From positions 1-64,000 of the forward strand of contig QHBM01000019.1 in the NCBI GenBank assembly GCA_003244145.1: a DNA stretch of 64,000 nt, given 5' to 3'. Of this stretch, positions 1-64,000 are shown one piece after another. A model generated the notes under the pieces. It made no database searches and had not been told where the DNA came from. It saw nothing but the letters and a program-made list of their open reading frames with translations. Both the position numbers and the translations under genes were made by a program. The stretch is from Chthoniobacterales bacterium (GTDB lineage: Bacteria > Verrucomicrobiota > Verrucomicrobiia > Chthoniobacterales > UBA10450). Numbering within the stretch: the stretch's first letter is position 1; the number at the start of each line of letters is the position of its first letter.

Positions 1-2
1 TT

Positions 3-1238
3 TCTTTGCTCGTCCCGCGCCTCACCTTCCATTTCAGCCAGGTGGCCGGGAAATTTTTCCGATGGTTGCGCCGTAACCGGCGACGCGCGGCGATCGAACC
101 GGAACTGGCCGCGGCTAATCTATCTCGCGCGCTGCTCAGAAACTCCGTCACCATCGCGGCGCTGGCGGTGGCGGTCGCCATGACTGTCGGCGTCAGCGTC
201 ATGGTCTTTTCGTTTCGCCGGACCGTGGAGACATGGATCAACGAAACGCTGATCGCCGATCTCTTCATCGCGCCGGCCTCAAATGAAGTCGTGGGCGCGG
301 TTTCTTTTTTTCCGACGGCGGCGGCGCAGTTTCTGGCCAATCACCCCGCGGTCGAGACCATTGATACCTTCCGTGAAGTCGAGGTGCCGATGGGTAGTGA
401 GAATATCGTCATGGCGGTGATACGCGGGAGCGAGCGCCGCCATTTTCAATTTATCCGCGGCGACAACGCCAGCCTGATGCGCCGATTTCACGATGAAGCA
501 TCTGTTCTGGTTTCCGAAAGTTTCGCGCGCCGTCATCGGCTCGGTGAAGACGAGCCGATCGAGCTCATGACGCCGGACGGTTTGCGCAAATTTCCTGTCG
601 CCGGAGTCTTTTACGATTACACCCGCGACCAGGGTATCGTTTACATGACGGCAAAAAACTTCAGCCGCTTCTGGCATGACGATCGCATCAACAGCGTCGC
701 CGTTTATCTGAAGCCGGTCGGATCCGCCGCGGCCTTGACGGAAACCTTCCGCGCGCAGTTCAGCCCAGCCGGCCAGTACATGATTTTTTCGAATCAATCG
801 CTCCGGCGCCGCATTTTCGAGATCTTCGATCAAACGTTTGCGGTCACTTACATCTTGCTCACGATTGCCGTCTTCGTGGCCATCACCGGCATTTTTCTGT
901 CGCTCACGATTTTGATCACGGAACGTCAGCGCGAGTTGGCGATTTTCCGGGCCATTGGCGGAAGCGCGGCGCAGGTGCGCCGCCTCTTGCTTTGGGAAAC
1001 CGGCATGATCGGATTGCTCGCGGCCGCGGTCGGAACGGCGTCGGGCATTTGTCTTTCGCTGGTGCTGACGGGTGTGATCAATCGCGCCTTTTTCGGTTGG
1101 ACGATCCAGCTGGCATTTCCGTGGCGCTCACTGGTTTTCACGCCGGCGTGGATTGTCTGCGCCGCGATCCTGGCCGGCGTCATCCCGGCGTGGCGCGCCG
1201 GCCGATTGGTCCTGGCCGAGAATTTGCGCAACGAATGA
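3..1238 (+). CDS. ABC transporter permease, FtsX/MacB type (C-terminal part, enters from left edge)
   Basis: Inner-membrane permease subunit of an ABC exporter or lipoprotein-type transporter. The reading frame is open to the left edge, so the N-terminal part and true start lie outside the window. About 410 residues are visible. A membrane segment near residues 45-70 is followed by a roughly 200-residue periplasmic domain, then three membrane segments (about 280-305, 330-355, 385-405). The cytoplasmic loop 'ERQRELAIFRAIGGS' is the typical FtsX coupling-helix motif. The gene ends with an ATGA overlap onto the AttH-like gene, so the two are translationally coupled. ABC permease plus AttH-like protein is a recurring pair in bacteria. 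The ATPase partner is presumably upstream. The substrate cannot be read from the sequence. Confidence 0.9.
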   Translation, partial: SLLVPRLTFHFSQVAGKFFRWLRRNRRRAAIEPELAAANLSRALLRNSVTIAALAVAVAMTVGVSVMVFSFRRTVETWINETLIADLFIAPASNEVVGAVSFFPTAAAQFLANHPAVETIDTFREVEVPMGSENIVMAVIRGSERRHFQFIRGDNASLMRRFHDEASVLVSESFARRHRLGEDEPIELMTPDGLRKFPVAGVFYDYTRDQGIVYMTAKNFSRFWHDDRINSVAVYLKPVGSAAALTETFRAQFSPAGQYMIFSNQSLRRRIFEIFDQTFAVTYILLTIAVFVAITGIFLSLTILITERQRELAIFRAIGGSAAQVRRLLLWETGMIGLLAAAVGTASGICLSLVLTGVINRAFFGWTIQLAFPWRSLVFTPAWIVCAAILAGVIPAWRAGRLVLAENLRNE

Positions 1239-2335
1239 AAGCGCGTTCGATCTGTCGTTCCTTGGTTGGTCTCTTGGCGCTCGCTCTGTTTTGCACCGCG
1301 GCCGATTGGAAAATCGCGGAGCCGGGCTGGCAGTACGAATTCCCGCGAGACCATCACGCTCACCGCGATTTTAAAACCGAGTGGTGGTACTTCACGGGAA
1401 ATGTTTTTGACGCGGAAGGTCACCGCTTCGGCTACGAGCTGACTTTTTTCCGGCAGGGAATCCGGCCTCCCGCGGAACGCGACCCAAATTCTTCTCGCTT
1501 CATCGTAGACGATTTGAAGTTCGCCCACTTCGCTCTGACCGACGTTTCCAAGAAAACTTTTCGCTTCGAACAGAAGACAAGCAGGGGCGCATTCGGCGAG
1601 GCCGGTTTTGACGATGGGAAACGCCTGGCCTGGATTGATAACTGGACGCTCGCATCGAGCGGCGACAACGCCTTCGACGTGGTCGCGTCGGGCGAAGTCG
1701 GCACCGTCCATCTGCATTTGCGCGCCACCAAACCGGCGATCGCGCATGGGGAGAATGGCGTGAGCGCGAAAGCCGCGGGCGGGGCGAGCGCGTCGCATTA
1801 TTATTCGATCCCGCGTTTGGAGACGACGGGCGAAATTTTCGTCAACGGGACCACGCGACCTTTTCGCGGCGAGAGTTGGTTCGATCACGAATGGTCGAGC
1901 AGCCAGCTCGCGAAAGGTGAAGCCGGGTGGGATTGGATTTGCCTTCAGTGGGAGGATGGCGCGGAGTTGATGCTCTACCAAATGCGGCTCGAAAACGGCG
2001 AAGCGGAGGCCAGTTCGAGCGGCACGTGGATCGCGGCTGATGGCGCGGTGACGCATCTCCGTCGCGCTGATTTTGCCATGACGCCGATCGCGTTTTGGAA
2101 GAGCAAGGCAAACGGCGCGCAATACCCGATCGGGTGGCGGGTCACGCTGCCGGCGCAGCACATGGAATTTACTCTTCGCGCCGCGATCGAGGACCAGGAG
2201 CTAAAGCTCGGACCCATCAGTTACTGGGAAGGCGCGATCGATGCGACCGGATCCCGCGAAGGCAAAGCTGTCCGGGGCCGGGGATATCTGGAGTTGACGG
2301 GGTACGCCGGTCCGCTCCGCGAATTGCGCAGGTAG
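1235..2335 (+). CDS. AttH/CrtC-like lipocalin-fold secreted protein
   Basis: A 366-residue protein starting at the ATG that overlaps the permease stop codon. The N-terminus is a short signal peptide (about residues 1-22, ending near 'LALFCTAAD'). The mature part carries the family hallmarks 'TEWWYFTGN' (about residue 45), 'FSR'-like strand motifs and 'ESWFDHEWSS' (about residue 212), which mark the AttH / carotenoid 1,2-hydratase (CrtC) superfamily of tandem lipocalin-like beta-barrels. Members of this family that are coupled to FtsX-type ABC permeases are probably periplasmic partners of the transporter rather than carotenoid enzymes; that is inference from the operon. The 3' end converges on rpmH with only 4 bases between stop codons. 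Confidence 0.85.
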   Translation: MKARSICRSLVGLLALALFCTAADWKIAEPGWQYEFPRDHHAHRDFKTEWWYFTGNVFDAEGHRFGYELTFFRQGIRPPAERDPNSSRFIVDDLKFAHFALTDVSKKTFRFEQKTSRGAFGEAGFDDGKRLAWIDNWTLASSGDNAFDVVASGEVGTVHLHLRATKPAIAHGENGVSAKAAGGASASHYYSIPRLETTGEIFVNGTTRPFRGESWFDHEWSSSQLAKGEAGWDWICLQWEDGAELMLYQMRLENGEAEASSSGTWIAADGAVTHLRRADFAMTPIAFWKSKANGAQYPIGWRVTLPAQHMEFTLRAAIEDQELKLGPISYWEGAIDATGSREGKAVRGRGYLELTGYAGPLRELRR

Positions 2336-2339
2336 CGAT

Positions 2340-2513
2340 CTACGCCTGGGTATGCCGCGCGTAATGGACTTCGGCGCCCTTGGGCAGGAGCCGTTTGCGG
2401 CCACGCTGGCGTCGTCGCGCGAGACAGGCGCGACCGCCTTTTGTGCTCATGCGCGCGCGAAAACCGTGCTGATTCTTTCGGGTGCGCTTGGAGCGCTGTA
2501 AGGTGCGTTTCAT
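2340..2513 (-). CDS. rpmH: 50S ribosomal protein L34
   Basis: A 57-residue, Arg/Lys-rich protein. Residues 1-10 '[10 protein letters not shown]' and the core '[13 protein letters not shown]' followed by '[12 protein letters not shown]' match L34, a late-assembling protein of the large ribosomal subunit. It is about 11-13 residues longer than the usual 44-46, the extra being a C-terminal tail after 'GRKRLL'. The gene is alone: the usual neighbours dnaA, rnpA and yidC are absent. It converges on the AttH-like gene and diverges from the acetyltransferase gene. A small inverted repeat sits just upstream of the start. No strong Shine-Dalgarno sequence is seen on this strand. Confidence 0.93.
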
Positions 2514-2516
2514 GGC

Positions 2517-2539
2517 GTAGCCTCTTGGAGAGGCGCTAC
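2517..2539 (-). promoter_or_regulatory. Hairpin in the rpmH leader
   Basis: An inverted repeat with 9 paired bases (GTAGCCTCT against AGAGG-CTAC, a 2-base bulge and a 3-base loop) lies 4-26 bases upstream of the rpmH start codon. It would occupy the ribosome-binding region of the mRNA. A role in translational control of L34 is inference; it could also be a stray repeat. Confidence 0.3.
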
Positions 2540-2645
2540 CTTAAGGAGGTGCGTCGCCTTGTCAATTCCTGCTCATGATCATGAGTAGGATGGAAGGATA
2601 TCCGCATTGCCACAGGCGCCGCTTTATGGAATAACGAGGCACCCC

Positions 2646-3128
2646 ATGAGCGAAGTCGTGATCGAGCCGGCGGTTTTCGAGGATTTGGACGAATTATCCA
2701 ATCTTCTCGGCGAGCTTTTCAGCGAAGAAAAGGATTTTCGGCCCGACAAAAAGAAACAGCTCCAGGGCTTGCGCCTGATTTTCGAGGAACCGAATCGCGG
2801 GCGCGTTTTCGTTCTGCGGCGCGATCGCACGATCGTCGGCATGATCAATCTGCTTTTCACGATCAGCACCGCGGAGGGCGGCTTCGTCCTTCTCCTGGAA
2901 GATTTGGTGGTGCACGATTCTTTCCGCGGCCACGGTTACGGTTCGCAGTTGCTCGAGCACGCAATCAGCTTCGCCAAGCAGAAAAAATTCCTTCGCATCA
3001 CTTTGCTGACCGACCGTCCCGAACTGCGTTCGCAGAATTTCTTCAAGCGCCACGGCTTTTACGAATCTTCCATGCTGCCGATGCGGTTGCTGATTTCTTC
3101 GGAAACGCCGGCGGAAGTGAAGCTGTAA
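2646..3128 (+). CDS. GNAT-family N-acetyltransferase
   Basis: A 160-residue protein of the GCN5-related acetyltransferase fold, predicted to transfer an acetyl group from acetyl-CoA to an unknown amine. The acetyl-CoA pyrophosphate loop is seen as 'DSFRGHGYGSQLLEHA' (about residues 96-111), preceded by the beta4 strand 'LLLEDLVVHD'. The C-terminal 'RSQNFFKRHGFYES' is the usual beta5-alpha4 region. The start is the ATG at 2646; an in-frame TTG 39 bases upstream would add residues without similarity to the fold. It is divergent from rpmH and lies just upstream of the site-2 protease gene. Substrate not predictable. Confidence 0.88.
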   Translation: MSEVVIEPAVFEDLDELSNLLGELFSEEKDFRPDKKKQLQGLRLIFEEPNRGRVFVLRRDRTIVGMINLLFTISTAEGGFVLLLEDLVVHDSFRGHGYGSQLLEHAISFAKQKKFLRITLLTDRPELRSQNFFKRHGFYESSMLPMRLLISSETPAEVKL

Positions 3129-3173
3129 AACGAGGCGCGCTCTCGTCCTTTCGGCTGTAACTTGGCGGCGAAC

Positions 3174-3917
3174 ATGCAGGGTGCTTTTCGCTTATTTCGG
3201 TTCGGTGGGATCCAGGTTTACCTCCATTTTTCCTGGTTCATAGTCGCGGCCATCGAGATCCAGCGCGCGAGTCTCTACAGCTCGAAGGTTTGGGCGGCTT
3301 ACGAATACATCGCCTTGTTTGCGATCGTCCTCCTCCATGAGTTCGGCCACGCGTTCGCCTGCCGGCAAACCGGAGGACATGCCGATCGCATCGTCCTTTG
3401 GCCGCTCGGCGGCATCGCCTTTGTCGATCCGCCCCGGCGCCCGGGCGCCGTGCTTTGGAGTATCGCTGCCGGACCGCTCGTCAATGTCGTGCTCATTCCC
3501 GTCCTTTCACTTGTTCTTGCTGCTTCGGCCGGGGCGGCCCAGGAAACGCCCGATTTCTACCTTTTGGTTTACCACATTTGGCAGATCAATCTCGTGCTGT
3601 TGATCTTCAATATCCTCCCGGTTTATCCACTCGATGGCGGCCAAATTCTGCGCGCGTTGCTTTGGTTTCCACTCGGCGAAATCCGCAGTCTTCAGATCGC
3701 GAGTGTGCTCGGGCTGGTCGGCGCAATCATTCTCGCGGTCCTCGCGCTTTTCTTGCAAATAATGCAGCCGATCTGGGTGGTGGTGATGGCGTTCTTCCTC
3801 ATCAGCCGCGCGATTGCAGGGTGGCAGTACGCGAAAGCGCTGGTGCTCGAGGAAGAGGCGAATCGCGCCGCGCGTTTGGTTCCGATCGTGCCACACTCAG
3901 ATCGTGAATCTCTCTAA
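3174..3917 (+). CDS. Site-2 protease family (M50) membrane metalloprotease
   Basis: An integral membrane zinc protease of about 247 residues, cleaving within the membrane or handling membrane-bound substrates. The zinc motif HEFGH lies near residues 55-59 inside the hydrophobic 'AIVLLHEFGHAFACR'. The third ligand region is 'YPLDGGQILRAL' near residue 150, matching the (N/x)PxDGG motif of the SpoIVFB-like subgroup. About five or six membrane segments are present. The start is the ATG at 3174; an upstream in-frame TTG at 3162 adds four residues. It has no PDZ or CBS domain, so it is a minimal M50 enzyme. The substrate is unknown. It converges on the aminopeptidase gene across an inverted repeat. 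Confidence 0.88.
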   Translation: MQGAFRLFRFGGIQVYLHFSWFIVAAIEIQRASLYSSKVWAAYEYIALFAIVLLHEFGHAFACRQTGGHADRIVLWPLGGIAFVDPPRRPGAVLWSIAAGPLVNVVLIPVLSLVLAASAGAAQETPDFYLLVYHIWQINLVLLIFNILPVYPLDGGQILRALLWFPLGEIRSLQIASVLGLVGAIILAVLALFLQIMQPIWVVVMAFFLISRAIAGWQYAKALVLEEEANRAARLVPIVPHSDRESL

Positions 3918-3940
3918 AAAGCGCGATGATGCGCGTGACG

Positions 3941-4017
3941 TGGTAGGGCCAGACTCTGTCGAGCCGCAACGTTTTCACGATGCGAGATGAACGGCTCGAC
4001 AGAGTCTCGCCCTACCA
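3941..4017. repeat. REP-like inverted repeat pair (26-bp arms, one mismatch)
   Basis: Positions 3941-3966 and 3992-4017 are reverse complements over 26 bases with a single mismatch, separated by 25 bases. The unit GTAGGGCGAGACTCTGTCGA recurs as a single copy at 32075-32097, so this is a dispersed element. It lies exactly between two convergent genes and could act as a bidirectional transcription end or mRNA stabiliser. Its pairing makes it a BIME-like unit; no transposase of the REP-associated type is in the window. Confidence 0.8.
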
Positions 4018-4025
4018 TCAGATTC

Positions 4026-6701
4026 CTAGCGACCCTTCGCGGCGTCGGCGATCCAACTCGCGATCTGCGTGAGCAGACGCGGTTTCAATTCAGCTCGGAA
4101 ACCGACTTCGTCGATCGCCTTGGCCACGTCTTTCGCGGCGGTCGGCGTCAAATCTGATTTGGCGTAACGCTCCAGCTCCGCGATGCGCGCCGCCTCGGAA
4201 AAGAACGTGAACAAACCGGGCGCGTAACTGTTCGCCGCGAGCGCGTCGGTCTTGGCCAGAAGCTGTTTCATGTGCGCCTTCGCGAAATTCCACGCCGCTT
4301 CCGGGTGCTCGCTTTGCCGCGCTACCTTGGCCACGAGGTAAATCGCCCGGCTCGTCGGCAGTTCGTCGCCGAGAGAAATCTCCAGCGTCCGCGCGACGAG
4401 TTTCGGATCGATCGCACTGGCGAGCGCGTCGTAATAATTCTGTTTCTCTTCGATGCTCGTCGTCTTGAGGCCGAGGTCGTGGAGCTTGTTCCAGGTCGCT
4501 TCATCCGCGTAACGCCCGACCACCGCGAGAACCGCGGGCCGTAGATCCGGCGCGAGCGTTTTTGGTTCGGCGAGATATTTCTGAAAACGCTCGCGGCATC
4601 CGGCGACGATTTCTTTGTCGTTCAAGTCGCCGAGCGTTCGGATGAGACTGGCGCGCACCGATCCAATTTTCACCGGCTCGCCGCTCTTCGGTTCCCAACC
4701 AACCTCGTCCAAGCTCGCCCGCAAGATTGAGCGCGCGTATTTTTGAAACTCCTCGCGCTTCGGTTCGGCCGAGAGCAGGCGGTTGATGAAATCGAACACG
4801 TGCATGATCTGGTCGCGCTCGGCGAGCTCCGTCTTGCCCGGCAATTTCTCGACGAGATCGAGGTAGAGCGAGAGCGGCGCGCGATTCGCCTGCACCAGTG
4901 CCCACGCATCGCTGAGCAAATTCACGCGGTCGGCGGAGCTTAGCGTTGGCAACTCCGCGAGGAGCAATTTCCACGACGCGTCATCGTACTGAACGCGATA
5001 GTTTCCCGCTCCCTCGACATTCAACTTCACCGCGCGATCAGCGGCGATGGTTGGAAGCTCCATCGACTTCGATGTCATGAGCAAACTGGCGGGAGCCGGT
5101 TCACCGGCGATCGAATAGGTGAGGGGAATTTTCCATTCGAGCGGGGGCGCTTTTTCATAATGCACCGTGAACCGTTCTTGGGTCAGGGCGATTTTCCCGC
5201 TGGCGTCGCGCGTCAACTTCACGACGGGAAAACCGGGCTGCTGCGTCCAGGCGGCGGCGATTTCCACGACCGGTTTGCCGGAAGCTTCCGCGAGGGCGTT
5301 CCAAAGATCGGCTGTGGTCGAATTCGAAAATTTGTGCGCGGCCATGTACTTGCGGATGCCGTTGCGAAAAACGTCCTCGCCCAAAAAGCTTTCCAGCATT
5401 CGGATGAACGACATTCCTTTTCGGTAAGTGATGTCGTCGAACGCGCTGCTCGCTTCCGCTTCGTTCGCGATCGGTTGCTGAATCGGGTGCGTGGTCGAGC
5501 GAGCGTCGCCTTCCATCGCGCTTTCCTTGCCGATGCCGTGCCGCCGGGTCGGATCGCGCGGAACATTTTTGCTCACCCAGACTTCCCATTCCGGATTGAA
5601 TTTCGCCGTGACCTTCGTCCCCATCCACGAAGCGAATCCTTCGTTGAGCCAGAGATTGTCCCACCAGGCCATGGTGACGAGATCGCCGAACCACATGTGG
5701 GCCGTCTCGTGCGCGATCACCTCGTAGATGCCCTGCTTGGTTTCGGACGAAGATTTTTCCGGGTCGAACAAGAGGCGCGACTCGTAATAGGTGATGCCGC
5801 CCCAATTCTCCATCGCGCCGCCAAATCCGCCCGGCACCGCGATGTGATCGAGCTTCGGCAGCGGGTAGGGGAGGCCGAAGTAATCGTTGAAGTAATCCAG
5901 GATTTGCTGCGAACTCTCCAGCGCGTAGCGGCCCATCGCCGCTTTGCCTTTCGTCGCGATGACGCTGTGGTTCACGTCGCCTTTTTTGGTTCCGATTGCC
6001 TCGAGCTCACCTGCGCACAGAACGTTGAGATAACTCGCCATCGGCGGCGTCGCGGCGAACCGGACTTCCTTGCCCGCCTGAGGCGGGCCGATTTTCGTTT
6101 CTTTTTCGACCGGCATGTTCGAGACCGCGGTAAAGTTTTCCGGAACGACGACCGTTAACTGGAAACGGGCGCGAAAGCTCGGCTCATCCCAGCACGGGAA
6201 AAATCGGCGCGCATCGGTCGCTTCGAATTGCGTTCCGAGCATGATCTTTTTCGCCCCGGTGCCCTCCTCCTGATACGGCGCGTAATAAAGTCCCTGGCCC
6301 CGCTGATTGATCTGGCCGGCGAAGGTGAGTTCGAGCTGATGCGCGCCGGCCAGCAATTCGTCAGGCAGCGTCAGCGTCAGCGTTTCCTTTTTGGGATCGA
6401 GCTTGATCGCGGATCCGGCAATTGGTTTGCCATCGATCGCCGCGCTATTGATTTTGATTTCAAGAGCGTTCAGGACCAATTCGCGAACGGGCTGAAGCGC
6501 TTTCAGCTTGATCGTTTCCGATCCGGCAAAGATCCGCTTTTCAAGATCGGGAGTAATGCGAATGGCATACTCTTCCGGCACCACCTGCTTCGGCAGTTTT
6601 CCGGGCGTACTTGCGAAATCGAAGGGTTTTTCGGCGTTCAAGGTGGTGAGACAGATAGCCAGAATCGCCGCCGCGGACGAAGGAAAACGAAGAGAGCGCA
6701 T
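4026..6701 (-). CDS. M1 family metallo-aminopeptidase, secreted
   Basis: An 891-residue zinc aminopeptidase releasing N-terminal amino acids from peptides. The signal peptide spans about residues 1-23 ('AAILAICLTTLNAEK'), so it acts in the periplasm or outside. The substrate-recognition motif 'GGAMENWGG' lies near residue 293. The zinc site is 'HETAHMWFGD' (about 329), with the third ligand in 'WLNEGFASW' about 18 residues later. The C-terminal third is the helical ERAP1-like domain. The ATG at 6701 is preferred because it begins a clean signal peptide; an in-frame GTG at 6710 adds three residues. A REP-like element separates it from the sigma-factor operon upstream. It is probably nutritional protein degradation. 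Confidence 0.93.
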   Translation of the reverse strand: MRSLRFPSSAAAILAICLTTLNAEKPFDFASTPGKLPKQVVPEEYAIRITPDLEKRIFAGSETIKLKALQPVRELVLNALEIKINSAAIDGKPIAGSAIKLDPKKETLTLTLPDELLAGAHQLELTFAGQINQRGQGLYYAPYQEEGTGAKKIMLGTQFEATDARRFFPCWDEPSFRARFQLTVVVPENFTAVSNMPVEKETKIGPPQAGKEVRFAATPPMASYLNVLCAGELEAIGTKKGDVNHSVIATKGKAAMGRYALESSQQILDYFNDYFGLPYPLPKLDHIAVPGGFGGAMENWGGITYYESRLLFDPEKSSSETKQGIYEVIAHETAHMWFGDLVTMAWWDNLWLNEGFASWMGTKVTAKFNPEWEVWVSKNVPRDPTRRHGIGKESAMEGDARSTTHPIQQPIANEAEASSAFDDITYRKGMSFIRMLESFLGEDVFRNGIRKYMAAHKFSNSTTADLWNALAEASGKPVVEIAAAWTQQPGFPVVKLTRDASGKIALTQERFTVHYEKAPPLEWKIPLTYSIAGEPAPASLLMTSKSMELPTIAADRAVKLNVEGAGNYRVQYDDASWKLLLAELPTLSSADRVNLLSDAWALVQANRAPLSLYLDLVEKLPGKTELAERDQIMHVFDFINRLLSAEPKREEFQKYARSILRASLDEVGWEPKSGEPVKIGSVRASLIRTLGDLNDKEIVAGCRERFQKYLAEPKTLAPDLRPAVLAVVGRYADEATWNKLHDLGLKTTSIEEKQNYYDALASAIDPKLVARTLEISLGDELPTSRAIYLVAKVARQSEHPEAAWNFAKAHMKQLLAKTDALAANSYAPGLFTFFSEAARIAELERYAKSDLTPTAAKDVAKAIDEVGFRAELKPRLLTQIASWIADAAKGR

Positions 6702-6743
6702 GAGCTGCACTTAACAACGCGCCGTCCGCTTTGCATCTTCTTA

Positions 6744-6775
6744 GGTACGGGCGATTGCGGTGAACCGCCCCTACT
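6744..6775. repeat. Short palindromic intergenic repeat
   Basis: The stretch contains the perfect inverted repeat GCGGT-GA-ACCGC (6757-6768) inside flanks GGGCG and CCCCTAC. It fills the gap between the aminopeptidase gene and the secreted-protein gene and reaches into the stop codon of the latter. Its make-up (GTAGGGGCGGTTCACCGC on the minus strand) is of the REP type seen elsewhere in this window, though the sequence is a different family. Confidence 0.55.
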
Positions 6776-7220
6776 ACTGCACCACGAGCAACAACAGCAG
6801 TTGCCCGTCGCCGACCTGCGGGCCTCTGATCACGAGCGGGCTAGCCTTGCTCAGCTTCGCGTCCGTCTCAAGGAGCAGGTTCTTTTCTTGGAACAATTTC
6901 AGGTTAAGGAAATATCCGGCTGCGTTCCCTTCCTTGGAATCGACGTGCAACGAAAAATATTTGCTCGAGGCGAGCCAATCCTCGGAACCGGTCACGAGCG
7001 TCTTGCGTGATTGGCCGATCACTTTGAATTGGTTGTAGCCGAATAATTCCTTGAGCGTTTCTTCGATGCGATTCAGCTCGGGTGGAACCGGCTCCGGCTG
7101 CGCGACGTTGTTCGCGATGACCAGCCCGCTCCAGACTATCTGCGATGCCGGCGCCGAAACCGCTGCTCCAAGCATCAGCGCCAGACTCACGCCGAGCAGG
7201 AGAATGGAGCGCCTTTGCAT
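6774..7220 (-). CDS. Small secreted protein of unknown function, last gene of the sigma-factor operon
   Basis: A 148-residue protein with a clear signal peptide (about residues 1-25, 'ILLLGVSLALMLGAAVSAPAS'). The rest has no motif I recognise. It contains 'ELNRIEETLKELFGYNQFKVIG' -like amphipathic segments, and the C-terminus ends in a hydrophobic strand rich in leucine and valine. It lies 9 bases downstream of the anti-sigma-like gene and is probably cotranscribed with it and the ECF sigma factor. A role as an envelope sensor or effector of that sigma system is an inference from position only. The final codons touch a palindromic repeat. Confidence 0.7.
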   Translation of the reverse strand: MQRRSILLLGVSLALMLGAAVSAPASQIVWSGLVIANNVAQPEPVPPELNRIEETLKELFGYNQFKVIGQSRKTLVTGSEDWLASSKYFSLHVDSKEGNAAGYFLNLKLFQEKNLLLETDAKLSKASPLVIRGPQVGDGQLLLLLVVQ

Positions 7221-7229
7221 GGAGCAGAA

Positions 7230-7751
7230 TTACTTGGTCGCGTACTCGGACGGCAGCGATTGCAAACCGTCCACCCACAGCACCGTGACCCTGTCCTTCT
7301 TCGATTCGAACATGGAGATCGTCGCGTTCGGGCTCACGACCGGGTCCACTCGCGCATTAAGAATCTGAGAAAGGTATTGCGACTGATCGCTCGGGCCTTT
7401 TTCGCGCAGAACGAAAACCGTGCAGACGGCAAAGATCGCGAGCGAGGTCGCGCCGGCCCAGACCAATCGTCCGAGCGGCCACCAGGCCCGCTTCGTTCCC
7501 GAGCTTTCGCGAACGTCCGCGCCACCCGCATCGGCGGCGATGCGCTCCCGCAATTGATGATGGAAAAATTCCTCGTTCCCCATCGTGCGGCCCTGGAGTT
7601 GTTGCTTCAAGAAAACGCCGAGGTTTAGGGCATCGCGTTTCTCGGCTTCGGCGGCAGCTTTGTCGGGCAACGAAGCTTCAAACTCGGCCAGTTCCGGGCC
7701 GGTTAGCTCGCCGTCGATCCACGCGGTCCACTTTTCCTCAAACGTTTTCAT
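7230..7751 (-). CDS. Putative membrane anti-sigma factor
   Basis: A 173-residue protein with an N-terminal cytoplasmic region ('WTAWIDGELTGPELAEFEA') typical of the start of anti-sigma domains, one membrane segment near residues 96-115 ('LVWAGATSLAIFAVCTVFVL') and a roughly 60-residue external part. The classic zinc-binding HxxxCxxC is absent, so it would belong to the zinc-free type. The start codon overlaps the end of the ECF sigma gene by 14 bases, which fits coupled synthesis in a fixed ratio. It would hold the sigma factor inactive at the membrane until a signal is received. The assignment rests on topology and position, not on a firm domain match. Confidence 0.68.
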   Translation of the reverse strand: MKTFEEKWTAWIDGELTGPELAEFEASLPDKAAAEAEKRDALNLGVFLKQQLQGRTMGNEEFFHHQLRERIAADAGGADVRESSGTKRAWWPLGRLVWAGATSLAIFAVCTVFVLREKGPSDQSQYLSQILNARVDPVVSPNATISMFESKKDRVTVLWVDGLQSLPSEYATK

Positions 7752-8349
7752 ACAGATCCCTCAATAGATTTTGCAGTTTCTTGCGAGCATAAAACAAGCG
7801 CGACATGACGGTGCCGATCGAGCACCCGAGGGCCTCGGCGATTTCGTGATACTGCATGTCTTCGGTTTCCTTCATCAAAATGACGGCGCGATGTTCCGGC
7901 GAGAGCTGCTCGATCGCGGCATCGATCCGCGCGCGAATCTCCTGTTGCTCCATCCGCTGGTGCGGGAGCGCGTCCGCTTTCGGTGCCGTGCGCGAGGCCG
8001 GATCGATCTCGCGCAATTGCACTTCGTCGTTGAACTCCGTGCCCGAGCCTTTGACCTGCTTCTTGCGCAGCCAGTCGATGGTCACGTTGGTCACGATCCG
8101 GTACATCCAGGTGTAAAAAGACGATTGGCCGCGGAAACGCGCGATCGATTTCCACGCCTTCAGGAAACTGTCCTGGGCTAGGTCCCAGGCGTCCTGCTCG
8201 TTATGTACCATGTTATAGATCATGCCAAAAACTCGGGTTCGGTAACGGCCTACCAGTTGGTCGAATGCTTCGGTATCCCCGGCCTGGCATTGTTTTACCA
8301 GGTCAAGTTCCGGAACATCGGCTTGAGCCGGAATCGCTTCCGTATGCAT
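7738..8349 (-). CDS. ECF-type RNA polymerase sigma factor (RpoE-like)
   Basis: A 203-residue sigma-70 family protein. Region 2 covers about residues 28-95, including the core-binding and -10 recognition helices ('DAWDLAQDSFLKAWKSI', 'TWMYRIVTNVTIDWLRKK'). Region 4 covers about residues 135-195 with the -35 recognition helix 'EIAEALGCSIGTVMSRLF'. The linker of about 45 residues is a little long. It heads a set with the membrane anti-sigma-like and small secreted proteins and has a 14-base overlap with the former. It probably directs an envelope-related regulon; the target promoters cannot be deduced. The unknown gene at 8386-9054 lies 36 bases upstream on the same strand. Confidence 0.93.
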   Translation of the reverse strand: MHTEAIPAQADVPELDLVKQCQAGDTEAFDQLVGRYRTRVFGMIYNMVHNEQDAWDLAQDSFLKAWKSIARFRGQSSFYTWMYRIVTNVTIDWLRKKQVKGSGTEFNDEVQLREIDPASRTAPKADALPHQRMEQQEIRARIDAAIEQLSPEHRAVILMKETEDMQYHEIAEALGCSIGTVMSRLFYARKKLQNLLRDLYENV

Positions 8350-8385
8350 TATTGGACGGAACGAAGGCTATTTCATTCAACGCCG

Positions 8386-9054
8386 TTAGAGGCTGCCGAA
8401 GCGGCGGAGCCATTCGCCCCGGTATTGCCCCATCAGGGTGATGATGCCGTCGCGCACCTCGAAGAGGCGCTGTTGAAGGACCGAATGCTGGCGCGCCGTG
8501 ATAAGCTGCGCGGCCAGGAGTTGCGCGCCCGCTTCCATTGAGACCGTGATCGCTTTCAACGCCCGCTTCAGATACGCGATCGTCATTCCGATCTCGTCCA
8601 CGTCGTCATCGCTGAGGGCCGCCGCCAGTTTCGCGCTGGCCAGGGCGGAGTGCGTGGCCAGTTTCACGGCCGCCGGTTCGTTTTGCAGCGCCGCGTGTTC
8701 GTCGAAAAGCTGGTCGATCCAAACCGTGAGCGCGAACGCCGCGCGATAAAGAGTGTGATCCTCGAATCCATCCACAGCCCCGGTGCCATTTTCGAACGGT
8801 CCGGATTCGCCCTGGGTCGCGCTCGATTCTTCCGCGAGCATGGCGTCCACCTCATCACTCCAGGCATCGCCGTCGCCGCTCAAGAGCTGGGTCCAACCCA
8901 TTTCGCGCGCGATGATTTGATCGCGGTCCGGGTGATCGAGATACTTCTCGAGCAGCTCCATGTATTTTTCGGTTTTGTGATCCTGCTGCTGGAGAAAACG
9001 TTCCCACTCGTATTCATCCCACACTCGATCGGGCTCGTGCTCGTACCCGGACAT
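8386..9054 (-). CDS. Conserved-looking acidic protein of unknown function
   Basis: A 222-residue soluble protein, not recognised. The first 60 residues are very acidic and aromatic ('DRVWDEYEWERFLQQQD'), the middle is low-complexity acidic, and the C-terminal 120 residues are predicted helical ('SALASAKLAAALSDDDVDE' onward), rather like a helical-bundle domain. There is no signal peptide or membrane segment. It lies 36 bases upstream of the ECF sigma gene on the same strand and may share its transcript. A 16-base perfect palindrome lies about 20 bases upstream of the start and could be an operator. No function is proposed. Confidence 0.72.
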   Translation of the reverse strand: MSGYEHEPDRVWDEYEWERFLQQQDHKTEKYMELLEKYLDHPDRDQIIAREMGWTQLLSGDGDAWSDEVDAMLAEESSATQGESGPFENGTGAVDGFEDHTLYRAAFALTVWIDQLFDEHAALQNEPAAVKLATHSALASAKLAAALSDDDVDEIGMTIAYLKRALKAITVSMEAGAQLLAAQLITARQHSVLQQRLFEVRDGIITLMGQYRGEWLRRFGSL

Positions 9055-9073
9055 GCTTTTTCTCTAGGCCAAC

Positions 9074-9089
9074 TTGCGCGGACGCGCAA
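9074..9089. promoter_or_regulatory. Perfect palindrome upstream of the acidic-protein gene
   Basis: TTGCGCG-GA-CGCGCAA is a perfect 7+7 inverted repeat, 20 bases before the start codon at 9054. The position suits an operator; alternatively it is a remnant of the rearranged stretch just upstream. Confidence 0.35.
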
Positions 9090-9203
9090 AAGAAAGTTGT
9101 CGCGGCAAAAACTGAAAATGAGGCGGGTTCAGGATGACGCAATTCGCGTCTGCTTCGTCGCCCTGCATGATACCAAAAGCGATCACCTCGCGCTCGGGGA
9201 AGA

Positions 9204-9422
9204 CTAGGCGCTGATGCGAATGCGGTTGCCGGACAGCTGAACAGTCCCTTCCAGGACGTAAGCGACGTCCAATTCCGGAGCGATCTCTCGCAGATTACGT
9301 GTCTTGGCGTTTTTGTACTGCATCACATAGTTCGGCTGATGACTTTTAAGTCTTTCAACTTCGCAAATCAGCCAAGATTTCATCTTGCACGCCATCCGCA
9401 AAAAAAGAGTTAGCCTTATCAT
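9204..9422 (-). pseudogene. Broken N-terminal piece of a second TPR/adenylyl-cyclase-associated regulator
   Basis: In this frame the codons downstream of about 9363 read 'NYVMQYKNAKTRNLREIAPE' and then 'YVLEGTVQLSGNRIRISA', which is the middle of the widespread 'IAVLPF...VLEGSVQ...QLID' domain found in TPR regulators. The preceding part of that domain ('IAVLPFQNLSDDKANSFFAD') lies in another frame, at the end of the 9355-10935 reading frame. A frameshift near 9355-9365 is needed to join them. The sequence ends with a stop codon immediately after 'RISA', where family members continue with 'QLIDARTDAHLW'. The piece is therefore disrupted twice and is unlikely to be functional. Confidence 0.7.
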
Positions 9423-10935
9423 CGCTCAGGTTTTGAAATGGCAGAACAGCGATGCTCTTTTCGGGAATAGCCGGTTCCATAGCTCTCTTATCTTCCGCGG
9501 AAGTTAAATCGATGGGCCGGGCTGATTCTTCCAAGATTTGCGCGAAGCGTGGATCGCCGCGCACATCATCCCAATCAGCACTCAGCTTTAACGATCCGAC
9601 CGTCGGGCCGTTCGGGAGCTTGACCACCGCGGCTAATTGCTCGATAGCCAAATCTTTCTCGCCGGCCCAGGCGTAAATTTGGGCAAGCGAAGTTTCAAAG
9701 TCGGCGCCGGTCGACGCATCCCGCGAGATGGGCTCCTTGGCTACAGCTTCGCGACCTTCCCGAATCGCGTCTTCCTTTCGTCCGAGCGCAGCGTCGGTGA
9801 GACCCATCCAGATGAGCGGCTCGGCATCATCCGGTCGTTTAATCAGAGTTTGTTCCAGGATTTGGCGCGCTTGCGCAAAGAAGGCGCGCGCTTTCTCTTG
9901 TTCGCCCTGGGCGCGCGCCATGAATCCATAGAGAAATGGAATTGGAACTACGTAACCTTCCGGAGCCAATTTTTTGGCCGCGTCGATCACGCGCTCAGCT
10001 TCGTCCCAATCGCGATCCAGAAAGGCAACCTGAAACCGAATCATTGAAGTATGGCCGCCCGGATTGTAGCCGCGCGGAAGCGACTCAATGATCTCCCGGC
10101 AGGTTTTCGTATCACCGAGCGCATAGGCAACGCCAAATTTATCGTCGAGAAAACCGAGCTTCTCTTCTGGAAAGGCGGCCAATCCATTCTCCACCAAGCG
10201 CTCGCTGTCCGAGTAACGTCGCAGTGCCTTGTAGGTATTGATCAGGTCGTGCAGGACATCTGGGTTGCGCGGATCGTGTTCCAGCGCTCGCTCCAGTTCT
10301 GTGAGCGACTCCTTCCATCGGCCTTGTCGCCTATCGATCGCGGCGCTCCAGATAAGAACGTCGGAGTTATTGGGCAGCATCCGGGTGGCCACCGTGAGCG
10401 CGCTACGCGCCTTTTCAAAATCGCGAATGCGATAATAATAACCCGCCTCAGCCAGTCGGACTTCCGCCAGGTCTGGACGCAGTCGCATAGCTGTCTGGAC
10501 CGCGTTTTCCGCTTTGGCGTGACGCGCCGGTGAGTGATCAAAATATCGATAAAGAGTAAGCTCAACCGAGCTTAGGAGACAGTAAGCCCGAACAAAATTT
10601 GGGTCCCGCTGAATAGCTTTGTCCAAGAATCCCTCAGCTTCCAGTTCACCCTCTTTGCCTACCCTGTATTGCTCGGCCCAGGCTTTCCCGCGCAGATACA
10701 AATCGTAAGCTTCCACATTGTTTGTGGTCCGTTCCGCGATAGCCATCTTCTCTCGCGGCGAAAGACTTACTTTGAGTTGGAGCACAATTTTTTCCGCCAG
10801 CTCCGTCTGCATCGCGAAGACATCGGCGATGTCGCGATCATAATTCTCGGCCCAGACGTGCGCATTCGTGCGCGTATCAATGAGCTGCACGTTCATGTGA
10901 ATGCGAGATCCGATTTTCTGCACAGCAGTTTGCAA
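9355..10935 (-). CDS. TPR-repeat regulator, N-terminally truncated and circularly permuted
   Basis: A 526-residue frame beginning inside a known domain: 'MNVQLIDTRTNAHVWAENYD' is normally preceded by 'VLEGSVQ' and an N-terminal 'IAVLPF' segment, and often by a DNA-binding or kinase domain. Here the only possible start is a TTG at 10935, and a stop codon lies at 10960-10962. TPR repeats follow over about residues 60-430. The usual end of such proteins is seen at 'DPRFAQILEESARPIDL'. The frame then runs on without a stop into 'IPEKSIAVLPFQNLSDD', the N-terminal part of another copy. Either two tandem paralogues have been truncated at the outer ends, or the assembly is at fault. Unlikely to be an intact gene. 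Confidence 0.6.
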   Translation of the reverse strand: MQTAVQKIGSRIHMNVQLIDTRTNAHVWAENYDRDIADVFAMQTELAEKIVLQLKVSLSPREKMAIAERTTNNVEAYDLYLRGKAWAEQYRVGKEGELEAEGFLDKAIQRDPNFVRAYCLLSSVELTLYRYFDHSPARHAKAENAVQTAMRLRPDLAEVRLAEAGYYYRIRDFEKARSALTVATRMLPNNSDVLIWSAAIDRRQGRWKESLTELERALEHDPRNPDVLHDLINTYKALRRYSDSERLVENGLAAFPEEKLGFLDDKFGVAYALGDTKTCREIIESLPRGYNPGGHTSMIRFQVAFLDRDWDEAERVIDAAKKLAPEGYVVPIPFLYGFMARAQGEQEKARAFFAQARQILEQTLIKRPDDAEPLIWMGLTDAALGRKEDAIREGREAVAKEPISRDASTGADFETSLAQIYAWAGEKDLAIEQLAAVVKLPNGPTVGSLKLSADWDDVRGDPRFAQILEESARPIDLTSAEDKRAMEPAIPEKSIAVLPFQNLSDDKANSFFADGVQDEILADLRS

Positions 10936-10941
10936 AGGTAA
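10930..10941. other. Joint between two truncated, head-to-head genes
   Basis: Similarity of the minus-strand TPR gene to its family stops at about 10930. On the plus strand the secreted-protein frame is recognisable from about 10935 onward but has no ATG, GTG or TTG codon between the upstream stop at 10881 and the GTG at 11040. Both genes lack their 5' ends at the same point, which marks a deletion, inversion or assembly breakpoint. Confidence 0.6.
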
Positions 10942-11039
10942 CCTTCTCCGTCGTCCCCTTTACCGTCGTCCAGACCGCGGACGGCGGATATCTAGTTGGC
11001 GCGAGGGGAAGCGCTAACGGTCATAACGGTTCGAAGATC

Positions 11040-14000
11040 GTGCTGCTCAAGCTGACGCCTCAGGGGAACCTCGACCGGGCGTATGCGTTCGGCGGAGCAG
11101 GAGACGAGGCTCACGGTGGAATTACCAACTCTATGACATCGGCGGTTGCGACTGTGGACGGTGGCTTCGCCTTCGCCACGGAGACAACTTCCTACACAGG
11201 CGATAGCACGGGCGCACCGGATATGTGGATAGGGAAGGCCGACAAGCTCGGCCGCATCGCCAACTTTCAGGATGTGATGCAGGACGTCACGGCTGAAATC
11301 GCATTCGGCGACGGTGATAGCACTCAGCCTCCCGCTGTGAATGGGTTTAGTGGTGCAGCACCTTTTGCGGTAGATCCCGCTCAACCACTCTGTGCTGCTG
11401 TGGTTCCGCAAAGCCTCGACAGCGTGGACGCGGTCGGCACCGTCAGGATTCAGGCCGACGCGCCATTCCCGCAGCCACCACCTCCGCCACACGGTGGTGT
11501 CGGTGGCACGGACTTCACGGTTAATGGAGCTCACACCGCAGTAACGCAAGACCTCCACGACACGGTAATTCGTTTCGCGGCCAAGCAGACCAGCCACGCC
11601 GCGGCGCTGCTGGTGCGTGTGCAGTCAACCCAGACGCCCAATCCCAATGATGCAAGTAATACGAGCTGGACCGATCTGCCGAACGGCCCGAACGCGGCCG
11701 GCGGCGGTTTCATGACCTATGACGCCTCGACGCAGCAATATGTGCTGAACGCGACTAACTACCCGCTGCAGAACGGCACTTACTTCCGCGCGATCGCCGT
11801 GGCGGCCGGTTACCCCGATAGCATAGCGAACGTGGTTGGGCCTTTCAATCTCGCCAGTAATACTCCGCATCTCGGGCCGACGATCCTTTACATTTCCAGG
11901 AACGGCCCGGTCGCTAACATCCGTTTCGGAGTCACGGAGACTACGATCCCGTCTGGCGTCGCCGTGCGGATTCAGGCGACTACAACTCCGGCGACCGAAG
12001 CGAGCTGGACTGACATAGCTAACGGAAACTTGACTGCCGACCCCAAGGCGCTCAATCAGTTTTATCTTGGCCTCGATGACTATCCTGCCGGAGAAGGAGT
12101 CTTCTTCCGCGCCGTCGCCAAGGCTTCGGGATTTGTCGATAGCTTGTCGCAGGAGATAGGTCCCATCACTTTCATCCTCGATCCGGCGGCAACAGTAGCG
12201 ATCACGATCACCGTTCCTGGCGGTAGCGCCTCCGGCAGCGGCCTGACAATCGACAACCCTGTCGTGGTATCATCGCGCTCCTTTAACGTGACCGCGACCG
12301 CACTGAGCGGCCGCTCTATCAAACGCCTCGCCCTCAAATACGCCGCCGACGTTCTCCAATCTTTTAACGGCGCGGCCGAGAGCGGAAACACGGTGCAATA
12401 TACGACTAACATACCAGGCGATCACTTGATCGAAGCGGTCGCGACAGATGATCTCGGGGTCATCGGTGACGCGCCACCGCTCCATCTCCGAGTAGCTCCG
12501 CAAGCGCCAGGCCTCACTTACACCTTAGTGCAGCCGGGCGATTGGAGTAACGCGGCGAACTGGCGCGATCCGCAAGGCAAGAATGGCGTTCCCGGACCGA
12601 ACGACTTCGCCGTGCTCAGCGGAAATAGTGTCTCGTTAGCTACGGATGTTATAGTCAATGCCGTCTCCCTGAATGGTGGCACGATCAGCGGGCCAGGTGC
12701 GCTTACTGTGACCGGCTTCTGCACCATCGCCGCGGGGCAAGTAAAGAACGACCTCACGATCGCAGCCGGCGCTACGTGCGAGCTACTCAACGACGCCGAT
12801 GTCGGAATGGGTGGGCGCTTGACGAATAATGGCAGGTTAAAGGTGCACGGCAAGGGTGGCATCACAGGCATACCTAACAACAGTAACGCAAAGGCTCAAA
12901 GCGCGAGCACAAGCCCTAACGGGTTCTTTGACGGCCTGGTCGCCTTCGTTAAGAACGTCGGCGATATGATCTTTCATCGGCCCGCGGGCGGACGGAAGGG
13001 CAGTGGATCAGCGCCCGCGCCTCCTCCTAATCCGCCTCCCGCGCCGGAAGTGCGACAGGTGATCGTTGTAGCCAGTGAAAGCTCGGGTCGGATCATTGCC
13101 GACAACAGCGACGGGCTCATCGCGCAGGGCGGCGGTAATCTCGTTGCGGCCGGCGGCGGTAATGTTGTCTCTCACGATGGGGGAAGCCTGATCGGCCAGG
13201 ATGGCGGCGGGCTCATCGCGCAGGGCGGCGGTAACATTGTTGCGCAGGGTGGCGGTAATGTTGTTTCTAACGATGGGGCAAGCCTGATTGGCCAGGATGG
13301 CGGGGGAATCGTGGCGACGGGTGGCGGCAACCTGGTCGGAAACTCCGGCGGCACTTTCAAGATCAACTCTGCTTCGGTAGCTAGCACCGCGACGCTTCAA
13401 GCGGCTACTGCGCCATCTGGCTTTACGCAGTCCGGCGGCGAGCTGAACTTAAGCCAAATTACGGTCATTGGCCCTTTCAATCTCAACGGTGGCGTGCTTA
13501 GCGGCTCGGGACTTATCTTGGGCGACCTAACGAATAATGGCGGCTACATCTCGCCCGGACATTCGGCAGGCATCATGGCGGTCACCGGCAACTTCACTCA
13601 AGGGGCTAACGGCACGTTGATTGTGGAGAATGGCGGCCCGTATCCGAGCCAGTTCGATCAGCTGCAGGTGGGCGGAGCGGCATCGCTTGGCGGAAACCTG
13701 GATGTGAAGCTTATTAACGGCTACACGCCTGATCCAGCGGATACATTTAGTCCGTTGGGTTATAGCTCGGCGACAGGTTCCTTTGCGTCGGTTAGCGGGA
13801 ACGCGCAGGCGACGGTGAACGCCAGCGGCCTGCTTACCTCGGTCGATCCGGCAAAGCCTAACCCAAAAACGGGCCAGCCGTTGAATATCGCCACGCGACT
13901 TGCCATTCAAAGTGGCGACAACGTGCTCATCGCCGGCTTCATCGTGACCGGACCAAGCGGTTCGACCAAGAAGGTGCTGATCCGCGGCCTCGGTCCTTCT

Positions 14001-14636
14001 CTCGCCGGCCTTGGCGTGCCGGGCACAATTTCCGATCCTTTGCTCGAATTGCATAACCCGGATGGGAGTGTTGTCATCAACGATAATTGGCAACAAGGCG
14101 ACACCACCCAGATACCGCCCGGCTTCGCGCCGAGTGACCCGCGAGAGTCAGTAGTGGTGGCTACCATCGGGCCGGGGAATTACACCGCCATCTTGAAAGG
14201 CGCTCACGGAGAAACCGGCGTAGGTCTGGCCGAGGTTTACGATCTTGACTCGGCCTCACTGGCGCAATTGGGCAATATTGCCACGCGCGGCTTTGTTAAT
14301 ACCGGAGACAACGTCTTGATCGGTGGTTTCATTATCGGCGGCACGGAACCGGCGAAAATGGTCGTCCGCGCGATCGCTCCCTCGCTCGTCTCCATCTTGC
14401 CCGGTGTATTAAAGGCCACCACCTTGGAATTGCATGACGCTAACGGGAGCGTGATCAGCAATGAAGGCTGGCGCAGTACCCAGGAGAGCGAAATCCTCGC
14501 GACGGCGCTTCAACCCGGCAACGATAACGAAGCCGCGATCCTCGCGACGCTCGTTCCTGGTAACTACACCGCGATCGTGCGCGGAAAGAATAACACCACC
14601 GGCATCGCGGTCGTCGAAGCTTACAATCTGCAATAG
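11040..14636 (+). CDS. Giant secreted/surface octapeptide-repeat protein, 5'-truncated
   Basis: At least 1198 residues; the GTG at 11040 is only the first available start. The codons before it ('TADGGYLVGARGSANGHNGS') are clearly part of the protein, in the style of delta-60-type repeats, so the signal peptide is missing. In order: a delta-60-like repeat region, two beta domains beginning 'GGTDFTVNG', an Ig-like section, a 'WSNAANWRDPQG' beta-strand domain, a conserved helix 'FDGLVAFVKNVGDMIFHRP', a proline-rich linker, about ten GG(S/N/G)(L/I)(I/V)xx(D/G) octapeptides (about residues 690-773), an autotransporter-type 'SPGHSAG...YDQLQV'-like section, and the duplicated C-terminal module. It is paralogous to the gene at 21298-25038. 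Role unknown; adhesion or matrix is likely. Confidence 0.8.
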   Translation: MLLKLTPQGNLDRAYAFGGAGDEAHGGITNSMTSAVATVDGGFAFATETTSYTGDSTGAPDMWIGKADKLGRIANFQDVMQDVTAEIAFGDGDSTQPPAVNGFSGAAPFAVDPAQPLCAAVVPQSLDSVDAVGTVRIQADAPFPQPPPPPHGGVGGTDFTVNGAHTAVTQDLHDTVIRFAAKQTSHAAALLVRVQSTQTPNPNDASNTSWTDLPNGPNAAGGGFMTYDASTQQYVLNATNYPLQNGTYFRAIAVAAGYPDSIANVVGPFNLASNTPHLGPTILYISRNGPVANIRFGVTETTIPSGVAVRIQATTTPATEASWTDIANGNLTADPKALNQFYLGLDDYPAGEGVFFRAVAKASGFVDSLSQEIGPITFILDPAATVAITITVPGGSASGSGLTIDNPVVVSSRSFNVTATALSGRSIKRLALKYAADVLQSFNGAAESGNTVQYTTNIPGDHLIEAVATDDLGVIGDAPPLHLRVAPQAPGLTYTLVQPGDWSNAANWRDPQGKNGVPGPNDFAVLSGNSVSLATDVIVNAVSLNGGTISGPGALTVTGFCTIAAGQVKNDLTIAAGATCELLNDADVGMGGRLTNNGRLKVHGKGGITGIPNNSNAKAQSASTSPNGFFDGLVAFVKNVGDMIFHRPAGGRKGSGSAPAPPPNPPPAPEVRQVIVVASESSGRIIADNSDGLIAQGGGNLVAAGGGNVVSHDGGSLIGQDGGGLIAQGGGNIVAQGGGNVVSNDGASLIGQDGGGIVATGGGNLVGNSGGTFKINSASVASTATLQAATAPSGFTQSGGELNLSQITVIGPFNLNGGVLSGSGLILGDLTNNGGYISPGHSAGIMAVTGNFTQGANGTLIVENGGPYPSQFDQLQVGGAASLGGNLDVKLINGYTPDPADTFSPLGYSSATGSFASVSGNAQATVNASGLLTSVDPAKPNPKTGQPLNIATRLAIQSGDNVLIAGFIVTGPSGSTKKVLIRGLGPSLAGLGVPGTISDPLLELHNPDGSVVINDNWQQGDTTQIPPGFAPSDPRESVVVATIGPGNYTAILKGAHGETGVGLAEVYDLDSASLAQLGNIATRGFVNTGDNVLIGGFIIGGTEPAKMVVRAIAPSLVSILPGVLKATTLELHDANGSVISNEGWRSTQESEILATALQPGNDNEAAILATLVPGNYTAIVRGKNNTTGIAVVEAYNLQ
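13110..13358 (+). repeat. In-frame 24-bp tandem repeats encoding octapeptides (about 10 units)
   Basis: Successive units read GGNLVAAG, GGNVVSHD, GGSLIGQD, GGGLIAQG, GGNIVAQG, GGNVVSND, GASLIGQD, GGGIVATG, GGNLVGNS. The period is exactly 8 residues (24 bases) with a hydrophobic pair at positions 4-5 and Asn/Asp/Gly at the turn. This suggests a tight beta-solenoid. Confidence 0.9.
13881..14636 (+). repeat. Duplicated 756-bp 3' segment, copy 1 (C-terminal module pair)
   Basis: From 'LNIATRL' to the stop codon this segment has the same length as 24283-25038 with no gaps, and long runs of identical bases. It encodes two tandem modules, each with 'GDNVLI(A/G)GFI', 'GPSL', 'LELH', 'W' and 'PGNYTAI'. 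The DNA likeness exceeds that of the rest of the two genes, which suggests recent duplication or gene conversion. Confidence 0.85.
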
Positions 14637-14652
14637 GACCAAACTCGCTGGA

Positions 14653-14707
14653 GGGACGGGCGAAGCCTGCGCTGAGCCTGTCGAATGCGTCCCGTCCCAT
14701 TATTTTT
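14653..14707 (+). terminator. Possible intrinsic terminator within a repeat element
   Basis: GGGACGGG (14653-14660) pairs with CCCGTCCC (14691-14698) and is followed by ATTATTTTT. It lies 16 bases beyond the stop codon of the giant secreted-protein gene. The 30-base loop contains TGAGCCTGTCGAA, typical of dispersed intergenic repeats, so the terminator may be a repeat put to use. Confidence 0.5.
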
Positions 14708-16754
14708 GGGACGACACGGCGGTCGTCCCTACACGCAAGACCATGGCGAGCGCGTAGAAGGCGATCACGAGCCAGAGCAGCGTGTGGTAACCGAAGAGCA
14801 TGCTCAGGTATTCCAACATGCCGCCGGCCATGATGCCGAGGAGGTTGGAAGCGAAGGTGATGTCGGCAATTTCTGTGTCGCGAAAGGCGTGGGAGAAAAT
14901 GACGTTGGCCAGAAAGACAGGGGCGAAGGCCAGCACGCTCGCGACCAGGTATCGCGCGTAGACATTCGCGAAGAGCAGCGTTTCCGGGCGAATCGCGAGA
15001 TTGAGCGCGAGCATGCCGAAAAGGAGAAGGTAAAAAATCCAGATGCGCCGCACGCGAAACCGCATGTTCACGCGCACGGCAAGGAGGACGCTCGTGAGGA
15101 TGGCGAAGAAGACGAGCGAGTTCACGATCCAGGTGCTGCCGAAGAGGAGGGCGAAGGTGATGAGTGCTTTCACCTCGAGAAGCGCGAAGGCCACGCCGAG
15201 GAAGAACATGTGCCAATCGAAACGCCGCAGCGTGCTGCGCGGCGCGATCCACCAAATGCCGGCCAGCGAAATCGCCGCCACGACCGCCAACCCGCGGAGA
15301 TAGAGCTCGGGAAAAGATTTGTGCGGCAGATAGACGAACGGCCAGTCGTCCGTGGCCGGCGCGATCGAGCCGGCGCCCATCAAGCCTTCGCCGGTCACGC
15401 GCAAACGCGTTTCTCCCGTGGACGCCTCTTCGCGATACGGACCAGCGTTCGCCGCCGATGAAGCGGCGAGCCGCGGACCGTTGATAATGACGGCGCCGCG
15501 GCCCTGCCCGCCGTAGGTGGAGACAAACGAATCCCGGCCAAAGGTGCGAGTCATCATGCCCGCCAGTTTTTCGATCAGCCACGGCTCTCGGTAATAATTG
15601 TAAAGCACGAGGACGCCGTCGGACCTGAGCGCGGCACGCGCGGCGGCGAGAGAATCCTGAGTGAAGAGGAAACTCTCCAGCCGAAGATTCGCGATGCTCG
15701 AAGTGAGTGTGAGCGAATCCGGCAACGCGAAAATGATGAGATCGTATTTCTCTTTTGTGTGGCGGAGGAAAACGCGGCCGTCGTTGTTCACCAGCTTTAC
15801 GCGCGGATCGGAATACGGCCGGTCGGGATGCAATTCAGCGCCGAGTTTTTGAATGACGGGATCAATTTCCACCGCGGTGATTTGTTGCACGCCGTGCGCA
15901 AGAGCGGTCGCTGTATCGGAACCGGTGCCGGCGCCGAGAATGAGCGCGTGCTGAAACCGAACCTCTGGGAACAGCTCATAAACGCGGCGATAGAAAGGCT
16001 CCTTCGCCTGCCAGGGGATCATGCTCTGGTGGCCGATGCTGTTGACGTCGAGTTCGTAACCGCTCGGCTGCGCTGGCGTGAGGGTGATCTTGTAATACGG
16101 CGACCAATAGGTGTTGCGTTGGAGGAAAAGCGCGATGGCGGTTGCAGCCCCGACGAGGAGCGCGGTGCGCAGGAAAGCATGTCGTTGGCCTAACGACAGC
16201 ACGAGCAGACCGAGCGCGCCGAACCAAACCACCGGTGGCAAAGCAAAAAGGCCGATGAGAAAAAACGCCGCCGTTCCGGCCAGGCTTCCCAGAATATCGT
16301 AGGTGTAAGCGGTGAGCGGCGCGGTTTTCGTAAAGAGCAAACCAAGCGACCGCGCCAGAGGAATGAAGGCCGCCGCGACAAAAGTGAAGATCAGCGGGAG
16401 GAGGATGAAACTTTCCGCGCGCGCGAAACCCGTCGTACCGGAGCCGAAGTAGAGGACGTCGGTGCTGGAAATGTTGAGTTCGAAACGATTGACCGCGACG
16501 ACGCCGGCCAGCGCGAGCAAGAGCAGCGGAAATGACGGAAAGCGAAAGGCCGGTCGCCGCGCCGCCAGAATTCCGAGACCGATTCCGAGGAACGAGGCCA
16601 GGAGGATGAAGTTGGTGAAGTAGCTGAGGTAACGGACGTAGGCCGGAATCCAGCGGATGCAGAGCAGCTCAAAGAACAGGAGCGTGAACGAGAGAAGAAA
16701 AATTCGCGTCCGCACTCCCGTGATCCACAACTGTCCTTCGGTGTTTTCCCTCAT
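14700..16754 (-). CDS. Membrane protein with spermidine-synthase-like methyltransferase-fold domain
   Basis: A 684-residue fusion of an N-terminal membrane domain (about seven segments, residues 15-210), a cytoplasmic Rossmann domain of the spermidine/spermine synthase type (about 245-440) and a C-terminal membrane domain (about six segments). The nucleotide-binding motif is 'HALILGAGTGSDTATALAHG', with 'ITAVEIDPVI' and 'VNNDGRVFLR' after it. The synthase-fold part resembles polyamine synthases, but such membrane fusions are generally of unknown activity, so aminopropyl transfer is not assured. The ATG at 16754 gives a sensible N-terminus. It lies 74 bases downstream of adenosine deaminase on the same strand. 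The C-terminal ten residues come from a repeat element. Confidence 0.82.
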   Translation of the reverse strand: MRENTEGQLWITGVRTRIFLLSFTLLFFELLCIRWIPAYVRYLSYFTNFILLASFLGIGLGILAARRPAFRFPSFPLLLLALAGVVAVNRFELNISSTDVLYFGSGTTGFARAESFILLPLIFTFVAAAFIPLARSLGLLFTKTAPLTAYTYDILGSLAGTAAFFLIGLFALPPVVWFGALGLLVLSLGQRHAFLRTALLVGAATAIALFLQRNTYWSPYYKITLTPAQPSGYELDVNSIGHQSMIPWQAKEPFYRRVYELFPEVRFQHALILGAGTGSDTATALAHGVQQITAVEIDPVIQKLGAELHPDRPYSDPRVKLVNNDGRVFLRHTKEKYDLIIFALPDSLTLTSSIANLRLESFLFTQDSLAAARAALRSDGVLVLYNYYREPWLIEKLAGMMTRTFGRDSFVSTYGGQGRGAVIINGPRLAASSAANAGPYREEASTGETRLRVTGEGLMGAGSIAPATDDWPFVYLPHKSFPELYLRGLAVVAAISLAGIWWIAPRSTLRRFDWHMFFLGVAFALLEVKALITFALLFGSTWIVNSLVFFAILTSVLLAVRVNMRFRVRRIWIFYLLLFGMLALNLAIRPETLLFANVYARYLVASVLAFAPVFLANVIFSHAFRDTEIADITFASNLLGIMAGGMLEYLSMLFGYHTLLWLVIAFYALAMVLRVGTTAVSSQK
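14708..14729. repeat. REP-like perfect hairpin forming the end of the downstream minus-strand gene
   Basis: GGGACGAC and GTCGTCCC form a perfect 8-bp stem with a 6-base loop. On the minus strand the element GTAGGGACGACCGCCGTGTC encodes the last residues of the spermidine-synthase-like protein, just before its stop codon, so the repeat has been absorbed into the coding sequence. Confidence 0.65.
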
Positions 16755-16828
16755 CGGCGATAAACGGAGGGAGCCTTCCGCGCCGGTGGCCGCTTGTCGA
16801 GCAGCATCTCCGTTTTCGCTCGCTGTAG

Positions 16829-17842
16829 CTACGGCGCTCTGTCGCCGTTCACAGCTTTCGTCCGTAGCTCCCTCTTCTCCTCCGCCGAGAGAAATGCCGT
16901 CTCCAGTGCGTTGAGCTGTGCCTGGCGAATTTGTTTCTGAGATAATCCCGCTGCGGGCGCGGCGATCTCAAACTCGTGGCGCAGATCGATCGCGCTTACG
17001 CCGGGATCGTCGGTATTGATCGAGGCGAGCAGACCGTGCGCAAGCATTTCCCGCAAGGGATGACTCGCGAGATCAGGGACCGTGCTGGTATGGACGTTAC
17101 TCGTTAGGTTCGCTTCGATCGCAATCCGATTTTCCGCGAGAAAATCGGCCAGAGCCGGGTCGTCCAGCGCGCGGACGCCGTGCCCAATGCGTTCGGCGCC
17201 GAGAAGCCGGATCGCGTCCCAGACGCTCTCCGATCCTCCTGCTTCGCCGGCATGCACAGTGATGCGCCAGCCCGCATCGCGGCCCTTTCGGAAATGCTCG
17301 GTGAAAAGGCGCGCCGGGAAATTCGCTTCGTCGCCGGCCAGATCGAGCGCGACGAAAGATTCGCGATGGGTCAGCAGCGCCTCGAGTTCCTTCATCGCAA
17401 TCTCAGGTCCGTAGGTTCGGCTGAGAATTCCGATCAGGTTCACCCGCACACCAGTCGCTGCCGCGCCCTCGGCTACTCCTTGCGCGACCGCCGCGACCAC
17501 GCTCGCGGGATCGAGTCCGTGCGGTTCTGCCATGAACCAGGGACTGAAACGCAGCTCCAGGTAGGAGATGCCTTCGCGTTTCGCGTCCTCGACGTTTTCG
17601 CGCGCAATGCGCCGGCAGGCATCGGCGTCGGCAAGGACGCCGGTCATCCAAAGCATTTTGCCGATGAAGGCCATCAGGCCGGGTTGTGGTTCCGTGACCT
17701 GGACATGCGGCCGCAGTTCTTCCACCGTCGCGCCCGGCAGTTTCACGCCGTGGCGTTGCGCCAGATCGAGAATGGTCTCCAGCCGCACACTCCCATCGAG
17801 GTGCCGGTGCAGGTCGATGAAGGGAAGCTGTGGATCAATCAT
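16829..17842 (-). CDS. add: Adenosine deaminase
   Basis: A 337-residue zinc enzyme converting adenosine (or deoxyadenosine) to inosine for purine salvage. The zinc ligands are seen in '[11 protein letters not shown]' (about residue 10) and '[12 protein letters not shown]' (about 195). '[13 protein letters not shown]' and '[11 protein letters not shown]' supply the catalytic His and the paired Asp residues. Length agrees with the family. Some members of the superfamily act on adenine or other bases, so the exact substrate is not certain. It lies 12 bases downstream of the Ser/Thr kinase gene and is probably cotranscribed with it, an unusual pairing. Confidence 0.9.
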
Positions 17843-17854
17843 CGAGTCGTCCCT

Positions 17855-20542
17855 TCATCTTAGCGCCGCATCACATCTGGCGATCTCGCGCGCGACTTCG
17901 TCGGGTTTCTCTGCGTCGATGAGGATGGGCCCTTTGCGCTTCATGTCTTGCCAGATGTTCAGGCTTTTCTGGTACTCAGATCGTGCTGCGCTCCAGTTCT
18001 GCTGCTGTTCTTTGAGCGACTTGCGGGTGTTCGCGGCCAGCAGCGTATAGGCTTTGCCTAGTTGAGCGTGGGCCAGTGCCTGATTGCGAGGAGCATCTGC
18101 ACTTCCTGGATTGAGCGCCAATATCTCATCGTCGATTTCTAGTTCCTTGTGCGCGTCCTCCAATGCGCCATTAACATCACCCGTCGTCAACAGCAGGTCG
18201 GTCATTCTGAGATAATTTCCACGCAGGTACATAAGGTAGGTGACGTTCCTGGGGTCTTTCGCCAACAGGTCTTGAACGATAGCCATCGACTTCTGATAAT
18301 GCGCTAGAGCGCCAGGCGCATCCCCGCTCTTCGCCAGCACCGCCACCATGCGCGAATAACCGAGACTTAAATCCGATTGCGCAACTGCATTCTTCGGATC
18401 AGCCTTTGCCATCTGCTCCCACACTGCGATGTTTTTGGCTTGAAACTCTCGTGCCTGGTTTAAGTCGCCCGCGTCCATCAAGGCCAGGGAAAGCAGTTGA
18501 TAATCTACCCCGACGTCACGTTGGACGAAGGTGTTGGTCGGGTCTTCGTTTAACACGCTTTCATCAATCGCCAGCGCCTGCCGATAATTTTCCAAGGCAC
18601 CCGCCGTGTCCTTGATCGCTTGCAGCATGTTACCCAAACGCTGATGGCTGACCGCCGCCCATTTACGTCTCTCCGCACTGGCCGGGTCGTTAGCCATTAA
18701 TTTTTCGCGTAGTGCGAGGGCTCGACGATAGCTCTCAATGGCTCCGTTTGTGTCGCCGAGATTGCCTGTGTAGGGATTGCCCAGGACATCGCCGAGAGTG
18801 ACATACGCGAGTGCCAGGGCCTCACGCACCTCCGCGTTGGTAGCATGAGCGGCCAGCTTTTCCATGACGGCCACTGCCTTACGATTTCTTTCCACCGCTC
18901 CGCTCAGGTCTCCCTTGTTTCTTAAGACCTCACCAATCCGGCTGTAGATGCCACCTAACTCCAGATTCAGTTCTGTGTTTCCGGATTCAGCGGCCGCCAG
19001 CTGTTCGAGGAGATTCAGCGCCTTGCGATAACTCGCCAGCGCTCCTGGCGTGTCGCCCAGATTTGCAAAATTAGGACGGCCCTGAACATCGCCGACCTTT
19101 AGATATGCTAATGCCATCTCGCGCTGAAGTGAGGCATCGCGACCGCCCTCGTGCGACAGGCTGTCGAGGTATTCCAGCGAATCCTTAACCAACTTCTCTC
19201 GCACCGGAGTCGAACCCGGCAAATTAGCAATCGCGTCGTGATAGTCGAAGAGGACTGAATGAGCCAGCCTTCGCACCTGATTGAAGCGTCGATTGGCACG
19301 ACGCGCCTGCCAGGCAGTTCCGATAATTCCGCCCACTAACGTCAGCAGGAGCAGCGCCGCTGCAGCGACACCAATCTTGTTTCGTTGAATGAATTTCGAT
19401 CCGCGATACAAGAAAGTATCTTTGCGCGCAATGACCGGCCGATCTTCCAAGTGACGCTCGATGTCTCCGGCGAATGCTTCAATGCCGGTGTAGCGACGTC
19501 CCGGTTCCTTGCGCAGTGCCTTCAGGATGATGTTATCGAGATCGCCGTGCAGCCGCCGCTTGGTCGCCGAATCGCGCGCCGCCAGGCTGGGCCGGACCGG
19601 CGTTTCTTCCACCACCACGCGCATCAATTCCGTATGGGTCGGATGCAGAGCCGCGAAACGGTGCGCCGTCTCTCCCGAGAGCAATTCATAGAGCAGCGCG
19701 CCGAGCGCATAGACATCGCAGACCGTCGTGATGGGATCGCCGCGCACTTGCTCCGGCGAAGCATAGGCAGGCGTGAGCCGCTGATGATCGTAGGCGGTAA
19801 CGTCAAATCCGCCTTCACCCGGACCGAGTAGTTTTGCGATGCCGAAGTCGAGCAGCTTCGGTTCGCCTTCCGGCGTGATAAGGATGTTGGCCGGTTTCAG
19901 ATCGCGATGGACTACCAGGTTCTGGTGCGCGAACTGGACGGCCCCGCAGATTTTTTGAAATAAACGGAGCCGATCATCAATTGATAAATTTTGGGCGGAA
20001 CAAAAATCCGTCACGCGCTGACCGATTACATATTCCATCACGAAATACGGCAACCCGTCGTCGGTCGTGCCGGCATCGAGCAGATGAGCAATGTTAGGAT
20101 GCTCGAGCCGGGCGAGAATTTCCCGCTCGGCGCGAAAGCGGCGCAACACTTCGTCGGTGTCGGTGCCGCGCTTCAGCAATTTTATCGCGACCTGTTTCTC
20201 AAATTCTTCGTCCGCGCGTGCGCCCAGCCAGACCGCGCCCATTCCGCCGCGGCCTAACTCACGCACGAGCCGGTAGGCGCCGATTCTTCGGCCGGCATTT
20301 GCCCCAAGTCGCTCCGATTGCAGAAGACCGCCCGCCTCCGCGAATGTTTCTAATTCATCTGGCGGCTGATTGAGCAATGACTCGACCTCGCGCCGCAGAT
20401 CGGTGTCGTCCGCGCACTCGCTGGCGAGAAACGCGGCGCGCGCCTTCTCGTCTGGCTGCTCGAGGGCGCCCGCAAGGATGTCTTTAACCTGCTGCCAGCG
20501 CTCCGGCTTCATTGGAATTGTGATTAGTGATGCGGGCTTCAT
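17855..20542 (-). CDS. Serine/threonine protein kinase with membrane anchor and TPR repeats
   Basis: About 895 residues. An N-terminal helical leader 'RWQQVKDILAGALEQP', typical of kinases paired with ECF sigma factors, precedes a Hanks-type kinase domain (about 85-360). That domain has the glycine loop 'GRGGMGAVW', the catalytic Lys in 'VAIKLLK', 'VHRDLKPANI' and 'LLDFGIAKL'. One membrane segment ('AAAALLLLTLVGGIIGTAW', about 385-405) follows, then TPR repeats to the end. The kinase is thus cytoplasmic and the TPR part outside. Start choice: ATG 20542; ATG 20512 also fits the family. It follows the ECF sigma gene after a heptamer repeat. It probably phosphorylates proteins in that sigma pathway. 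Confidence 0.92.
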   Translation of the reverse strand: MKPASLITIPMKPERWQQVKDILAGALEQPDEKARAAFLASECADDTDLRREVESLLNQPPDELETFAEAGGLLQSERLGANAGRRIGAYRLVRELGRGGMGAVWLGARADEEFEKQVAIKLLKRGTDTDEVLRRFRAEREILARLEHPNIAHLLDAGTTDDGLPYFVMEYVIGQRVTDFCSAQNLSIDDRLRLFQKICGAVQFAHQNLVVHRDLKPANILITPEGEPKLLDFGIAKLLGPGEGGFDVTAYDHQRLTPAYASPEQVRGDPITTVCDVYALGALLYELLSGETAHRFAALHPTHTELMRVVVEETPVRPSLAARDSATKRRLHGDLDNIILKALRKEPGRRYTGIEAFAGDIERHLEDRPVIARKDTFLYRGSKFIQRNKIGVAAAALLLLTLVGGIIGTAWQARRANRRFNQVRRLAHSVLFDYHDAIANLPGSTPVREKLVKDSLEYLDSLSHEGGRDASLQREMALAYLKVGDVQGRPNFANLGDTPGALASYRKALNLLEQLAAAESGNTELNLELGGIYSRIGEVLRNKGDLSGAVERNRKAVAVMEKLAAHATNAEVREALALAYVTLGDVLGNPYTGNLGDTNGAIESYRRALALREKLMANDPASAERRKWAAVSHQRLGNMLQAIKDTAGALENYRQALAIDESVLNEDPTNTFVQRDVGVDYQLLSLALMDAGDLNQAREFQAKNIAVWEQMAKADPKNAVAQSDLSLGYSRMVAVLAKSGDAPGALAHYQKSMAIVQDLLAKDPRNVTYLMYLRGNYLRMTDLLLTTGDVNGALEDAHKELEIDDEILALNPGSADAPRNQALAHAQLGKAYTLLAANTRKSLKEQQQNWSAARSEYQKSLNIWQDMKRKGPILIDAEKPDEVAREIARCDAALR

Positions 20543-20545
20543 CTT

Positions 20546-20564
20546 ATCACCAATCACCAATCAC
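20546..20564. repeat. Heptamer tandem repeat at the sigma/kinase junction
   Basis: ATCACCAATCACCAATCAC contains two and a half copies of a 7-base unit (minus strand GATTGGT). The stop codon of the sigma gene is built from the repeat, and the kinase start lies just beyond it. A 7-base unit shifts the reading frame when its copy number changes. Confidence 0.6.
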
Positions 20565-21180
20565 GCTTAACCTGCTTGGAAATCTCGCGTTGCAGCCACC
20601 GTCTCGCCGTCACCCACTCGCGCTTCACCGTCGCGGGAGAGAGCGCCATTAATTGCGCCGTTTCTTCAATCGTCAACCCGCCGAAAAACCGTAGCTCCAC
20701 CACCCTTGCCTGCCGCGCGTCCATCGCTTCGAGTCCGCACAACGCTTCATCGACAACGGCAATGCCGAGCGCCCGTTGGTCGCAAAATTCGAGCGCAGCA
20801 TCCAACTCCAATTTCGGCTCGCCGCTGCCGCGCTTATTGGCCGAACGCGCTTTGGCGTAGTTCGATAGGATGCGCCGCATCATCCGGGCGGCGATGGACA
20901 GGAATTGAAGGCGGTTGCCCCAATCGACCCCATGCTGACTGACGAGCCGCAGATACGATTCATGCACGAGAGCGGTCGGCTGGAGCGTGTGATCAGACCG
21001 CTCGCGGCGGAGATAGCCAGCCGCTAGTTCGCGCAGTTCATCATACAGCCCGGGCAACGCGGCGTTGAGCCCTTTCGTATCGGCTTCCGCGGATAAGAGA
21101 TCTTCGACGAGGGCAGATAGCGTGACTTCCGGTGGTCGCCCAGGCGATGGCGACGAGCCTTCGGTGGCGCTGGCCTGCAT
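20554..21180 (-). CDS. ECF sigma factor of the acidobacteria/planctomycete kinase-linked type
   Basis: A 208-residue sigma-70 family protein. Region 2 includes 'LYDELRELAAGYLRRERSDH', 'LQPTALVHESYLRL' and 'FLSIAARMMRRILSNYAKAR', which are hallmarks of the TIGR02999-type group. Region 4 is 'GLTIEETAQLMALSPATVKR'. This group has no classical anti-sigma factor and is commonly encoded next to a Ser/Thr kinase, as here. Control is therefore probably by phosphorylation from the downstream kinase (family knowledge plus position). The gene is divergent from the giant secreted-protein gene at 21298, with about 117 bases between them that must hold both promoters. Confidence 0.92.
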   Translation of the reverse strand: MQASATEGSSPSPGRPPEVTLSALVEDLLSAEADTKGLNAALPGLYDELRELAAGYLRRERSDHTLQPTALVHESYLRLVSQHGVDWGNRLQFLSIAARMMRRILSNYAKARSANKRGSGEPKLELDAALEFCDQRALGIAVVDEALCGLEAMDARQARVVELRFFGGLTIEETAQLMALSPATVKREWVTARRWLQREISKQVKRDW

Positions 21181-21297
21181 GAGGGCAGCCTAGGTGAGGC
21201 GACGGGTGGTGTCGACAGGCTGAATTTTTTCTGAAAATTGTTTGAGCCGTTTTAACCCGATTCGTTGCGAGAAGTAGTAAAGACCAAGTGTTCACCT
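21181..21297. promoter_or_regulatory. Divergent promoter region between sigma gene and giant secreted-protein gene
   Basis: This 117-base gap is the only space for promoters of both the ECF sigma gene (minus) and the secreted-protein gene (plus). It is AT-rich in the middle (around 21226-21253, 'AATTTTTTCTGAAAATTG'). I see no confident sigma-70 hexamer pair, so the promoters may be of ECF type; that is inference. Confidence 0.35.
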
Positions 21298-24200
21298 ATG
21301 AAATATCATCGCTTATTTAATTTACCCATTCTCCTGGCTTGCATCTGCGCCATCGTCAGCAGGTCAGCCGCGCAAACCGGTAGCATACCGGTGCCGGGTA
21401 GCGCCAACCCGTGGCTGGCCGACGCCGCCACAGCCGCTGGCGGTGACGCCGCTCCGGGCCAATCACCGGTTTTGGTGCAGTTGGTTGATTTTAACGTCGG
21501 CGATGAAATCACCTTTTCGGCCACAGGATCGGTCCAGTATGGCGGCGGTACTCCTACCGATCCGCCGGATGGAGATAGCGGCACGTTCCGCAGTCTTTTC
21601 CATTTATTCGACTCGACGAATGGGGGACCGGAAAACGGGATCGCTGGCCTGAATGCGCCGGCGAATTCGCTTGTCGGTGTTTTTCTCAGGAGCAGCGCTC
21701 CCGTTCCGGGCGGTTCTCCTGCTCCGTTCTTTAATTTCGCGCCGGGTGGCAACGTCCCGGGCAACATCGATTACACGAGTCTTCAGCCCACCATCGCTCA
21801 ACCATTTTTCATCGGCGACGGCCGGACCGCATCGGGCATCCCGCAGCGAGTGAACGTGCCTGCCGGGGCCACGCGTTTATTTCTCGGCACGATGGATGGA
21901 AGCGGCTGGTTCAACAACAGCGGATCATTCAGCGTTACTATCACGCTGGCCTCACATCCCCCAGTTGCGCCGGCGCACGGCGGTCTTTCGGCGACGGTCT
22001 TTACGGTGAACGGAAGCAGCTCACCTTCGGCGAATGTTGCCGACACAGCTTTGCGTTTCGCCGCGCAGCAAACTGGAACGCCCGCTGGATTGATCGTGCG
22101 CGTGCAGGTCAACACCGTGCCGAATAACAACGCGAACGACTGGGTTGACCTCAACAACGGCAGCAAAGGCTACATGACTCTCGACAAAGGCACGCAGCAG
22201 TTTGTCTTGAGCTCGACCAATTATGGGCTCGCGAACGGACTGTACTTCCGAGCGCTCTCCACCGCGGATGGTTATCCTCCCAGCGCTTCAAACATCGTGG
22301 GACCTCTTGATCTGACCGCCGGCCAGTCTCACCTCGGTACGACGACGCTCTACGTCGCGACCAATGGCCCCGGCCAGGAGATGAAGTTCCGGGCCCAGGT
22401 CGGAACGGACCAGGCTGGAATCGGCCTCAGCATCCAGGCAACGACCTCTCCACATGACGAAGCGAGCTGGACGGATTTGAACGACGGCAACTCGGGCGGC
22501 ATGCATCCGTTTGCTGATGCCAAACAGTTCTATCTCGACACGACGAAATACCCGGCGGGTGACGCTGTTTACTTCCGCGCCGTCGCGACGGCCCCGGGAT
22601 TCCTGAAAAGCCTCTCGAACATCATCGGCGTTTCGCCAGTGGTTGTCGGCGCGGCGCCTGAGGTGAACGCATTCCCCTCGACCCTCGACCAACTGCAGCC
22701 CGGCAGCGGATCGGGACTTACTCCGAATGATCCGTTCATCCTTCTGCTCGGCTCGCTGAAATTCACGGCGCAAGCATCGAGCCGCGAAGGCAGGGCAATC
22801 AACAAACTGGGGCTAATCTACGATGGCTCGACACTCGGCGGGGACAGAAGCGGCGACAAGGCCACGCTCGATTACCAGACCAACGTGCCCGGCGATCACA
22901 CGCTCAAGGCATTCGCCACCGACGATCGCGGCATCACCGGATATGCCGAGCCTGTTTACATCCGCATCGCTCCGCCCGGCGGGAAAGTTTTTACGATGAG
23001 CAGCTTCGGGAATTGGAATGATGCCAATAACTGGCGCGACGCCTTGGGCAACAATGGCGTGCCCGGCGCGAACGATTTCGCGATTGTCGGCGCATCGAAT
23101 GTTTCGATCACACAAAGCGTGAACGCCTACGCTGTCTCGCTCATTGGCGGTTCCATCAACGGGGCTGGCGGCGGGTTGACGGTGACCGGTTCCTTCCAAA
23201 TCGCTGGAGGTCAGCTCAAGAACTTGAACACGACGATCACAGATAGTGGGACGCTCTCCCTGGTCGGCGACGGCAACGTGCCGATGAGCGGTTCGTTGAT
23301 CAACTACGGCACTTTCAAGCTGACTGGCCGCGGTGGTATTGTTCCGGTTCCCGTCGGCGCAGAGGCTGTGCGGAGCGCCGGAGCGCCGGGGATTGATTCG
23401 ACCGGAATTTTTGACGGCTTCCTGACCGCGATCCAAAACTTCGGAAATTGGATCATTCATCGGCCGAGCACCCCGCCCAAACCAAAGCCGATCCCTCCGA
23501 CTCCACCGCCCGTGGAACTGCCGCGACTAATCGTTGCCAGCACTTTTGAAAACAAAGGAAAGTTGATCACCAATGATGGCGGTAGCCTCATCACGAACGA
23601 TGGTGGGAGTCTCATCACAAACGACGGTGGCAGCATAATCGGTAACGATGGCGCGAGTCTCATCAGTCAGGATGGCGGCAGCATCGTCGCCTCGGGCGGC
23701 GGTAACATCGTCGCTAGCGGTGCTGGTAATCTCATCGGTAACGACGGCGCCAGCATCGTCGCGCAGGGCGGCGGCAACTTTACAATCCGCAGCGGCGACG
23801 GCGTCAACGCGGCGACGGCTGGTTCGGGTTTCGTGCAAACGGGCGGCGAAACTGATCTCAGCCACATGCTGATCAGCGGAGCGGTCTCGATCGAGGGCGG
23901 CACGCTCACCGGCTCGGGAATTATCGTGGGCAATGTAACGAACAATAGCTTCATCTCGCCGGGACATTCCGCGGGAGCTATCTCGATCCTGGGCAATTAT
24001 ACGCAAAGAACTCAAGGCACATTGATCGTGGAGAACGGCGGCGCAGGTCCGCGCCAGTATGATCGACTTCAAGTGAGCGGCACTGCCAGCCTCGGCGGCA
24101 AGCTCGACGTGCGTGACATTAATGGCTACACGCCCGACCCAGCCGATACCTTTAGTCCGCTCGGCTTTAGCTCGGCCACCGGCTCACTCACCACCAGCTC

Positions 24201-25038
24201 GAACGGCCAAATCACATTGACTGCGAACGGGGCCCTCGCTTCGGTCGATCCCACCAAACCGGCGCCCTCCACCGGCCAACCGCTTAACATCGCAACGCGA
24301 CTCGCCATTCAAAGTGGCGACAATGTTCTCATCGCTGGCTTCATCGTCACTGGACCAAGCGGTTCGACCAAGAAGGTGCTGATCCGCGGGCTGGGTCCCT
24401 CTCTCGCCGGCCTTGGCGTGCCGGGCACGATTTCCGATCCTCTGCTCGAGTTGCATAAGCCGGATGGAAGCGTTGTGATCAACGATGACTGGCAGCAAGG
24501 CGACACCAGCCAAATACCGTCCGGCTTCGCGCCGAGCGACCCGCGAGAGTCAGTCGTGGTGGCTACACTAGGGCCGGGGAATTACACCGCGATCTTGAAA
24601 GGCGCGCACGGAGAAACCGGCGTGGGTCTCGCGGAAGTGTATGATCTCGATTCCGCGTCAGCGGCGCAGTTGGGCAACATCGCCACCCGCGGCTTGGTGC
24701 AGACCGGCGACAATGTGTTGATCGGCGGCTTCATTATCGGCGGCACGGAACCGGCGAAAGTGGTCGTGCGCGCGATTGCTCCCTCGCTCGCCGCCATTTT
24801 GCCAGGCGTATTACAGGCCACCACACTCGAATTGCACGACTCGAACGGCAGCGTGATCAGCAATGAAGGCTGGCGCAGTACCCAGGAGAGCGAACTCCTC
24901 GCGACGCAGCTTCAGCCAGCCAACGATAACGAAGCCGCGATCCTCGCGACGCTCGTTCCTGGAAACTACACCGCCATCGTGCGCGGAAAAAATAACACGA
25001 CCGGTATCGCGGTGGTGGAAGCGTACAATTTACAGTAA
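21298..25038 (+). CDS. Giant secreted/surface octapeptide-repeat protein
   Basis: A 1246-residue protein starting at ATG 21298 with a signal peptide (about residues 1-26, 'LPILLACICAIVSRSAAQ'). Next comes a domain with 'SANPWLAD' and 'GDEITFSATGSVQYGGG', resembling PA-IL/LecA-type sugar-binding lectins (tentative). Then two 'FTVNGSS' beta domains, an Ig-like part, 'NWNDANNWRDALG', the helix 'FDGFLTAIQNFGNWIIHRP', a proline-rich linker, about nine octapeptides (about residues 754-828), a 'SPGHSAGAISILGNYTQ' autotransporter-like section and the duplicated C-terminal module. It is paralogous to the truncated protein at 11040-14636, over almost the full length. It is divergent from the ECF sigma gene. 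Adhesion or extracellular matrix is a likely role; no outer-membrane barrel is seen. Confidence 0.87.
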   Translation: MKYHRLFNLPILLACICAIVSRSAAQTGSIPVPGSANPWLADAATAAGGDAAPGQSPVLVQLVDFNVGDEITFSATGSVQYGGGTPTDPPDGDSGTFRSLFHLFDSTNGGPENGIAGLNAPANSLVGVFLRSSAPVPGGSPAPFFNFAPGGNVPGNIDYTSLQPTIAQPFFIGDGRTASGIPQRVNVPAGATRLFLGTMDGSGWFNNSGSFSVTITLASHPPVAPAHGGLSATVFTVNGSSSPSANVADTALRFAAQQTGTPAGLIVRVQVNTVPNNNANDWVDLNNGSKGYMTLDKGTQQFVLSSTNYGLANGLYFRALSTADGYPPSASNIVGPLDLTAGQSHLGTTTLYVATNGPGQEMKFRAQVGTDQAGIGLSIQATTSPHDEASWTDLNDGNSGGMHPFADAKQFYLDTTKYPAGDAVYFRAVATAPGFLKSLSNIIGVSPVVVGAAPEVNAFPSTLDQLQPGSGSGLTPNDPFILLLGSLKFTAQASSREGRAINKLGLIYDGSTLGGDRSGDKATLDYQTNVPGDHTLKAFATDDRGITGYAEPVYIRIAPPGGKVFTMSSFGNWNDANNWRDALGNNGVPGANDFAIVGASNVSITQSVNAYAVSLIGGSINGAGGGLTVTGSFQIAGGQLKNLNTTITDSGTLSLVGDGNVPMSGSLINYGTFKLTGRGGIVPVPVGAEAVRSAGAPGIDSTGIFDGFLTAIQNFGNWIIHRPSTPPKPKPIPPTPPPVELPRLIVASTFENKGKLITNDGGSLITNDGGSLITNDGGSIIGNDGASLISQDGGSIVASGGGNIVASGAGNLIGNDGASIVAQGGGNFTIRSGDGVNAATAGSGFVQTGGETDLSHMLISGAVSIEGGTLTGSGIIVGNVTNNSFISPGHSAGAISILGNYTQRTQGTLIVENGGAGPRQYDRLQVSGTASLGGKLDVRDINGYTPDPADTFSPLGFSSATGSLTTSSNGQITLTANGALASVDPTKPAPSTGQPLNIATRLAIQSGDNVLIAGFIVTGPSGSTKKVLIRGLGPSLAGLGVPGTISDPLLELHKPDGSVVINDDWQQGDTSQIPSGFAPSDPRESVVVATLGPGNYTAILKGAHGETGVGLAEVYDLDSASAAQLGNIATRGLVQTGDNVLIGGFIIGGTEPAKVVVRAIAPSLAAILPGVLQATTLELHDSNGSVISNEGWRSTQESELLATQLQPANDNEAAILATLVPGNYTAIVRGKNNTTGIAVVEAYNLQ
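23557..23781 (+). repeat. In-frame 24-bp tandem repeats encoding octapeptides (about 9 units)
   Basis: Units read GGSLITND, GGSLITND, GGSIIGND, GASLISQD, GGSIVASG, GGNIVASG, AGNLIGND, GASIVAQG. The first units are nearly identical as DNA, so slippage that adds or removes 24 bases would keep the frame. The same consensus is seen at 13110-13358. Confidence 0.9.
24283..25038 (+). repeat. Duplicated 756-bp 3' segment, copy 2 (C-terminal module pair)
   Basis: Ungapped counterpart of 13881-14636; see there. A more divergent version of the same module pair forms most of the protein encoded at 57066-58001. Confidence 0.85.
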
Positions 25039-25052
25039 GGCTACGAGACCAA

Positions 25053-26168
25053 TCACGTCGCCGCGCGTTCTTCCGTGCGCTTGGTTTGCAAACGGAGTTG
25101 GCCGCAGGCGGCGTCGATATCGTGGCCTTTTTCGCGACGCAGGGTGGCGACCGTCCCATGCTCGTGCAGGATGGAGAGAAAACGTTCCTGCCGCGCGCGC
25201 GATGGGCGCGACCATTCCAGGCCTTCCACGGTGTTGTACGGAATCAGATTCACTTTGGCGCCTAACCGCCGCGCGTGAGCGGCGAGCAGGTGGGCTTGTT
25301 CCTCGGCGTCGTTCACGTCCGCGATCAGGATGTATTCGAAGTAGATGCGTTGCTTCTTGCGGCTCGCGTAATAATCGCACGCGCTGAGTAACGCGTTCAG
25401 GTCATACTTGCGGTTCACCGGCATGATCCGATTTCGCACTTCGTCGGTGGCGCCGTGGAGTGAGATGGCGAGCCGGCTTTGAAGCGGTTGGTCGGCGAGC
25501 TGGCGGATTTGCGGCGCGAGGCCGCTGGTCGAAACCGTGATGTGACGCGCGCCAATTTCCATGCCCCAGGGGGCGTTGATGATTTGGATGGCGCGGACAA
25601 CGTTGGCGAAATTTGCCAGCGGTTCGCCCATCCCCATGAAGACGACGTTGTCGATCTTTTCGCCGCTTTCTTTCTCGACCGCGAGCAGTTGCTGCACGAT
25701 CTCGCCGACCTCGAGATTGCGCGAAAATCCATCCAGGCCGCTCGCGCAAAATTTGCAGCCATAGGCGCAACCGACCTGCGTGGAAACGCAGATGGTGCGC
25801 CGATCCGAGGTCGCACCGTAGAGCGAAGGCGAGGCGGGGATCAGGACCGACTCGATCAGATTGCTGTCGGCGAGCCGGAACAAAAACTTCCGGGTGGTAT
25901 CTTTCGAGCCGAGGATACGAATTATTTCGAGCTGGTGAAACTCGAAGACCTCGGCGAGTTGCTTCCTTAACTCCAGCGGAAGATCGCTCATTGCGTCGAA
26001 AGAAGTAACTCGCTTTTCATAGATCCAATTCGCGATCTGTTTCGCGCGATAGGGCCGCTCATTTCGCGCGGCGAGATCCGCCGCGATCTCTTCCAGAAGA
26101 AGAGATTGGATCGAGGGTTTGCCGGCCTTTTGCACTACGGAGGTTACGGCAGGCGGGCGCTCATTCAA
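25053..26168 (-). CDS. rlmN: 23S rRNA (adenine2503-C2)-methyltransferase, dual-specificity RlmN
   Basis: A 371-residue radical-SAM enzyme that methylates C2 of A2503 in 23S rRNA and, in many bacteria, A37 of some tRNAs. The cluster-binding motif 'CAYGCKFC' lies near residues 133-140, followed by 'FMGMGEPLANF', and the C-terminal 'RREKGHDIDAACGQL' holds the conserved Cys that resolves the methyl-enzyme intermediate. The mechanism-based Cys pair is therefore complete. Length is normal. The gene converges on the giant secreted-protein gene with a 14-base gap and is divergent from the membrane protein at 26278 across an inverted repeat. Confidence 0.96.
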   Translation of the reverse strand: MNERPPAVTSVVQKAGKPSIQSLLLEEIAADLAARNERPYRAKQIANWIYEKRVTSFDAMSDLPLELRKQLAEVFEFHQLEIIRILGSKDTTRKFLFRLADSNLIESVLIPASPSLYGATSDRRTICVSTQVGCAYGCKFCASGLDGFSRNLEVGEIVQQLLAVEKESGEKIDNVVFMGMGEPLANFANVVRAIQIINAPWGMEIGARHITVSTSGLAPQIRQLADQPLQSRLAISLHGATDEVRNRIMPVNRKYDLNALLSACDYYASRKKQRIYFEYILIADVNDAEEQAHLLAAHARRLGAKVNLIPYNTVEGLEWSRPSRARQERFLSILHEHGTVATLRREKGHDIDAACGQLRLQTKRTEERAAT

Positions 26169-26189
26169 AGCGCGAGCGTTTTACCGAAA

Positions 26190-26267
26190 CTCGCACAAAG
26201 GACACGAAGGTCACCACGGTCGCTAAAATTAAACCAACCTTTGTGTCCGTTGTGGACTTCGTGCGAG
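26190..26267. repeat. Imperfect inverted repeat (CACAAAGGACACGAAGG type)
   Basis: The left arm (26190-26210, CTCGCACAAAGGACACGAAG) is matched by a right arm at 26238-26267 that contains CCTTTGTGTCC and CTTCGTGCGAG. Elements of this wording are common between genes of environmental bacteria. It sits in the promoter gap between rlmN and the membrane-protein gene. Confidence 0.65.
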
Positions 26268-26277
26268 GTTCCCATCG

Positions 26278-27024
26278 ATGTCGATCGCATCGCACAAAAC
26301 AAATCGCACTTCTCTCGCGATCGGTTGGGAGGCGGCAAAGGCTAACGCGGCCCCGGCCTTCATCCTGCAGGGCGCGATGCTGGTCGTTCTGATCTCCTAT
26401 TACTTGAGCCCAGCGTGCGCGGATTTTCTCAATCGCCTGGCGCAATACAAAGAGCAGCACGGCCTCGTCTTCGTCGTCATCGCCGCTGTGCTTGCCGGGG
26501 CGATCGTGCCGGAGCTGTTCGTCATCGTCTTTTTCCAACGAGGGCGGCCGCACCGGCAAAATCTCCGTAACCTGGCCTTCACCGTCCCGACGTGGGGCAT
26601 CGACGGGATCCTGGTCGATCTGATGTATCGGTTGAACGCCGTTTGGTTTGGCGATGTGGTCACCGTTGGCGTGGTCGTCGCGAAAATCCTGGTGGACCAG
26701 CTCGGCTACAACCCGTTTTTCGCCGCGCCGAGCGAAGTGCTCGTTTACGAATGGAAGAACGAAGGGTTCTCCTGGAAATCGGTTCGGCGCGCGCTGACCT
26801 GGGAACATTATCGCGACAAAATCGTTCCGACGTTGCTCGCCACCTGGGCGGTTTGGGGGCCGCTCATGGCGATCATTTATTCGCTGCCCTATCCGTTGCA
26901 GTTCCCGCTCTTCAGCATTGCGCTCACTTTCTGGGTGCTGCTTCTCACTTACATGACGAATCGATTTGCGGGAAAGATTGAAGCTGATGCGCCGCCCGCG
27001 TTGGCTGTCGCGACAGAGGATTAG
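26278..27024 (+). CDS. Integral membrane protein, possibly Mpv17/PMP22-like
   Basis: A 248-residue protein with about four membrane segments (about 25-45, 60-80, 185-205, 210-230). The C-terminal half shows the order typical of the eukaryotic Mpv17/PMP22 family: 'KILVDQLGYNPFFAAPSEV', then 'YRDKIVPTLLATWAVWGPLM', then 'PLQFPLFSIALTFWVLLLTY'. Bacterial members are uncommon, so this is tentative; without a search it should be called an unknown membrane protein. The gene is flanked on both sides by inverted repeats of two different families, and the right one begins at the stop codon. No operon partner. Confidence 0.72.
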   Translation: MSIASHKTNRTSLAIGWEAAKANAAPAFILQGAMLVVLISYYLSPACADFLNRLAQYKEQHGLVFVVIAAVLAGAIVPELFVIVFFQRGRPHRQNLRNLAFTVPTWGIDGILVDLMYRLNAVWFGDVVTVGVVVAKILVDQLGYNPFFAAPSEVLVYEWKNEGFSWKSVRRALTWEHYRDKIVPTLLATWAVWGPLMAIIYSLPYPLQFPLFSIALTFWVLLLTYMTNRFAGKIEADAPPALAVATED

Positions 27025-27092
27025 ACCGCGGATTACTCGGATTTAAACGGATCTGATTCTCGGAATCCGTGTCATCAGCGCAATCCGCGGTT
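27025..27092. repeat. Imperfect inverted repeat (ACCGCGGATTACNCGGAT type)
   Basis: The left arm 27025-27052 begins ACCGCGGATT and the right arm 27065-27092 ends AATCCGCGGTT; the arms match in the outer 10 bases and again at ACGGAT/ATCCGT. It starts directly after the stop codon of the membrane-protein gene and may serve as its terminator. Confidence 0.65.
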
Positions 27093-27150
27093 GGTTTCTG
27101 GGTCGATCTCTGGACGAAAACCAACAAGCTGTCATCGTAAGCGCCGAAGG

Positions 27151-27648
27151 ATGAGATCGCACGAAATTTTCCAACGGATATCGCCTGCGCTCGCCGCGCA
27201 GATTTTCACTTTCATGCAGACAGAGCAGAAGCCGGTCTACAAAGCGGCCATCCAGGGCCTGGCGAACCACCGGAATCTGCGCGGGGTGTTTATCGAGCGG
27301 AAACCGCCGGTCGAACGTTTCCCGTGGATGCAAACCGCGCTGGCTCGCAGCGTCAGCGATTCGCTCGCGAGCCATTTTCTCCAGGCGTGGCTGCTCGGCG
27401 CGAACAAAGAGATGCTTTGCGATTTTCTCGATGGGCTCGAGGTCAAACACGATGATGACGGCACGGTAGAGGAACTTCCCGCCGCGCCGCCGAAGGAAAA
27501 AATCGCCGCCGCGGTCTCGAAGCTCCTGGAGAAATATCCGGCGGAAACCGTGGCGGTTTATCTGCACGCCTTTCGCGACATGGACAGCACCGTCCAATGG
27601 CCTGCACTCAACGAGATTTTGGCCGAAGAGCCGCGGTTGAAACTGTAG
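27151..27648 (+). CDS. Conserved-looking soluble protein of unknown function
   Basis: A 165-residue protein, not recognised. The ATG at 27151 follows GAAGG at close spacing; reading upstream gives non-protein-like sequence. Predicted mostly helical, with 'QIFTFMQTEQKPVYKAAIQG' and 'LASHFLQAWLLGANKEMLCD' as the main amphipathic helices, and a short proline/alanine-rich break ('LPAAPPKEK') near residue 110. There is no signal peptide or membrane segment. It stands alone, convergent with the HAD phosphatase gene. A structural or regulatory role cannot be guessed from the sequence. Confidence 0.72.
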   Translation: MRSHEIFQRISPALAAQIFTFMQTEQKPVYKAAIQGLANHRNLRGVFIERKPPVERFPWMQTALARSVSDSLASHFLQAWLLGANKEMLCDFLDGLEVKHDDDGTVEELPAAPPKEKIAAAVSKLLEKYPAETVAVYLHAFRDMDSTVQWPALNEILAEEPRLKL

Positions 27649-27727
27649 CCGCTAAGAGAATGAATTGAACCCCGAAATCTTTCGGGATGAGACGGATTTC
27701 TGAAGTCCTTATTCCTTCGATCCGCGG

Positions 27728-28510
27728 TCAAAAAAATTCTGCGAAATGCAAGAGCGCTTCATCCACACCGGCACCGCATGTTTTCGCGGCGACGTATCCG
27801 CCCGCGGAAATCACCGCGTCCTTCACTTCCGGAATGGCGTTGGCCGGACAGGCGGGATATTGCGCGAAACGGCCGTCGAGCATCGAGATATCGTTGTGAT
27901 GATCGCCGGCGGCGAAAATCTCCTCGCGCGGGATTTCAAGCAGACGCGATAACTCGGCCAAGGCCGCGCCTTTGTGGTAATCGGCGTGACAAAAGCGCAG
28001 ATAAACGGTGTTGCGCTGGTAATGAAACTTTGGCTGGTTGGCGCGAGCCTGATCGATGAATTTCGTAACGCGATCCAACTCTTCTTCGCTTTCGGCAATG
28101 AGGCCTTCCAAGCCCGCTGTGTGATAAAGCAGGCGCGCTTTCGTTTTGTGGTTAACGAAATCGACCACTTCGGCCAGGACCGATTCCGCTGAATGGAAAA
28201 GCTCGGCATGCTCACGGGCGACGCGTTCGTTCCAATCGCCGTACGGTTCCCATTTTCCGCCGTTGGATGAGCGGCGAAAAATATCGCGCTCGCTCGTGAG
28301 GATGAAATCGGGGTGAATCGGAAATGCCAGATCAGTTAGGCCCGATTCGAGCAGATCGACGGAGCGCCCGGTGTTGATCGCCCAAATCACGCCATCGCCT
28401 TGCAGCGTCTCGATCTGTTTCATGCAACCGCGATCGAGCACGGGATCGCTGCCGTGCGCGACCAGGGTGCCGTCGAAATCGGTGCTGAGCAGGCGGATTT
28501 TTGGTGACAT
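27728..28510 (-). CDS. HAD-superfamily hydrolase (Cof/sucrose-phosphatase-like)
   Basis: A 260-residue phosphatase of the haloacid-dehalogenase fold. Motif I is 'STDFDGTLV' (nucleophile Asp near residue 10), motif II 'WAINTGRS' (about 44) and motif IV 'AAGDHHNDISML' (about 205). The large insert between motifs II and IV is the C2 cap type seen in sugar-phosphate phosphatases. The substrate is unknown. The gene is divergent from the coiled-coil protein at 28600 and convergent with the unknown gene at 27151. Length and motifs are complete, so it should be active. Confidence 0.9.
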   Translation of the reverse strand: MSPKIRLLSTDFDGTLVAHGSDPVLDRGCMKQIETLQGDGVIWAINTGRSVDLLESGLTDLAFPIHPDFILTSERDIFRRSSNGGKWEPYGDWNERVAREHAELFHSAESVLAEVVDFVNHKTKARLLYHTAGLEGLIAESEEELDRVTKFIDQARANQPKFHYQRNTVYLRFCHADYHKGAALAELSRLLEIPREEIFAAGDHHNDISMLDGRFAQYPACPANAIPEVKDAVISAGGYVAAKTCGAGVDEALLHFAEFF

Positions 28511-28599
28511 CGGAGCGGCAACTTAGGGTTTGATTTCGCAACCGCAATCCGCCTTCGCTTGGCTTCGGCGGACAAGTCCGCTAAGGTTCGAAGGATCGA

Positions 28600-28884
28600 A
28601 TGAAATCGGCTTACGAACTGGCGATGGAACGGCTGGAGAAAAAGACGCCGAGCGTTGCGCTCACCGATGAGCAAAAGCAACAGATCGCGGAAATCGATTC
28701 CACCTTCAAAGCTCGCATCGCGGAGAAGGAGCTGTTTCTCAAGGACCAGATCAGCAAGGCGCTGACGGCAGGGAACGCGGAGGAAGCCGAGTCGCTGCAA
28801 AAGCAATTGACGATCGACGTGCGGCGTTTGCAGGAAGACGCCGAGACGAAGAAGGAAAAATTGCGCGCGAGCTTCGCGAAATAG
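28600..28884 (+). CDS. Small coiled-coil protein of unknown function
   Basis: A 94-residue highly charged protein, almost entirely predicted helix: 'YELAMERLEKKTPS', then 'TDEQKQQIAEIDSTFKARIA' and 'ESLQKQLTIDVRRLQEDAET'. Heptad spacing of Leu/Ile suggests a coiled coil. There is no membrane segment or signal. It lies 63 bases upstream of prs and may be the first gene of that transcript. Not recognised. A family of similar small helical proteins seems plausible, but no function can be offered. Confidence 0.75.
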   Translation: MKSAYELAMERLEKKTPSVALTDEQKQQIAEIDSTFKARIAEKELFLKDQISKALTAGNAEEAESLQKQLTIDVRRLQEDAETKKEKLRASFAK

Positions 28885-28947
28885 ATCTCCAATCGGCGAT
28901 TGCCAATGACGGGAGCCCGCGCCTAAGTTAGCGCCCCCTCCGAGATT

Positions 28948-29910
28948 ATGTTTGCGCATCAACCCGAGATGAAGGTCTTCAGCGGCTCTGCCAACCGGGA
29001 GCTGGCCCAACGCATTTGCGATGGGATCGGGACCCCGCTCGGCCAGGCGACGATCAGCTCGTTCCCCGACGGCGAGACCTACGTCAAAATCGAGGAGAAC
29101 ATTCGTGGCCGGGATGTTTTTATCATTCAGCCGACTTGTCCGCCGACCAACCAACACCTGATGGAATTGCTCATCATGGTGGATGCGGCCCGCCGCGCCA
29201 GCGCCGATCGCATCACTGCCGTAATTCCTTTTTTCGGATATGCGAGACAGGACCGCAAAGATCAGCCTAGGGTCCCGATCACGGCCAAGCTCGTCGCCAA
29301 TCTTCTCTACGCGGCCGGGGTGAGCCGCGTGCTGACGATGGATCTGCACGCGCAACAGGTGCAGGGATTCTTCGATATCCCGGTGGACCACCTTTATTCC
29401 ATGCCGGTTCTGCTTAAGTACATGCGCACGCGTCTTACCCGCAAGACGGTGGTCGTCTCGCCGGACGTGGGCGGATTGAAAATGGCGTCCGCCTATTCGC
29501 AGGCGCTCGGAGCCAATCTCGCGATCGTGGCCAAGCAGCGGAAGAGCGCGACGGAGACGAAGGCGCTTTATCTTATCGGCGATGTGGAGGGCTGCGATGT
29601 CCTGCTCGTGGACGATCTGACTGAGACGGCGGGCACGCTTGTTTCGGCGGCTACGATCCTAAAAGAGCACGGCGCCCTGAAGATTTACGCGGGGGTGGCC
29701 CACGCCGTCCTGGTCGATGCCGCGATTCCCCGGTTGCAAAATTCCCAGATCGAGGAATTAATAACTACGAACAGCACGCCCGTGCGCACGGTGGAGGGAT
29801 TTAAAACCAGCGTGCTTTGCGTCTCCGAGCTTCTCGGTGAAGGCATGAAACGAATTCACAATGACGAATCTGTTTCCTCGCTGTTCAAGATCGATAACGA
29901 CACCAAATAG
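28948..29910 (+). CDS. prs: Ribose-phosphate pyrophosphokinase
   Basis: A 320-residue cytosolic enzyme making PRPP from ribose-5-phosphate and ATP, feeding nucleotide, His and Trp synthesis. The ATP site 'FFGYARQDRKDQPR' (about residues 92-105), 'MDLHAQQVQGFFDIPVDHL' (about 130-150) and the PRPP loop 'VLLVDDLTETAGTL' (about 218-231) are all present. The PRPP loop has TE where most bacterial enzymes have ID, a minor difference. The start ATG at 28948 is taken; 'MKVFSGSANREL' seven residues in is an alternative. First of the tight run prs-rplY-pth-rpsF-ssb. Confidence 0.95.
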   Translation: MFAHQPEMKVFSGSANRELAQRICDGIGTPLGQATISSFPDGETYVKIEENIRGRDVFIIQPTCPPTNQHLMELLIMVDAARRASADRITAVIPFFGYARQDRKDQPRVPITAKLVANLLYAAGVSRVLTMDLHAQQVQGFFDIPVDHLYSMPVLLKYMRTRLTRKTVVVSPDVGGLKMASAYSQALGANLAIVAKQRKSATETKALYLIGDVEGCDVLLVDDLTETAGTLVSAATILKEHGALKIYAGVAHAVLVDAAIPRLQNSQIEELITTNSTPVRTVEGFKTSVLCVSELLGEGMKRIHNDESVSSLFKIDNDTK

Positions 29911-29919
29911 AATTCGAAC

Positions 29920-30627
29920 ATGGCCAAGCAAGTAAAACTCACAGCGGAACGGCGGACGGCCACAGGGCGTTCCGCGGTGCGAAAACTCAAGGCGTCCGGC
30001 TCGGTGCCCGCGAATATTTACGGCGCGAAGGACAAGCCGGAGAACTTGCAGGTATCCAAGCGCGACATCAACGCGCTCCTCAGCCACGCGGCGGGTGAAA
30101 ATATTTTGGTGGAACTGGAAATCGCCGGCGAGAGCAAGAATCGCCTCGCCCTCGTGCAGGAAGTCCAGCACGCGCCGGTGGGTGGCGCCATTTTGCATAT
30201 CGATTTCCACGCGGTTTCGATGGATGAAGTCATCGAAGCGGACGTCCCGCTTGAACCGATCGGCATCGCCAACGGCGTAAAAAATATGGGCGGCCTTCTC
30301 GAACAAAGCCTGCGCACCCTCGCGATCGAATGTCTGCCCCGCGACCTGCCTGATGTCATCACAGTGGATGTCTCCGCGCTCGACATCGGTAACGCCATTC
30401 ACGTGCGGGAAATTCAATTACCCACGGGTGTGACGACGCGAGTCCAGCCCGACCTCACCGCCTTCTCGGTCCTGGCACCGACGGTGGAAGAAGAGCCGGT
30501 GGTTGCTGCGGCAGAAGCGCCGACGGGACCTGAAGTGATCCGCGAGAAGAAGGAAGAACCGGAAGGGGCGGCTGCGCCCGGAGCTAAGGACAAGGCAGCT
30601 CCGAAAGAAAAAGAGCAGAAGAAGTGA
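29920..30627 (+). CDS. rplY: 50S ribosomal protein L25/general stress protein Ctc
   Basis: A 235-residue long-form (CTC) L25. The N-terminal half binds 5S rRNA ('KLTAERRTATGRSAVRKLKA', 'GSVPANIYG'), and 'LVQEVQHAPVGGAILHIDFH' marks the core. The second half is the extra beta domain ('VDVSALDIGNAIHVREIQLP'). The final 50 residues are an acidic/lysine-rich disordered tail. It lies 9 bases after prs, the usual prs-ctc-pth order. A heptamer repeat separates it from pth. Its incorporation into the large subunit is known family biology. Confidence 0.94.
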   Translation: MAKQVKLTAERRTATGRSAVRKLKASGSVPANIYGAKDKPENLQVSKRDINALLSHAAGENILVELEIAGESKNRLALVQEVQHAPVGGAILHIDFHAVSMDEVIEADVPLEPIGIANGVKNMGGLLEQSLRTLAIECLPRDLPDVITVDVSALDIGNAIHVREIQLPTGVTTRVQPDLTAFSVLAPTVEEEPVVAAAEAPTGPEVIREKKEEPEGAAAPGAKDKAAPKEKEQKK

Positions 30628-30631
30628 TCCA

Positions 30632-30659
30632 TTTTGGATTTTAGATTTTGGATTTTGGA
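30632..30659. repeat. Four tandem heptamers between rplY and pth
   Basis: TTTTGGA, TTTTAGA, TTTTGGA, TTTTGGA follow without gaps. They resemble short tandemly repeated repetitive (STRR) elements described in other bacteria. The repeat occupies the leader of pth, 10 bases before its start codon. Confidence 0.85.
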
Positions 30660-30669
30660 TTGAACGGAT

Positions 30670-31251
30670 GTGGACGAAACCACGCCACAGATTCGCTTGA
30701 TTGCCGGGCTCGGTAATCCCGGGCCGGAATACAACGGCACGCGCCACAACGTCGGATTCAACGTGGTCGATGCGCTTGCGTCGGAGTGGGGGCTCGCGTG
30801 GCAGCATTCGAAAAGCTGGCATGCGCTTTGGGCCAAGGGCGAGCAGGCGATCCTGGTGAAGCCGACGAGTTACATGAATCGAAGCGGCGAACCGATTTCC
30901 GCCGTGGCTAACTTCTATAAGATTGAGCCCGCCGAAATTCTCGTCGTGCTGGATGATCTCGACCTCACCCTGGGCCGATTGCGTCTTCGGTTGGAAGGCG
31001 GCACGGCAGGGCATAACGGACTGGAGTCGATCATCCTGCGATTCGGGACCGAAGCCATTCCCCGGTTGCGCATTGGTATTGGGGCGGCTCCCAACGAAGG
31101 CGCGGTCGATTATGTCCTCGGCCGTTTCTTCGAGGAAGAGCGCCCGATCGTGGAAAAAACCATCGTGCGCGCGACCGACGCGGTGAAATGCGCGATTGAC
31201 AAAGGCGTGCTTTCCGCGATGAACCTTTTCAACAAAAATCCAGAATCATGA
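30670..31251 (+). CDS. pth: Peptidyl-tRNA hydrolase
   Basis: A 193-residue enzyme that releases tRNA from dropped-off peptidyl-tRNA. 'AGLGNPGPEYNGTRHNVGF' holds the catalytic His, 'KPTSYMNRSG' the Asn loop, and 'VLDDLDLTLGRLRLR' the catalytic Asp. 'GGTAGHNGLESI' is the conserved glycine-rich loop. The start is GTG at 30670, the only one that gives the normal N-terminus; an ATG two bases earlier is out of frame. The stop overlaps the rpsF start (ATGA). Confidence 0.95.
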   Translation: MDETTPQIRLIAGLGNPGPEYNGTRHNVGFNVVDALASEWGLAWQHSKSWHALWAKGEQAILVKPTSYMNRSGEPISAVANFYKIEPAEILVVLDDLDLTLGRLRLRLEGGTAGHNGLESIILRFGTEAIPRLRIGIGAAPNEGAVDYVLGRFFEEERPIVEKTIVRATDAVKCAIDKGVLSAMNLFNKNPES

Positions 31252-31577
31252 AGAACCGTTATGAAGCGTTGCTCGTGCTCGATACCCAGGGCCGGGACGA
31301 TACTGTAAAAGACGTGGTCGACCGTCTCGAGGCCGAGTTTCAAAAAGAAGGCGCGGAGATCGAGCAGGTCCAGAAGATGGACCGTCGTCCGTTTTCCTAC
31401 GTCGCGGGTAAACTGGACGCCGGGTATTACGTAAATTTTGTTTTCCACGCCGACCCGCAGCTCATCACCAAGCTGCGCGCGAAGTTCAAGCTCGATCCGG
31501 AAATTTACCGCCAGCATTACCAGCGGCTGCGTCCGAAGGTGGAACGCGCCCCGAAAAAGTTGGCCGAGGCCAAGTAA
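31248..31577 (+). CDS. rpsF: 30S ribosomal protein S6
   Basis: A 109-residue small-subunit protein. 'RYEALLVLDTQG' at the N-terminus and 'MDRRPFSYVAGKLDAGYYVN' in the middle are typical of S6. The start overlaps the pth stop by four bases. In many genomes it is followed by ssb, rpsR and rplI; here ssb follows but rpsR and rplI do not appear in the window. S6 usually pairs with S18 (rpsR) on the ribosome, so that gene must be elsewhere. Confidence 0.95.
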   Translation: MKNRYEALLVLDTQGRDDTVKDVVDRLEAEFQKEGAEIEQVQKMDRRPFSYVAGKLDAGYYVNFVFHADPQLITKLRAKFKLDPEIYRQHYQRLRPKVERAPKKLAEAK

Positions 31578-31595
31578 TTCCGCTAGAAGAGCGGC

Positions 31596-32057
31596 ATGGC
31601 CAGTTTCAATAAAGTCATCCTGCTCGGAAATCTCACGCGCGACCCCGAGGTCCGCTACACCCCCAAGGGAACAGCCGTCACGGACTTAGGTCTGGCGGTC
31701 AACCGCACTTATACTGCGGATAACGGCGAGAAACGCGAAGAGGTCACCTTCGTCGACGTGACCTTTTGGGGACGCACCGCGGAAGTCGCCGGCGAATATT
31801 TAAAAAAAGGCCGCCCGGTTTTTGTCGAGGGACGCCTTCAGCTCGATTCGTGGGATGACAAGACGTCCGGACAAAAACGGACCAAGCTCAAAGTCATCGG
31901 GGAAAATATGCAGATGCTCGGTGCCCCCCGTGGCGGAGGAGGTGGCGGCGGTGGAGATGAGGAAGGTGGTTCCAGCGCGCCTCGTTCCAGCACCAGACCG
32001 GCCCCGCCCCCGAAAGCAGCCCCCTCAGCACCTGACGACGACGAGATTCCATTTTAG
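31596..32057 (+). CDS. ssb: Single-stranded DNA-binding protein
   Basis: A 153-residue SSB with an OB fold over residues 1-105 ('[20 protein letters not shown]', '[20 protein letters not shown]', '[10 protein letters not shown]'), a glycine-rich linker (about 110-125), a proline-rich stretch and the acidic tip 'DDDEIPF' that recruits partners such as RecO, RecG, PriA and exonuclease I. It protects single-stranded DNA in replication and repair. It is the last gene of the prs-rplY-pth-rpsF-ssb run; a hairpin and REP-like element follow directly. Confidence 0.96.
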
Positions 32058-32060
32058 TCG

Positions 32061-32097
32061 CCGACCCGAAGTCGGTAGGGCGAGACTCTGTCGAGCC
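32061..32097. repeat. REP-like element after ssb
   Basis: The 5-bp hairpin CCGAC-CCGAA-GTCGG (32061-32075) is followed by GTAGGGCGAGACTCTGTCGA (from 32075), identical over 23 bases to the reverse complement of the arm at 3995-4017. It lies between ssb and dprA and could end the ssb transcript. It is not followed by a T-run. Confidence 0.75.
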
Positions 32098-32129
32098 ACG
32101 GGCCGTGCTGGCCTAACGAACGCTAATCG

Positions 32130-33230
32130 ATGACCCCCACCGAAGCCTGCATCGCGCTGAACATGCTCCCGACGATGGGGCCGGTGCGGTTGCGCAAGCT
32201 CCTCGAAGTTTTTGAAACTCCCGATCTCGTTCTCGCGGCACGGCGCGATGCCTTGCGCGCGGTTGAAGGAATCGGGAACGACGTCGCGGACCAGATTGTG
32301 CGTTGGGAAAGCATCGTCGATTTGCCGGCGGAGCTCGAACGCATCCGTCAGTTCGGCGCGAACGTCATCACCGCGGAATCTCCACTCTATCCGCGGCAGC
32401 TCCGCGAGATCCACGCGCCGCCCATCGTCCTCTACGTTTGGGGCGAACTGACCGAGCGCGATCAACACGCCATCGCGGTCATCGGGTCGCGGCGCACGAC
32501 CCATTATGGAACGGAATCGGCGAAGAAACTTTCCTACCAGCTCGCCTATGCCGGACTGACTATCATCAGTGGCCTGGCGCGGGGCATCGATACCGCGGCG
32601 CACCAAGGCGCGCTCGCGGCGAAAGGCCGCACCGTCGCTGTGATCGGTTCCGGTTTATCGAAACTTTATCCGCCGGAGAATGCTGCTCTAGCGGAAAAAA
32701 TTCGGAGCGGCAACGGCGCGATCGTTTCCGAGTTCTCGATGGAGATCGAACCCGATCGCCAGACTTTTCCGATGCGCAACCGAATCATCAGTGGTTGGAG
32801 CCACGGTCTTCTGGTCGTTGAAGCCGGTCTCAACAGCGGCGCGTTGATTACCGTTACCCAGGCGCTCGAACAAGGCCGGTCCGTTTACGCGGTGCCGGGC
32901 CACATCAATGCACCGAGCGCACAAGGATCGAATCGCCTCATCCAGCAAGGAGCCAAACTGGTGATGGACGCGAGCGACCTGCTTGACGATTTGCAGATTC
33001 TGCTTCCGGAAACGAAGCCGTCGCCTGAAGCAGCGGTGCGTGCGCTGCCATTGCTCAGCGATGATGAACGGCGTGCTTACGATGCGATTGAAGCGACGGA
33101 AACATCGATCGATGACATCGCGACGAAATCTGGATTGCCGAGCGGAACTGTTTCTTCCACCCTCCTGCGCCTGGAGCTGAAACGATTGGTGAAACAGTTG
33201 CCCGGAAAATATTTCGTCAAACTGGCGTAA
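32130..33230 (+). CDS. dprA: DNA processing protein DprA (Smf)
   Basis: A 366-residue protein that loads RecA on incoming single-stranded DNA in natural transformation. A helical N-terminal SAM-like domain (about 1-65) precedes the Rossmann domain: 'IAVIGSRRTTHYGTE', 'TIISGLARGIDTAAHQGAL', 'VAVIGSGLSKLYPPEN', 'FPMRNRIISG' and 'GALITVTQALEQGRSVYAVP'. A winged-helix domain ends the protein ('SGTVSSTLLRLELKRLVKQ'). All parts are present. It lies 72 bases after ssb behind a repeat and abuts the alcohol dehydrogenase gene with no gap. Confidence 0.95.
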   Translation: MTPTEACIALNMLPTMGPVRLRKLLEVFETPDLVLAARRDALRAVEGIGNDVADQIVRWESIVDLPAELERIRQFGANVITAESPLYPRQLREIHAPPIVLYVWGELTERDQHAIAVIGSRRTTHYGTESAKKLSYQLAYAGLTIISGLARGIDTAAHQGALAAKGRTVAVIGSGLSKLYPPENAALAEKIRSGNGAIVSEFSMEIEPDRQTFPMRNRIISGWSHGLLVVEAGLNSGALITVTQALEQGRSVYAVPGHINAPSAQGSNRLIQQGAKLVMDASDLLDDLQILLPETKPSPEAAVRALPLLSDDERRAYDAIEATETSIDDIATKSGLPSGTVSSTLLRLELKRLVKQLPGKYFVKLA

Positions 33231-34259
33231 ATGAACGCCATTCGTCTTACCAAATCTGGGGCGCCACTCGAAGAGCAGCAGATCGAGACTCCGCCGTTCA
33301 ACGCCGGAGACGTTCTCATTCGAGTGAAAGCCGCCGGGATTTGCCATTCCGACGCGCATTATCGCGCGGGAGTCTCGCCGGTCGCACGGTTGCCGTTGAC
33401 GCTCGGACACGAAGTTGCCGGAGTGGTCGAGAAAACGGGCACGGACGTTCGGGGTTTCACGATCGGCGACCGTGTCTGTGTCCATTACCTCGCGACCTGC
33501 GGTCGGTGCGTCTTTTGTCAGGCCGGCACCGAACAATTTTGTCCGACCACGCAAATGATCGGAAAGCATCGCGATGGCGGTTACGCGGAATTCATCGTGG
33601 TGCCTGAGCGGAGCGCCTTCTGTCTGCCGGACGAAATCCCATTCGACCAAGGCGCGATCCTGATGTGCTCGTCGGCCACTTCACTGCATGCCTTGAACAA
33701 AGCTCGACTTCGTCCAGGTGAAACGGTTGCCGTTTTTGGCGTCGGAGGCCTGGGCATTTCGGCGCTGCAATTGGCGAAACACTTCGGCGCCGCGGAAGTG
33801 TTCGCCGTGGACATCAATCCTCACAAGCTCGCGCTCGCCGAACGATTTGGCGCGATCCCCGTGAACTCGTTAGGCCGCGACCCCGTCGAGCAAATTCAGG
33901 AACTGACAGCGGGCCGTGGTGTGGATGTCGCGCTGGAATTAATTGGGCTGCCCCTCACGATGCGGCAGGCGGTGCAGTCGCTGGCGATTCTGGGCCGGGC
34001 CGCGCTGGTGGGCCTGACGCGAGAAAGTTTTTCCGTCGCTCCCTACTCCGAGCTCATCAACAAGGAAGCAGAAATCATCGGCGTGTCGGATCACCTGGCC
34101 AGCGAAATCCCGTTGCTCCTGGACCTCGCGCGCACCGGAACGCTCGATCTTTCCCACGGCATTATCCGCACTGTGCCCCTCGAGGCGGGCGCGGTTAACG
34201 GCGCCCTGGATGGTCTGGAAAAATTTGGAGACGATGTGCGCGCTGTCATCGTTCCCTAA
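33231..34259 (+). CDS. Zinc-dependent alcohol dehydrogenase (MDR family)
   Basis: A 342-residue medium-chain dehydrogenase oxidising an alcohol with NAD(P). The catalytic zinc ligands are in 'GICHSDAHYR' (Cys about 38) and 'TLGHEVAGVVE' (His about 61). The structural zinc site has the four Cys of 'CGRCVFCQAGTEQFC' (about 91-105). The coenzyme fold is 'VAVFGVGGLGISALQLAK'. The substrate is unknown. The ATG begins directly after the dprA stop codon, which indicates coupled translation, although the two functions seem unrelated. Confidence 0.92.
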   Translation: MNAIRLTKSGAPLEEQQIETPPFNAGDVLIRVKAAGICHSDAHYRAGVSPVARLPLTLGHEVAGVVEKTGTDVRGFTIGDRVCVHYLATCGRCVFCQAGTEQFCPTTQMIGKHRDGGYAEFIVVPERSAFCLPDEIPFDQGAILMCSSATSLHALNKARLRPGETVAVFGVGGLGISALQLAKHFGAAEVFAVDINPHKLALAERFGAIPVNSLGRDPVEQIQELTAGRGVDVALELIGLPLTMRQAVQSLAILGRAALVGLTRESFSVAPYSELINKEAEIIGVSDHLASEIPLLLDLARTGTLDLSHGIIRTVPLEAGAVNGALDGLEKFGDDVRAVIVP

Positions 34260-34415
34260 CCAAATGCGATTTGCCAAGGGGCGAGGTCTCTTCTAACCTC
34301 CTCCGCCTTGAGCCCGGCGGCTGGCAGTCCAGTCACCCGGAAACACTACTGACGGAAGCGCCTCCTAAACGTCCGCCGGTTTTCGAGGCTGCACGCTTTT
34401 TCCTCACCGCAGAAA

Positions 34416-37202
34416 ATGTCAAAATCGCTTATCATTGCCGAGAAGCCCAGCGTCGCTGGCGACATCGCGCGCGTCCTCGGCAAGTTTAAGAAGGAAAAGG
34501 ATTTCTTCGAAAACGAAGAATACGTCATCTCCTGGGCCGTTGGTCACGTGGTGGAGCTATTGATGCCGGAGGACATCGACAAAAAGAAGTATGGCTTCTG
34601 GCGGCTCGAGACACTTCCCATCATTCCGGACAAATTTGAGCTGAAGCCGATCGAACAGTCGAAGGACCGCTACAACGTCCTGAAGAAGCTCATCGCGCGA
34701 AAAGATATCGAGCAACTCATCAATGCCTGCGACGCGGGACGCGAAGGCGAATTGATTTTCGATAACCTTTGCCGGCTCGCCAAGAACAAGCACCCGGTCA
34801 AACGTCTCTGGCTGCAATCAATGACAGCTCAAGCCATCCGTGACGGTTTTCAGACGTTGCGCGACGGTTCGGAAATGGCCGGCCTGGCCGATGCCGCGCG
34901 TTCCCGGAGCGAGAGCGATTGGCTCATCGGCATCAATGGCACGCGTGCCATTACCAAACGTTTGTTCGGTTCGCGTGCGGGTAACGTCGCCTCGGTCGGT
35001 CGCGTGCAAACGCCCACGCTTGCCATCGTTTACGCCCGCGAATTGGAAATTCGGAATTTCAAACCGCGCGGCTACTGGCGGGTCACCGCGAAATTCGGAA
35101 TCGCTAAAGGCGAATACGAAGGCGTCTATCAGCGGCCCGATTTCAAACGGAATGGCGACGAACACGATCGGATCGATCGCATCTGGGAGCAAGCGGTGGC
35201 GGAAGCGGTTGTGGCCGAGTGCCAGGGCCAGCCGGTCGCTACGGTTTCCGAGGAAAAGAAAGCCAGCTCGCAGATCGCCCCACGTCTCTACGACCTGACG
35301 ACGTTGCAACGGGAGGCAAACGGCCGCTACGGATTCTCGGCCAAGCGCACCTTGCAAATCGCGCAGGCTCTCTACGAGCGGCACAAAATGTTGACCTACC
35401 CGCGCACTGATTCCCGGGCCCTGCCCGAGGACTACGTGCCGGTCGTCAAGCAAACCCTGGCCAACCTTTCCGGCTCGCTCCAAACACACGCGCAGAAGGC
35501 GCTCGAGCAGAATTACGTGCGGCCTAACAAGCGCATCTTCAACAACGCGCAAATCAGCGATCACTTCGCCATCATTCCGACGACGACGGAAGCGAAGAAT
35601 CTCGACGACGCGGAAGCGAAGATTTTCGACATGGTGGCGCGGCGTTTCGTGGCGGCATTTTATCCCGCGGCGGAGTTCGACATCACCACCCGTCTCAGCA
35701 AGGTCCGCGAGCACAAATTCAAAACGGAAGGCAAGGTCATGACCTCAGCCGGCTGGCTCGATGTTTATGGGAAGAGCACGATTGATGACGATGTCACGCA
35801 GGGCAAGGCGCTGCCGGCTTTGAGCGCCGAGGACAAGAGCCAGGCGAAGACGCTCGACGCCAGCTTGCACACCGAAGTCACGAAGCCGCCCCCGCGTTAT
35901 ACCGAAGCGACGTTGCTGTCCGCCATGGAAACAGCGGGGAAACTGGTCGATGACGAAGAGCTGGCCGAAGCGATGAAGGAACGCGGGCTCGGCACTCCCG
36001 CGACGCGCGCGGATACGATCGACGGGTTGATTTACCAAAAATACATGGACCGCGAGCAGCGTGAACTCGTCCCGAGCGCGAAGGCCGAGCAGTTGATTCA
36101 ATTTCTTACTGCCGTGAAAGCCTCGGAGATCACGAGTCCGGCGATGACCGGCGAATGGGAACACCAGTTGCGTCTGATGGCGCGTGGAAAATTTCCGCGT
36201 GAGAAATTCATGGCCGCCATTGTCGAGCAAACGAAAGGCATCGTCGAGCGAGTCAAGGGATTTGAGGAGGACGATTCCGTCGCTCGCGTCACAGAGATTA
36301 TTTCGCCCACTGACGGCAAGCCGCTGCGGGAGACGCTCCGCGGCTACAAGTCACAGGATGGCGAGTTCATGATCTACAAGGTCATTGGCGGCCGCAAGAT
36401 GGAGGAATCCGAAGTAGCCGAGCTGGTCGAGAAAGGCGTCGTCGGTCCGCTCGATGGTTTTATTTCGGCCAAGACCCGCGCCAGTTTCGCCGCCACGCTC
36501 AGGCTGGTGAAGGATGAGAAGACCGGGAAGTGGAAAGCCGAATACGATTTTGGCGACAAGGTTGACCTCGGCACCGTCGAATCTTTTTGGACCGATCCCG
36601 CGACGGGCTCGGAGTTGTGCGAAGTCGGTTCGAGCTATGTGCTCCGTGAACGCGAGAACGGTGAATGGAAACAGGCGCTACGATTGCCCCGTCTCATGTG
36701 CAAAAAAGAGATTCCGCGCGAGCAGGCCGTGCAATTGGTCGAAAAGGGCAAGACCGATTTGATCAAGGGCTTCACCTCGAAGAAGGGCCGCCCGTTCGAC
36801 GCGTTCCTAGTCCGCGCCGATGCGAAAATTCGTTGGGAGTTTCCGCCCCGCGCGCCGAAAACCGGCAAAGATGGAAAGCCTGTCGAACGCAAAGCGCGGG
36901 CGAAAGCCGATCTCTCCAAGGCGAACGTCATCGGCGAGAGCAAAGTGCACGGCGGCGAGCTGGTTGAGCTGGAGGGGACTTACTACGTTCGCAAACCCGA
37001 CCAGGATAACCGGCAGGTTTTCAAACTAACGAAGCAGCTTTGCGAGCACGAGATCACGCCGGATGAAGTGAAGGAACTGCTCGTGGAAGGAAAATCGCCG
37101 CTGATCGAGGATTTCGTTTCCAAGCGCGGCAACAAATTCGCCGCCTACCTCGTCCTCTCAGCGAAGAAAGACAAAGCCGACTTCGAGTTTCCTCCGCGTT
37201 GA
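34416..37202 (+). CDS. topB: DNA topoisomerase III with extended C-terminal repeats
   Basis: A 928-residue type IA topoisomerase that relaxes and decatenates DNA. Toprim motifs are 'LIIAEKPSVAGDIARVLG' (residues 4-21) and 'NACDAGREGELIFDN' (about 105). The active-site Tyr lies in 'MLTYPRTDSRALP' (about 328). After the core (to about 610) come three copies of the 'topoisomerase C-terminal repeat' ('GPLDGFISAKTRASFAA', 'DLIKGFTSKKGRPFDAF', 'PLIEDFVSKRGNKFAAY'), so it is longer than E. coli TopB (about 650). There are no zinc-finger cysteines like those of TopA. It stands alone; the gap before it holds nothing notable. Confidence 0.95.
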   Translation: MSKSLIIAEKPSVAGDIARVLGKFKKEKDFFENEEYVISWAVGHVVELLMPEDIDKKKYGFWRLETLPIIPDKFELKPIEQSKDRYNVLKKLIARKDIEQLINACDAGREGELIFDNLCRLAKNKHPVKRLWLQSMTAQAIRDGFQTLRDGSEMAGLADAARSRSESDWLIGINGTRAITKRLFGSRAGNVASVGRVQTPTLAIVYARELEIRNFKPRGYWRVTAKFGIAKGEYEGVYQRPDFKRNGDEHDRIDRIWEQAVAEAVVAECQGQPVATVSEEKKASSQIAPRLYDLTTLQREANGRYGFSAKRTLQIAQALYERHKMLTYPRTDSRALPEDYVPVVKQTLANLSGSLQTHAQKALEQNYVRPNKRIFNNAQISDHFAIIPTTTEAKNLDDAEAKIFDMVARRFVAAFYPAAEFDITTRLSKVREHKFKTEGKVMTSAGWLDVYGKSTIDDDVTQGKALPALSAEDKSQAKTLDASLHTEVTKPPPRYTEATLLSAMETAGKLVDDEELAEAMKERGLGTPATRADTIDGLIYQKYMDREQRELVPSAKAEQLIQFLTAVKASEITSPAMTGEWEHQLRLMARGKFPREKFMAAIVEQTKGIVERVKGFEEDDSVARVTEIISPTDGKPLRETLRGYKSQDGEFMIYKVIGGRKMEESEVAELVEKGVVGPLDGFISAKTRASFAATLRLVKDEKTGKWKAEYDFGDKVDLGTVESFWTDPATGSELCEVGSSYVLRERENGEWKQALRLPRLMCKKEIPREQAVQLVEKGKTDLIKGFTSKKGRPFDAFLVRADAKIRWEFPPRAPKTGKDGKPVERKARAKADLSKANVIGESKVHGGELVELEGTYYVRKPDQDNRQVFKLTKQLCEHEITPDEVKELLVEGKSPLIEDFVSKRGNKFAAYLVLSAKKDKADFEFPPR

Positions 37203-37546
37203 GTTGGGTGGAAAACACCTCGACCTTGCACAACGGCCGCAACGGGTCACAACGAAAAGGAATCGAGCCACCGCGCGCGGTTTCGTAATATTAGTTAGCG
37301 CAGAGAAAAACGTCCCAGATCGCCGTCCTGATCAAGTGTTTCACATCCAGGAGACGTCAGGCCAGCGTGAACGGCTCGCGATTTTTTTCGCGCAGACGTT
37401 CTTCGGGGGAATCGAAATCGCGCATGTAGCACTCGCGAGAGTGGGCGAAGTTTCGCATCGCATCGGACCAGGACATCTTCGATGGCCAGTGCTATACCTG
37501 CCGATCCTCAAACGCAGGCAGGTTCAGGTCCACCGCCACCCGGGAT
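37203..37546. other. Intergenic stretch without a secure gene
   Basis: No convincing gene is seen between topB and the nucleotidyltransferase remnant. A 39-residue open frame on the minus strand at 37357-37476 ('MSWSDAMRNFAHSRECYMRD' and so on) is protein-like and acidic/basic mixed, but has only a weak ribosome site and no recognised family. It may be part of the decayed locus next to it. Confidence 0.45.
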
Positions 37547-38082
37547 TTATTGCTCACGCGAATGTCGGATTCTTTGGAGTGCATCTTCACCACCGTAACG
37601 CAGAATGAGCGAACGAAAAGATTCCTCTTCGGGATCAAGTGCTCAGATTCGAACGATCTGGCGAATGTCCTCCCAATCGAGTTCCGGCTTGGTTCGGGTG
37701 GGACTGTTCGCCGCGTGCACCTTGAGAGCGACGAGATGCTCCGGTCGGGGAAGAAGGATATTTTCTCCAGCCAGGTCGATGGGGGTTGCCCCTTCTGTGA
37801 GCTTTTCCCACGTCGCCTGATCAACAAACATGAGATCGACTGGAGGTGCGCCGGAATTTCCCGGCTCAAACTGCGCTAAGGCGGAGACTTCATGGAGGAT
37901 GCGGTAGCCGAGCCCACGCATCAGGTCGAGCCACTGCGAGCGGGATTCCTCCGGCACAAGCAAATCGAGATCTACCGTATTGCGGATGTAGCCGAGCTTG
38001 ATCACCGCTTCGCGCCGATGAGGAGACTCGGCAGATTCCGCTCCGAGGCGAGCCGGAGGATTTTAGCGACGTCCTTTTCCAT
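37547..38082 (-). pseudogene. Nucleotidyltransferase (AbiEii/MNT-like) with frameshift and nonsense mutation
   Basis: Starting from ATG 38082 the frame reads 'KILRLASERNLPSLLIGAKR' then stops at 38004. Adding one base near 38010-38016 (GGCGCG back to GGCGGCG) gives 'LLIGGEAVIKLGYIRNTVDL', the glycine-rich motif and DxD region of nucleotidyltransferases. The frame continues through 'LENILLPRPEHLVALKVHA' -type sequence to a TGA at 37643. Beyond this it stays in frame for another 31 codons ('DPEEESFRSLILRYGGED'), the natural C-terminus. Two independent lesions show decay. Related proteins are toxin or substrate-modifying halves of AbiE-like toxin-antitoxin pairs; no partner is seen. A sequencing error could explain the frameshift but not the stop. 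Confidence 0.75.
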
Positions 38083-38162
38083 GGAGATTGCTGCGGCGAC
38101 CTTCGCGCGACATGCACGGAGTTACAATTGTTCCCTATCCACGACTGGATCGAACGGGCACG

Positions 38163-38179
38163 CGCAAAAATATTTTGCG
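38163..38179. promoter_or_regulatory. AT-rich near-palindrome upstream of nrdR
   Basis: CGCAAAAATATTTTGCG is a near-perfect palindrome 18 bases before the -35 box of the likely nrdR promoter. It could be an operator, possibly for autoregulation. It does not match the published NrdR-box pattern well, so its owner is unknown. Confidence 0.4.
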
Positions 38180-38196
38180 AAATCGCGCGGGATGCG

Positions 38197-38225
38197 TTGA
38201 CGCCACAACTTATGGTGTGTTACTT
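38197..38225 (+). promoter_or_regulatory. Likely sigma-70 promoter of nrdR
   Basis: TTGACG (38197-38202), a 17-base spacer and TTACTT (38220-38225) lie 15 bases before the nrdR start codon. A very short leader would result. Confidence 0.5.
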
Positions 38226-38239
38226 ACTCCGCCGACACT

Positions 38240-38794
38240 ATGCGTTGTCCCAAGTGCGGCTTTCGTGACGACAAAGTCATCGACTCCCGCCAGTCTCGTG
38301 ATAGTTCCAGCATCCGCCGCCGCCGCGTTTGTTTACAGTGCGCGTACCGGTTCACCACTTACGAGCAAATCGAACGCTCCGATCTTCGCGTCGTCAAACG
38401 CGATCGCACCCATGAACCATTCGATCGCCGCAAACTCGTGAACAGCCTGGCCAAAGCTTGCGAAAAGCGCTCGATCAGTCTCGTGACTCTGGAAACAGCG
38501 GTGGACGAGATCGTGCACGAACTGGAAACGAGTGGCCGCGAAGTGCCTTCCGCGATGATTGGAACGAAGGTGCTGGAGAAACTGCGCGTGATTGATGAGG
38601 TCGCATATCTGCGGTACGCGTCGGTCCATCGCCGGTTTGAAGACGCCGATCAATTTGTCGATGCCATCCAGGCGCTGGGCCGCCGCATCAAACCCAATGC
38701 GCTTCAGCGCGAGTTGTTCGAGGCCGAGATGGCGCAGCAGAGTGGACCGAGCCCGGCCGCGGCCGGAGCGCGCGCAAGCGAAACAAAAATCTAA
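38240..38794 (+). CDS. nrdR: Transcriptional repressor NrdR
   Basis: A 184-residue ATP/dATP-sensing repressor of ribonucleotide reductase genes. The N-terminal zinc ribbon has Cys pairs in 'MRCPKCGFRDDKVIDSR' and 'RVCLQCAYRFTTYE'. The ATP-cone domain follows (about residues 49-139, 'VVKRDRTHEPFDRRKLVNSL' to 'LRYASVHRRFEDADQF'). The last 35 residues are an alanine/glutamine-rich tail, longer than usual. A sigma-70-like promoter and a palindrome lie upstream. The gene is followed after 5 bases by a possible ATP-cone-like protein. Target genes are outside the window. Confidence 0.96.
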   Translation: MRCPKCGFRDDKVIDSRQSRDSSSIRRRRVCLQCAYRFTTYEQIERSDLRVVKRDRTHEPFDRRKLVNSLAKACEKRSISLVTLETAVDEIVHELETSGREVPSAMIGTKVLEKLRVIDEVAYLRYASVHRRFEDADQFVDAIQALGRRIKPNALQRELFEAEMAQQSGPSPAAAGARASETKI

Positions 38795-38799
38795 AGCCC

Positions 38800-39360
38800 A
38801 TGGTCGCGTTCAAAGAAGAATTTCCTTACCTGCGTTGTGATTCGGGCCAGCTCTTCGAGTTCGACCAGGCGTGGCTCCACGCCGCGATCACGCGTGCCGC
38901 GAACGAGGCCGGCTATCCGAAATGGTGGCTGACCGATCACGTGACGGAAAGCATCGCGTTTTATTTGCGGTTGCGAAACGACGAGTCGGTGGTGCCGTTC
39001 GATCAACTTTCCCAAACCGTCCGCTATGTCCTGAAGGTGATCGGTTACAAGGAGATCGTTCCGTATTTCGTGCCGTCGCCGCCGCCGGTTTCGTTTTCGC
39101 TTCTCGAAATCGCGCAAGAAGCGGGCGCGGGATATGAGCTGGCGTTTTTCGATGGGTTGGAGAAACGAATCAGCGCACTGGTGAGCGCTCGCGCCGACAG
39201 CCTGCACCTGTGCGATCTGCAAGCGTGCGTGAAGCATCTCCGCGGCGCGAAAACATGGACGCGGACCTGCGACGCCTTGCGCGAGGAAGTGATCTGTTTC
39301 GTGCGCGAGCGGCTGGCGTCAAATCCCGAGCTCGAAGATCTGCGCTGTTACATCCGCTGA
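38800..39360 (+). CDS. Unknown protein with a possible ATP-cone-like domain, next to nrdR
   Basis: A 186-residue soluble protein. Residues 15-85 read 'GQLFEFDQAWLHAAITRAAN', 'WLTDHVTESIAFYLR', 'VPFDQLSQTVRYVLKVIGYK'. The order (a 'FD' start, two helices, then an 'FDQLxxxVxxVLxxxGY' end) resembles ATP cones of NrdR and ribonucleotide reductase. The remaining 100 residues are not recognised. It begins 5 bases after nrdR, so the two are probably cotranscribed. A nucleotide-sensing role together with NrdR is a hypothesis from position and likeness. It could equally be an unrelated helical protein. Confidence 0.7.
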   Translation: MVAFKEEFPYLRCDSGQLFEFDQAWLHAAITRAANEAGYPKWWLTDHVTESIAFYLRLRNDESVVPFDQLSQTVRYVLKVIGYKEIVPYFVPSPPPVSFSLLEIAQEAGAGYELAFFDGLEKRISALVSARADSLHLCDLQACVKHLRGAKTWTRTCDALREEVICFVRERLASNPELEDLRCYIR

Positions 39361-39385
39361 GCGCCGCGGTTGCGGCAGAGACGTT

Positions 39386-39724
39386 GTGACCATCTTCGAA
39401 AAGATCATCCGGCGCGAAATCCCGGCCGACATCGTTTGGGAAGACGAGGACGTGCTGGCTTTTCGCGATGTGAATCCGCAGGCGCCGGTGCACGTGTTGA
39501 TCGTCCCGAAGCGCGTGGTGCCGAGACTGGCGGAAACGACGGAGGCAGATCAAGCGCTGCTCGGGAAACTGCTGCTCGCTGCGCGTGCGGTGGCGGAGAA
39601 GCTGGATCTGGCGACGTCCGGTTATCGCGTCGTGATCAACAGCGGCCCTGATGCGGGCGAAACCGTTCCGCACCTGCATGTGCATGTGCTCGGGAAGCGC
39701 CCGCTCGCCTGGCCGCCGGGCTAG
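39386..39724 (+). CDS. HIT-family nucleotide-binding protein (HinT-like)
   Basis: A 112-residue histidine-triad protein, typically hydrolysing AMP-NH2-type or aminoacyl-AMP substrates. The N-terminal 'TIFEKIIRREIPADIVWEDE' and the triad 'HLHVHVLGKRPLAWPPG' at the C-terminus are diagnostic. The start is GTG at 39386; no ATG is available. It is 25 bases after the ATP-cone-like gene and could belong to the nrdR transcript. It converges on the L,D-transpeptidase gene with a 3-base gap. Confidence 0.94.
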   Translation: MTIFEKIIRREIPADIVWEDEDVLAFRDVNPQAPVHVLIVPKRVVPRLAETTEADQALLGKLLLAARAVAEKLDLATSGYRVVINSGPDAGETVPHLHVHVLGKRPLAWPPG

Positions 39725-39727
39725 GAT

Positions 39728-40561
39728 CTATCGAGCAGGAGTGGGGGAAGGCGTAGGCAAACGACCGGGAGCACGGGAACGAACGGGCGCGGGAGAACGA
39801 ACAGGCGCCGGGGAATGAGAACGAACAGGAACGGGAGCGGGAGACCGGATCGGGGCAGGAACAGTAGAGCGAACGGGAGCGAGACGAACCGGAGCAGGCG
39901 CAGTAGATCGAACGAGAATAGGCGCAGGAGGAATCGCGGCAGGCGCGGGAACCAGAGGGGGAACTGTAGCGGAGTGCATCACGGCTTCCTCCTTTACGAC
40001 AACGGGAGTGCCAACTGGCGCTTCGTTGAAAAAGGTTTCCGCCATTCCCTGGGGCACACGGATGCAACCGTGGGACGCCGCGTAGGGCGGGACGTAACCC
40101 TGATGCATCGCGTAGCCGCCGCGGAAAAACATCGCGTACGGCATCCGTGCGCCGTCGTAATGCGAGCCCGGCGGTTTGCGGTCCTTGCGCTGGTCGATAT
40201 TCGATTTCACGACGTTGCCGAAATCGTCCACGTAGTCGCCGAAAACAGTGGAGACATGAGTAGCGTCCTTCGACAACACTGTGTAGTGGCCGGGTGGCGT
40301 CCCGAAGCCGGCTTTGCCGGTCGAAACGTTGGCTTCGCCGACGAGATGTTTGCCCTTGTAGAAATAGGCGTGCTGTTCCGAAATGCTGACGACGATTTTA
40401 GGCGAACCGGGAACGCCGTCGCCATTCCAATAACCAGGCACCGGAGTGGGAGCGGGCACCACCGTCGTGGGCTTGGCCGGCGTTTCCATCTCCGCGCAAC
40501 TGGCGAACATCGCGACCACGGCGAGAGCGAGCGCGCTTCGAAACAGGGAAAAGCTGGTCAT
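39728..40561 (-). CDS. L,D-transpeptidase lipoprotein with Pro/Ala/Arg-rich tail
   Basis: About 277 residues. A signal peptide with a lipobox-like end ('ALAVVAMFASC') suggests a lipid-anchored envelope protein. The YkuD domain (about residues 55-190) has the active-site motif 'YAASHGCIRVP' and the conserved 'YAMHQG'. It would form 3-3 cross-links in peptidoglycan or attach proteins to it. The last 75 residues repeat (V/I)RSPAPVP-like blocks, basic and proline-rich, probably spanning or binding the wall. ATG 40561 is taken; upstream in-frame codons add residues before the hydrophobic core. It is divergent from the small lipoprotein gene. Confidence 0.88.
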   Translation of the reverse strand: MTSFSLFRSALALAVVAMFASCAEMETPAKPTTVVPAPTPVPGYWNGDGVPGSPKIVVSISEQHAYFYKGKHLVGEANVSTGKAGFGTPPGHYTVLSKDATHVSTVFGDYVDDFGNVVKSNIDQRKDRKPPGSHYDGARMPYAMFFRGGYAMHQGYVPPYAASHGCIRVPQGMAETFFNEAPVGTPVVVKEEAVMHSATVPPLVPAPAAIPPAPILVRSTAPAPVRLAPVRSTVPAPIRSPAPVPVRSHSPAPVRSPAPVRSRAPGRLPTPSPTPAR

Positions 40562-40734
40562 GAAGATGCGCACAGTAATACCTCCCGTTGCCTCTTCAAT
40601 ACGAAACATTCAGGTGGCATTTGCAGGGATCCTTCGGCCGGTCCTTCTGGAAAATGCAGAGATCGCATTCGGTTATTCTTGCCCAGCGACGTAGTTCCTG
40701 ATTCGCTCACCGGCGGAGGAACCCATTGTCCATT

Positions 40735-40998
40735 ATGCATCACCGCACAATTGCCATCTTAGCCATTTTGTTTTTCGCCTTTGGCGAGGGAGGCTGCGCG
40801 TCCAAATCGAACAAAGATTACGAGGAAGTGCTGATGCCTTTGCAAACCGGCAGCGTTCTGCACCGCCGAGTGTTGGTGCCCGCCGGGCCGAAAAAGAAGC
40901 CGAAGCAAACGAAGAAACACTCCAAACCGGAAACGGAACCCGCGGAAAAAACTCCAGCCGAGGAAGAGAATACACCACCGCCCGAGCGCTTTCGCTAA
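40735..40998 (+). CDS. Small lipoprotein with charged tail, unknown function
   Basis: An 87-residue protein. The N-terminal hydrophobic segment ends in 'FGEGGCASKS', a fair lipobox, so it is probably a lipoprotein. The rest is short and disordered, with a Lys-rich block 'GPKKKPKQTKKHSKPETEP' and an acidic, proline-rich end. ATG 40735 is preferred over the in-frame TTG at 40726. It is divergent from the L,D-transpeptidase gene and upstream of the amidase gene, so a cell-wall role is likely by association only. Not recognised. Confidence 0.68.
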   Translation: MHHRTIAILAILFFAFGEGGCASKSNKDYEEVLMPLQTGSVLHRRVLVPAGPKKKPKQTKKHSKPETEPAEKTPAEEENTPPPERFR

Positions 40999-41138
40999 GC
41001 CGGGCTCCAGACTGTTGGGGGCCGGGGAGCGGAAGTGAGATTCGCGCGAATTTTCTTGCTCGGTTCCCGCAGAAATCTCAACAATCTGCTTTCAACGATC
41101 TAAAAGCGGTCCGCGAATTCGAACCCCAACCTCCTCCC

Positions 41139-41744
41139 ATGACTATTACCGACCATTTTCTCGATGATGTGAACCAGGACCTGTTGCCCGCCACGAGGCC
41201 GATGGATGTTCGACGCGCTCTAGTGATTCACTTCACCGGTGGGGCAACCGGGGCCAGCAGCATCGAATCAATGCGAGATAATCATTTGTCGGCGCATGTG
41301 ATGATCGAGCGTGACGGAACCGTGACGCAATGCGTCGCGTTCAATCGCGTAGCCAGCCACGCCGGGGTCAGCCGTTGGCGCGATCCCAACACCGGGAACC
41401 TCTTCGACGGGTTAAATGCGTGCAGCATCGGAATCGAGATCGCGAATGCCGGCAACGACGAAGGGGCCTTGAAGTGGGCGCGCCGGCAGCCGGGCTTTGC
41501 CTCGATCAGGGCTCGACATCGTAAGGGCGGTCCGGAGCAGGAATGGGAAAGTTATCCGGAGGCGCAGCGAGCGGGGGTGTTCGAGATCGCGCAGGTCCTG
41601 GTCGAGACCTACCATTTGGATGACATCACTGGACACGATTGCATCGCGCCCGAGCGGAAGGACGATCCCGGTCCGGCGTTTCCGATGCTCGAGCTGCGTG
41701 AAGCCTGTGGCTTTTCCGGTTTGCCGGTGGTGCATAATCGTTAG
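41139..41744 (+). CDS. N-acetylmuramoyl-L-alanine amidase (Amidase_2, AmpD-like)
   Basis: A 201-residue zinc amidase cleaving between muramic acid and the stem peptide. 'RRALVIHFTGG' holds the first zinc His (about residue 31), 'AHVMIERDGTVTQCV' the following strand, 'SHAGVSRWR' the conserved His-Ala, and 'ITGHDCIAPERKDDPGPAF' the second His and the Asp region. There is no signal peptide, so it is either cytoplasmic (anhydromuropeptide recycling like AmpD) or exported by an unknown route. It precedes the tRNA-Ser gene, convergent with it. Confidence 0.9.
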   Translation: MTITDHFLDDVNQDLLPATRPMDVRRALVIHFTGGATGASSIESMRDNHLSAHVMIERDGTVTQCVAFNRVASHAGVSRWRDPNTGNLFDGLNACSIGIEIANAGNDEGALKWARRQPGFASIRARHRKGGPEQEWESYPEAQRAGVFEIAQVLVETYHLDDITGHDCIAPERKDDPGPAFPMLELREACGFSGLPVVHNR

Positions 41745-41768
41745 CCGGCGCTGAGGGATTGGGATCTC

Positions 41769-41855
41769 GGTGAGGGAGGGATTCGAACCCTCGGTACCCT
41801 TTTGGAGTACGGCGCTTTAGCAAAGCGCTGCTTTCGACCACTCAGCCACCTCACC
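41769..41855 (-). tRNA. tRNA-Ser (anticodon GCU)
   Basis: An 87-base class II tRNA. The acceptor stem pairs GGTGAGG with CCTCACC. The anticodon loop CTTTGCTAAAG carries GCT, reading AGC/AGU. The long variable arm (GTACTCC-AAAA-GGGTAC region) is typical of Ser. The T-arm reads GGGTTCGAATCCC. The 3' CCA is not encoded. It converges on the amidase gene and is divergent from moeA. Confidence 0.97.
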
Positions 41856-41940
41856 AACAGATTGCGAGAATATGGGGTTGGCGGATACTCGTCAACCTGC
41901 CACGCCCAACGAGCGCCGCCGGAAAAAAAGGAAACCGATC

Positions 41941-43122
41941 GTGATTACCGAAGAGAAAGCTCTCGCGCATATTCTCGAAAGCGTGGCGCCCTTGCCTTCA
42001 CGTTCGGTGCCATTAGCTCAAGCGCGCGAGCAGTTCGCCGCGAGGGATGTTTTCGCGCGGCTCGCGCTTCCGGTTTTCGACAACTCCGCCATGGATGGTT
42101 ATGCCGTCGTGGCAAAAGCTTGCGCGGCCGGAAAAAGCCAGCGCGTCATCGGCGAACAACCCGCGGGAGCCGACCGAAAGCTGCGAATCGCGCCGGGCGA
42201 AGCGGTCCGAATCTTCACAGGGGCACCGATGCCGGCCGGTGCCGACGCAGTCGTGATGCAAGAGGAGGTGCGATGCGAAGGCCCGGAAATTTTCGTCGAA
42301 ACGAAAGTTGAGCCGGGAGATTTCATTCGGCGGCGCGGTTCGGATTTGAGCGAGGGTCAGAGAATTCTTGCGAGCGGTGAGCGAATTCGGCCGCAAACGC
42401 TGGCGCTTCTGGCCGCGCAAGGATTTGCGGAAGTGGAAGTGGGAGGCGCGGTCCGCGCCGCGATCATTGTTACGGGCGACGAATTGATTCCGCCGGGCGG
42501 AGCGCTCGAGACAGGTCAAATCTTCGAGAGCAATTCGATTCTCGCGCGGGCCCTCTTCGAAAAATGCGGAGTTTCGGTTGCCCAGGTTGAGCATTGTGCG
42601 GATGAGGCGAGTTCGATTGAGGCGGCGCTGCGACGAAGTTTCGCGTGCGACGTTCTCGTCGTCATCGGCGGCGTCTCGGTCGGGGCACGTGATCTGGTGA
42701 AATCTGCCTTGAATTCGGTGGGCGCGCAGACAGACCTCTGGCGTGTCTCGGTGAAACCGGGCAAACCGTTCCTGTTCGGGCGCGCCGGCGCCTGTGCGAT
42801 TTTTGGATTACCGGGAAATCCAGTCTCGGCCTTTGTCACGTTTCTGCTTTTCGTGCGGCCGGCAGTTCTGCAACTGATGGGCGCGCATCGGGATGAACTT
42901 TCGCTGCCGAGGATCGACGCGACGCTGACGGAAGAAGTGCGAAATAAAGGCGACCGCCCCCATTACGTCCGCGGCCGCGTGCTCCACGGGAAATTCACCG
43001 TAGTCGGGCGCCAGGAGTCTCACGCGCTTTATGGTTTGAGCCGCGCGAATGCTCTTTTGCGTGTGCCGCCGGGAGAAGTTTTTCGACGCGAAACCGTGGT
43101 GCCCGTCCTGTCGCTCGATTGA
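41941..43122 (+). CDS. moeA: Molybdopterin molybdenumtransferase
   Basis: A 393-residue enzyme that inserts molybdate into adenylated molybdopterin. 'FDNSAMDGYAV' near residue 47, 'VRIFTGAPMPAGADAVVMQE' near 93, 'VTGDELI', 'GGVSVGARDLVKSAL' and 'FGLPGNPVSAFVTF' are all family motifs. The start is GTG 41941 because AAGGA lies 8 bases before it and the product begins like other MoeA proteins ('ITEEKALAHIL'); ATG 41872 would add 23 basic residues close to the tRNA. No other molybdenum-cofactor gene is nearby, so molybdoenzymes are encoded elsewhere. The next gene, marR-like, follows after about 60 bases. Confidence 0.93.
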   Translation: MITEEKALAHILESVAPLPSRSVPLAQAREQFAARDVFARLALPVFDNSAMDGYAVVAKACAAGKSQRVIGEQPAGADRKLRIAPGEAVRIFTGAPMPAGADAVVMQEEVRCEGPEIFVETKVEPGDFIRRRGSDLSEGQRILASGERIRPQTLALLAAQGFAEVEVGGAVRAAIIVTGDELIPPGGALETGQIFESNSILARALFEKCGVSVAQVEHCADEASSIEAALRRSFACDVLVVIGGVSVGARDLVKSALNSVGAQTDLWRVSVKPGKPFLFGRAGACAIFGLPGNPVSAFVTFLLFVRPAVLQLMGAHRDELSLPRIDATLTEEVRNKGDRPHYVRGRVLHGKFTVVGRQESHALYGLSRANALLRVPPGEVFRRETVVPVLSLD

Positions 43123-43145
43123 TCGCGCTTTCTCGCGGCGCGCGT

Positions 43146-43173
43146 TTGACACACCCCGCGAGCATTTTAGCTT
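43146..43173 (+). promoter_or_regulatory. Sigma-70-like promoter before the MarR gene
   Basis: TTGACA at 43146-43151 and TAGCTT at 43168-43173 are 16 bases apart, shortly after the moeA stop. Transcription would begin close to the proposed TTG start at 43181, giving a leaderless or very short-leader mRNA. This makes the MarR gene a separate unit from moeA. Confidence 0.45.
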
Positions 43174-43180
43174 ATGCGGT

Positions 43181-43729
43181 TTGAAAACCGCCGCCGCCAC
43201 CCAAATCTCCTCGAACGGGACCGCCCAGTTCCGCGCTGATGCCGAACGGCTTTCTCACATCATCCTGGAGATGCAACGTTGTTTCGTGCTGCATCTTTGC
43301 AAGGAGCTGGCGCCGGGCAACGTCTCGTTCCCGCAATTTTTTCTTCTAGCGGCGCTCGATCACAAGGAAGTCCTGACCATGTCGGAGATCGCGCGCAAGA
43401 TGGGCCACACCACCGCGGCGGCGAGCGGACTGGTGGCGCGATTGGAAAATCTCAATTACGTCGTGCGGTCGAGCGCGCGTGAAGATCGGCGCAAGGTCAT
43501 GGTTTGTATCACGGAAAAAGGCACGGCGCTGGTTCGGCGCATTCGCGAAGAAATGGTCGGCAACCTGATGAAGGTGATGGCCCACCTCACTCCCGCGGAG
43601 CAAAAGGCGTGGCTCCAGATCTACACGAAAATCCACGACTACTGCCAGACGAACGACGATCCGCCGTTGCGCAGCAAATCTCGGCGCGACCTGCTCACCT
43701 CGCGGCGTTTCGAAAATGGAACGCGCTGA
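43181..43729 (+). CDS. MarR-family transcriptional regulator
   Basis: About 182 residues. The winged-helix domain spans about 55-140: 'NVSFPQFFLLAALDHKEVLT', the recognition helix region 'MSEIARKMGHTTAAASGLVA' and the wing 'VVRSSAREDRRKVMVCITEK' with the conserved DxR motif. It is predicted to be dimeric and to release DNA on binding a small phenolic compound. The true start is uncertain; TTG 43181 is the first codon beyond the moeA gene that gives a sensible protein, and ATG 43271 is an alternative that would cut into the first helix. It precedes a TolC-like gene, a usual MarR target. Confidence 0.86.
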   Translation: MKTAAATQISSNGTAQFRADAERLSHIILEMQRCFVLHLCKELAPGNVSFPQFFLLAALDHKEVLTMSEIARKMGHTTAAASGLVARLENLNYVVRSSAREDRRKVMVCITEKGTALVRRIREEMVGNLMKVMAHLTPAEQKAWLQIYTKIHDYCQTNDDPPLRSKSRRDLLTSRRFENGTR

Positions 43730-43920
43730 TCCCGAACGCGGGAAGGATCGGGCGCGCGAACAATTAACCCAAATATTTTAAGCAGCTATTCGACAGCAGT
43801 TTAAGTTATGGATCGAGGATGCGGCACGGGCCTTGCATAGCACTCAGCGCTAAAGCTTCTCGATCTTCGCTCCCTGGTCGATCATCATCTGTTTTACAGC
43901 CACTCTGCGTCCTTCTTTCC

Positions 43921-45519
43921 ATGCGAAAAGTTTCTTCTTACGTCCTGATTGTTGCCGCGATCCTCGCGTTCTTACCGCCGCCTCATTTTGTTTTCGCGGG
44001 AACTGATACCAACGTCGAACTCTATGGGGCCATTCCGCGTTTTACCCTCAACCAGGCGATTCTGACCGCGCTTCAAAGAAACACGGACATTCTGAGAGCG
44101 CGGCAGGAGATCGAGCGAACCAAAGGCCTTTATATTCAGATGCGGGCCGAGGCGTTGCCGCAGATTGCGATGACCGGAACATTTCAGGACATCGATCCGC
44201 ACTTGCAAGTGAATCACGGGGCACCGAGCGAAGCGGGCGGGACGCCGACACCCACGCCCACCGCAACCCCGATCGGCGGCACCGGTTCCAGCTTCAGTAA
44301 TTTTGGTACCGTCGAGCGCTCTTATAATGTTCGCATCCAGGCGACCCAGGTGATCTTCGCGGGAGGCCGGATCATCTCGCAAATTCGCGCGGCCGATTTC
44401 ACCCGCGACAGCAGCTATTACGCATTTCGGAATGCGATCGACCAGATCGTGTCCACGGTGCGCCAGCAGTTTTACCTGATTTTGCTGGACCGCGCGCTCG
44501 TCGGTGTGCAGCAGGAGTCGATCAAGCTTTTGAAAAGCCAGTTGCAGGACCAGCAGAATCGGTTTGATGCGGGAACCGTCCCGCGCTTTAACGTCCTCCA
44601 GGCGCAAGTGGCGCTTTCGAATCAATATCCGCTGCTTATCGGCGCGCAGAATAATTACCGCATCGCCCAACTGCAGCTCGCGAAAACGCTGGGGCTCGAT
44701 TTCAATCCAAATCGCGGTGACGCGGCGCCGCTGGAGGCGATCGGCGAATTGCAATATCAACCGCGGCACATGCTGCTGGCCAGGGCGATCGAGCTGGCCA
44801 AGGAACGGCGGCCATTCTTGAAACAACAGAAGGCAATCGTGTTGAGCAACGCCGAGCAGGTGCGCGTGGCCCGTTCCGGATATTTCCCGCAGATCAGCGC
44901 CTCGGGCGGAACCGAAGCGCGCAGTTCGGCCTTCAGCGATAATCCGCGCGATGTCAGCACCGGCTATATTTTTGGCGCGACAGGCAACTGGGCAATCTGG
45001 GATTGGGGCCTGACCTACGGACAGGTAAAACAGGCACGCGCCCTCCTGGAGGAATCGAAGATCACCCTCGATGACGCCGGCCGGCAGGTTGAACTCGAGG
45101 TGCAGCAACAGGATTCAAACTTGAAGCAAAGCGCCGAGCTCGTGAAAGCCACGGAACAAAGCGTGGGACAAGCCGAAGAAGCTCTGCGCCTGGCTAGCGC
45201 GCGGTTGAGTGCTGGCGCGGGGACGCAGCTGGAAGTTCTGGATTCCCGCGTTCAGGTCACTCAGGCGCAATCGAACCGGCTCCAAGCGCTCTACAATTAT
45301 AATGCCGCTCTTGCGGAATTCGATCGTGTCACTGCCACCGAGGTCATCTACTCGAACGAGCTCGACGAGGTCAACACGCGGAACAAGCTGAGAACTGATG
45401 CGCGTCCGACACCGGCGCCGAAGCCGAGTCCGCTGGAGTTGAACCACGCTGGCAACCGACAACCGGCTCAGGTCCAGACCCGGACGACAACGACACGCAC
45501 GACCCGCTCCGCTAAGTGA
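43921..45519 (+). CDS. TolC-family outer-membrane efflux protein
   Basis: A 532-residue protein with a signal peptide (about residues 1-26, 'LIVAAILAFLPPPHFVFAG'). Two OEP repeats form the barrel and the alpha-helical tunnel: 'FTLNQAILTALQRNTDILRA' with 'RQEIERTKGLYIQMRAEALP' in the first, and 'LARAIELAKERRPFLKQQKA' and 'LRLASARLSAGAGTQLEVLD' in the second. The C-terminal 45 residues are a Pro/Thr-rich tail. ATG 43921 is chosen for the signal peptide. The gene follows the MarR regulator by 191 bases. The usual HlyD-type adaptor and pump genes are absent; the next gene is pgeF. Confidence 0.93.
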   Translation: MRKVSSYVLIVAAILAFLPPPHFVFAGTDTNVELYGAIPRFTLNQAILTALQRNTDILRARQEIERTKGLYIQMRAEALPQIAMTGTFQDIDPHLQVNHGAPSEAGGTPTPTPTATPIGGTGSSFSNFGTVERSYNVRIQATQVIFAGGRIISQIRAADFTRDSSYYAFRNAIDQIVSTVRQQFYLILLDRALVGVQQESIKLLKSQLQDQQNRFDAGTVPRFNVLQAQVALSNQYPLLIGAQNNYRIAQLQLAKTLGLDFNPNRGDAAPLEAIGELQYQPRHMLLARAIELAKERRPFLKQQKAIVLSNAEQVRVARSGYFPQISASGGTEARSSAFSDNPRDVSTGYIFGATGNWAIWDWGLTYGQVKQARALLEESKITLDDAGRQVELEVQQQDSNLKQSAELVKATEQSVGQAEEALRLASARLSAGAGTQLEVLDSRVQVTQAQSNRLQALYNYNAALAEFDRVTATEVIYSNELDEVNTRNKLRTDARPTPAPKPSPLELNHAGNRQPAQVQTRTTTTRTTRSAK

Positions 45520-46181
45520 GCGCAGCTCAGCCTCCGGCTGAACAATTCGCGGCCCTAGGCGCTCTGGCCGGAGTCGTTCACGGTTTTACGACGCGCGTTT
45601 CCGACATCGACGTGGCGCATGACAAGGCGGAGGTCCTGGCGCGGCTCGATCATGTTCATCGGGAAGTGCGAAACGCCTATGGGGTCGGTGACCGACCGCT
45701 CATCACCGCGGAACAGATTCACGGAAACCGCATTGGCGTTTTGGATCGAGCGGGCGAACACAACGAATGTTTCGCCGGCTGTGACGGGCTGATCACGAAC
45801 CGGGCCGGTGTTTGCCTCGGCATTTACGTCGCTGATTGCTGCGCGGTTTATTTGGTCGATCCCGTTCGCCACGCGATCGGCCTGGTCCATTCCGGCAAGA
45901 AGGGCACCGAACTGGGCATCGCGAGGAACGCGATCCAATCGATGACGAAACAATTCGGATCGCGCGCCGAAGATTTGGTCGTGCAGCTCGGTCCATGCAT
46001 TCGGCCACCGCATTATGAAATCGATTTCGCGGCGGAGATTGTGCGGCAATGCCGGGACCTGGGCGTCATCGCCGTCAACGATTCCAACGTCTGCACCGCG
46101 TGCGATCTGACGCGCTATTATTCCTATCGCGCTGAAAAGGGCCGGACCGGACGGATGCTCGCGTTCCTGGCGCTCGCCTGA
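45516..46181 (+). CDS. pgeF: Polyphenol oxidase/laccase-domain family protein (YfiH/PgeF)
   Basis: A 221-residue protein of the DUF152/YfiH family, reported as purine nucleoside phosphorylase/adenosine deaminase-like (LACC1) and as a peptidoglycan-editing factor in E. coli. The metal and active-site motifs are 'HGFTTR', 'EQIHGNRI', 'GIYVADCCAVYL' (Cys about 107-108), 'GLVHSGKKGTELGIA' and 'QLGPCIRPPHYEID'. The classic 'H(A)GWRG' appears as 'HSGKKG', an unusual Trp-Arg to Lys-Lys change. The GTG start overlaps the TolC stop codon by four bases. Confidence 0.88.
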   Translation: MSAAQPPAEQFAALGALAGVVHGFTTRVSDIDVAHDKAEVLARLDHVHREVRNAYGVGDRPLITAEQIHGNRIGVLDRAGEHNECFAGCDGLITNRAGVCLGIYVADCCAVYLVDPVRHAIGLVHSGKKGTELGIARNAIQSMTKQFGSRAEDLVVQLGPCIRPPHYEIDFAAEIVRQCRDLGVIAVNDSNVCTACDLTRYYSYRAEKGRTGRMLAFLALA

Positions 46182-46967
46182 CTAGTCTTCCGCCGCGTCA
46201 CCGCCGTAGCCCACGATTCCGCGCTTTCCCGCGTTCGCGACGAAATCGAAAAACTCCCGGCCGACCGGACCGAATTCCATCTCGGCGGCTTTTTCCACCG
46301 CCTGCTTCGTATTGAGTCCGCTTCGATACAGCAGCTTGAACGCGCGCTTGATTTCATCGCGCTCCGCCGCGCTGAAATCGGCCCGGCGCAAACCCACGAT
46401 GTTCATGCCGTAAACCTGGTTCTTCGCCGCGCCGAGAAAAGGCGGCAGATTTTTGGTGAACCGGCCCTCCGCCATAACCAGGCGCCCCATTCGGATCCCT
46501 TGATGGAAACGCGACCCGCCTCCGATGAAGGCACGATCGTCGATTCGAACATACCCGCCGAGCAGGCAATCATTCGCGATCACCACGCGGTTTCCGAGCG
46601 TGCAATTGTGGCCGAGGTGCGTGCCGACCATGAGGAAATTGCCATCGCCTAAAATCGTCGCGCTGCCTTCGGTGCTGCCACGATGAATGGTGCAGTATTC
46701 GCGGATGACATTGCCCTCGCCGATCTCAACCGCGCTTTTCGTTTGTGAATCGAAAGTCAAATCCTGCGGCGCAGCTCCGATGATCGCACCGTGGCCAATA
46801 AAATTTCCCGCGCCCATCTTCACTGATTCCTCGATCACGACATGCGCCTGGATCACGCACTTCTCTGCGATCACCGCGCCGGAGCTGAGGACCGAGTAGG
46901 GACCAATTTCCACGTCCGCGCCGATCTGCGCGCCCTCCTCGATAATGGCGGTTTTATGAATTTTCAT
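46182..46967 (-). CDS. lpxA: Acyl-[ACP]-UDP-N-acetylglucosamine O-acyltransferase
   Basis: A 261-residue cytosolic trimer that starts lipid A synthesis by adding a hydroxyacyl chain to UDP-GlcNAc. The left-handed beta-helix hexapeptides are clear in 'IGADVEIGPYSVLSSGAVIA'. The catalytic His lies in 'GTHLGHNCTLGNRVVIAND' (about 125). 'FHQGIRMGRLVMAEGRF' and the helical C-terminus complete it. It overlaps radC by four bases (ATGA) at the end of the mixed operon. The rest of the lpx genes are elsewhere. It shows that the organism makes lipopolysaccharide. Confidence 0.96.
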   Translation of the reverse strand: MKIHKTAIIEEGAQIGADVEIGPYSVLSSGAVIAEKCVIQAHVVIEESVKMGAGNFIGHGAIIGAAPQDLTFDSQTKSAVEIGEGNVIREYCTIHRGSTEGSATILGDGNFLMVGTHLGHNCTLGNRVVIANDCLLGGYVRIDDRAFIGGGSRFHQGIRMGRLVMAEGRFTKNLPPFLGAAKNQVYGMNIVGLRRADFSAAERDEIKRAFKLLYRSGLNTKQAVEKAAEMEFGPVGREFFDFVANAGKRGIVGYGGDAAED

Positions 46968-47689
46968 AGGACGCCCGCCTCCTTAAAGCTGAAGTAGGGC
47001 AATCGCCCCTCGGCCGGCGCGCCGATAATAATGTGATCCAGCAACTTGATCTGCAACAGCTCGGCGGCTTCTACCAAACGTCTCGTTAGGCTGTGATCGG
47101 ATTGGCTGGGGGAGGGGTCGCCGGAGGGATGGTTGTGCACCACGATCACGGCGTAGGCGGAGGAAATCACGGCCGGCCGGAAGACGTCGCGCGGATGCGC
47201 GATGCTTTCGTTTACGCTCCCGAGTGAAACTTCCTCCATGCGCAGCAAATGATAGCGGGTGTCGAGCAGGATGACGCGTAAAGATTCCTTGTGGAGCGCG
47301 CGCATTTCCGCGGCGACCAGATCGTGCACGAGTTCGGGCGAATCGAGTTTCTGCCGCGACAAGCGCTCGTTCGCGAGACGCTGACCGAGACCGAAGGCGG
47401 CGACGAGTTGAATTGCTTTCGCTTCGCCGATGCCACGAATCGACTCGATTTCTTTCACGGTGCATCGGCTCAAGCCCGAGAGAGAACCATATCGTTCCAG
47501 CAATTGGCGAGCGACATCGATTGCGTTGGCGCCGGGCAAACCCGTTCGCAACAGGATGGCGATCAATTCCGGATCGGTCAGAGCAGCCGCGCCGCGGGCC
47601 AAAAGTTTTTCGCGCGGCCGCTCATCCTGCGGCATTTCGCGGATTTTTATTGGGGGAGCGGCGTGCGTGCCGCGATTGCTGGCTTTCAT
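46964..47689 (-). CDS. radC: RadC/YicR family JAB-domain protein
   Basis: A 241-residue protein with an N-terminal helix-hairpin-helix region ('LSRCTVKEIESIRGIGEAKA') and a C-terminal JAB/MPN+ metal domain with 'VVHNHPSGDPSPSQSD' (about 170-190) and an upstream Glu. Despite the name, its cellular role is not settled. ATG 47689 is preferred; an in-frame ATG at 47725 begins within the repeat element upstream. Residues 5-12 ('NRGTHAAPP') are encoded by a REP-like hairpin, so the N-terminus has been shaped by an inserted repeat. Coupled to lpxA by overlap. Confidence 0.92.
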   Translation of the reverse strand: MKASNRGTHAAPPIKIREMPQDERPREKLLARGAAALTDPELIAILLRTGLPGANAIDVARQLLERYGSLSGLSRCTVKEIESIRGIGEAKAIQLVAAFGLGQRLANERLSRQKLDSPELVHDLVAAEMRALHKESLRVILLDTRYHLLRMEEVSLGSVNESIAHPRDVFRPAVISSAYAVIVVHNHPSGDPSPSQSDHSLTRRLVEAAELLQIKLLDHIIIGAPAEGRLPYFSFKEAGVL

Positions 47690-47721
47690 CGGCGCCAAGT
47701 CGCGACGCAGAGGTCGCTCCC
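47652..47721. repeat. REP-like pair of hairpins over the 5' end of radC
   Basis: GCGGC-GTGCGT-GCCGC (47658-47673) and GCGAC-GCAGAG-GTCGC (47702-47717) are two hairpins of similar design in opposite orientation, each with a GGGAGCG-like flank. The first is within the radC reading frame, the second in its leader, so the ribosome site lies between them. Confidence 0.65.
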
Positions 47722-47731
47722 ACATTCCAGA

Positions 47732-48757
47732 TCAGGCACGGAATTGGTCGAGCATTTCCCGAAGCGCTTCGCCTAGCTGGAAGAGGGAATCGGTGTATCG
47801 ATTGGAGGGAAGAGCGTCTAGCTCCGACTGGGCATCGCGGACCGATTCTTCACCGGCATCGACCGAGCCCTTTAGCGCGCCGTTCGGCGCATCCATGGTT
47901 AGCAGCTCGGTAATCCCGGTCGATTTTTCGTCGAGGATCAGTTCGCAATAGCGCTCGCGTTCCCCGGGCGGCGCCGAGCCGAGGAGCATGAGAATCGGCA
48001 AGGTCATTTTGCCTTTGCGCAAATCGGTTCCAAGCGTCTTGCCGATGTCGGTTTCGCTGCCGGCGATATCGAGGCAATCATCGTAAATCTGATAGGCCGC
48101 GCCGATTTTCCTTCCGAAATCTTTCAGGGTCCGGGTCGTCTCGGCGTCGGCGCCATTCAGGACCGCGCCCAGTTCGGCGGCGGCGGCAAAAAGGGATCCG
48201 GTTTTCATTTCGATGATGCGCTGATAATCGTCGATGCCGAGGTGGAGATCGAAGCGGCGCTGCGTTTGGATGATTTCCCCAGAACAAACTTCCCGCGCCG
48301 CCCGCGCGATGACGCGGCTGATCTGGGCGTTGTCGAAATCGGTGGAGAGATTGAGCGCCTGCGCGAAAAGGCAATCGCCGAGGAGCACGCTCAAGGAATT
48401 TCCCCAGCGCGCATTTACCGTCGGCTGGGCGCGCCGCCGCTCGGCTTCATCCATGATGTCGTCGTGCACCAGCGTGGCGATGTGAATCAGCTCCACGATG
48501 ACCGCCAGGTTCACATGTCCGGAGGTGATGCCGCCGCTGGCTCCGCCGCTCAGGAGCGCGACGAGCGGACGCAGCCGTTTGCCGCGGCCGCCGATGGCGT
48601 AAGTGACATAACCTTCGATCGCAGGATCAAAGGCCGTCGCTTGCTGAATGATGCGGGATTCGACTTCCTCCAATTCCTTCTGCACGCCCAGGGCGACCTG
48701 CGCCAAAACCCCGCCGCGCGAGGTCGAAGCCGCGGGCGAATTTGCGAAAACTTCCAC
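47732..48757 (-). CDS. Polyprenyl diphosphate synthase (octaprenyl/heptaprenyl type)
   Basis: A 341-residue trans-prenyltransferase that extends farnesyl diphosphate with isopentenyl diphosphate, probably for the quinone side chain. The first aspartate-rich motif is 'HDDIMDEAERRR' (about 107-118) and the second 'YDDCLDIAGSETDIG' (about 235). 'LRPLVALLSGGA' marks the usual N-terminal region. Chain length cannot be decided by sight. With a B-type succinate dehydrogenase nearby, a menaquinone tail is plausible. It lies between the cyclic-nucleotide-binding gene and radC in a minus-strand operon; ispE for the isoprenoid precursor is 2 kb away. Confidence 0.92.
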   Translation of the reverse strand: MEVFANSPAASTSRGGVLAQVALGVQKELEEVESRIIQQATAFDPAIEGYVTYAIGGRGKRLRPLVALLSGGASGGITSGHVNLAVIVELIHIATLVHDDIMDEAERRRAQPTVNARWGNSLSVLLGDCLFAQALNLSTDFDNAQISRVIARAAREVCSGEIIQTQRRFDLHLGIDDYQRIIEMKTGSLFAAAAELGAVLNGADAETTRTLKDFGRKIGAAYQIYDDCLDIAGSETDIGKTLGTDLRKGKMTLPILMLLGSAPPGERERYCELILDEKSTGITELLTMDAPNGALKGSVDAGEESVRDAQSELDALPSNRYTDSLFQLGEALREMLDQFRA

Positions 48758-48845
48758 AAGCGCACGATAGGAGGAGGGCTCATCCAGCGCAAGCTTCTCC
48801 CGCGAGCGACGTTCGATTGGCGGAGACCGCCGAGGAGCGGGATTG

Positions 48846-49313
48846 CTATGAGGCGACGGCCGGCGCGGCGCTCTTCGCGGAAACCTTCTGGGCGAGCAGG
48901 ATTCCGAAATTAAAGAGCAATTGCACCGCGGCCGGAGAAGCGAAAAACAAATCCCGCAGCGTATCGGGAGGAATCGTCCACAGAATCACTTCACCTTCCG
49001 CAAACGCTTCTTCGTCGGAAGGGGCGCGGTGGAAGACCTCGCGCTCGCCATACCATTGGCCGGGTCCGAGTGTGGCGACGTGCGCCTTGCCGAAGTTGTC
49101 GTTCCGGCGCGAAATGTTCACGCGACCCGAGATGACGCAAAAGATGTAATCCACCGGCTGCCCGGCGCTGGCGATCGTCTGCTGGTTGTATTCAACGAAG
49201 GTTCCGCAGAGCTGAAGCTCCGCGATAAATTCCGCGTTTACGCCCGTGAGCAATCCATCGCGCGGCAGACTCAACTGGCGGGCCCGCGCTTGTTGTTCGG
49301 AAAGAATATTCAT
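48846..49313 (-). CDS. Cyclic-nucleotide-binding-domain protein without DNA-binding domain
   Basis: A 155-residue protein consisting of a single CRP-type beta-barrel sensor domain. 'VDYIFCVISGRVNISRR' and 'LGPGQWYGEREVFHRAPS' align with the CRP ligand pocket, with 'GEREV' at the phosphate-binding 'GE' position and an Arg lacking two residues later. It has no helix-turn-helix domain, so it cannot act as a CRP itself. It might be a ligand-responsive adaptor of another protein. It is in line with the polyprenyl synthase and lipoate-ligase genes on the minus strand. Confidence 0.85.
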   Translation of the reverse strand: MNILSEQQARARQLSLPRDGLLTGVNAEFIAELQLCGTFVEYNQQTIASAGQPVDYIFCVISGRVNISRRNDNFGKAHVATLGPGQWYGEREVFHRAPSDEEAFAEGEVILWTIPPDTLRDLFFASPAAVQLLFNFGILLAQKVSAKSAAPAVAS

Positions 49314-49373
49314 GGCGACCGAAACGTCAGCGACCGGAATACATCAACCTGGCCGCGGAAACAATCCGTTATC

Positions 49374-50033
49374 TTAGCGGCGCAGCAACCATTCCGGCGT
49401 TCCGTATTTCGTGACTGCGATCGCGCCGGCGCGTTCGATCACAGCCGGCGAAAAGGTTTGACGTTCGAACCGATCGCAAACGATTCGCGCGAAGTCTTCC
49501 TTGAAACGGCCCGGCAAATTGGCCCGTTGAACGCTGCCCTGGTGCAGTAATCCGGCGCGAGATCGCCGATGCGCGGCACCCGCAATCTTTTGGCCTCCGC
49601 TGATCACGTCTGCTTGCACCGGGTTCGCAAAGCAGTTCTCGGAAATCTTCGGCGGGGCCGAGGGCGCCAGCGTCGCCTCGATGCCGTTGGCTTCCAGTGC
49701 GCGCCGGATCGCATCGTGCAAGGCGGAGTAGATTTCCAGCGATGAACGCGCGAGAAAGGGATGCGCTGTGGGAATGATCATGGAGTAGGTCAGATCATTT
49801 CCGTGCAGAACAATTCCGCCCCCGGTCCAGCGGCGAACAATTTCTCGTTCGCTTTGCCGATCCGAAACATCGGCATACGAACCAAAATACCCGAAGGAAA
49901 GTGCGGGACTGAGCCACCGATAAAATCGCAGTGCGGGAGTGGCGGTGCTCTCGAGCAAGGCCTCATCTACTGCCATGTTCAACGCAGCCGGTTTCGCTTC
50001 GAGATCGTCGTAAAGAAGAAGCTCGTCGAGCAT
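49374..50033 (-). CDS. Lipoate-protein ligase A / octanoyltransferase family protein
   Basis: A 219-residue protein of the BPL/LplA/LipB catalytic fold that attaches lipoyl or octanoyl groups to carrier domains of 2-oxoacid dehydrogenases. 'LRFYRWLSPALSFGYFGSYA' and 'VRRWTGGGIVLHGNDLTYSM' are the adenylate-binding RRxxGGG motif. 'GGQKIAGAAHRR' holds the invariant catalytic Lys. The C-terminal accessory domain of LplA is missing, as in LipM-type or minimal enzymes. Whether it uses free lipoate or octanoyl-ACP is unclear. It follows pyrF after 6 bases. Confidence 0.88.
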   Translation of the reverse strand: MLDELLLYDDLEAKPAALNMAVDEALLESTATPALRFYRWLSPALSFGYFGSYADVSDRQSEREIVRRWTGGGIVLHGNDLTYSMIIPTAHPFLARSSLEIYSALHDAIRRALEANGIEATLAPSAPPKISENCFANPVQADVISGGQKIAGAAHRRSRAGLLHQGSVQRANLPGRFKEDFARIVCDRFERQTFSPAVIERAGAIAVTKYGTPEWLLRR

Positions 50034-50039
50034 GAAGCG

Positions 50040-50744
50040 TTAATCGCCGATCTCAGCCAGAAGACGTTCGACCGCAGCGGGAGGATCTGCGTGCGCAGTA
50101 ATCGGGCGTCCGATGACGAGATAATCGGCGCCGCTTTTAAGCGCTTCATCCGGCGTGGTGAACCGTTTTTGGTCGTCCGCTGCCGCCCACGCGGGACGAA
50201 CGCCCGGCGTGACCAGCGTCATCTCCTCGCCGAGGCACTCGCGCAGAGCGCGCACTTCCTGCGGGCTCGTGATCAATCCATCCACGCCGCATTTCTGCCC
50301 GAGCTCCGCCAGGCGCACAACATGAGCCTGGAGCTCCTCCGCGATTCCGATTTCGCCGAGCGTCTCCTGATTTGCGCTGGTCAAAACGGTAACGCCGAGC
50401 AACGAAAGGTCCGGCGATTTCGCTTCGACCGCGGCCTGAAGCATGGCGCTTCCTCCACTTAGATGAACGGTGAGCATCTGCACACCGAGTTCGCCCGCCG
50501 CCGCGACGGCCTTCGCGACTGTGTTCGGAATGTCATGCAGCTTTAGGTCGAGAAATATTTTGGCACCCGTCGCGGCGACAGCCTGGACAATGGCCGGGCC
50601 GGCCACGGTATAGAGTTGGAGCCCGATTTTGTAGATGGAAATGGAACCCGACAAAACCGAGACGAGAGCGAGCGCTTTGGCCTGTGTCGGAAAATCGAGC
50701 GCCACGATCAATCGGTCCCGGGCGCTGAGCGTGGACGACTTCAT
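50040..50744 (-). CDS. pyrF: Orotidine 5'-phosphate decarboxylase
   Basis: A 234-residue TIM-barrel enzyme producing UMP from OMP, the last step of de novo pyrimidine synthesis. 'LIVALDFPT' opens the barrel, 'FLDLKLHDIPNTVAKA' carries the catalytic Asp-Lys-Asp tetrad part, and 'LVTPGVRP' and 'YLVIGRPITAH' form the phosphate site. ATG 50744 is chosen; earlier codons (to 50828) run into the divergent ispE gene and are not protein-like for this family. First gene of the minus operon pyrF-ligase-CNB-prenyl synthase-radC-lpxA. Confidence 0.96.
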   Translation of the reverse strand: MKSSTLSARDRLIVALDFPTQAKALALVSVLSGSISIYKIGLQLYTVAGPAIVQAVAATGAKIFLDLKLHDIPNTVAKAVAAAGELGVQMLTVHLSGGSAMLQAAVEAKSPDLSLLGVTVLTSANQETLGEIGIAEELQAHVVRLAELGQKCGVDGLITSPQEVRALRECLGEEMTLVTPGVRPAWAAADDQKRFTTPDEALKSGADYLVIGRPITAHADPPAAVERLLAEIGD

Positions 50745-50781
50745 TCTGTAATTCGGAGAAGATTTATGGAGAGATAAAGGT

Positions 50782-51621
50782 ATGCAGCTTTTGGCGCCGG
50801 CGAAGATCAATCTTTTTTTCGAGATCAAGGGCCGGCGCTCCGACGGCTTTCATGAAATCGAAACGTTGATGGCGCCGACTTCATTGTCGGACCGGCTGAC
50901 GATCGAAAAGGAACCGGACGGGAAAAAGGCTCTCCATTTTTCCTGCGACGATCCGTCGCTGCCGGCAGGCGACGACAATCTTGTTGTGCGCGCGGTGAAA
51001 ATTTTTCGAGAGAAAACCGGAATCGATGGCGGAGTCAGGATCGCGCTTGAAAAGATAATTCCACATGGCGCCGGGTTGGGTGGCGGGAGCAGTGACGCGG
51101 CGGCCACTTTGATGGGACTAAACGACTTGTTCGGATCGAATCTTAATCAAGAGGATCTCATTGAGCTCGCCGCGCAGCTCGGATCGGATGTGCCGTTTTT
51201 TCTCCTGCGCTCCGCGGCGATTTGCACTGGACGAGGCGAGATCGTTAGCGCGACGCGGTTGCCGAAGAACTTTTTCCTGTTGCTCGCGAAACCAGACTTC
51301 GGCGTGCCGACGCCATGGGCCTACGGGTGCTGGAAAGATTCGCGGCCGTTGCCAGGGATGGATTATGGCGCGCAGGAGTTTTCCGGCGCGCGCTTCGTGA
51401 ACGATCTTGAACGGCCCGTCTTCGAAAAGTTTGTTCTGCTTGCGCATTTGAAGGCGTGGCTTCGGCAACAGGAAGAGGTAGGCGCCGCGTTGCTCTCCGG
51501 TTCGGGTTCGACCGTGTTTGCGGTGCTGCATGAGAACGCCGATCCGCGAGCGTTGAGCGAAAAAATTTGCGCCGAGGTTGATCCGAGAATGTGGACGCTT
51601 CCGTGCGAGACGCTCGGCTAA
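50782..51621 (+). CDS. ispE: 4-diphosphocytidyl-2-C-methyl-D-erythritol kinase
   Basis: A 279-residue GHMP kinase of the non-mevalonate isoprenoid pathway, phosphorylating CDP-methylerythritol. 'LAPAKINLFFEIKGRRSDGF' is the N-terminal substrate motif, and 'IPHGAGLGGGSSDAAATL' (about residues 92-109) the ATP-binding glycine loop. 'SGSGSTVFAVL' near the C-terminus is the third GHMP motif. It is divergent from pyrF with 37 bases between starts and overlaps sdhB tail to tail by four bases. It supplies precursors also used by the polyprenyl synthase nearby. Confidence 0.95.
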   Translation: MQLLAPAKINLFFEIKGRRSDGFHEIETLMAPTSLSDRLTIEKEPDGKKALHFSCDDPSLPAGDDNLVVRAVKIFREKTGIDGGVRIALEKIIPHGAGLGGGSSDAAATLMGLNDLFGSNLNQEDLIELAAQLGSDVPFFLLRSAAICTGRGEIVSATRLPKNFFLLLAKPDFGVPTPWAYGCWKDSRPLPGMDYGAQEFSGARFVNDLERPVFEKFVLLAHLKAWLRQQEEVGAALLSGSGSTVFAVLHENADPRALSEKICAEVDPRMWTLPCETLG

Positions 51622-52373
51622 TCCCCAGCTTCTTGGCGGAGGCTGGCGACCGCGTACTCGCGATTGAGTTTTGCGATCAGGCTGGCGCTGATTTTCGCCG
51701 GACAAACGGCTTCGCATTCGTAGGTGTTAGTGCAATTGCCAAAGCCTTCGCCATCCATCGCGGTAACCATTTTCAAAACCCGCCGCGTTCGTTCCGGCTG
51801 GCCCTGCGGGAGGAAGGCAAGATGCGAAACTTTCGCGGCCGTGAAAAGCATCGCGGAAGCATTAGGGCAAGCCGCCGCGCAGGCGCCGCAACCGATGCAG
51901 GCCGCGGCTTCCATTGCGCGATCCGCGTTCTGTTTCGGGATCGGCGTTGAATTCGCTTCCGGGGCCGAGCCCGCGCGGGCCGCCACGAAACCGCCCGCTT
52001 GCACGATGCGATCGAGCGCTCTGCGATCGACCACGAGATCTTTGATGAGTGGAAATGGTTTAGCCCGGAAAGGCTCGACCACGATCGTGGCTCCATCCTT
52101 GAATCGCCGCATGTAAAGCTCGCAGGCCGCGCCCGGATGATCGGGCCCATGCGCTTCTCCGTTGATCGTGAGCGAGCAAGTGCCGCAGATGCCCTCGCGA
52201 CAATCGGAATCGAACGCGATCGGTTCTTCGCCGCCGAGGACGAGCCGCTCGTTCACCGCGTCGAGCATTTCGAGGAACGACGTATTCGGCGAAACGTCGC
52301 TCGCTTCGTAGGTGACGAGCTTGCCCTTCGTCTTCGGGTCTTTCTGCCGCCAAACTTTAAGTTTGAATTTCAC
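51618..52373 (-). CDS. sdhB: Succinate dehydrogenase/fumarate reductase iron-sulfur subunit
   Basis: A 251-residue protein carrying electrons from the flavoprotein to the membrane subunit. The [2Fe-2S] site is '[18 protein letters not shown]' (about residues 58-75). The two other clusters are in '[13 protein letters not shown]' (about 160) and '[14 protein letters not shown]' (about 215). The pattern matches the B-type (non-classical) enzymes of Bacteroidetes and Verrucomicrobia. It is the last gene of sdhCAB; its ATG overlaps the sdhA stop. The 3' end overlaps ispE. Confidence 0.95.
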
Positions 52374-54295
52374 TTATAGCTCCTTTGGGTGAGCTGCACG
52401 GTTTCAAAAACGAGCGGCTCGCGATGCAACTTTGGGGCAGCCGCGGAACCGTTGCCCTGATATTCCCACGCAAAAACATCCGCGAAATTTTCGTCGTCGC
52501 GGAGCGCTTCGCCATCCGGCGTCTGATGTTCCTCACGAAAATGTCCGCCGCACGATTCGTCGCGGGTAAGCGCATCGATGCACATAAGCTCGCCAAATTC
52601 GAGGAAGTCGGCCACGCGTCCAGCGCGCTCGAGTGATTGGTTGAACTCCTCACCGTCTCCGGGCACCCGCACATCGCGCCAAAATTCTTCTCGCAGTTGC
52701 GGAATCCTGGCGAGCGCTTCGCGCAAACCCGCGGCGTTCCGCGCCATCCCGCATTTGTCCCACAGAAGGAGACCCAGCTCGCGATGAAAAGAATCGACCG
52801 AACGTTTGCCGTTGATCGAAAGAAGTTTTTTAGTGCGCGCGTCGACCTCGTCCAGGGCCTGGCGAAATTCCGGACGATCAGTCGCGGGGCGTTTGCCGAT
52901 TTGTCCCGCGAGATAACCCGGGAGCGTGTAAGGCAAAACGAAATAGCCATCGGCGAGCCCTTGCATGAGCGCGCTCGCGCCCAGGCGGTTCGCGCCGTGA
53001 TCCGAAAAATTCGCTTCGCCGATTACATGCAGCCCGGGCACGTTGCTCATCAGGTTATAATCGACCCACAAACCGCCCATGGTATAATGGACCGCGGGAT
53101 AAATGCGCATCGGGCGCTCGTAGGCATTTTCGCCGGTAATCTTTTCGTAGATGTCAAAGAGATTTCCGTAACGTTCGCAGATGGTGTTTGCTCCGAGGCG
53201 CGCGATCGCGTCGGCGAAATCGAGATAGACGCCGCGCCCGCTTTCGCCCACGCCGCGGCCTTCATCGCAAACTTCTTTCGCACTCCGCGACGAGATATCG
53301 CGCGGAGCCAGATTGCCGAAGCTCGGATATTTGCGCTCGAGATAATAATCGCGCTCCGCTTCCGGAATCTGGTTTGGCGCGCGGGTGTCGCCGGGTTTTT
53401 TCGGAACCCAGACGCGGCCGTCGTTGCGAAGCGACTCCGACATCAAGGTTAACTTCGACTGATTTTGTCCCGTGACCGGGATGCAGGTTGGGTGAATCTG
53501 GGTGTAACAAGGGTTGGCGAAGAGGGCGCCCTTTTTGTAGGCGCGATAGGTGGCGGTGACGTTGCAGCCGCGCGCATTGGTCGAGAGATAAAAAACGTTT
53601 CCGTAGCCGCCGGTGGCGAGGACGACGGCGTCGCCTGAGTGCGCTTCGATTTTTCCCGTGACCAGATTGCGGGTGATGATGCCCTTGGCGTGTCCATCGA
53701 TCAGAACGAGATCGAGCATTTCGGTCTGCGGAAACATTTCGACCGTGCCGGCGTCGATCTGGCGGCAAAGGGCCTGGTAAGCGCCGAGGAGAAGTTGCTG
53801 GCCGGTTTGCCCGCGCGCGTAAAACGTGCGCGAGACTTGCGCGCCGCCGAAGGATCGGTTCGCGAGCAAGCCGCCGTATTCCCGCGCGAAGGGGACGCCC
53901 TGCTCGACGCATTGGTCGATGATCAAATTGCTGACTTCGGCGAGACGATAAACGTTCGCTTCGCGGGAGCGGAAGTCGCCGCCCTTGATCGTGTCGTAAA
54001 ACAAACGGAAGACGCTGTCGCCGTCGTTCTGATAATTTTTCGCGGCGTTGATGCCGCCCTGCGCGGCGATGCTGTGAGCCCGGCGCGGGCTGTCCTGATA
54101 ACAGAAGCATTTCACGTTGTAGCCGAGCTCGCCGAGCGTGGCTGCCGTTGAGCCGCCGGCCAGGCCGCTGCCGACCACGATGATCTCGAATTTCCGGCGG
54201 TTGTTCGGAGCGACCAGCCGCGAGTGATCTTTATGATTGGTCCATTTCTCCGCGAGCGGGCCTGAGGGGATTTTGGAATCCAGACTTCCGATCAT
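52370..54295 (-). CDS. sdhA: Succinate dehydrogenase/fumarate reductase flavoprotein subunit
   Basis: A 641-residue FAD protein oxidising succinate to fumarate. '[20 protein letters not shown]' binds FAD (about 35-54), '[17 protein letters not shown]' contains the covalent-FAD region, and '[20 protein letters not shown]' and '[14 protein letters not shown]' hold substrate and active-site residues. ATG 54295 is chosen because it overlaps the sdhC stop (ATGA) and gives the normal N-terminus. The middle gene of sdhCAB. Catalytic residues look complete. Confidence 0.96.
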
Positions 54296-54987
54296 AACTG
54301 TTGGGCCGGCTTCAGTAGATGGAGTAAAACCGCGACCGGGATTGAGGTGTAACCGACAAAAATTAACCACGCCAGGATGCGGCCTGCCGCGGCGAGGCGC
54401 GGGGTGAGTTTTTGGTCATTCAAACCTAACGACTGAAAGAAACTCGAGGTGCCGTGGGTCAAATGCAGGGTGAGCAGAAAAAGTCCGATGACGTAGAACG
54501 CGGAGGCGTACGGATTCTGAAAGCCGTAAACCATCATGGAATAGACGTCGTAACGATTCAGAGGGTCCGCCTTGAGGAGGAGGAAGCGGGGATCGGTCAC
54601 CCGCACCGTGAAATGCGCGAGGTGATAAAGGATAAAGGCGAGCACGATCAGTCCGCTTAAGGCCATGGAGCGAGAGGCGAAGGTCGCTTTGACGTAGTCC
54701 TTTTTCGTGTAATGGACCGGCCGGGCGCGCCGGTTTTCAATCGCCAGACTGATGGTGAAAAAAATGTGCACGAGCAGATTCACGAGCAGAAAAGCCCTGA
54801 TGATCCAGAGCAGGGGGCCGAGCGCGCGCAAATGTTCGGCGTAGGAATTTACCCAGTCCGGGCCGAGAAAAATCTGGAGGTTGCCCAGGAGATGGCCTAT
54901 GACGAAAGCGATGAGGACCACGCCGGTCACCGCCACGATCATTTTCTTGCCGACGGATGAACGAGAAAATGAAGAGAGTGCGGTCAC
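54292..54987 (-). CDS. sdhC: Succinate dehydrogenase cytochrome b subunit (B type)
   Basis: A 231-residue membrane anchor with five transmembrane segments, as in two-haem B-type enzymes, so no separate sdhD is needed. Haem-ligand histidines are likely in '[11 protein letters not shown]' (about 31), '[12 protein letters not shown]' (about 74), '[10 protein letters not shown]' (about 120) and '[17 protein letters not shown]' (about 170). Such enzymes usually couple to menaquinone. First gene of sdhCAB; the start at 54987 is preceded by a gap of 270 bases shared with the divergent membrane-protein gene. Confidence 0.94.
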
Positions 54988-55257
54988 AGGCTTGGCAAGC
55001 TCCAGCCGTTAGGCCGCTGGATAGCTGAAATTAGAAGTCGGCCAATTGGTGTCAAGCTCACGCGGCTCGCTTGAACGGTTCGAGCCCTCTTTCTTCCAGA
55101 AGAAATTGACCAAAAATTTCCACTAAGATACAATCCGCCAGCAAAAGAGCGGTGGCACGTTGTGGGCAGCATTTCCCCCGCTGCAAAAAGGGGGGTGGCC
55201 CGCGGAAAAGTCGTGCACGACGCATTATCTCAGCTCAAGCCGGTAACGGGGCGCTCC
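54988..55257. other. Divergent gap between sdhC and the membrane-protein gene
   Basis: About 270 bases that must hold the sdh promoter and the promoter of the gene at 55258. I see no clear promoter pair or repeat. An open frame in line with the right-hand gene reaches back to a GTG at 55162, but the extra 32 residues are not like a protein N-terminus ('SISPAAKRGVARGKVVHDAL'). Confidence 0.4.
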
Positions 55258-56991
55258 ATGGTTCTGCCACTGGTAACTTTCTGTGCCGCGGCCCTGCCCG
55301 TTCTCTACCTGCTTTTTCTCGTCCACCGTTACGCCGTGCCGATTCCCGCGCTGGACGATTGGGAAATGGCGCCGTTGGTCGTGAAGGCGCACCGGGGCGG
55401 TCTGACGTTCTTCGATCTGTTTGAGCAGCAACAGGAGTCCCGGACTTTCTTCCCCAAACTTATCTTCATCCTCTTTTCATTCGGGCGGCATTGGGATGTG
55501 CGGGTTGAAATGATGCTGTCGATTTTTTTTTGCTGCCTGACCTCGCTCGGAATTTATTTTCTGCTCAAGAAATCCGCTTTATCGGGCGTCGCCGCCGCGG
55601 CGGTATTTATTCTGGTGGTTCTGCTGATCTTTTCCCCGGTTCAGGAAGAGTTATGGCTGCTCGCCTCGGGTTTTCCCTCCTTTATCCCCGCCCTGTGCAT
55701 CGTCGCAGGGTTGGTCGTGATTCGAACGAACGTTTCCGTCGCTGCAAAATTTTCGCTCTGCCTGGTCCTGGCTTTTTTCAGCAGCTTTTCCCTGGCGAAC
55801 GGCGTCCTCGCCTGGGGATTGACCTTTCCCGTCCTGTTCCTTACACAACGGAATCCCGCATGGAAAGGGTGGCTCGGCTCATGGCTAACAGCGGGTGTGA
55901 TCTGTGCGGCCATTTACTTCTGGAAGTTTCGGCCCCAAGATGAACTGCCGCAGTTTGCGCCACCTGAATCGCCGCCGGTTTACCTGCAATACCTTTGTGC
56001 GTTTTTGGGTTCTGGCTTGGCTCGCGTTGGCAACGAGCATCCTCTGGCGGTAGCGAGCTTCGTCGGTGCATTGCTCCTTCTCGGTTATCTCGCGGTCCTG
56101 ACTCACGTCATTTTCTGTTTTCGCGATGCGGAACATCGCGCCCGAGTTTTACCCTGGCTCGCGCTGGGGATGTATTCGATCGGCAGCGGATGTCTGGCGG
56201 CAATGGGCCGGATCGGCTGGGGCGTTTCCCAGGCGCTCGAATCGCGTTATGTGACCTTCTCGCTTTACCTGACGGTGGCCATGATTGCGCTGATTGCCAT
56301 TCTTGCCGAGCGGCTTTCGAAAGTGCATCGCAGTGCCGGCGCGCGTCTGACTTTTTTCACCGCAGTCATTTTCTTCGGGGCCAGTTATCTGACGCTGGAA
56401 TTGCTCTGCGCGGCGGCCTCCGTTCCATTGTTTCGGGTGCGCTCCGCTGCGCTGCATCTCGGACACGGCGCCATCTTGTTCAACCAAGTGCTGGATACGT
56501 CGGAAACCATCAAGCTGGTCAACTTTCCCCGGCCGCATTTTGTCCGGCAGAATGCAGACGCGCTGGATCGGCTGCATTTGCTGAAGACGCCGTTGATTCG
56601 TACTAAAGAGATTCAAGCCCTTCGCCATAGCGACAACGAGGACCCCTCGGCAGTTGGTTGGTTCGATGGTCTCGCGCCGTCGGGGCAAGATCTGGCAACA
56701 GCGTGGGGCTGGGCGGCGCTGGTCGGGAGGGGGAGACCGGCGGATTGTGTGGTCCTCGCTTACAGCAATAAACGTGGAGAATGGATTGCGTTTGCCTTGT
56801 CGAACGCGGTCGTGAGCCGGCCGGATGTTGCGAAAGTTCTGGAGAGTCCGGAGCAACTTTGGACCGGATGGCAGGCGACTTTTCATCGAGGCGCGGTGCC
56901 CGAGGGGGCAAAGATTTCCGCATGGGCGGTCGATGCGAAAGACGGCAAGCTTTATCGCCTCAAGGAGAATGCGCAGGTGCCGAAACTCTAA
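55258..56991 (+). CDS. Polytopic membrane protein, GT-C-glycosyltransferase-like
   Basis: About 577 residues with 10-11 membrane segments over the first 380. The first external loop has an acidic motif 'VPIPALDDWEMAPLV', and the next loop 'ESRTFFPKLIFILFSF'; an Asp-rich motif in this position is a mark of GT-C membrane glycosyltransferases. The C-terminal 170 residues form a soluble domain ('EDPSAVGWFDGLAPS', 'GWAALVGRGRPADCVVLAYS'). No specific family is recognised. ATG 55258 starts at the first hydrophobic segment; GTG 55162 is in frame. Position beside surface-protein and glycosylation genes favours glycan transfer to an envelope product, an inference. Confidence 0.75.
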   Translation: MVLPLVTFCAAALPVLYLLFLVHRYAVPIPALDDWEMAPLVVKAHRGGLTFFDLFEQQQESRTFFPKLIFILFSFGRHWDVRVEMMLSIFFCCLTSLGIYFLLKKSALSGVAAAAVFILVVLLIFSPVQEELWLLASGFPSFIPALCIVAGLVVIRTNVSVAAKFSLCLVLAFFSSFSLANGVLAWGLTFPVLFLTQRNPAWKGWLGSWLTAGVICAAIYFWKFRPQDELPQFAPPESPPVYLQYLCAFLGSGLARVGNEHPLAVASFVGALLLLGYLAVLTHVIFCFRDAEHRARVLPWLALGMYSIGSGCLAAMGRIGWGVSQALESRYVTFSLYLTVAMIALIAILAERLSKVHRSAGARLTFFTAVIFFGASYLTLELLCAAASVPLFRVRSAALHLGHGAILFNQVLDTSETIKLVNFPRPHFVRQNADALDRLHLLKTPLIRTKEIQALRHSDNEDPSAVGWFDGLAPSGQDLATAWGWAALVGRGRPADCVVLAYSNKRGEWIAFALSNAVVSRPDVAKVLESPEQLWTGWQATFHRGAVPEGAKISAWAVDAKDGKLYRLKENAQVPKL

Positions 56992-57065
56992 GCACCGGCT
57001 TGACGGCATCTCTCCTGCTTAAAGAGACACGGACGTTAGTTAGGGCGGTCCTTCGGAACCCATGT

Positions 57066-58001
57066 ATGCACAATTTGCTGGATTTATTTCTGCAATCGCG
57101 TAAAACACGCGAGGTGTTTCGTTGCTGCCAGTCAATTCGCGATAGCTTTTTGGACTTGGGGCAAAGTGCTCGCGCTGTCGCGTTCTTATTCGCTGTTCTC
57201 AGCGTCTTCGCTGCAAGTGCGCTAGCCCAAGGCCCGCCAGCAATCCGTCTCGCGAATATTTCGACACGATTGGCAGTCGGGACCGGCAGTAACGTGCTGA
57301 TCGGGGGGTTCATCATTACAGGTTCGCAGCCCAAGAAAGTGATGCTGCGCGGGCTCGGCCCATCGTTGCCAGTGATCGCGAACCTGGCCGATCCCGTTCT
57401 GGAATTGCACGACTCCTCCAGCACGCTCGCGGTTACGGACAACTGGAGAGACACCCAACAAGACGAGCTGCGGGCCACAACAATTCAGCCGCGCAACGAC
57501 CACGAGTCGGCCCTGGTGAAGGTCCTAAATCCCGGCGCCTACACGGTTATTCTGTCGGGGAAAGGTGGAACAACCGGCGTCGGCCTGGTGGAGGTCTATG
57601 ATCTGGATGGAAGCGTAGATTCGAAGCTGGCAAACATTGCGACACGCGGCTTCGTTGACACGGGCGACAATGTTCTGATTGGCGGAACAATCGTCGTCGG
57701 CAGCGGCACTACCACCGTGCTCTTTCGCGCCATTGGGCCGAGTCTGATTAGCGTGCTGCCAAACGCTCTGCGAGATACGACGCTCGAGCTGCACGACCAG
57801 CAAGGGGGCCTCATCGCGGCTAACGACAACTGGCAAGACAACACCAACGCTGCTGACATCCTGGCGACCAAGATAGCGCCGTCTGACCCGCGTGAAGCTG
57901 CCATCCTTCGTGAGCTTTCTCCAGGAAATTACACCGCCATCGTACGGGGCAAGGACAACAGCACCGGCGTCGGGCTAATCGAGGCATACCAGATTAAGTG
58001 A
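57066..58001 (+). CDS. Secreted protein made mainly of the duplicated C-terminal beta module
   Basis: A 311-residue protein with a signal peptide ending near residue 58 ('AVAFLFAVLSVFAASALAQG'; the N-terminal 35 residues before it are charged and may contain a later start). The rest is two tandem modules of about 120 residues, each with 'NVLIGGFII' or 'NVLIGGTIV', 'RGLGPSL'/'RAIGPSL', 'LELHD' and 'PGNYTAIVRG'-like ends. The same pair closes the two giant proteins at 11040 and 21298. Here it stands almost alone, so the module can fold by itself. The stop overlaps a possible GTG start of the RCC1 gene. Function unknown. Confidence 0.82.
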   Translation: MHNLLDLFLQSRKTREVFRCCQSIRDSFLDLGQSARAVAFLFAVLSVFAASALAQGPPAIRLANISTRLAVGTGSNVLIGGFIITGSQPKKVMLRGLGPSLPVIANLADPVLELHDSSSTLAVTDNWRDTQQDELRATTIQPRNDHESALVKVLNPGAYTVILSGKGGTTGVGLVEVYDLDGSVDSKLANIATRGFVDTGDNVLIGGTIVVGSGTTTVLFRAIGPSLISVLPNALRDTTLELHDQQGGLIAANDNWQDNTNAADILATKIAPSDPREAAILRELSPGNYTAIVRGKDNSTGVGLIEAYQIK

Positions 58002-58009
58002 GCCGATAT

Positions 58010-60433
58010 ATGCCATCGCTTCAGCGTGTCAGCACAATCACCGCGACCTTGGGAGTATTACTCTGCTGGCTCCCAGCTAGTCGGGCGCAAGTCAACGGCA
58101 ACGCCACTATCAGGGCTTCCGATCCGGTTTTCGGCCCGATAACTGTAAGCACATCGAGTCAATATGCAGGGGCCGTGTCGTCCATTAAGTGGGGGAACAA
58201 GGAGTTCATTAACAACTGGGATCACGGCCGGCAATTGTCGCCTAATTACCAATTCTTTAATCGCTTTATCTGCTACGATCCCTACGAGACCGGTAGCCTC
58301 GACGATGGACAGAAGGCTACCAGTACCAGCCGCTTGTTGTCCGTCGTCGCCAGCGGCAACCGGTTGGAGTCCACGACGCAAATGGCTTGGTACTACAGCC
58401 AATTCGTTCAAAGCGCCAAACCGGAAGATTACTGCGGTGATCCCGCCAAATGGCTACCTGTTACTCCCTACACCTCACCGTTGTCCAATTACAAGGTTCA
58501 CAAAACCGTTACGATCGGCTTTGCGGGTATCCCAAACGTGATTGAGTATCTCACCGAGGTGTTCATCCCGGAGGCGGTCCTGAAGGGTATTAACAATCCC
58601 ACGGCGGTAGTGAACTATGAGTTTTCGTCGGTGCGCTCGTGGGATGTTGTTTCGAAGAATTACAGAAAGATTCGCTCGTCGGGCGGAGAGGACGACCGCA
58701 TCAAGGTGGTGTCCACCGCCGACGGCAACTATGCTATGGGATGGTACGCGCCGGAACTGCTGCAACCATATGGTGATCCCGGCTCCGTCAATTGGTGGTT
58801 CGTTGTTCCTCCTAATCCGTTTTATCCGGACCCGAACAATCCCAGCCAGCCTGACCCGAATTTTGGCTGCGTCCATTTTGGCACCATTAACCGCTACGAT
58901 AGCTTTAATGGTCCAGGGTGGTATCCGCAGGACCGCGCCTATGTGGTGATCGGAAACCTGGACCAGGTAAAGGAGGGGCTCACTCGCGTGCATTCGCAAT
59001 TCGCCGCCCTGGATCCCGAGGTATTCAATTGGCGCGACTATATCGCTATCAATGGCTTGCAGTCTGGTGGTATCTCGACCCCGCAAGCGGCAGAAGACCA
59101 CTGGCTCACCCCCCAAACAGGAGGCATCGCGCAAGGACTCCGGGCTTCGCGGACGTTTTCACCGGCGCAATACCTGCAGCTGAACCCCGACCTCGCAAAT
59201 GCGGTTGGCGCTACAAACTATCTAAGCGCGATCAGCCACTACGTTAGTGCGGGCCGCGCCGAGGGGCGAGGCACGGTCGCCAAACCAGCGGCCGGGATGC
59301 AGCACCTTGTGGTGCTGGCGAATAGAAGCGCCACGGCTACCGGGCAGAACTCTTACGGCCAGCTTGGCAATGGGAATACCTCCCGAACAGTAGGACCAAC
59401 ACCGGTCGGCTTTGATCCAACAGTGACGGAGATTGCCGCCGGCGAATATACCTCGCTCGCAGTTAAGACCGATGGATCTCTTTGGGTATGGGGCTCGAAT
59501 CAGTACGGCGCGAAGGGCGACGGCACGAGCGGCGGGGAGATCACGACTCCGGTTCGGGTTCCGACAGTGCTGCAGATATCGACGCCGTCCCGCAACGGCA
59601 AACATGCTATTGCGGTTGGCACTGCTTGCTACGCTGCGATCGATACGCAAGGGCAAGTCTGGACGTGGGGAGCTAACTGGAACGGCCGCCTCGGAGATGG
59701 CACGCCTGTTCCCCACTACACTCCGTCGCGAGTAACAAAGACTGCTAATCCCGGCGACTACCTAACTGGCATTGTCTCCATCGCTGCAGGCGGTGGCACC
59801 ATGGCAGCAATCGATGCGGACGGCACTGTTTGGACCTGGGGTGCCGGAGCCAATGGGAATTTGGGCAATGGTGGTTCTGGAGACGACAGCGGCTACCCCG
59901 TGCAAGTAGTTCAGGCTGCCAGTAACAACGCGAGCACTCCTTTGGTAGGTATTAGCCAGGTTGCGTGCGGCTCATCAGGATTCTGTATCGCGTTAGCCAG
60001 ATATGGCACAGTTTTCGGCTGGGGCAGCAATGACTTCTCCCAACTGGGCATCGCACCTGGTGGTGCGTTGTCTATTGCTACACCTATCGCGGTAGGGCCC
60101 GGTGGGATAGACGCGATCGCCGCGGGATCGGCACACTGTATCGCCCATAGCGCAGCGGACGGCAAAGTGTATGGATGGGGTTACAACGGGTACGGTCAAC
60201 TTGGCAACGGTTCTGCCGGTGTGGCCCAATATCCTCCTGTGGCGATGAACCCCGGGCCGGACGGCATGAAGGACGTAGCCGATCTCGTGGCCTGCGCGAA
60301 CTTTAGTGTGATGGTGCGTTACACAGATCGAGCGGTCTTTGTGACTGGAGATAATCAATCGGGACAGCTTGGCATCCCAGGGGATCCGCTGGTGCAATAC
60401 CTGCCGGTAAGAAGTTCGTTCCTACCCCACTGA
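58010..60433 (+). CDS. Secreted RCC1-repeat surface protein
   Basis: An 807-residue protein with a signal peptide (about 1-26, 'ATLGVLLCWLPASRAQV'). Residues 30-360 form an uncharacterised beta-rich domain with 'GKEFINNWDHGRQL'-like wording ('WGNKEFINNWDHGRQL') and 'DGNYAMGWYAPEL'. A short motif 'QYLQLNPDLANAVG' with 'HYVSAGRAEGR' (about 390-425) resembles a surface-protein repeat. The last 370 residues carry about six or seven RCC1 repeats ('SLWVWGSNQYGAKGDGTSGG', 'QVWTWGANWNGRLGDG', 'TVFGWGSNDFSQLG'), a beta-propeller used for binding. ATG 58010 is preferred to GTG 57998. Just after the module-pair gene. Confidence 0.85.
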   Translation: MPSLQRVSTITATLGVLLCWLPASRAQVNGNATIRASDPVFGPITVSTSSQYAGAVSSIKWGNKEFINNWDHGRQLSPNYQFFNRFICYDPYETGSLDDGQKATSTSRLLSVVASGNRLESTTQMAWYYSQFVQSAKPEDYCGDPAKWLPVTPYTSPLSNYKVHKTVTIGFAGIPNVIEYLTEVFIPEAVLKGINNPTAVVNYEFSSVRSWDVVSKNYRKIRSSGGEDDRIKVVSTADGNYAMGWYAPELLQPYGDPGSVNWWFVVPPNPFYPDPNNPSQPDPNFGCVHFGTINRYDSFNGPGWYPQDRAYVVIGNLDQVKEGLTRVHSQFAALDPEVFNWRDYIAINGLQSGGISTPQAAEDHWLTPQTGGIAQGLRASRTFSPAQYLQLNPDLANAVGATNYLSAISHYVSAGRAEGRGTVAKPAAGMQHLVVLANRSATATGQNSYGQLGNGNTSRTVGPTPVGFDPTVTEIAAGEYTSLAVKTDGSLWVWGSNQYGAKGDGTSGGEITTPVRVPTVLQISTPSRNGKHAIAVGTACYAAIDTQGQVWTWGANWNGRLGDGTPVPHYTPSRVTKTANPGDYLTGIVSIAAGGGTMAAIDADGTVWTWGAGANGNLGNGGSGDDSGYPVQVVQAASNNASTPLVGISQVACGSSGFCIALARYGTVFGWGSNDFSQLGIAPGGALSIATPIAVGPGGIDAIAAGSAHCIAHSAADGKVYGWGYNGYGQLGNGSAGVAQYPPVAMNPGPDGMKDVADLVACANFSVMVRYTDRAVFVTGDNQSGQLGIPGDPLVQYLPVRSSFLPH

Positions 60434-60464
60434 ATCGGCTGATGGCCTGTCGTGCTCGGCTGCC

Positions 60465-61256
60465 TCAAGTCTCGCGACGCGCGATCGTTTGGATCGAGAC
60501 AACTTTGCGGAACGGGAATTCCGAATAACTGCGCCCACCTCGCCAATGATGATGGCCCTGCGGGGAGAGGAAAAATGTTTCGACGTCGGCCTGAACGCGA
60601 CCCAGCAGGGATGGCAATGATTCTGGCGCAGGTTTGCCGGTGAGTCGTGCTTGTTCGGCAAGAATCCGCTCGGCCATTGGAGGATTGTCGAGTTCACCCG
60701 GGCCTTGCAGGATAAAATCGAAACAGTGAATCGAAACGCCGCCGGGCGTGAGAAACTCGTCGATGGCATCGAAACAGAGCCGCAGTGATTCGGCCGGTAG
60801 GTGTTCGAGCACCGAGATGGAGAAGATGGCGTCGAATGATCCCGGCGTCAGGCCGGGTAAACCCGGGCGAAAATATTCGCGGACGATTTTCACATTCGGA
60901 AACTGTTCGACGTAGCGGTCGAAGTCAGTCGGCCCGTTGCCAAACCCATCATACGGATCGACCAGGGTGACGTCGTAACCTAGCTCCTCCAAAAACCCGC
61001 TGATCATCGGTTCGCCGCCGCCGATTTCCAGCAGGCGCGCCGGTGGGGGGACGTTCGCCAAGATTGCTTTCGCGGTCCAGGGCCGTTGCACGTTCTTCAG
61101 GTCGCCATCCACGGGTGTGATCTGCCGAAGCTCATCCAGACTTTCGCAATAGTCGGCGACCGTCGCGTAGGACGTGCCGCCGCCGGCGTCGCATCCGGAA
61201 AAACGCGAGATTATTTTCGCGCGCTGCTCTGGCTTGTTAAGGAAGCGGACCGGCAT
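60465..61256 (-). CDS. SAM-dependent methyltransferase (class I)
   Basis: A 263-residue protein. Motif I is 'ARLLEIGGGEPMISGFLEEL' (about residues 75-94), motif II 'YDVTLVDPYDGFG', and 'FDAIFSISVLEHLPAESLRL' the motif IV/V region, ending with 'GGVSIHCFDFIL'. It is typical of methyltransferases in glycan and secondary-metabolite clusters. Substrate unknown; in this operon it may cap a surface sugar. It overlaps the GT4 gene by 20 bases and is the last gene of the minus-strand operon. Convergent with the RCC1 gene (31-base gap). Confidence 0.9.
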   Translation of the reverse strand: MPVRFLNKPEQRAKIISRFSGCDAGGGTSYATVADYCESLDELRQITPVDGDLKNVQRPWTAKAILANVPPPARLLEIGGGEPMISGFLEELGYDVTLVDPYDGFGNGPTDFDRYVEQFPNVKIVREYFRPGLPGLTPGSFDAIFSISVLEHLPAESLRLCFDAIDEFLTPGGVSIHCFDFILQGPGELDNPPMAERILAEQARLTGKPAPESLPSLLGRVQADVETFFLSPQGHHHWRGGRSYSEFPFRKVVSIQTIARRET

Positions 61257-62424
61257 CGTCCTCCTTTTTCCGATTCGTGGAATTCGCTTCGTAAAACGCC
61301 AACAGCGCGCGCGTGTTCTTCTCCCAGTCGAAGTGTTCGCGGGCGAAGGCGAGCGCGCCGGCGGCGAGGCGTTCGCTTAGCGCTTTGTTCGCCTGCAGTT
61401 CCAGCACGGCGTTCACGATGCCGAGCGCGTCGACTTTGTCGAGCACCCAGGCCTCTTCGCCGTGCCGAACAAAGCGGCCCAGGTTTGTCCGCGGCAGAAT
61501 CACCGGGCGGCCCATGGCGAAAAATTCCGGGAGCTTTCCCGGCAATCGGAATTCGTTAAAGGAATTGTCCGCGCCCGGCTGGACGAGGACATCCGCCAGA
61601 CTGAGCAACCTGGGAATTTCCTGGTAAGGTACTCGCCCCAGGTCAATCGACACCTTGTAGGCCCATTCTTCGTCCGGTCCGAGGTACGAACAAAAATCCC
61701 GGCCAGTCCGAATGAGGCGCGCGGGTGTGCCTTCGCGGTCGAGCATGGCGGCGGCGAGATACAAGCTGCGCACGTCACGGGCGTTCGCGGAATGGACATT
61801 GCCCGTATAGCAAAGGATAACAGTCCCACCTGCGATGCCGAGTTGTTCTAGCAATGGTAGACTGCGCGGCCGCGGAAAAAAAAGCTGGTCGGTGGCGCCA
61901 GGCCAAAGGACCAGTTTTGGAATTTCAGCCGGAACGAATTGTTCCAACCGGTCCATGATCATCGTCACGCCGTCAGCCGAGGCAATGAAGGTACGATAGT
62001 GGCGTGGATGCGAGAGGTTCCCTGGGATTTCCGCGAAAGGAGCGCGCGCCAGTTTTTCGAACGGCGTTCCAAGATTCACTTCGAGGATGAGTTCCTCGTT
62101 GTCTTCGAGATGAACGAAAAGCTTGAAGGCGCAGAAGCCGGCCAGCTTCTCGCAGAAGAGGCGCACATTTTCGCGCGGGGTCCAGCCGTGCACAAGGTCG
62201 GGCCCGCGACCATTCAGGAAAACGCGCGGCCAGTCGCCGTCGATTTGATCGAATCGGTGCACGGAATACGTTTGTTCCCCCAGGCCGGCGCCGCGATCGG
62301 CGTCCTCGGGAATCGCCACGGCGGTGGAATGCCCGAGAACCGTGAGCTGGTTCGCGAAATTGTGGACATGCACAGCGCTGTTCGCGCTGAAATCATGATA
62401 GAGAGCGAAAAGAATATTACTCAC
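61237..62424 (-). CDS. Glycosyltransferase family 4-like protein
   Basis: A 395-residue GT-B enzyme. 'HNFANQLTVLGHSTAVAIPE' opens the N-terminal domain, and 'DLVHGWTPRENVRLFC' its substrate side. The donor domain has 'VILCYTGNVHSANARDVRSL' and 'VLVQPGADNSFNEFRLPGKL' with the E-x7-E-like 'NEFRLPGKLPEFFAMG' for the nucleotide sugar. The start is GTG 62424 because it begins the natural 'SNILFALYHDFS' N-terminus and overlaps the GT2 stop by 8 bases; further upstream codons belong to the GT2 gene in another frame. The sugar is unknown. Confidence 0.9.
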   Translation of the reverse strand: MSNILFALYHDFSANSAVHVHNFANQLTVLGHSTAVAIPEDADRGAGLGEQTYSVHRFDQIDGDWPRVFLNGRGPDLVHGWTPRENVRLFCEKLAGFCAFKLFVHLEDNEELILEVNLGTPFEKLARAPFAEIPGNLSHPRHYRTFIASADGVTMIMDRLEQFVPAEIPKLVLWPGATDQLFFPRPRSLPLLEQLGIAGGTVILCYTGNVHSANARDVRSLYLAAAMLDREGTPARLIRTGRDFCSYLGPDEEWAYKVSIDLGRVPYQEIPRLLSLADVLVQPGADNSFNEFRLPGKLPEFFAMGRPVILPRTNLGRFVRHGEEAWVLDKVDALGIVNAVLELQANKALSERLAAGALAFAREHFDWEKNTRALLAFYEANSTNRKKEDDAGPLP

Positions 62425-64000
62425 CGGAGTGAGGGCTGTAGTCGCCGCGTTCGAGGTCCAGGTTGCGGTTATAGTAGGGGTCGCCGCGCTCGATGACTTC
62501 TTCCCATTGATCGAGCAGAAGCATCCGGTCGACCATGTCGTAATAGCTCTGTGGTCTTGAGACGAACTCGTCATGCAACAAGCGCGCCCGGGGCGTGCAG
62601 ATGACGCGCAGGCCGCGCGCCCGCACCCGCAAACAAAGGTCGACGTCTTGATAGGCCGTGAAGAAATGCGGATTGAATCCGCCAATCTCCTGAAAGAGTG
62701 GTGCGCGGATCATCAGGCAGGCAGCGGTGACTACGGAAACTTCCCGCGCGCAAACCAGGTTGCCGGCATAACCATCCACCTCGATCGGAAAATGGCGCAT
62801 GACGTGATCCGCCGTGCCGCGCATTCCCAGGGCGACGCCGGCATGCTGGACAGTATTTTTCTCATAGGCCAGCAAGGCACCGGCCGCGCCCACGTCCGGC
62901 TGTTCGGCGTAGTAGGCGAGATGCTCCAGCCACTCTGGTGTGACGACTTCGGTGTCGTTGTTGAGGAATACCAGGAGCTCTCCCGTGGCCACGGCTGCGC
63001 CCTGGTTGTTCGCGCGCGAGTAATTAAACTTGCCGGGAAATTCGATTCTGCGGACCGGATATTTTTCCATCAAACCGACCGCAATCGGATCAGTCGTCTC
63101 ATTATCCAAGACGATTACCTCGAAATCCGGATAGGAAGTCTTGTCGAAGAGGCTCTGCAAGCAGCGGCCGAAAACATCCGGCGCATTGCGGGTGGGAATG
63201 ATAATGCTGACTCGCGCATAGGTGTCGCGTCTGGCCGGGACAATCTTCAAGCGGTGAGGCAGCCGAGCTTGCTTGGCGCCGGCGGGAAGCTGAACCCGCT
63301 TCAGGTGCGCATTGACGGCTTTTTCCTGGAGAGCCCCGATGTGCGGTTTGGCGTCGCTATCTTCCGCAATGCTTCCCGGTGTCTTCCGCCAATGGTAAAG
63401 AATCTCGGGAATGTGACCGATGCGCGGAGCCAGTTCGCTCAAGCGAAGCATGAACTCAAAATCCTGGACGCCGTCGTAGGAGGAATCGAAACCGGTCTTT
63501 CGCGCCAGCTCCCGCCGCACACCGAGCAGGTGGCCCACGTACATCGCACCGCGAAAATATTCCGGCGACCAATCGGGCTTAAAGAAGGGTTCGATGAGTG
63601 CACCGGAGGAATCGTCGAGTTTGTCTTCATCCGAATAAACGACGTCATAGCCTTCCGCGAGCTTGTCCCGCATGCATTCAAGCGCGAGCGGATGAAGCAG
63701 GTCGTCGTGATCGAGAAAACAAACATAATCACTGCGGGCTAGCTCAAGGGCGTGGTTCGTCGCCGCGCTGATACCCTTGCCCGGGGACACGGCTACCCGC
63801 ACGCGCGGGCTGACCGTGCTAAGAAGGTCGAGGAGCTTCTTCGTTTCGCGATCGTTCGAACCGTCATCCACAAGGCACCATTCCCAGTCCGGAAAAGTTT
63901 GGTTGATAAGGCTCAATGCCGCTTCAGCCAGCCATTCCGGCTTTGTATCGTGGGTAGGTGTCAGGACACTGATGGAAGGTGCGGTAGCAGGGATCGGCGA
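62417..64000 (-). CDS. Bifunctional-looking family 2 glycosyltransferase (N-terminus beyond right edge)
   Basis: At least 527 residues; the frame is open to the right edge, and 'SVLTPTHDTKPEWLAEAAL' near the edge is already within the first GT2 domain, so only the very start is missing. The first domain has 'WCLVDDGSNDRETKKLL' and 'YVCFLDHDDLLHP' (DxD). The second domain begins 'SIIIPTRNAPDVFGRCLQSL' with 'GELLVFLNNDTEV' and 'GFNPHFFTAYQDVDLCLRVR'. Two catalytic domains in one chain are common in O-antigen and surface-glycan synthesis. It heads the visible operon GT2-GT4-methyltransferase. Confidence 0.92.
   Translation of the reverse strand, partial: SPIPATAPSISVLTPTHDTKPEWLAEAALSLINQTFPDWEWCLVDDGSNDRETKKLLDLLSTVSPRVRVAVSPGKGISAATNHALELARSDYVCFLDHDDLLHPLALECMRDKLAEGYDVVYSDEDKLDDSSGALIEPFFKPDWSPEYFRGAMYVGHLLGVRRELARKTGFDSSYDGVQDFEFMLRLSELAPRIGHIPEILYHWRKTPGSIAEDSDAKPHIGALQEKAVNAHLKRVQLPAGAKQARLPHRLKIVPARRDTYARVSIIIPTRNAPDVFGRCLQSLFDKTSYPDFEVIVLDNETTDPIAVGLMEKYPVRRIEFPGKFNYSRANNQGAAVATGELLVFLNNDTEVVTPEWLEHLAYYAEQPDVGAAGALLAYEKNTVQHAGVALGMRGTADHVMRHFPIEVDGYAGNLVCAREVSVVTAACLMIRAPLFQEIGGFNPHFFTAYQDVDLCLRVRARGLRVICTPRARLLHDEFVSRPQSYYDMVDRMLLLDQWEEVIERGDPYYNRNLDLERGDYSPHSGE

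What the first reader, a model, noticed from the sequence alone, without database searches (positions are those of the whole stretch)
13110..13358. Octapeptide GG(S/N/G)(L/I)(I/V)xx(D/G) tandem repeat in giant secreted proteins
About ten units here and nine at 23557-23781, with exact 8-residue spacing, a hydrophobic pair and an Asn/Asp/Gly-rich turn. It resembles, but is not, the nonapeptide RTX repeat (GGxGxDxLx). The period suggests a very narrow beta-solenoid or a metal-binding beta-roll. I do not know a named family for it.
Basis: partly seen in the sequence, partly recalled or inferred. Interest (0 to 1): 0.65.

Follow-up and report, generated by a model that had tools for sequence, protein, structure and literature searches.

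The report
Undescribed eight-residue protein repeat family
Two large, probably surface-exposed proteins of this bacterium contain a real eight-amino-acid repeat that no family database I could search describes, that recurs in secreted proteins of at least seven bacterial phyla, and whose turns follow a strict two-state sequence rule suggesting stacked beta-strands.

Summary
Both genes carry ten in-phase octads: 13107-13346 (P0001) and 23554-23793 (P0002). Period-8 identity exceeds all 20,000 shuffles and third codon positions vary most, so the peptide is what is constrained. No Pfam or NCBIfam model covers the octad. Hosts include ricin-lectin, DUF4214, Kelch and fn3 proteins.

The most informative new fact is a coupled turn. 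Residues i and i+3 are Asp…Ser/Thr/Gly (144 of 153 Asp octads) or Gly…Asn (125 of 142 Gly octads); Asp…Asn occurs once in 443 unique octads (at least 36 in every shuffle). Many arrays lack any acidic residue, so calcium binding cannot be the general principle.

AlphaFold2 gave no fold for the array in context (pLDDT 23-34). In register it gave one short strand per octad (mean pLDDT 65), but AF2 overpredicts solenoids for repeats. A narrow beta-prism or solenoid is likely, not shown. The role (spacer or self-associating module) is inferred.

The parts
13107..13346 (+). Octad array 1, ten units, residues 690-769 of P0001
   Evidence: Direct translation and phase analysis; TRF 96-nt period
23554..23793 (+). 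Octad array 2, ten units, residues 764-843 of P0002
   Evidence: Direct translation and phase analysis; TRF 24- and 48-nt periods
11040..14636 (+). Host ORF P0001 (1198 aa from a GTG; the frame opens at about 10884); N-terminus looks truncated, no signal peptide seen
   Evidence: no significant Pfam or NCBIfam match
21265..25038 (+). Host ORF P0002 (1257 aa as listed; a likely start is the internal ATG of MKYHRLFNL...), signal-peptide-like N-terminus, paralogue of P0001
   Evidence: no significant Pfam or NCBIfam match
22978..23334 (+). N-terminal flank of array 2: beta-helix-like, G8-like region
   Evidence: AF2 pLDDT mostly 79-96 over its first 120 residues, all strand; weak G8 match in one relative (E 0.025); weak Foldseek resemblance to antigen 43 (E 0.03)
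23827..24264 (+). C-terminal flank of array 2: beta-helix-like region with conserved GGVLSGSG...ISPGHSAG motif
   Evidence: Alignment A1/A2; AF2 pLDDT mostly 55-83, all strand
13881..14636 (+). Duplicated ~120-aa C-terminal domain of P0001
   Evidence: Internal alignment of the two halves; 93.6% identical to the same region of P0002
24283..25038 (+). Duplicated ~120-aa C-terminal domain of P0002

Best explanation
The octad is a portable repeat module of extracellular bacterial proteins. Each unit is one short beta-strand (positions 4-6: Leu/Ile/Val, Ile/Val, small residue) followed by a Gly-rich tight turn. The turn has two interchangeable chemistries, Asp-Gly-Gly/Ala-Ser/Thr/Gly or Gly-Gly/Ala-Gly/Ala-Asn, so that normally exactly one polar side chain (Asp at i or Asn at i+3) is available to cap the turn. 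Consecutive strands stack into a narrow beta-prism or solenoid, and arrays grow and shrink by tandem duplication of whole octads. In the window's proteins the module sits between two beta-helix-like regions of a surface or secreted protein, where it most likely acts as a stiff or self-associating spacer. Shown: the repeat, its phase, protein-level constraint, the coupling, the distribution. Inferred: the stacked fold (about 0.65) and the spacer or self-association role (about 0.4).
For: Phase and constraint. Asp(i)-Asn(i+3) exclusion: 1 of 443 unique octads against at least 36 in each of 5000 shuffles, repeated in separate phyla; a local i/i+3 rule is what a defined turn would give and is not expected of a random linker. 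AF2 in-register model: a 3-residue strand at positions 4-6 of eight successive octads. Nearest shapes are three-sided beta-helices, MinC C-domain Z 5.1-6.1 and bactofilin Z 4.6-4.8. Solved precedent for an octapeptide making one face of a triangular beta-prism: T4 gp5 (PMC3004832), which a GGGNIVAQ consensus finds weakly by sequence (E 0.003 and 0.18-0.2). Flanks are all-strand and conserved. Signal-peptide-like or lipoprotein-like N-termini are common among hosts.
Against: AF2 gives pLDDT 23-34 for the array in its own protein, and mean 65 with three of five models at 45-50 when in register. AF2 is known to fold more than 40% of random perfect repeats into beta-solenoids (PMC11795689), so that model is weak evidence. 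No higher-order period marks a two- or three-octad coil: identity falls steadily with lag. Hydrophobic residues at both 4 and 5 imply that one of them faces out of a narrow solenoid. No experiment bears on function.
Confidence: 0.5

Rival explanations
1. The array is a triple-stranded intertwined beta-helix like the T4 gp5 / VgrG spike: three chains wind round one axis and each octad forms one face, so a single chain does not fold alone.
For: Same period; best non-lectin PDB sequence matches to the GGGNIVAQ consensus are gp5-type spikes; low AF2 confidence for a single chain is what a trimer would give; no higher-order period.
Against: Of the gp5 consensus (Gly a, Asn/Asp b, Val g, polar h; PMC3004832) only a and h fit; b is Gly/Ala and g is Ala/Ser/Gly/Thr here. 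PF06715 has no match in the genome at E 10 although it does find control genomes. The host flanks look like monomeric autotransporter-type beta-helices.
Confidence: 0.2
2. The array is a flexible, mostly disordered Gly-rich linker that lengthens by slippage; the regular octad only reflects duplication.
For: pLDDT 23-34 in context; high Gly content; a Pro-rich linker precedes both arrays of the window; unit number varies among paralogues.
Against: Two invariant-type hydrophobic positions per octad, excess third-position divergence and the strict i/i+3 coupling repeated in separate phyla are not needed for a linker.
Confidence: 0.2
3. Calcium-binding beta-roll of RTX type with a shortened unit.
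For: Gly-rich turns with Asp; secreted context; some hosts carry DUF4214, which from my own knowledge is also found in RTX-type proteins.
Against: Period 8, not 9; no Pfam RTX match in P0001 or P0002 at E 10. Acid-free octads are common (0 of 24 unique octads in Pseudomonadota carry Asp/Glu; whole arrays in L060, L057, L116 have none) and interchange with Asp octads inside one array.
Confidence: 0.05
4. A DNA-level element (minisatellite or G-rich repeat) whose translation is incidental.
For: TRF periods of 24, 48 and 96 nt; some pattern hits in other genomes are clearly frame artefacts.
Against: Third codon positions diverge most; same peptide consensus with very different codons across phyla; always in an open frame of a long gene in the relatives.
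Confidence: 0.03

Closest known systems
T4 gp5 C-terminal octapeptide beta-helix (Pfam PF06715 Gp5_C)
   Same: Eight-residue period, Gly at the turn, beta-strand within the octad, several units in a row; weak sequence match to the GGGNIVAQ consensus.
   Different: gp5 has Asn/Asp at b and Val at g (PMC3004832); here Gly/Ala and a small residue. No PF06715 match. Phage spike, not a secreted bacterial protein.
Ice-nucleation protein repeats (PF00818)
   Same: From own knowledge: octapeptides paired into a 16-residue beta-solenoid coil in a bacterial surface protein.
   Different: No PF00818 match in the genome at E 10 (though the control genomes were not over the cut-off either); no Thr-x-Thr motif; no 16- or 48-residue higher-order period.
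RTX nonapeptide repeats
   Same: Gly-rich turns, tandem arrays in secreted proteins.
   Different: Nine residues and a fixed Asp; here eight residues and often no acidic residue.
Curli / Fap functional amyloid repeats
   Same: Short strand-turn repeats with Gly/Asn turns in secreted proteins (own knowledge); FapC appears in the Foldseek list of the array model, not significantly (E 0.96).
   Different: Longer units (about 22 residues or more, own knowledge); no Pfam match for the octad hosts.
MinC C-domain and bactofilin beta-helices
   Same: Closest shapes to the in-register AF2 model (Z 4.6-6.1, rmsd 2.0-3.1).
   Different: Cytoplasmic proteins without octad sequence; Z is too low to claim a shared fold.

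Membership tests
Gp5_C octapeptide repeat (PF06715) | Tandem period of eight residues | tested here: met
   Lag-8 peak
Gp5_C octapeptide repeat (PF06715) | Match to the curated profile | tested here: not met
   No match in the genome at E 10; control genomes do match
Gp5_C octapeptide repeat (PF06715) | Asn/Asp at position b and Val at position g (PMC3004832) | tested here: not met
   Gly/Ala and Ala/Ser/Gly/Thr at the aligned positions
Gp5_C octapeptide repeat (PF06715) | Homotrimeric intertwined prism | not testable with these tools
   Only single-chain prediction is offered
RTX (calcium-binding nonapeptide) | Period of nine with GGxGxDxUx | tested here: not met
   Period is eight; no Pfam match at E 10
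RTX (calcium-binding nonapeptide) | Conserved Asp ligand in every repeat | tested here: not met
   Many acid-free octads and arrays
Ice-nucleation repeat (PF00818) | Match to the curated profile | tested here: inconclusive
   No match at E 10 in the genome, but no control genome was above the cut-off
Autotransporter passenger (type Va) | Right-handed beta-helix passenger | tested here: inconclusive
   Flanks all-strand, N-flank confident; Foldseek to antigen 43 only E 0.03
Autotransporter passenger (type Va) | C-terminal beta-barrel translocator | tested here: not met
   The C-terminus is a duplicated ~120-aa domain with no Pfam match

The most novel reading that the evidence does not exclude
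The octad is a so far undescribed, cross-phylum beta-strand module with a built-in two-state turn code (Asp at i or Asn at i+3, not both). It works as a homotypic glue: proteins of different function in one cell carry compatible uncapped arrays, which stack with one another outside the cell to build a surface matrix. The cyanobacterial MAG RYN_339, with arrays on 22 contigs, would be an extreme user.
Probability: 0.2. Interest if true: 0.75.

Novelty: new variant of a known kind. Interest (0 to 1): 0.5.

Why it matters
A repeat spread over several phyla and appended to lectins, DUF4214, Kelch, fn3 and beta-helix proteins, with no family model, is currently invisible to annotation. The turn rule is simple enough to test by mutation and could be of use in repeat-protein design. 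It also gives an independent handle, beside structure prediction, on whether such short repeats really fold, a point on which AF2 alone is unreliable.

Tried and rejected
Viral contigs: 16 pattern hits, but nearly all are one GGGGA[LP]VP-type frame in related phage regions and one is low-complexity; they lack the octad turn code and were rejected as frame artefacts. 26 of 118 genome-contig hits lacked three successive coded turns and were set aside; some of these (L085, L090, L149) are probably real octads with other turns. Plasmid and phage tblastn of an array: no match, but the low-complexity filter may hide it. PHROGs: nothing on the window proteins. Text search for the repeat strings found only unrelated plant papers; octapeptide plus beta-solenoid found only prion papers. 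PDB sequence hits to mannose-binding lectins and Putidacin L1 look like chance GN/QG matches. Coil size from higher-order repeat lag: no signal. Foldseek of the array model against PDB and BFVD: nothing significant. Gene neighbourhood gave no functional lead.

Full report
CHECK. P0001 (window 11040-14636, +) and P0002 (21265-25038, +) each hold ten in-phase units, at 13107-13346 and 23554-23793. Lag-8 identity is 32/75 and 36/70, above the maximum of 20,000 shuffles (24 and 20); the next-best lag is 16. Differences between units are most frequent at third codon positions (0.65 and 0.49 per site against 0.28-0.35 at the first two), so the peptide is under constraint rather than the DNA. TRF finds 24-, 48- and 96-nt periods; the 96-nt copy in array 1 is a duplication of four octads.

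HOST PROTEINS. P0002 begins with a signal-peptide-like stretch. P0001 does not: its frame opens at about 10884 in a short piece of propeller-like sequence, whereas relatives have a long beta-propeller-like N-terminal region, in some cases preceded by a signal peptide. It is probably truncated. Judged by eye, both then have two Fn3-like repeats; after these come a beta-helix-like region with a weak G8 resemblance, a Pro-rich linker, the octads, another beta-helix-like region, and a duplicated ~120-residue C-terminal domain. The last 251 residues are 93.6% identical between the two genes, against 47% in the body before the array; of 92 DNA differences there, 72 are at third positions, consistent with purifying selection on a recently shared segment. 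Neither protein matches any Pfam or NCBIfam model significantly. The neighbouring genes (ECF sigma factors, TPR protein, protein kinase, adenosine deaminase, RlmN-like protein) suggest no function.

DISTRIBUTION. A third array lies elsewhere in the same genome. Of 58 related genomes (the window's own included in the tally) 12 match, some with several genes on one contig (G004 contig 17, G002 contig 10). In a wider draw from the phylum 7 of 289 match, most weakly. Reading them in frame, 92 have three or more successive octads with the turns described below; one or two of these, such as L054, may still be frame artefacts. They come from Verrucomicrobiota, Bacteroidota (Hymenobacter, Chitinophaga, Niastella, Pontibacter, Pedobacter and others), Acidobacteriota, Pseudomonadota, Actinomycetota, Gemmatimonadota, single MAGs labelled Planctomycetota and Chloroflexi, and a MAG labelled Cyanobacteria (RYN_339) with matches on 22 contigs; the same pattern read backwards gives none in the ten genomes tested. 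MAG labels can be wrong, and the Chloroflexi one looks suspicious because its array and flank resemble those of this family. Arrays sit C-terminal to ricin-type lectins, after DUF4214 repeats, in a Kelch lipoprotein-like protein, and in an fn3 protein. Several proteins end exactly in GGGN or GGAN.

THE TURN RULE. Written turn-first, each unit is x-G-[GA]-x-[LIV]-[IV]-x-x. In 443 unique octads from 131 loci the residues at i and i+3 are strongly coupled: Asp at i goes with Ser, Thr or Gly at i+3 in 144 of 153 tabulated octads, Gly at i with Asn at i+3 in 125 of 142, and Asp...Asn occurs once (minimum in 5000 shuffles 36). The rule appears separately in the cyanobacterial MAG (32 Asp-type, 31 Asn-type, no Asp...Asn), Acidobacteriota (11, 10, 0), Actinomycetota (11, 12, 0) and Verrucomicrobiota (99, 63, 0). 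Unique octads are not fully independent, because arrays grow by duplication. My reading is that one polar side chain caps each turn and can be supplied from either end; this is inference. Octads with no acidic residue are common, which argues against calcium as a general ligand.

STRUCTURE. Job 1 (P0002 residues 572-1005, 22 sequences) folds the N-flank confidently and the C-flank moderately, and leaves the array at pLDDT 23-34. The ragged repeat in that alignment may contribute. Job 2 (array alone, 32 arrays in register) gives a three-residue strand at positions 4-6 of eight successive octads, mean pLDDT 64.8, the other four models 45-61. Its nearest shapes are MinC C-domains (Z 5.1-6.1) and bactofilins (Z 4.6-4.8), which are three-sided beta-helices (own knowledge); such Z values can mean only a common arrangement. 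AF2 is known to predict beta-solenoids for more than 40% of random perfect repeats (PMC11795689), so this model is weak support. Identity between octads falls steadily with distance (0.66, 0.63, 0.60, 0.57), so no two- or three-octad coil can be read from sequence.

PRECEDENT. T4 gp5 has a solved octapeptide repeat forming an intertwined three-chain prism (PMC3004832). A GGGNIVAQ consensus finds gp5-type spikes weakly (best E 0.003). The consensus differs at two of four stated positions and PF06715 does not match, so I do not file the octad there; but the idea that one octad makes one face of a narrow prism, alone or in a trimer, is the best mechanical model.

VERDICT. A real, unmodelled repeat family with a clean sequence rule and broad distribution; fold likely beta, not shown; function inferred.

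Noticed in passing
13881-14636 and 24283-25038: Duplicated ~120-aa domain (NIATR...GDNVLI.GFI..G...K...R...PSL...LELH...GSV) at both C-termini, also at the ends of the relatives' proteins, with no Pfam or NCBIfam match.
   Followed up: partly
10884-11474: P0001's N-terminus is a short propeller-like remnant opposite a TPR gene on the other strand; the gene looks 5'-truncated or rearranged.
   Followed up: partly
L047:7530-7814 and L085:3496-3783: About 95-aa proteins of a Bacteroidia MAG and Psychroserpens that are almost nothing but octads of another type (GAGIIPKD / GARIIPKE), with no visible signal peptide.
   Followed up: no
L048, L053, L056, L075, L094, L098, L102, L118, L119: Octad arrays at or very near the extreme C-terminus of signal-peptide-bearing lectin or DUF4214 proteins, most ending in GGGN or GGAN before the stop; possibly a sorting or attachment tail.
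   Followed up: no
39760-39914: Overlapping 18-, 24- and 39-nt tandem repeats (GAACGGGAGC-type) near the low-coordinate end of the antisense ORF 39728-40609.
   Followed up: no
30631-30661: ATTTTGG heptamer repeated 4.4 times, directly after the stop of ORF 29920-30627.
   Followed up: no
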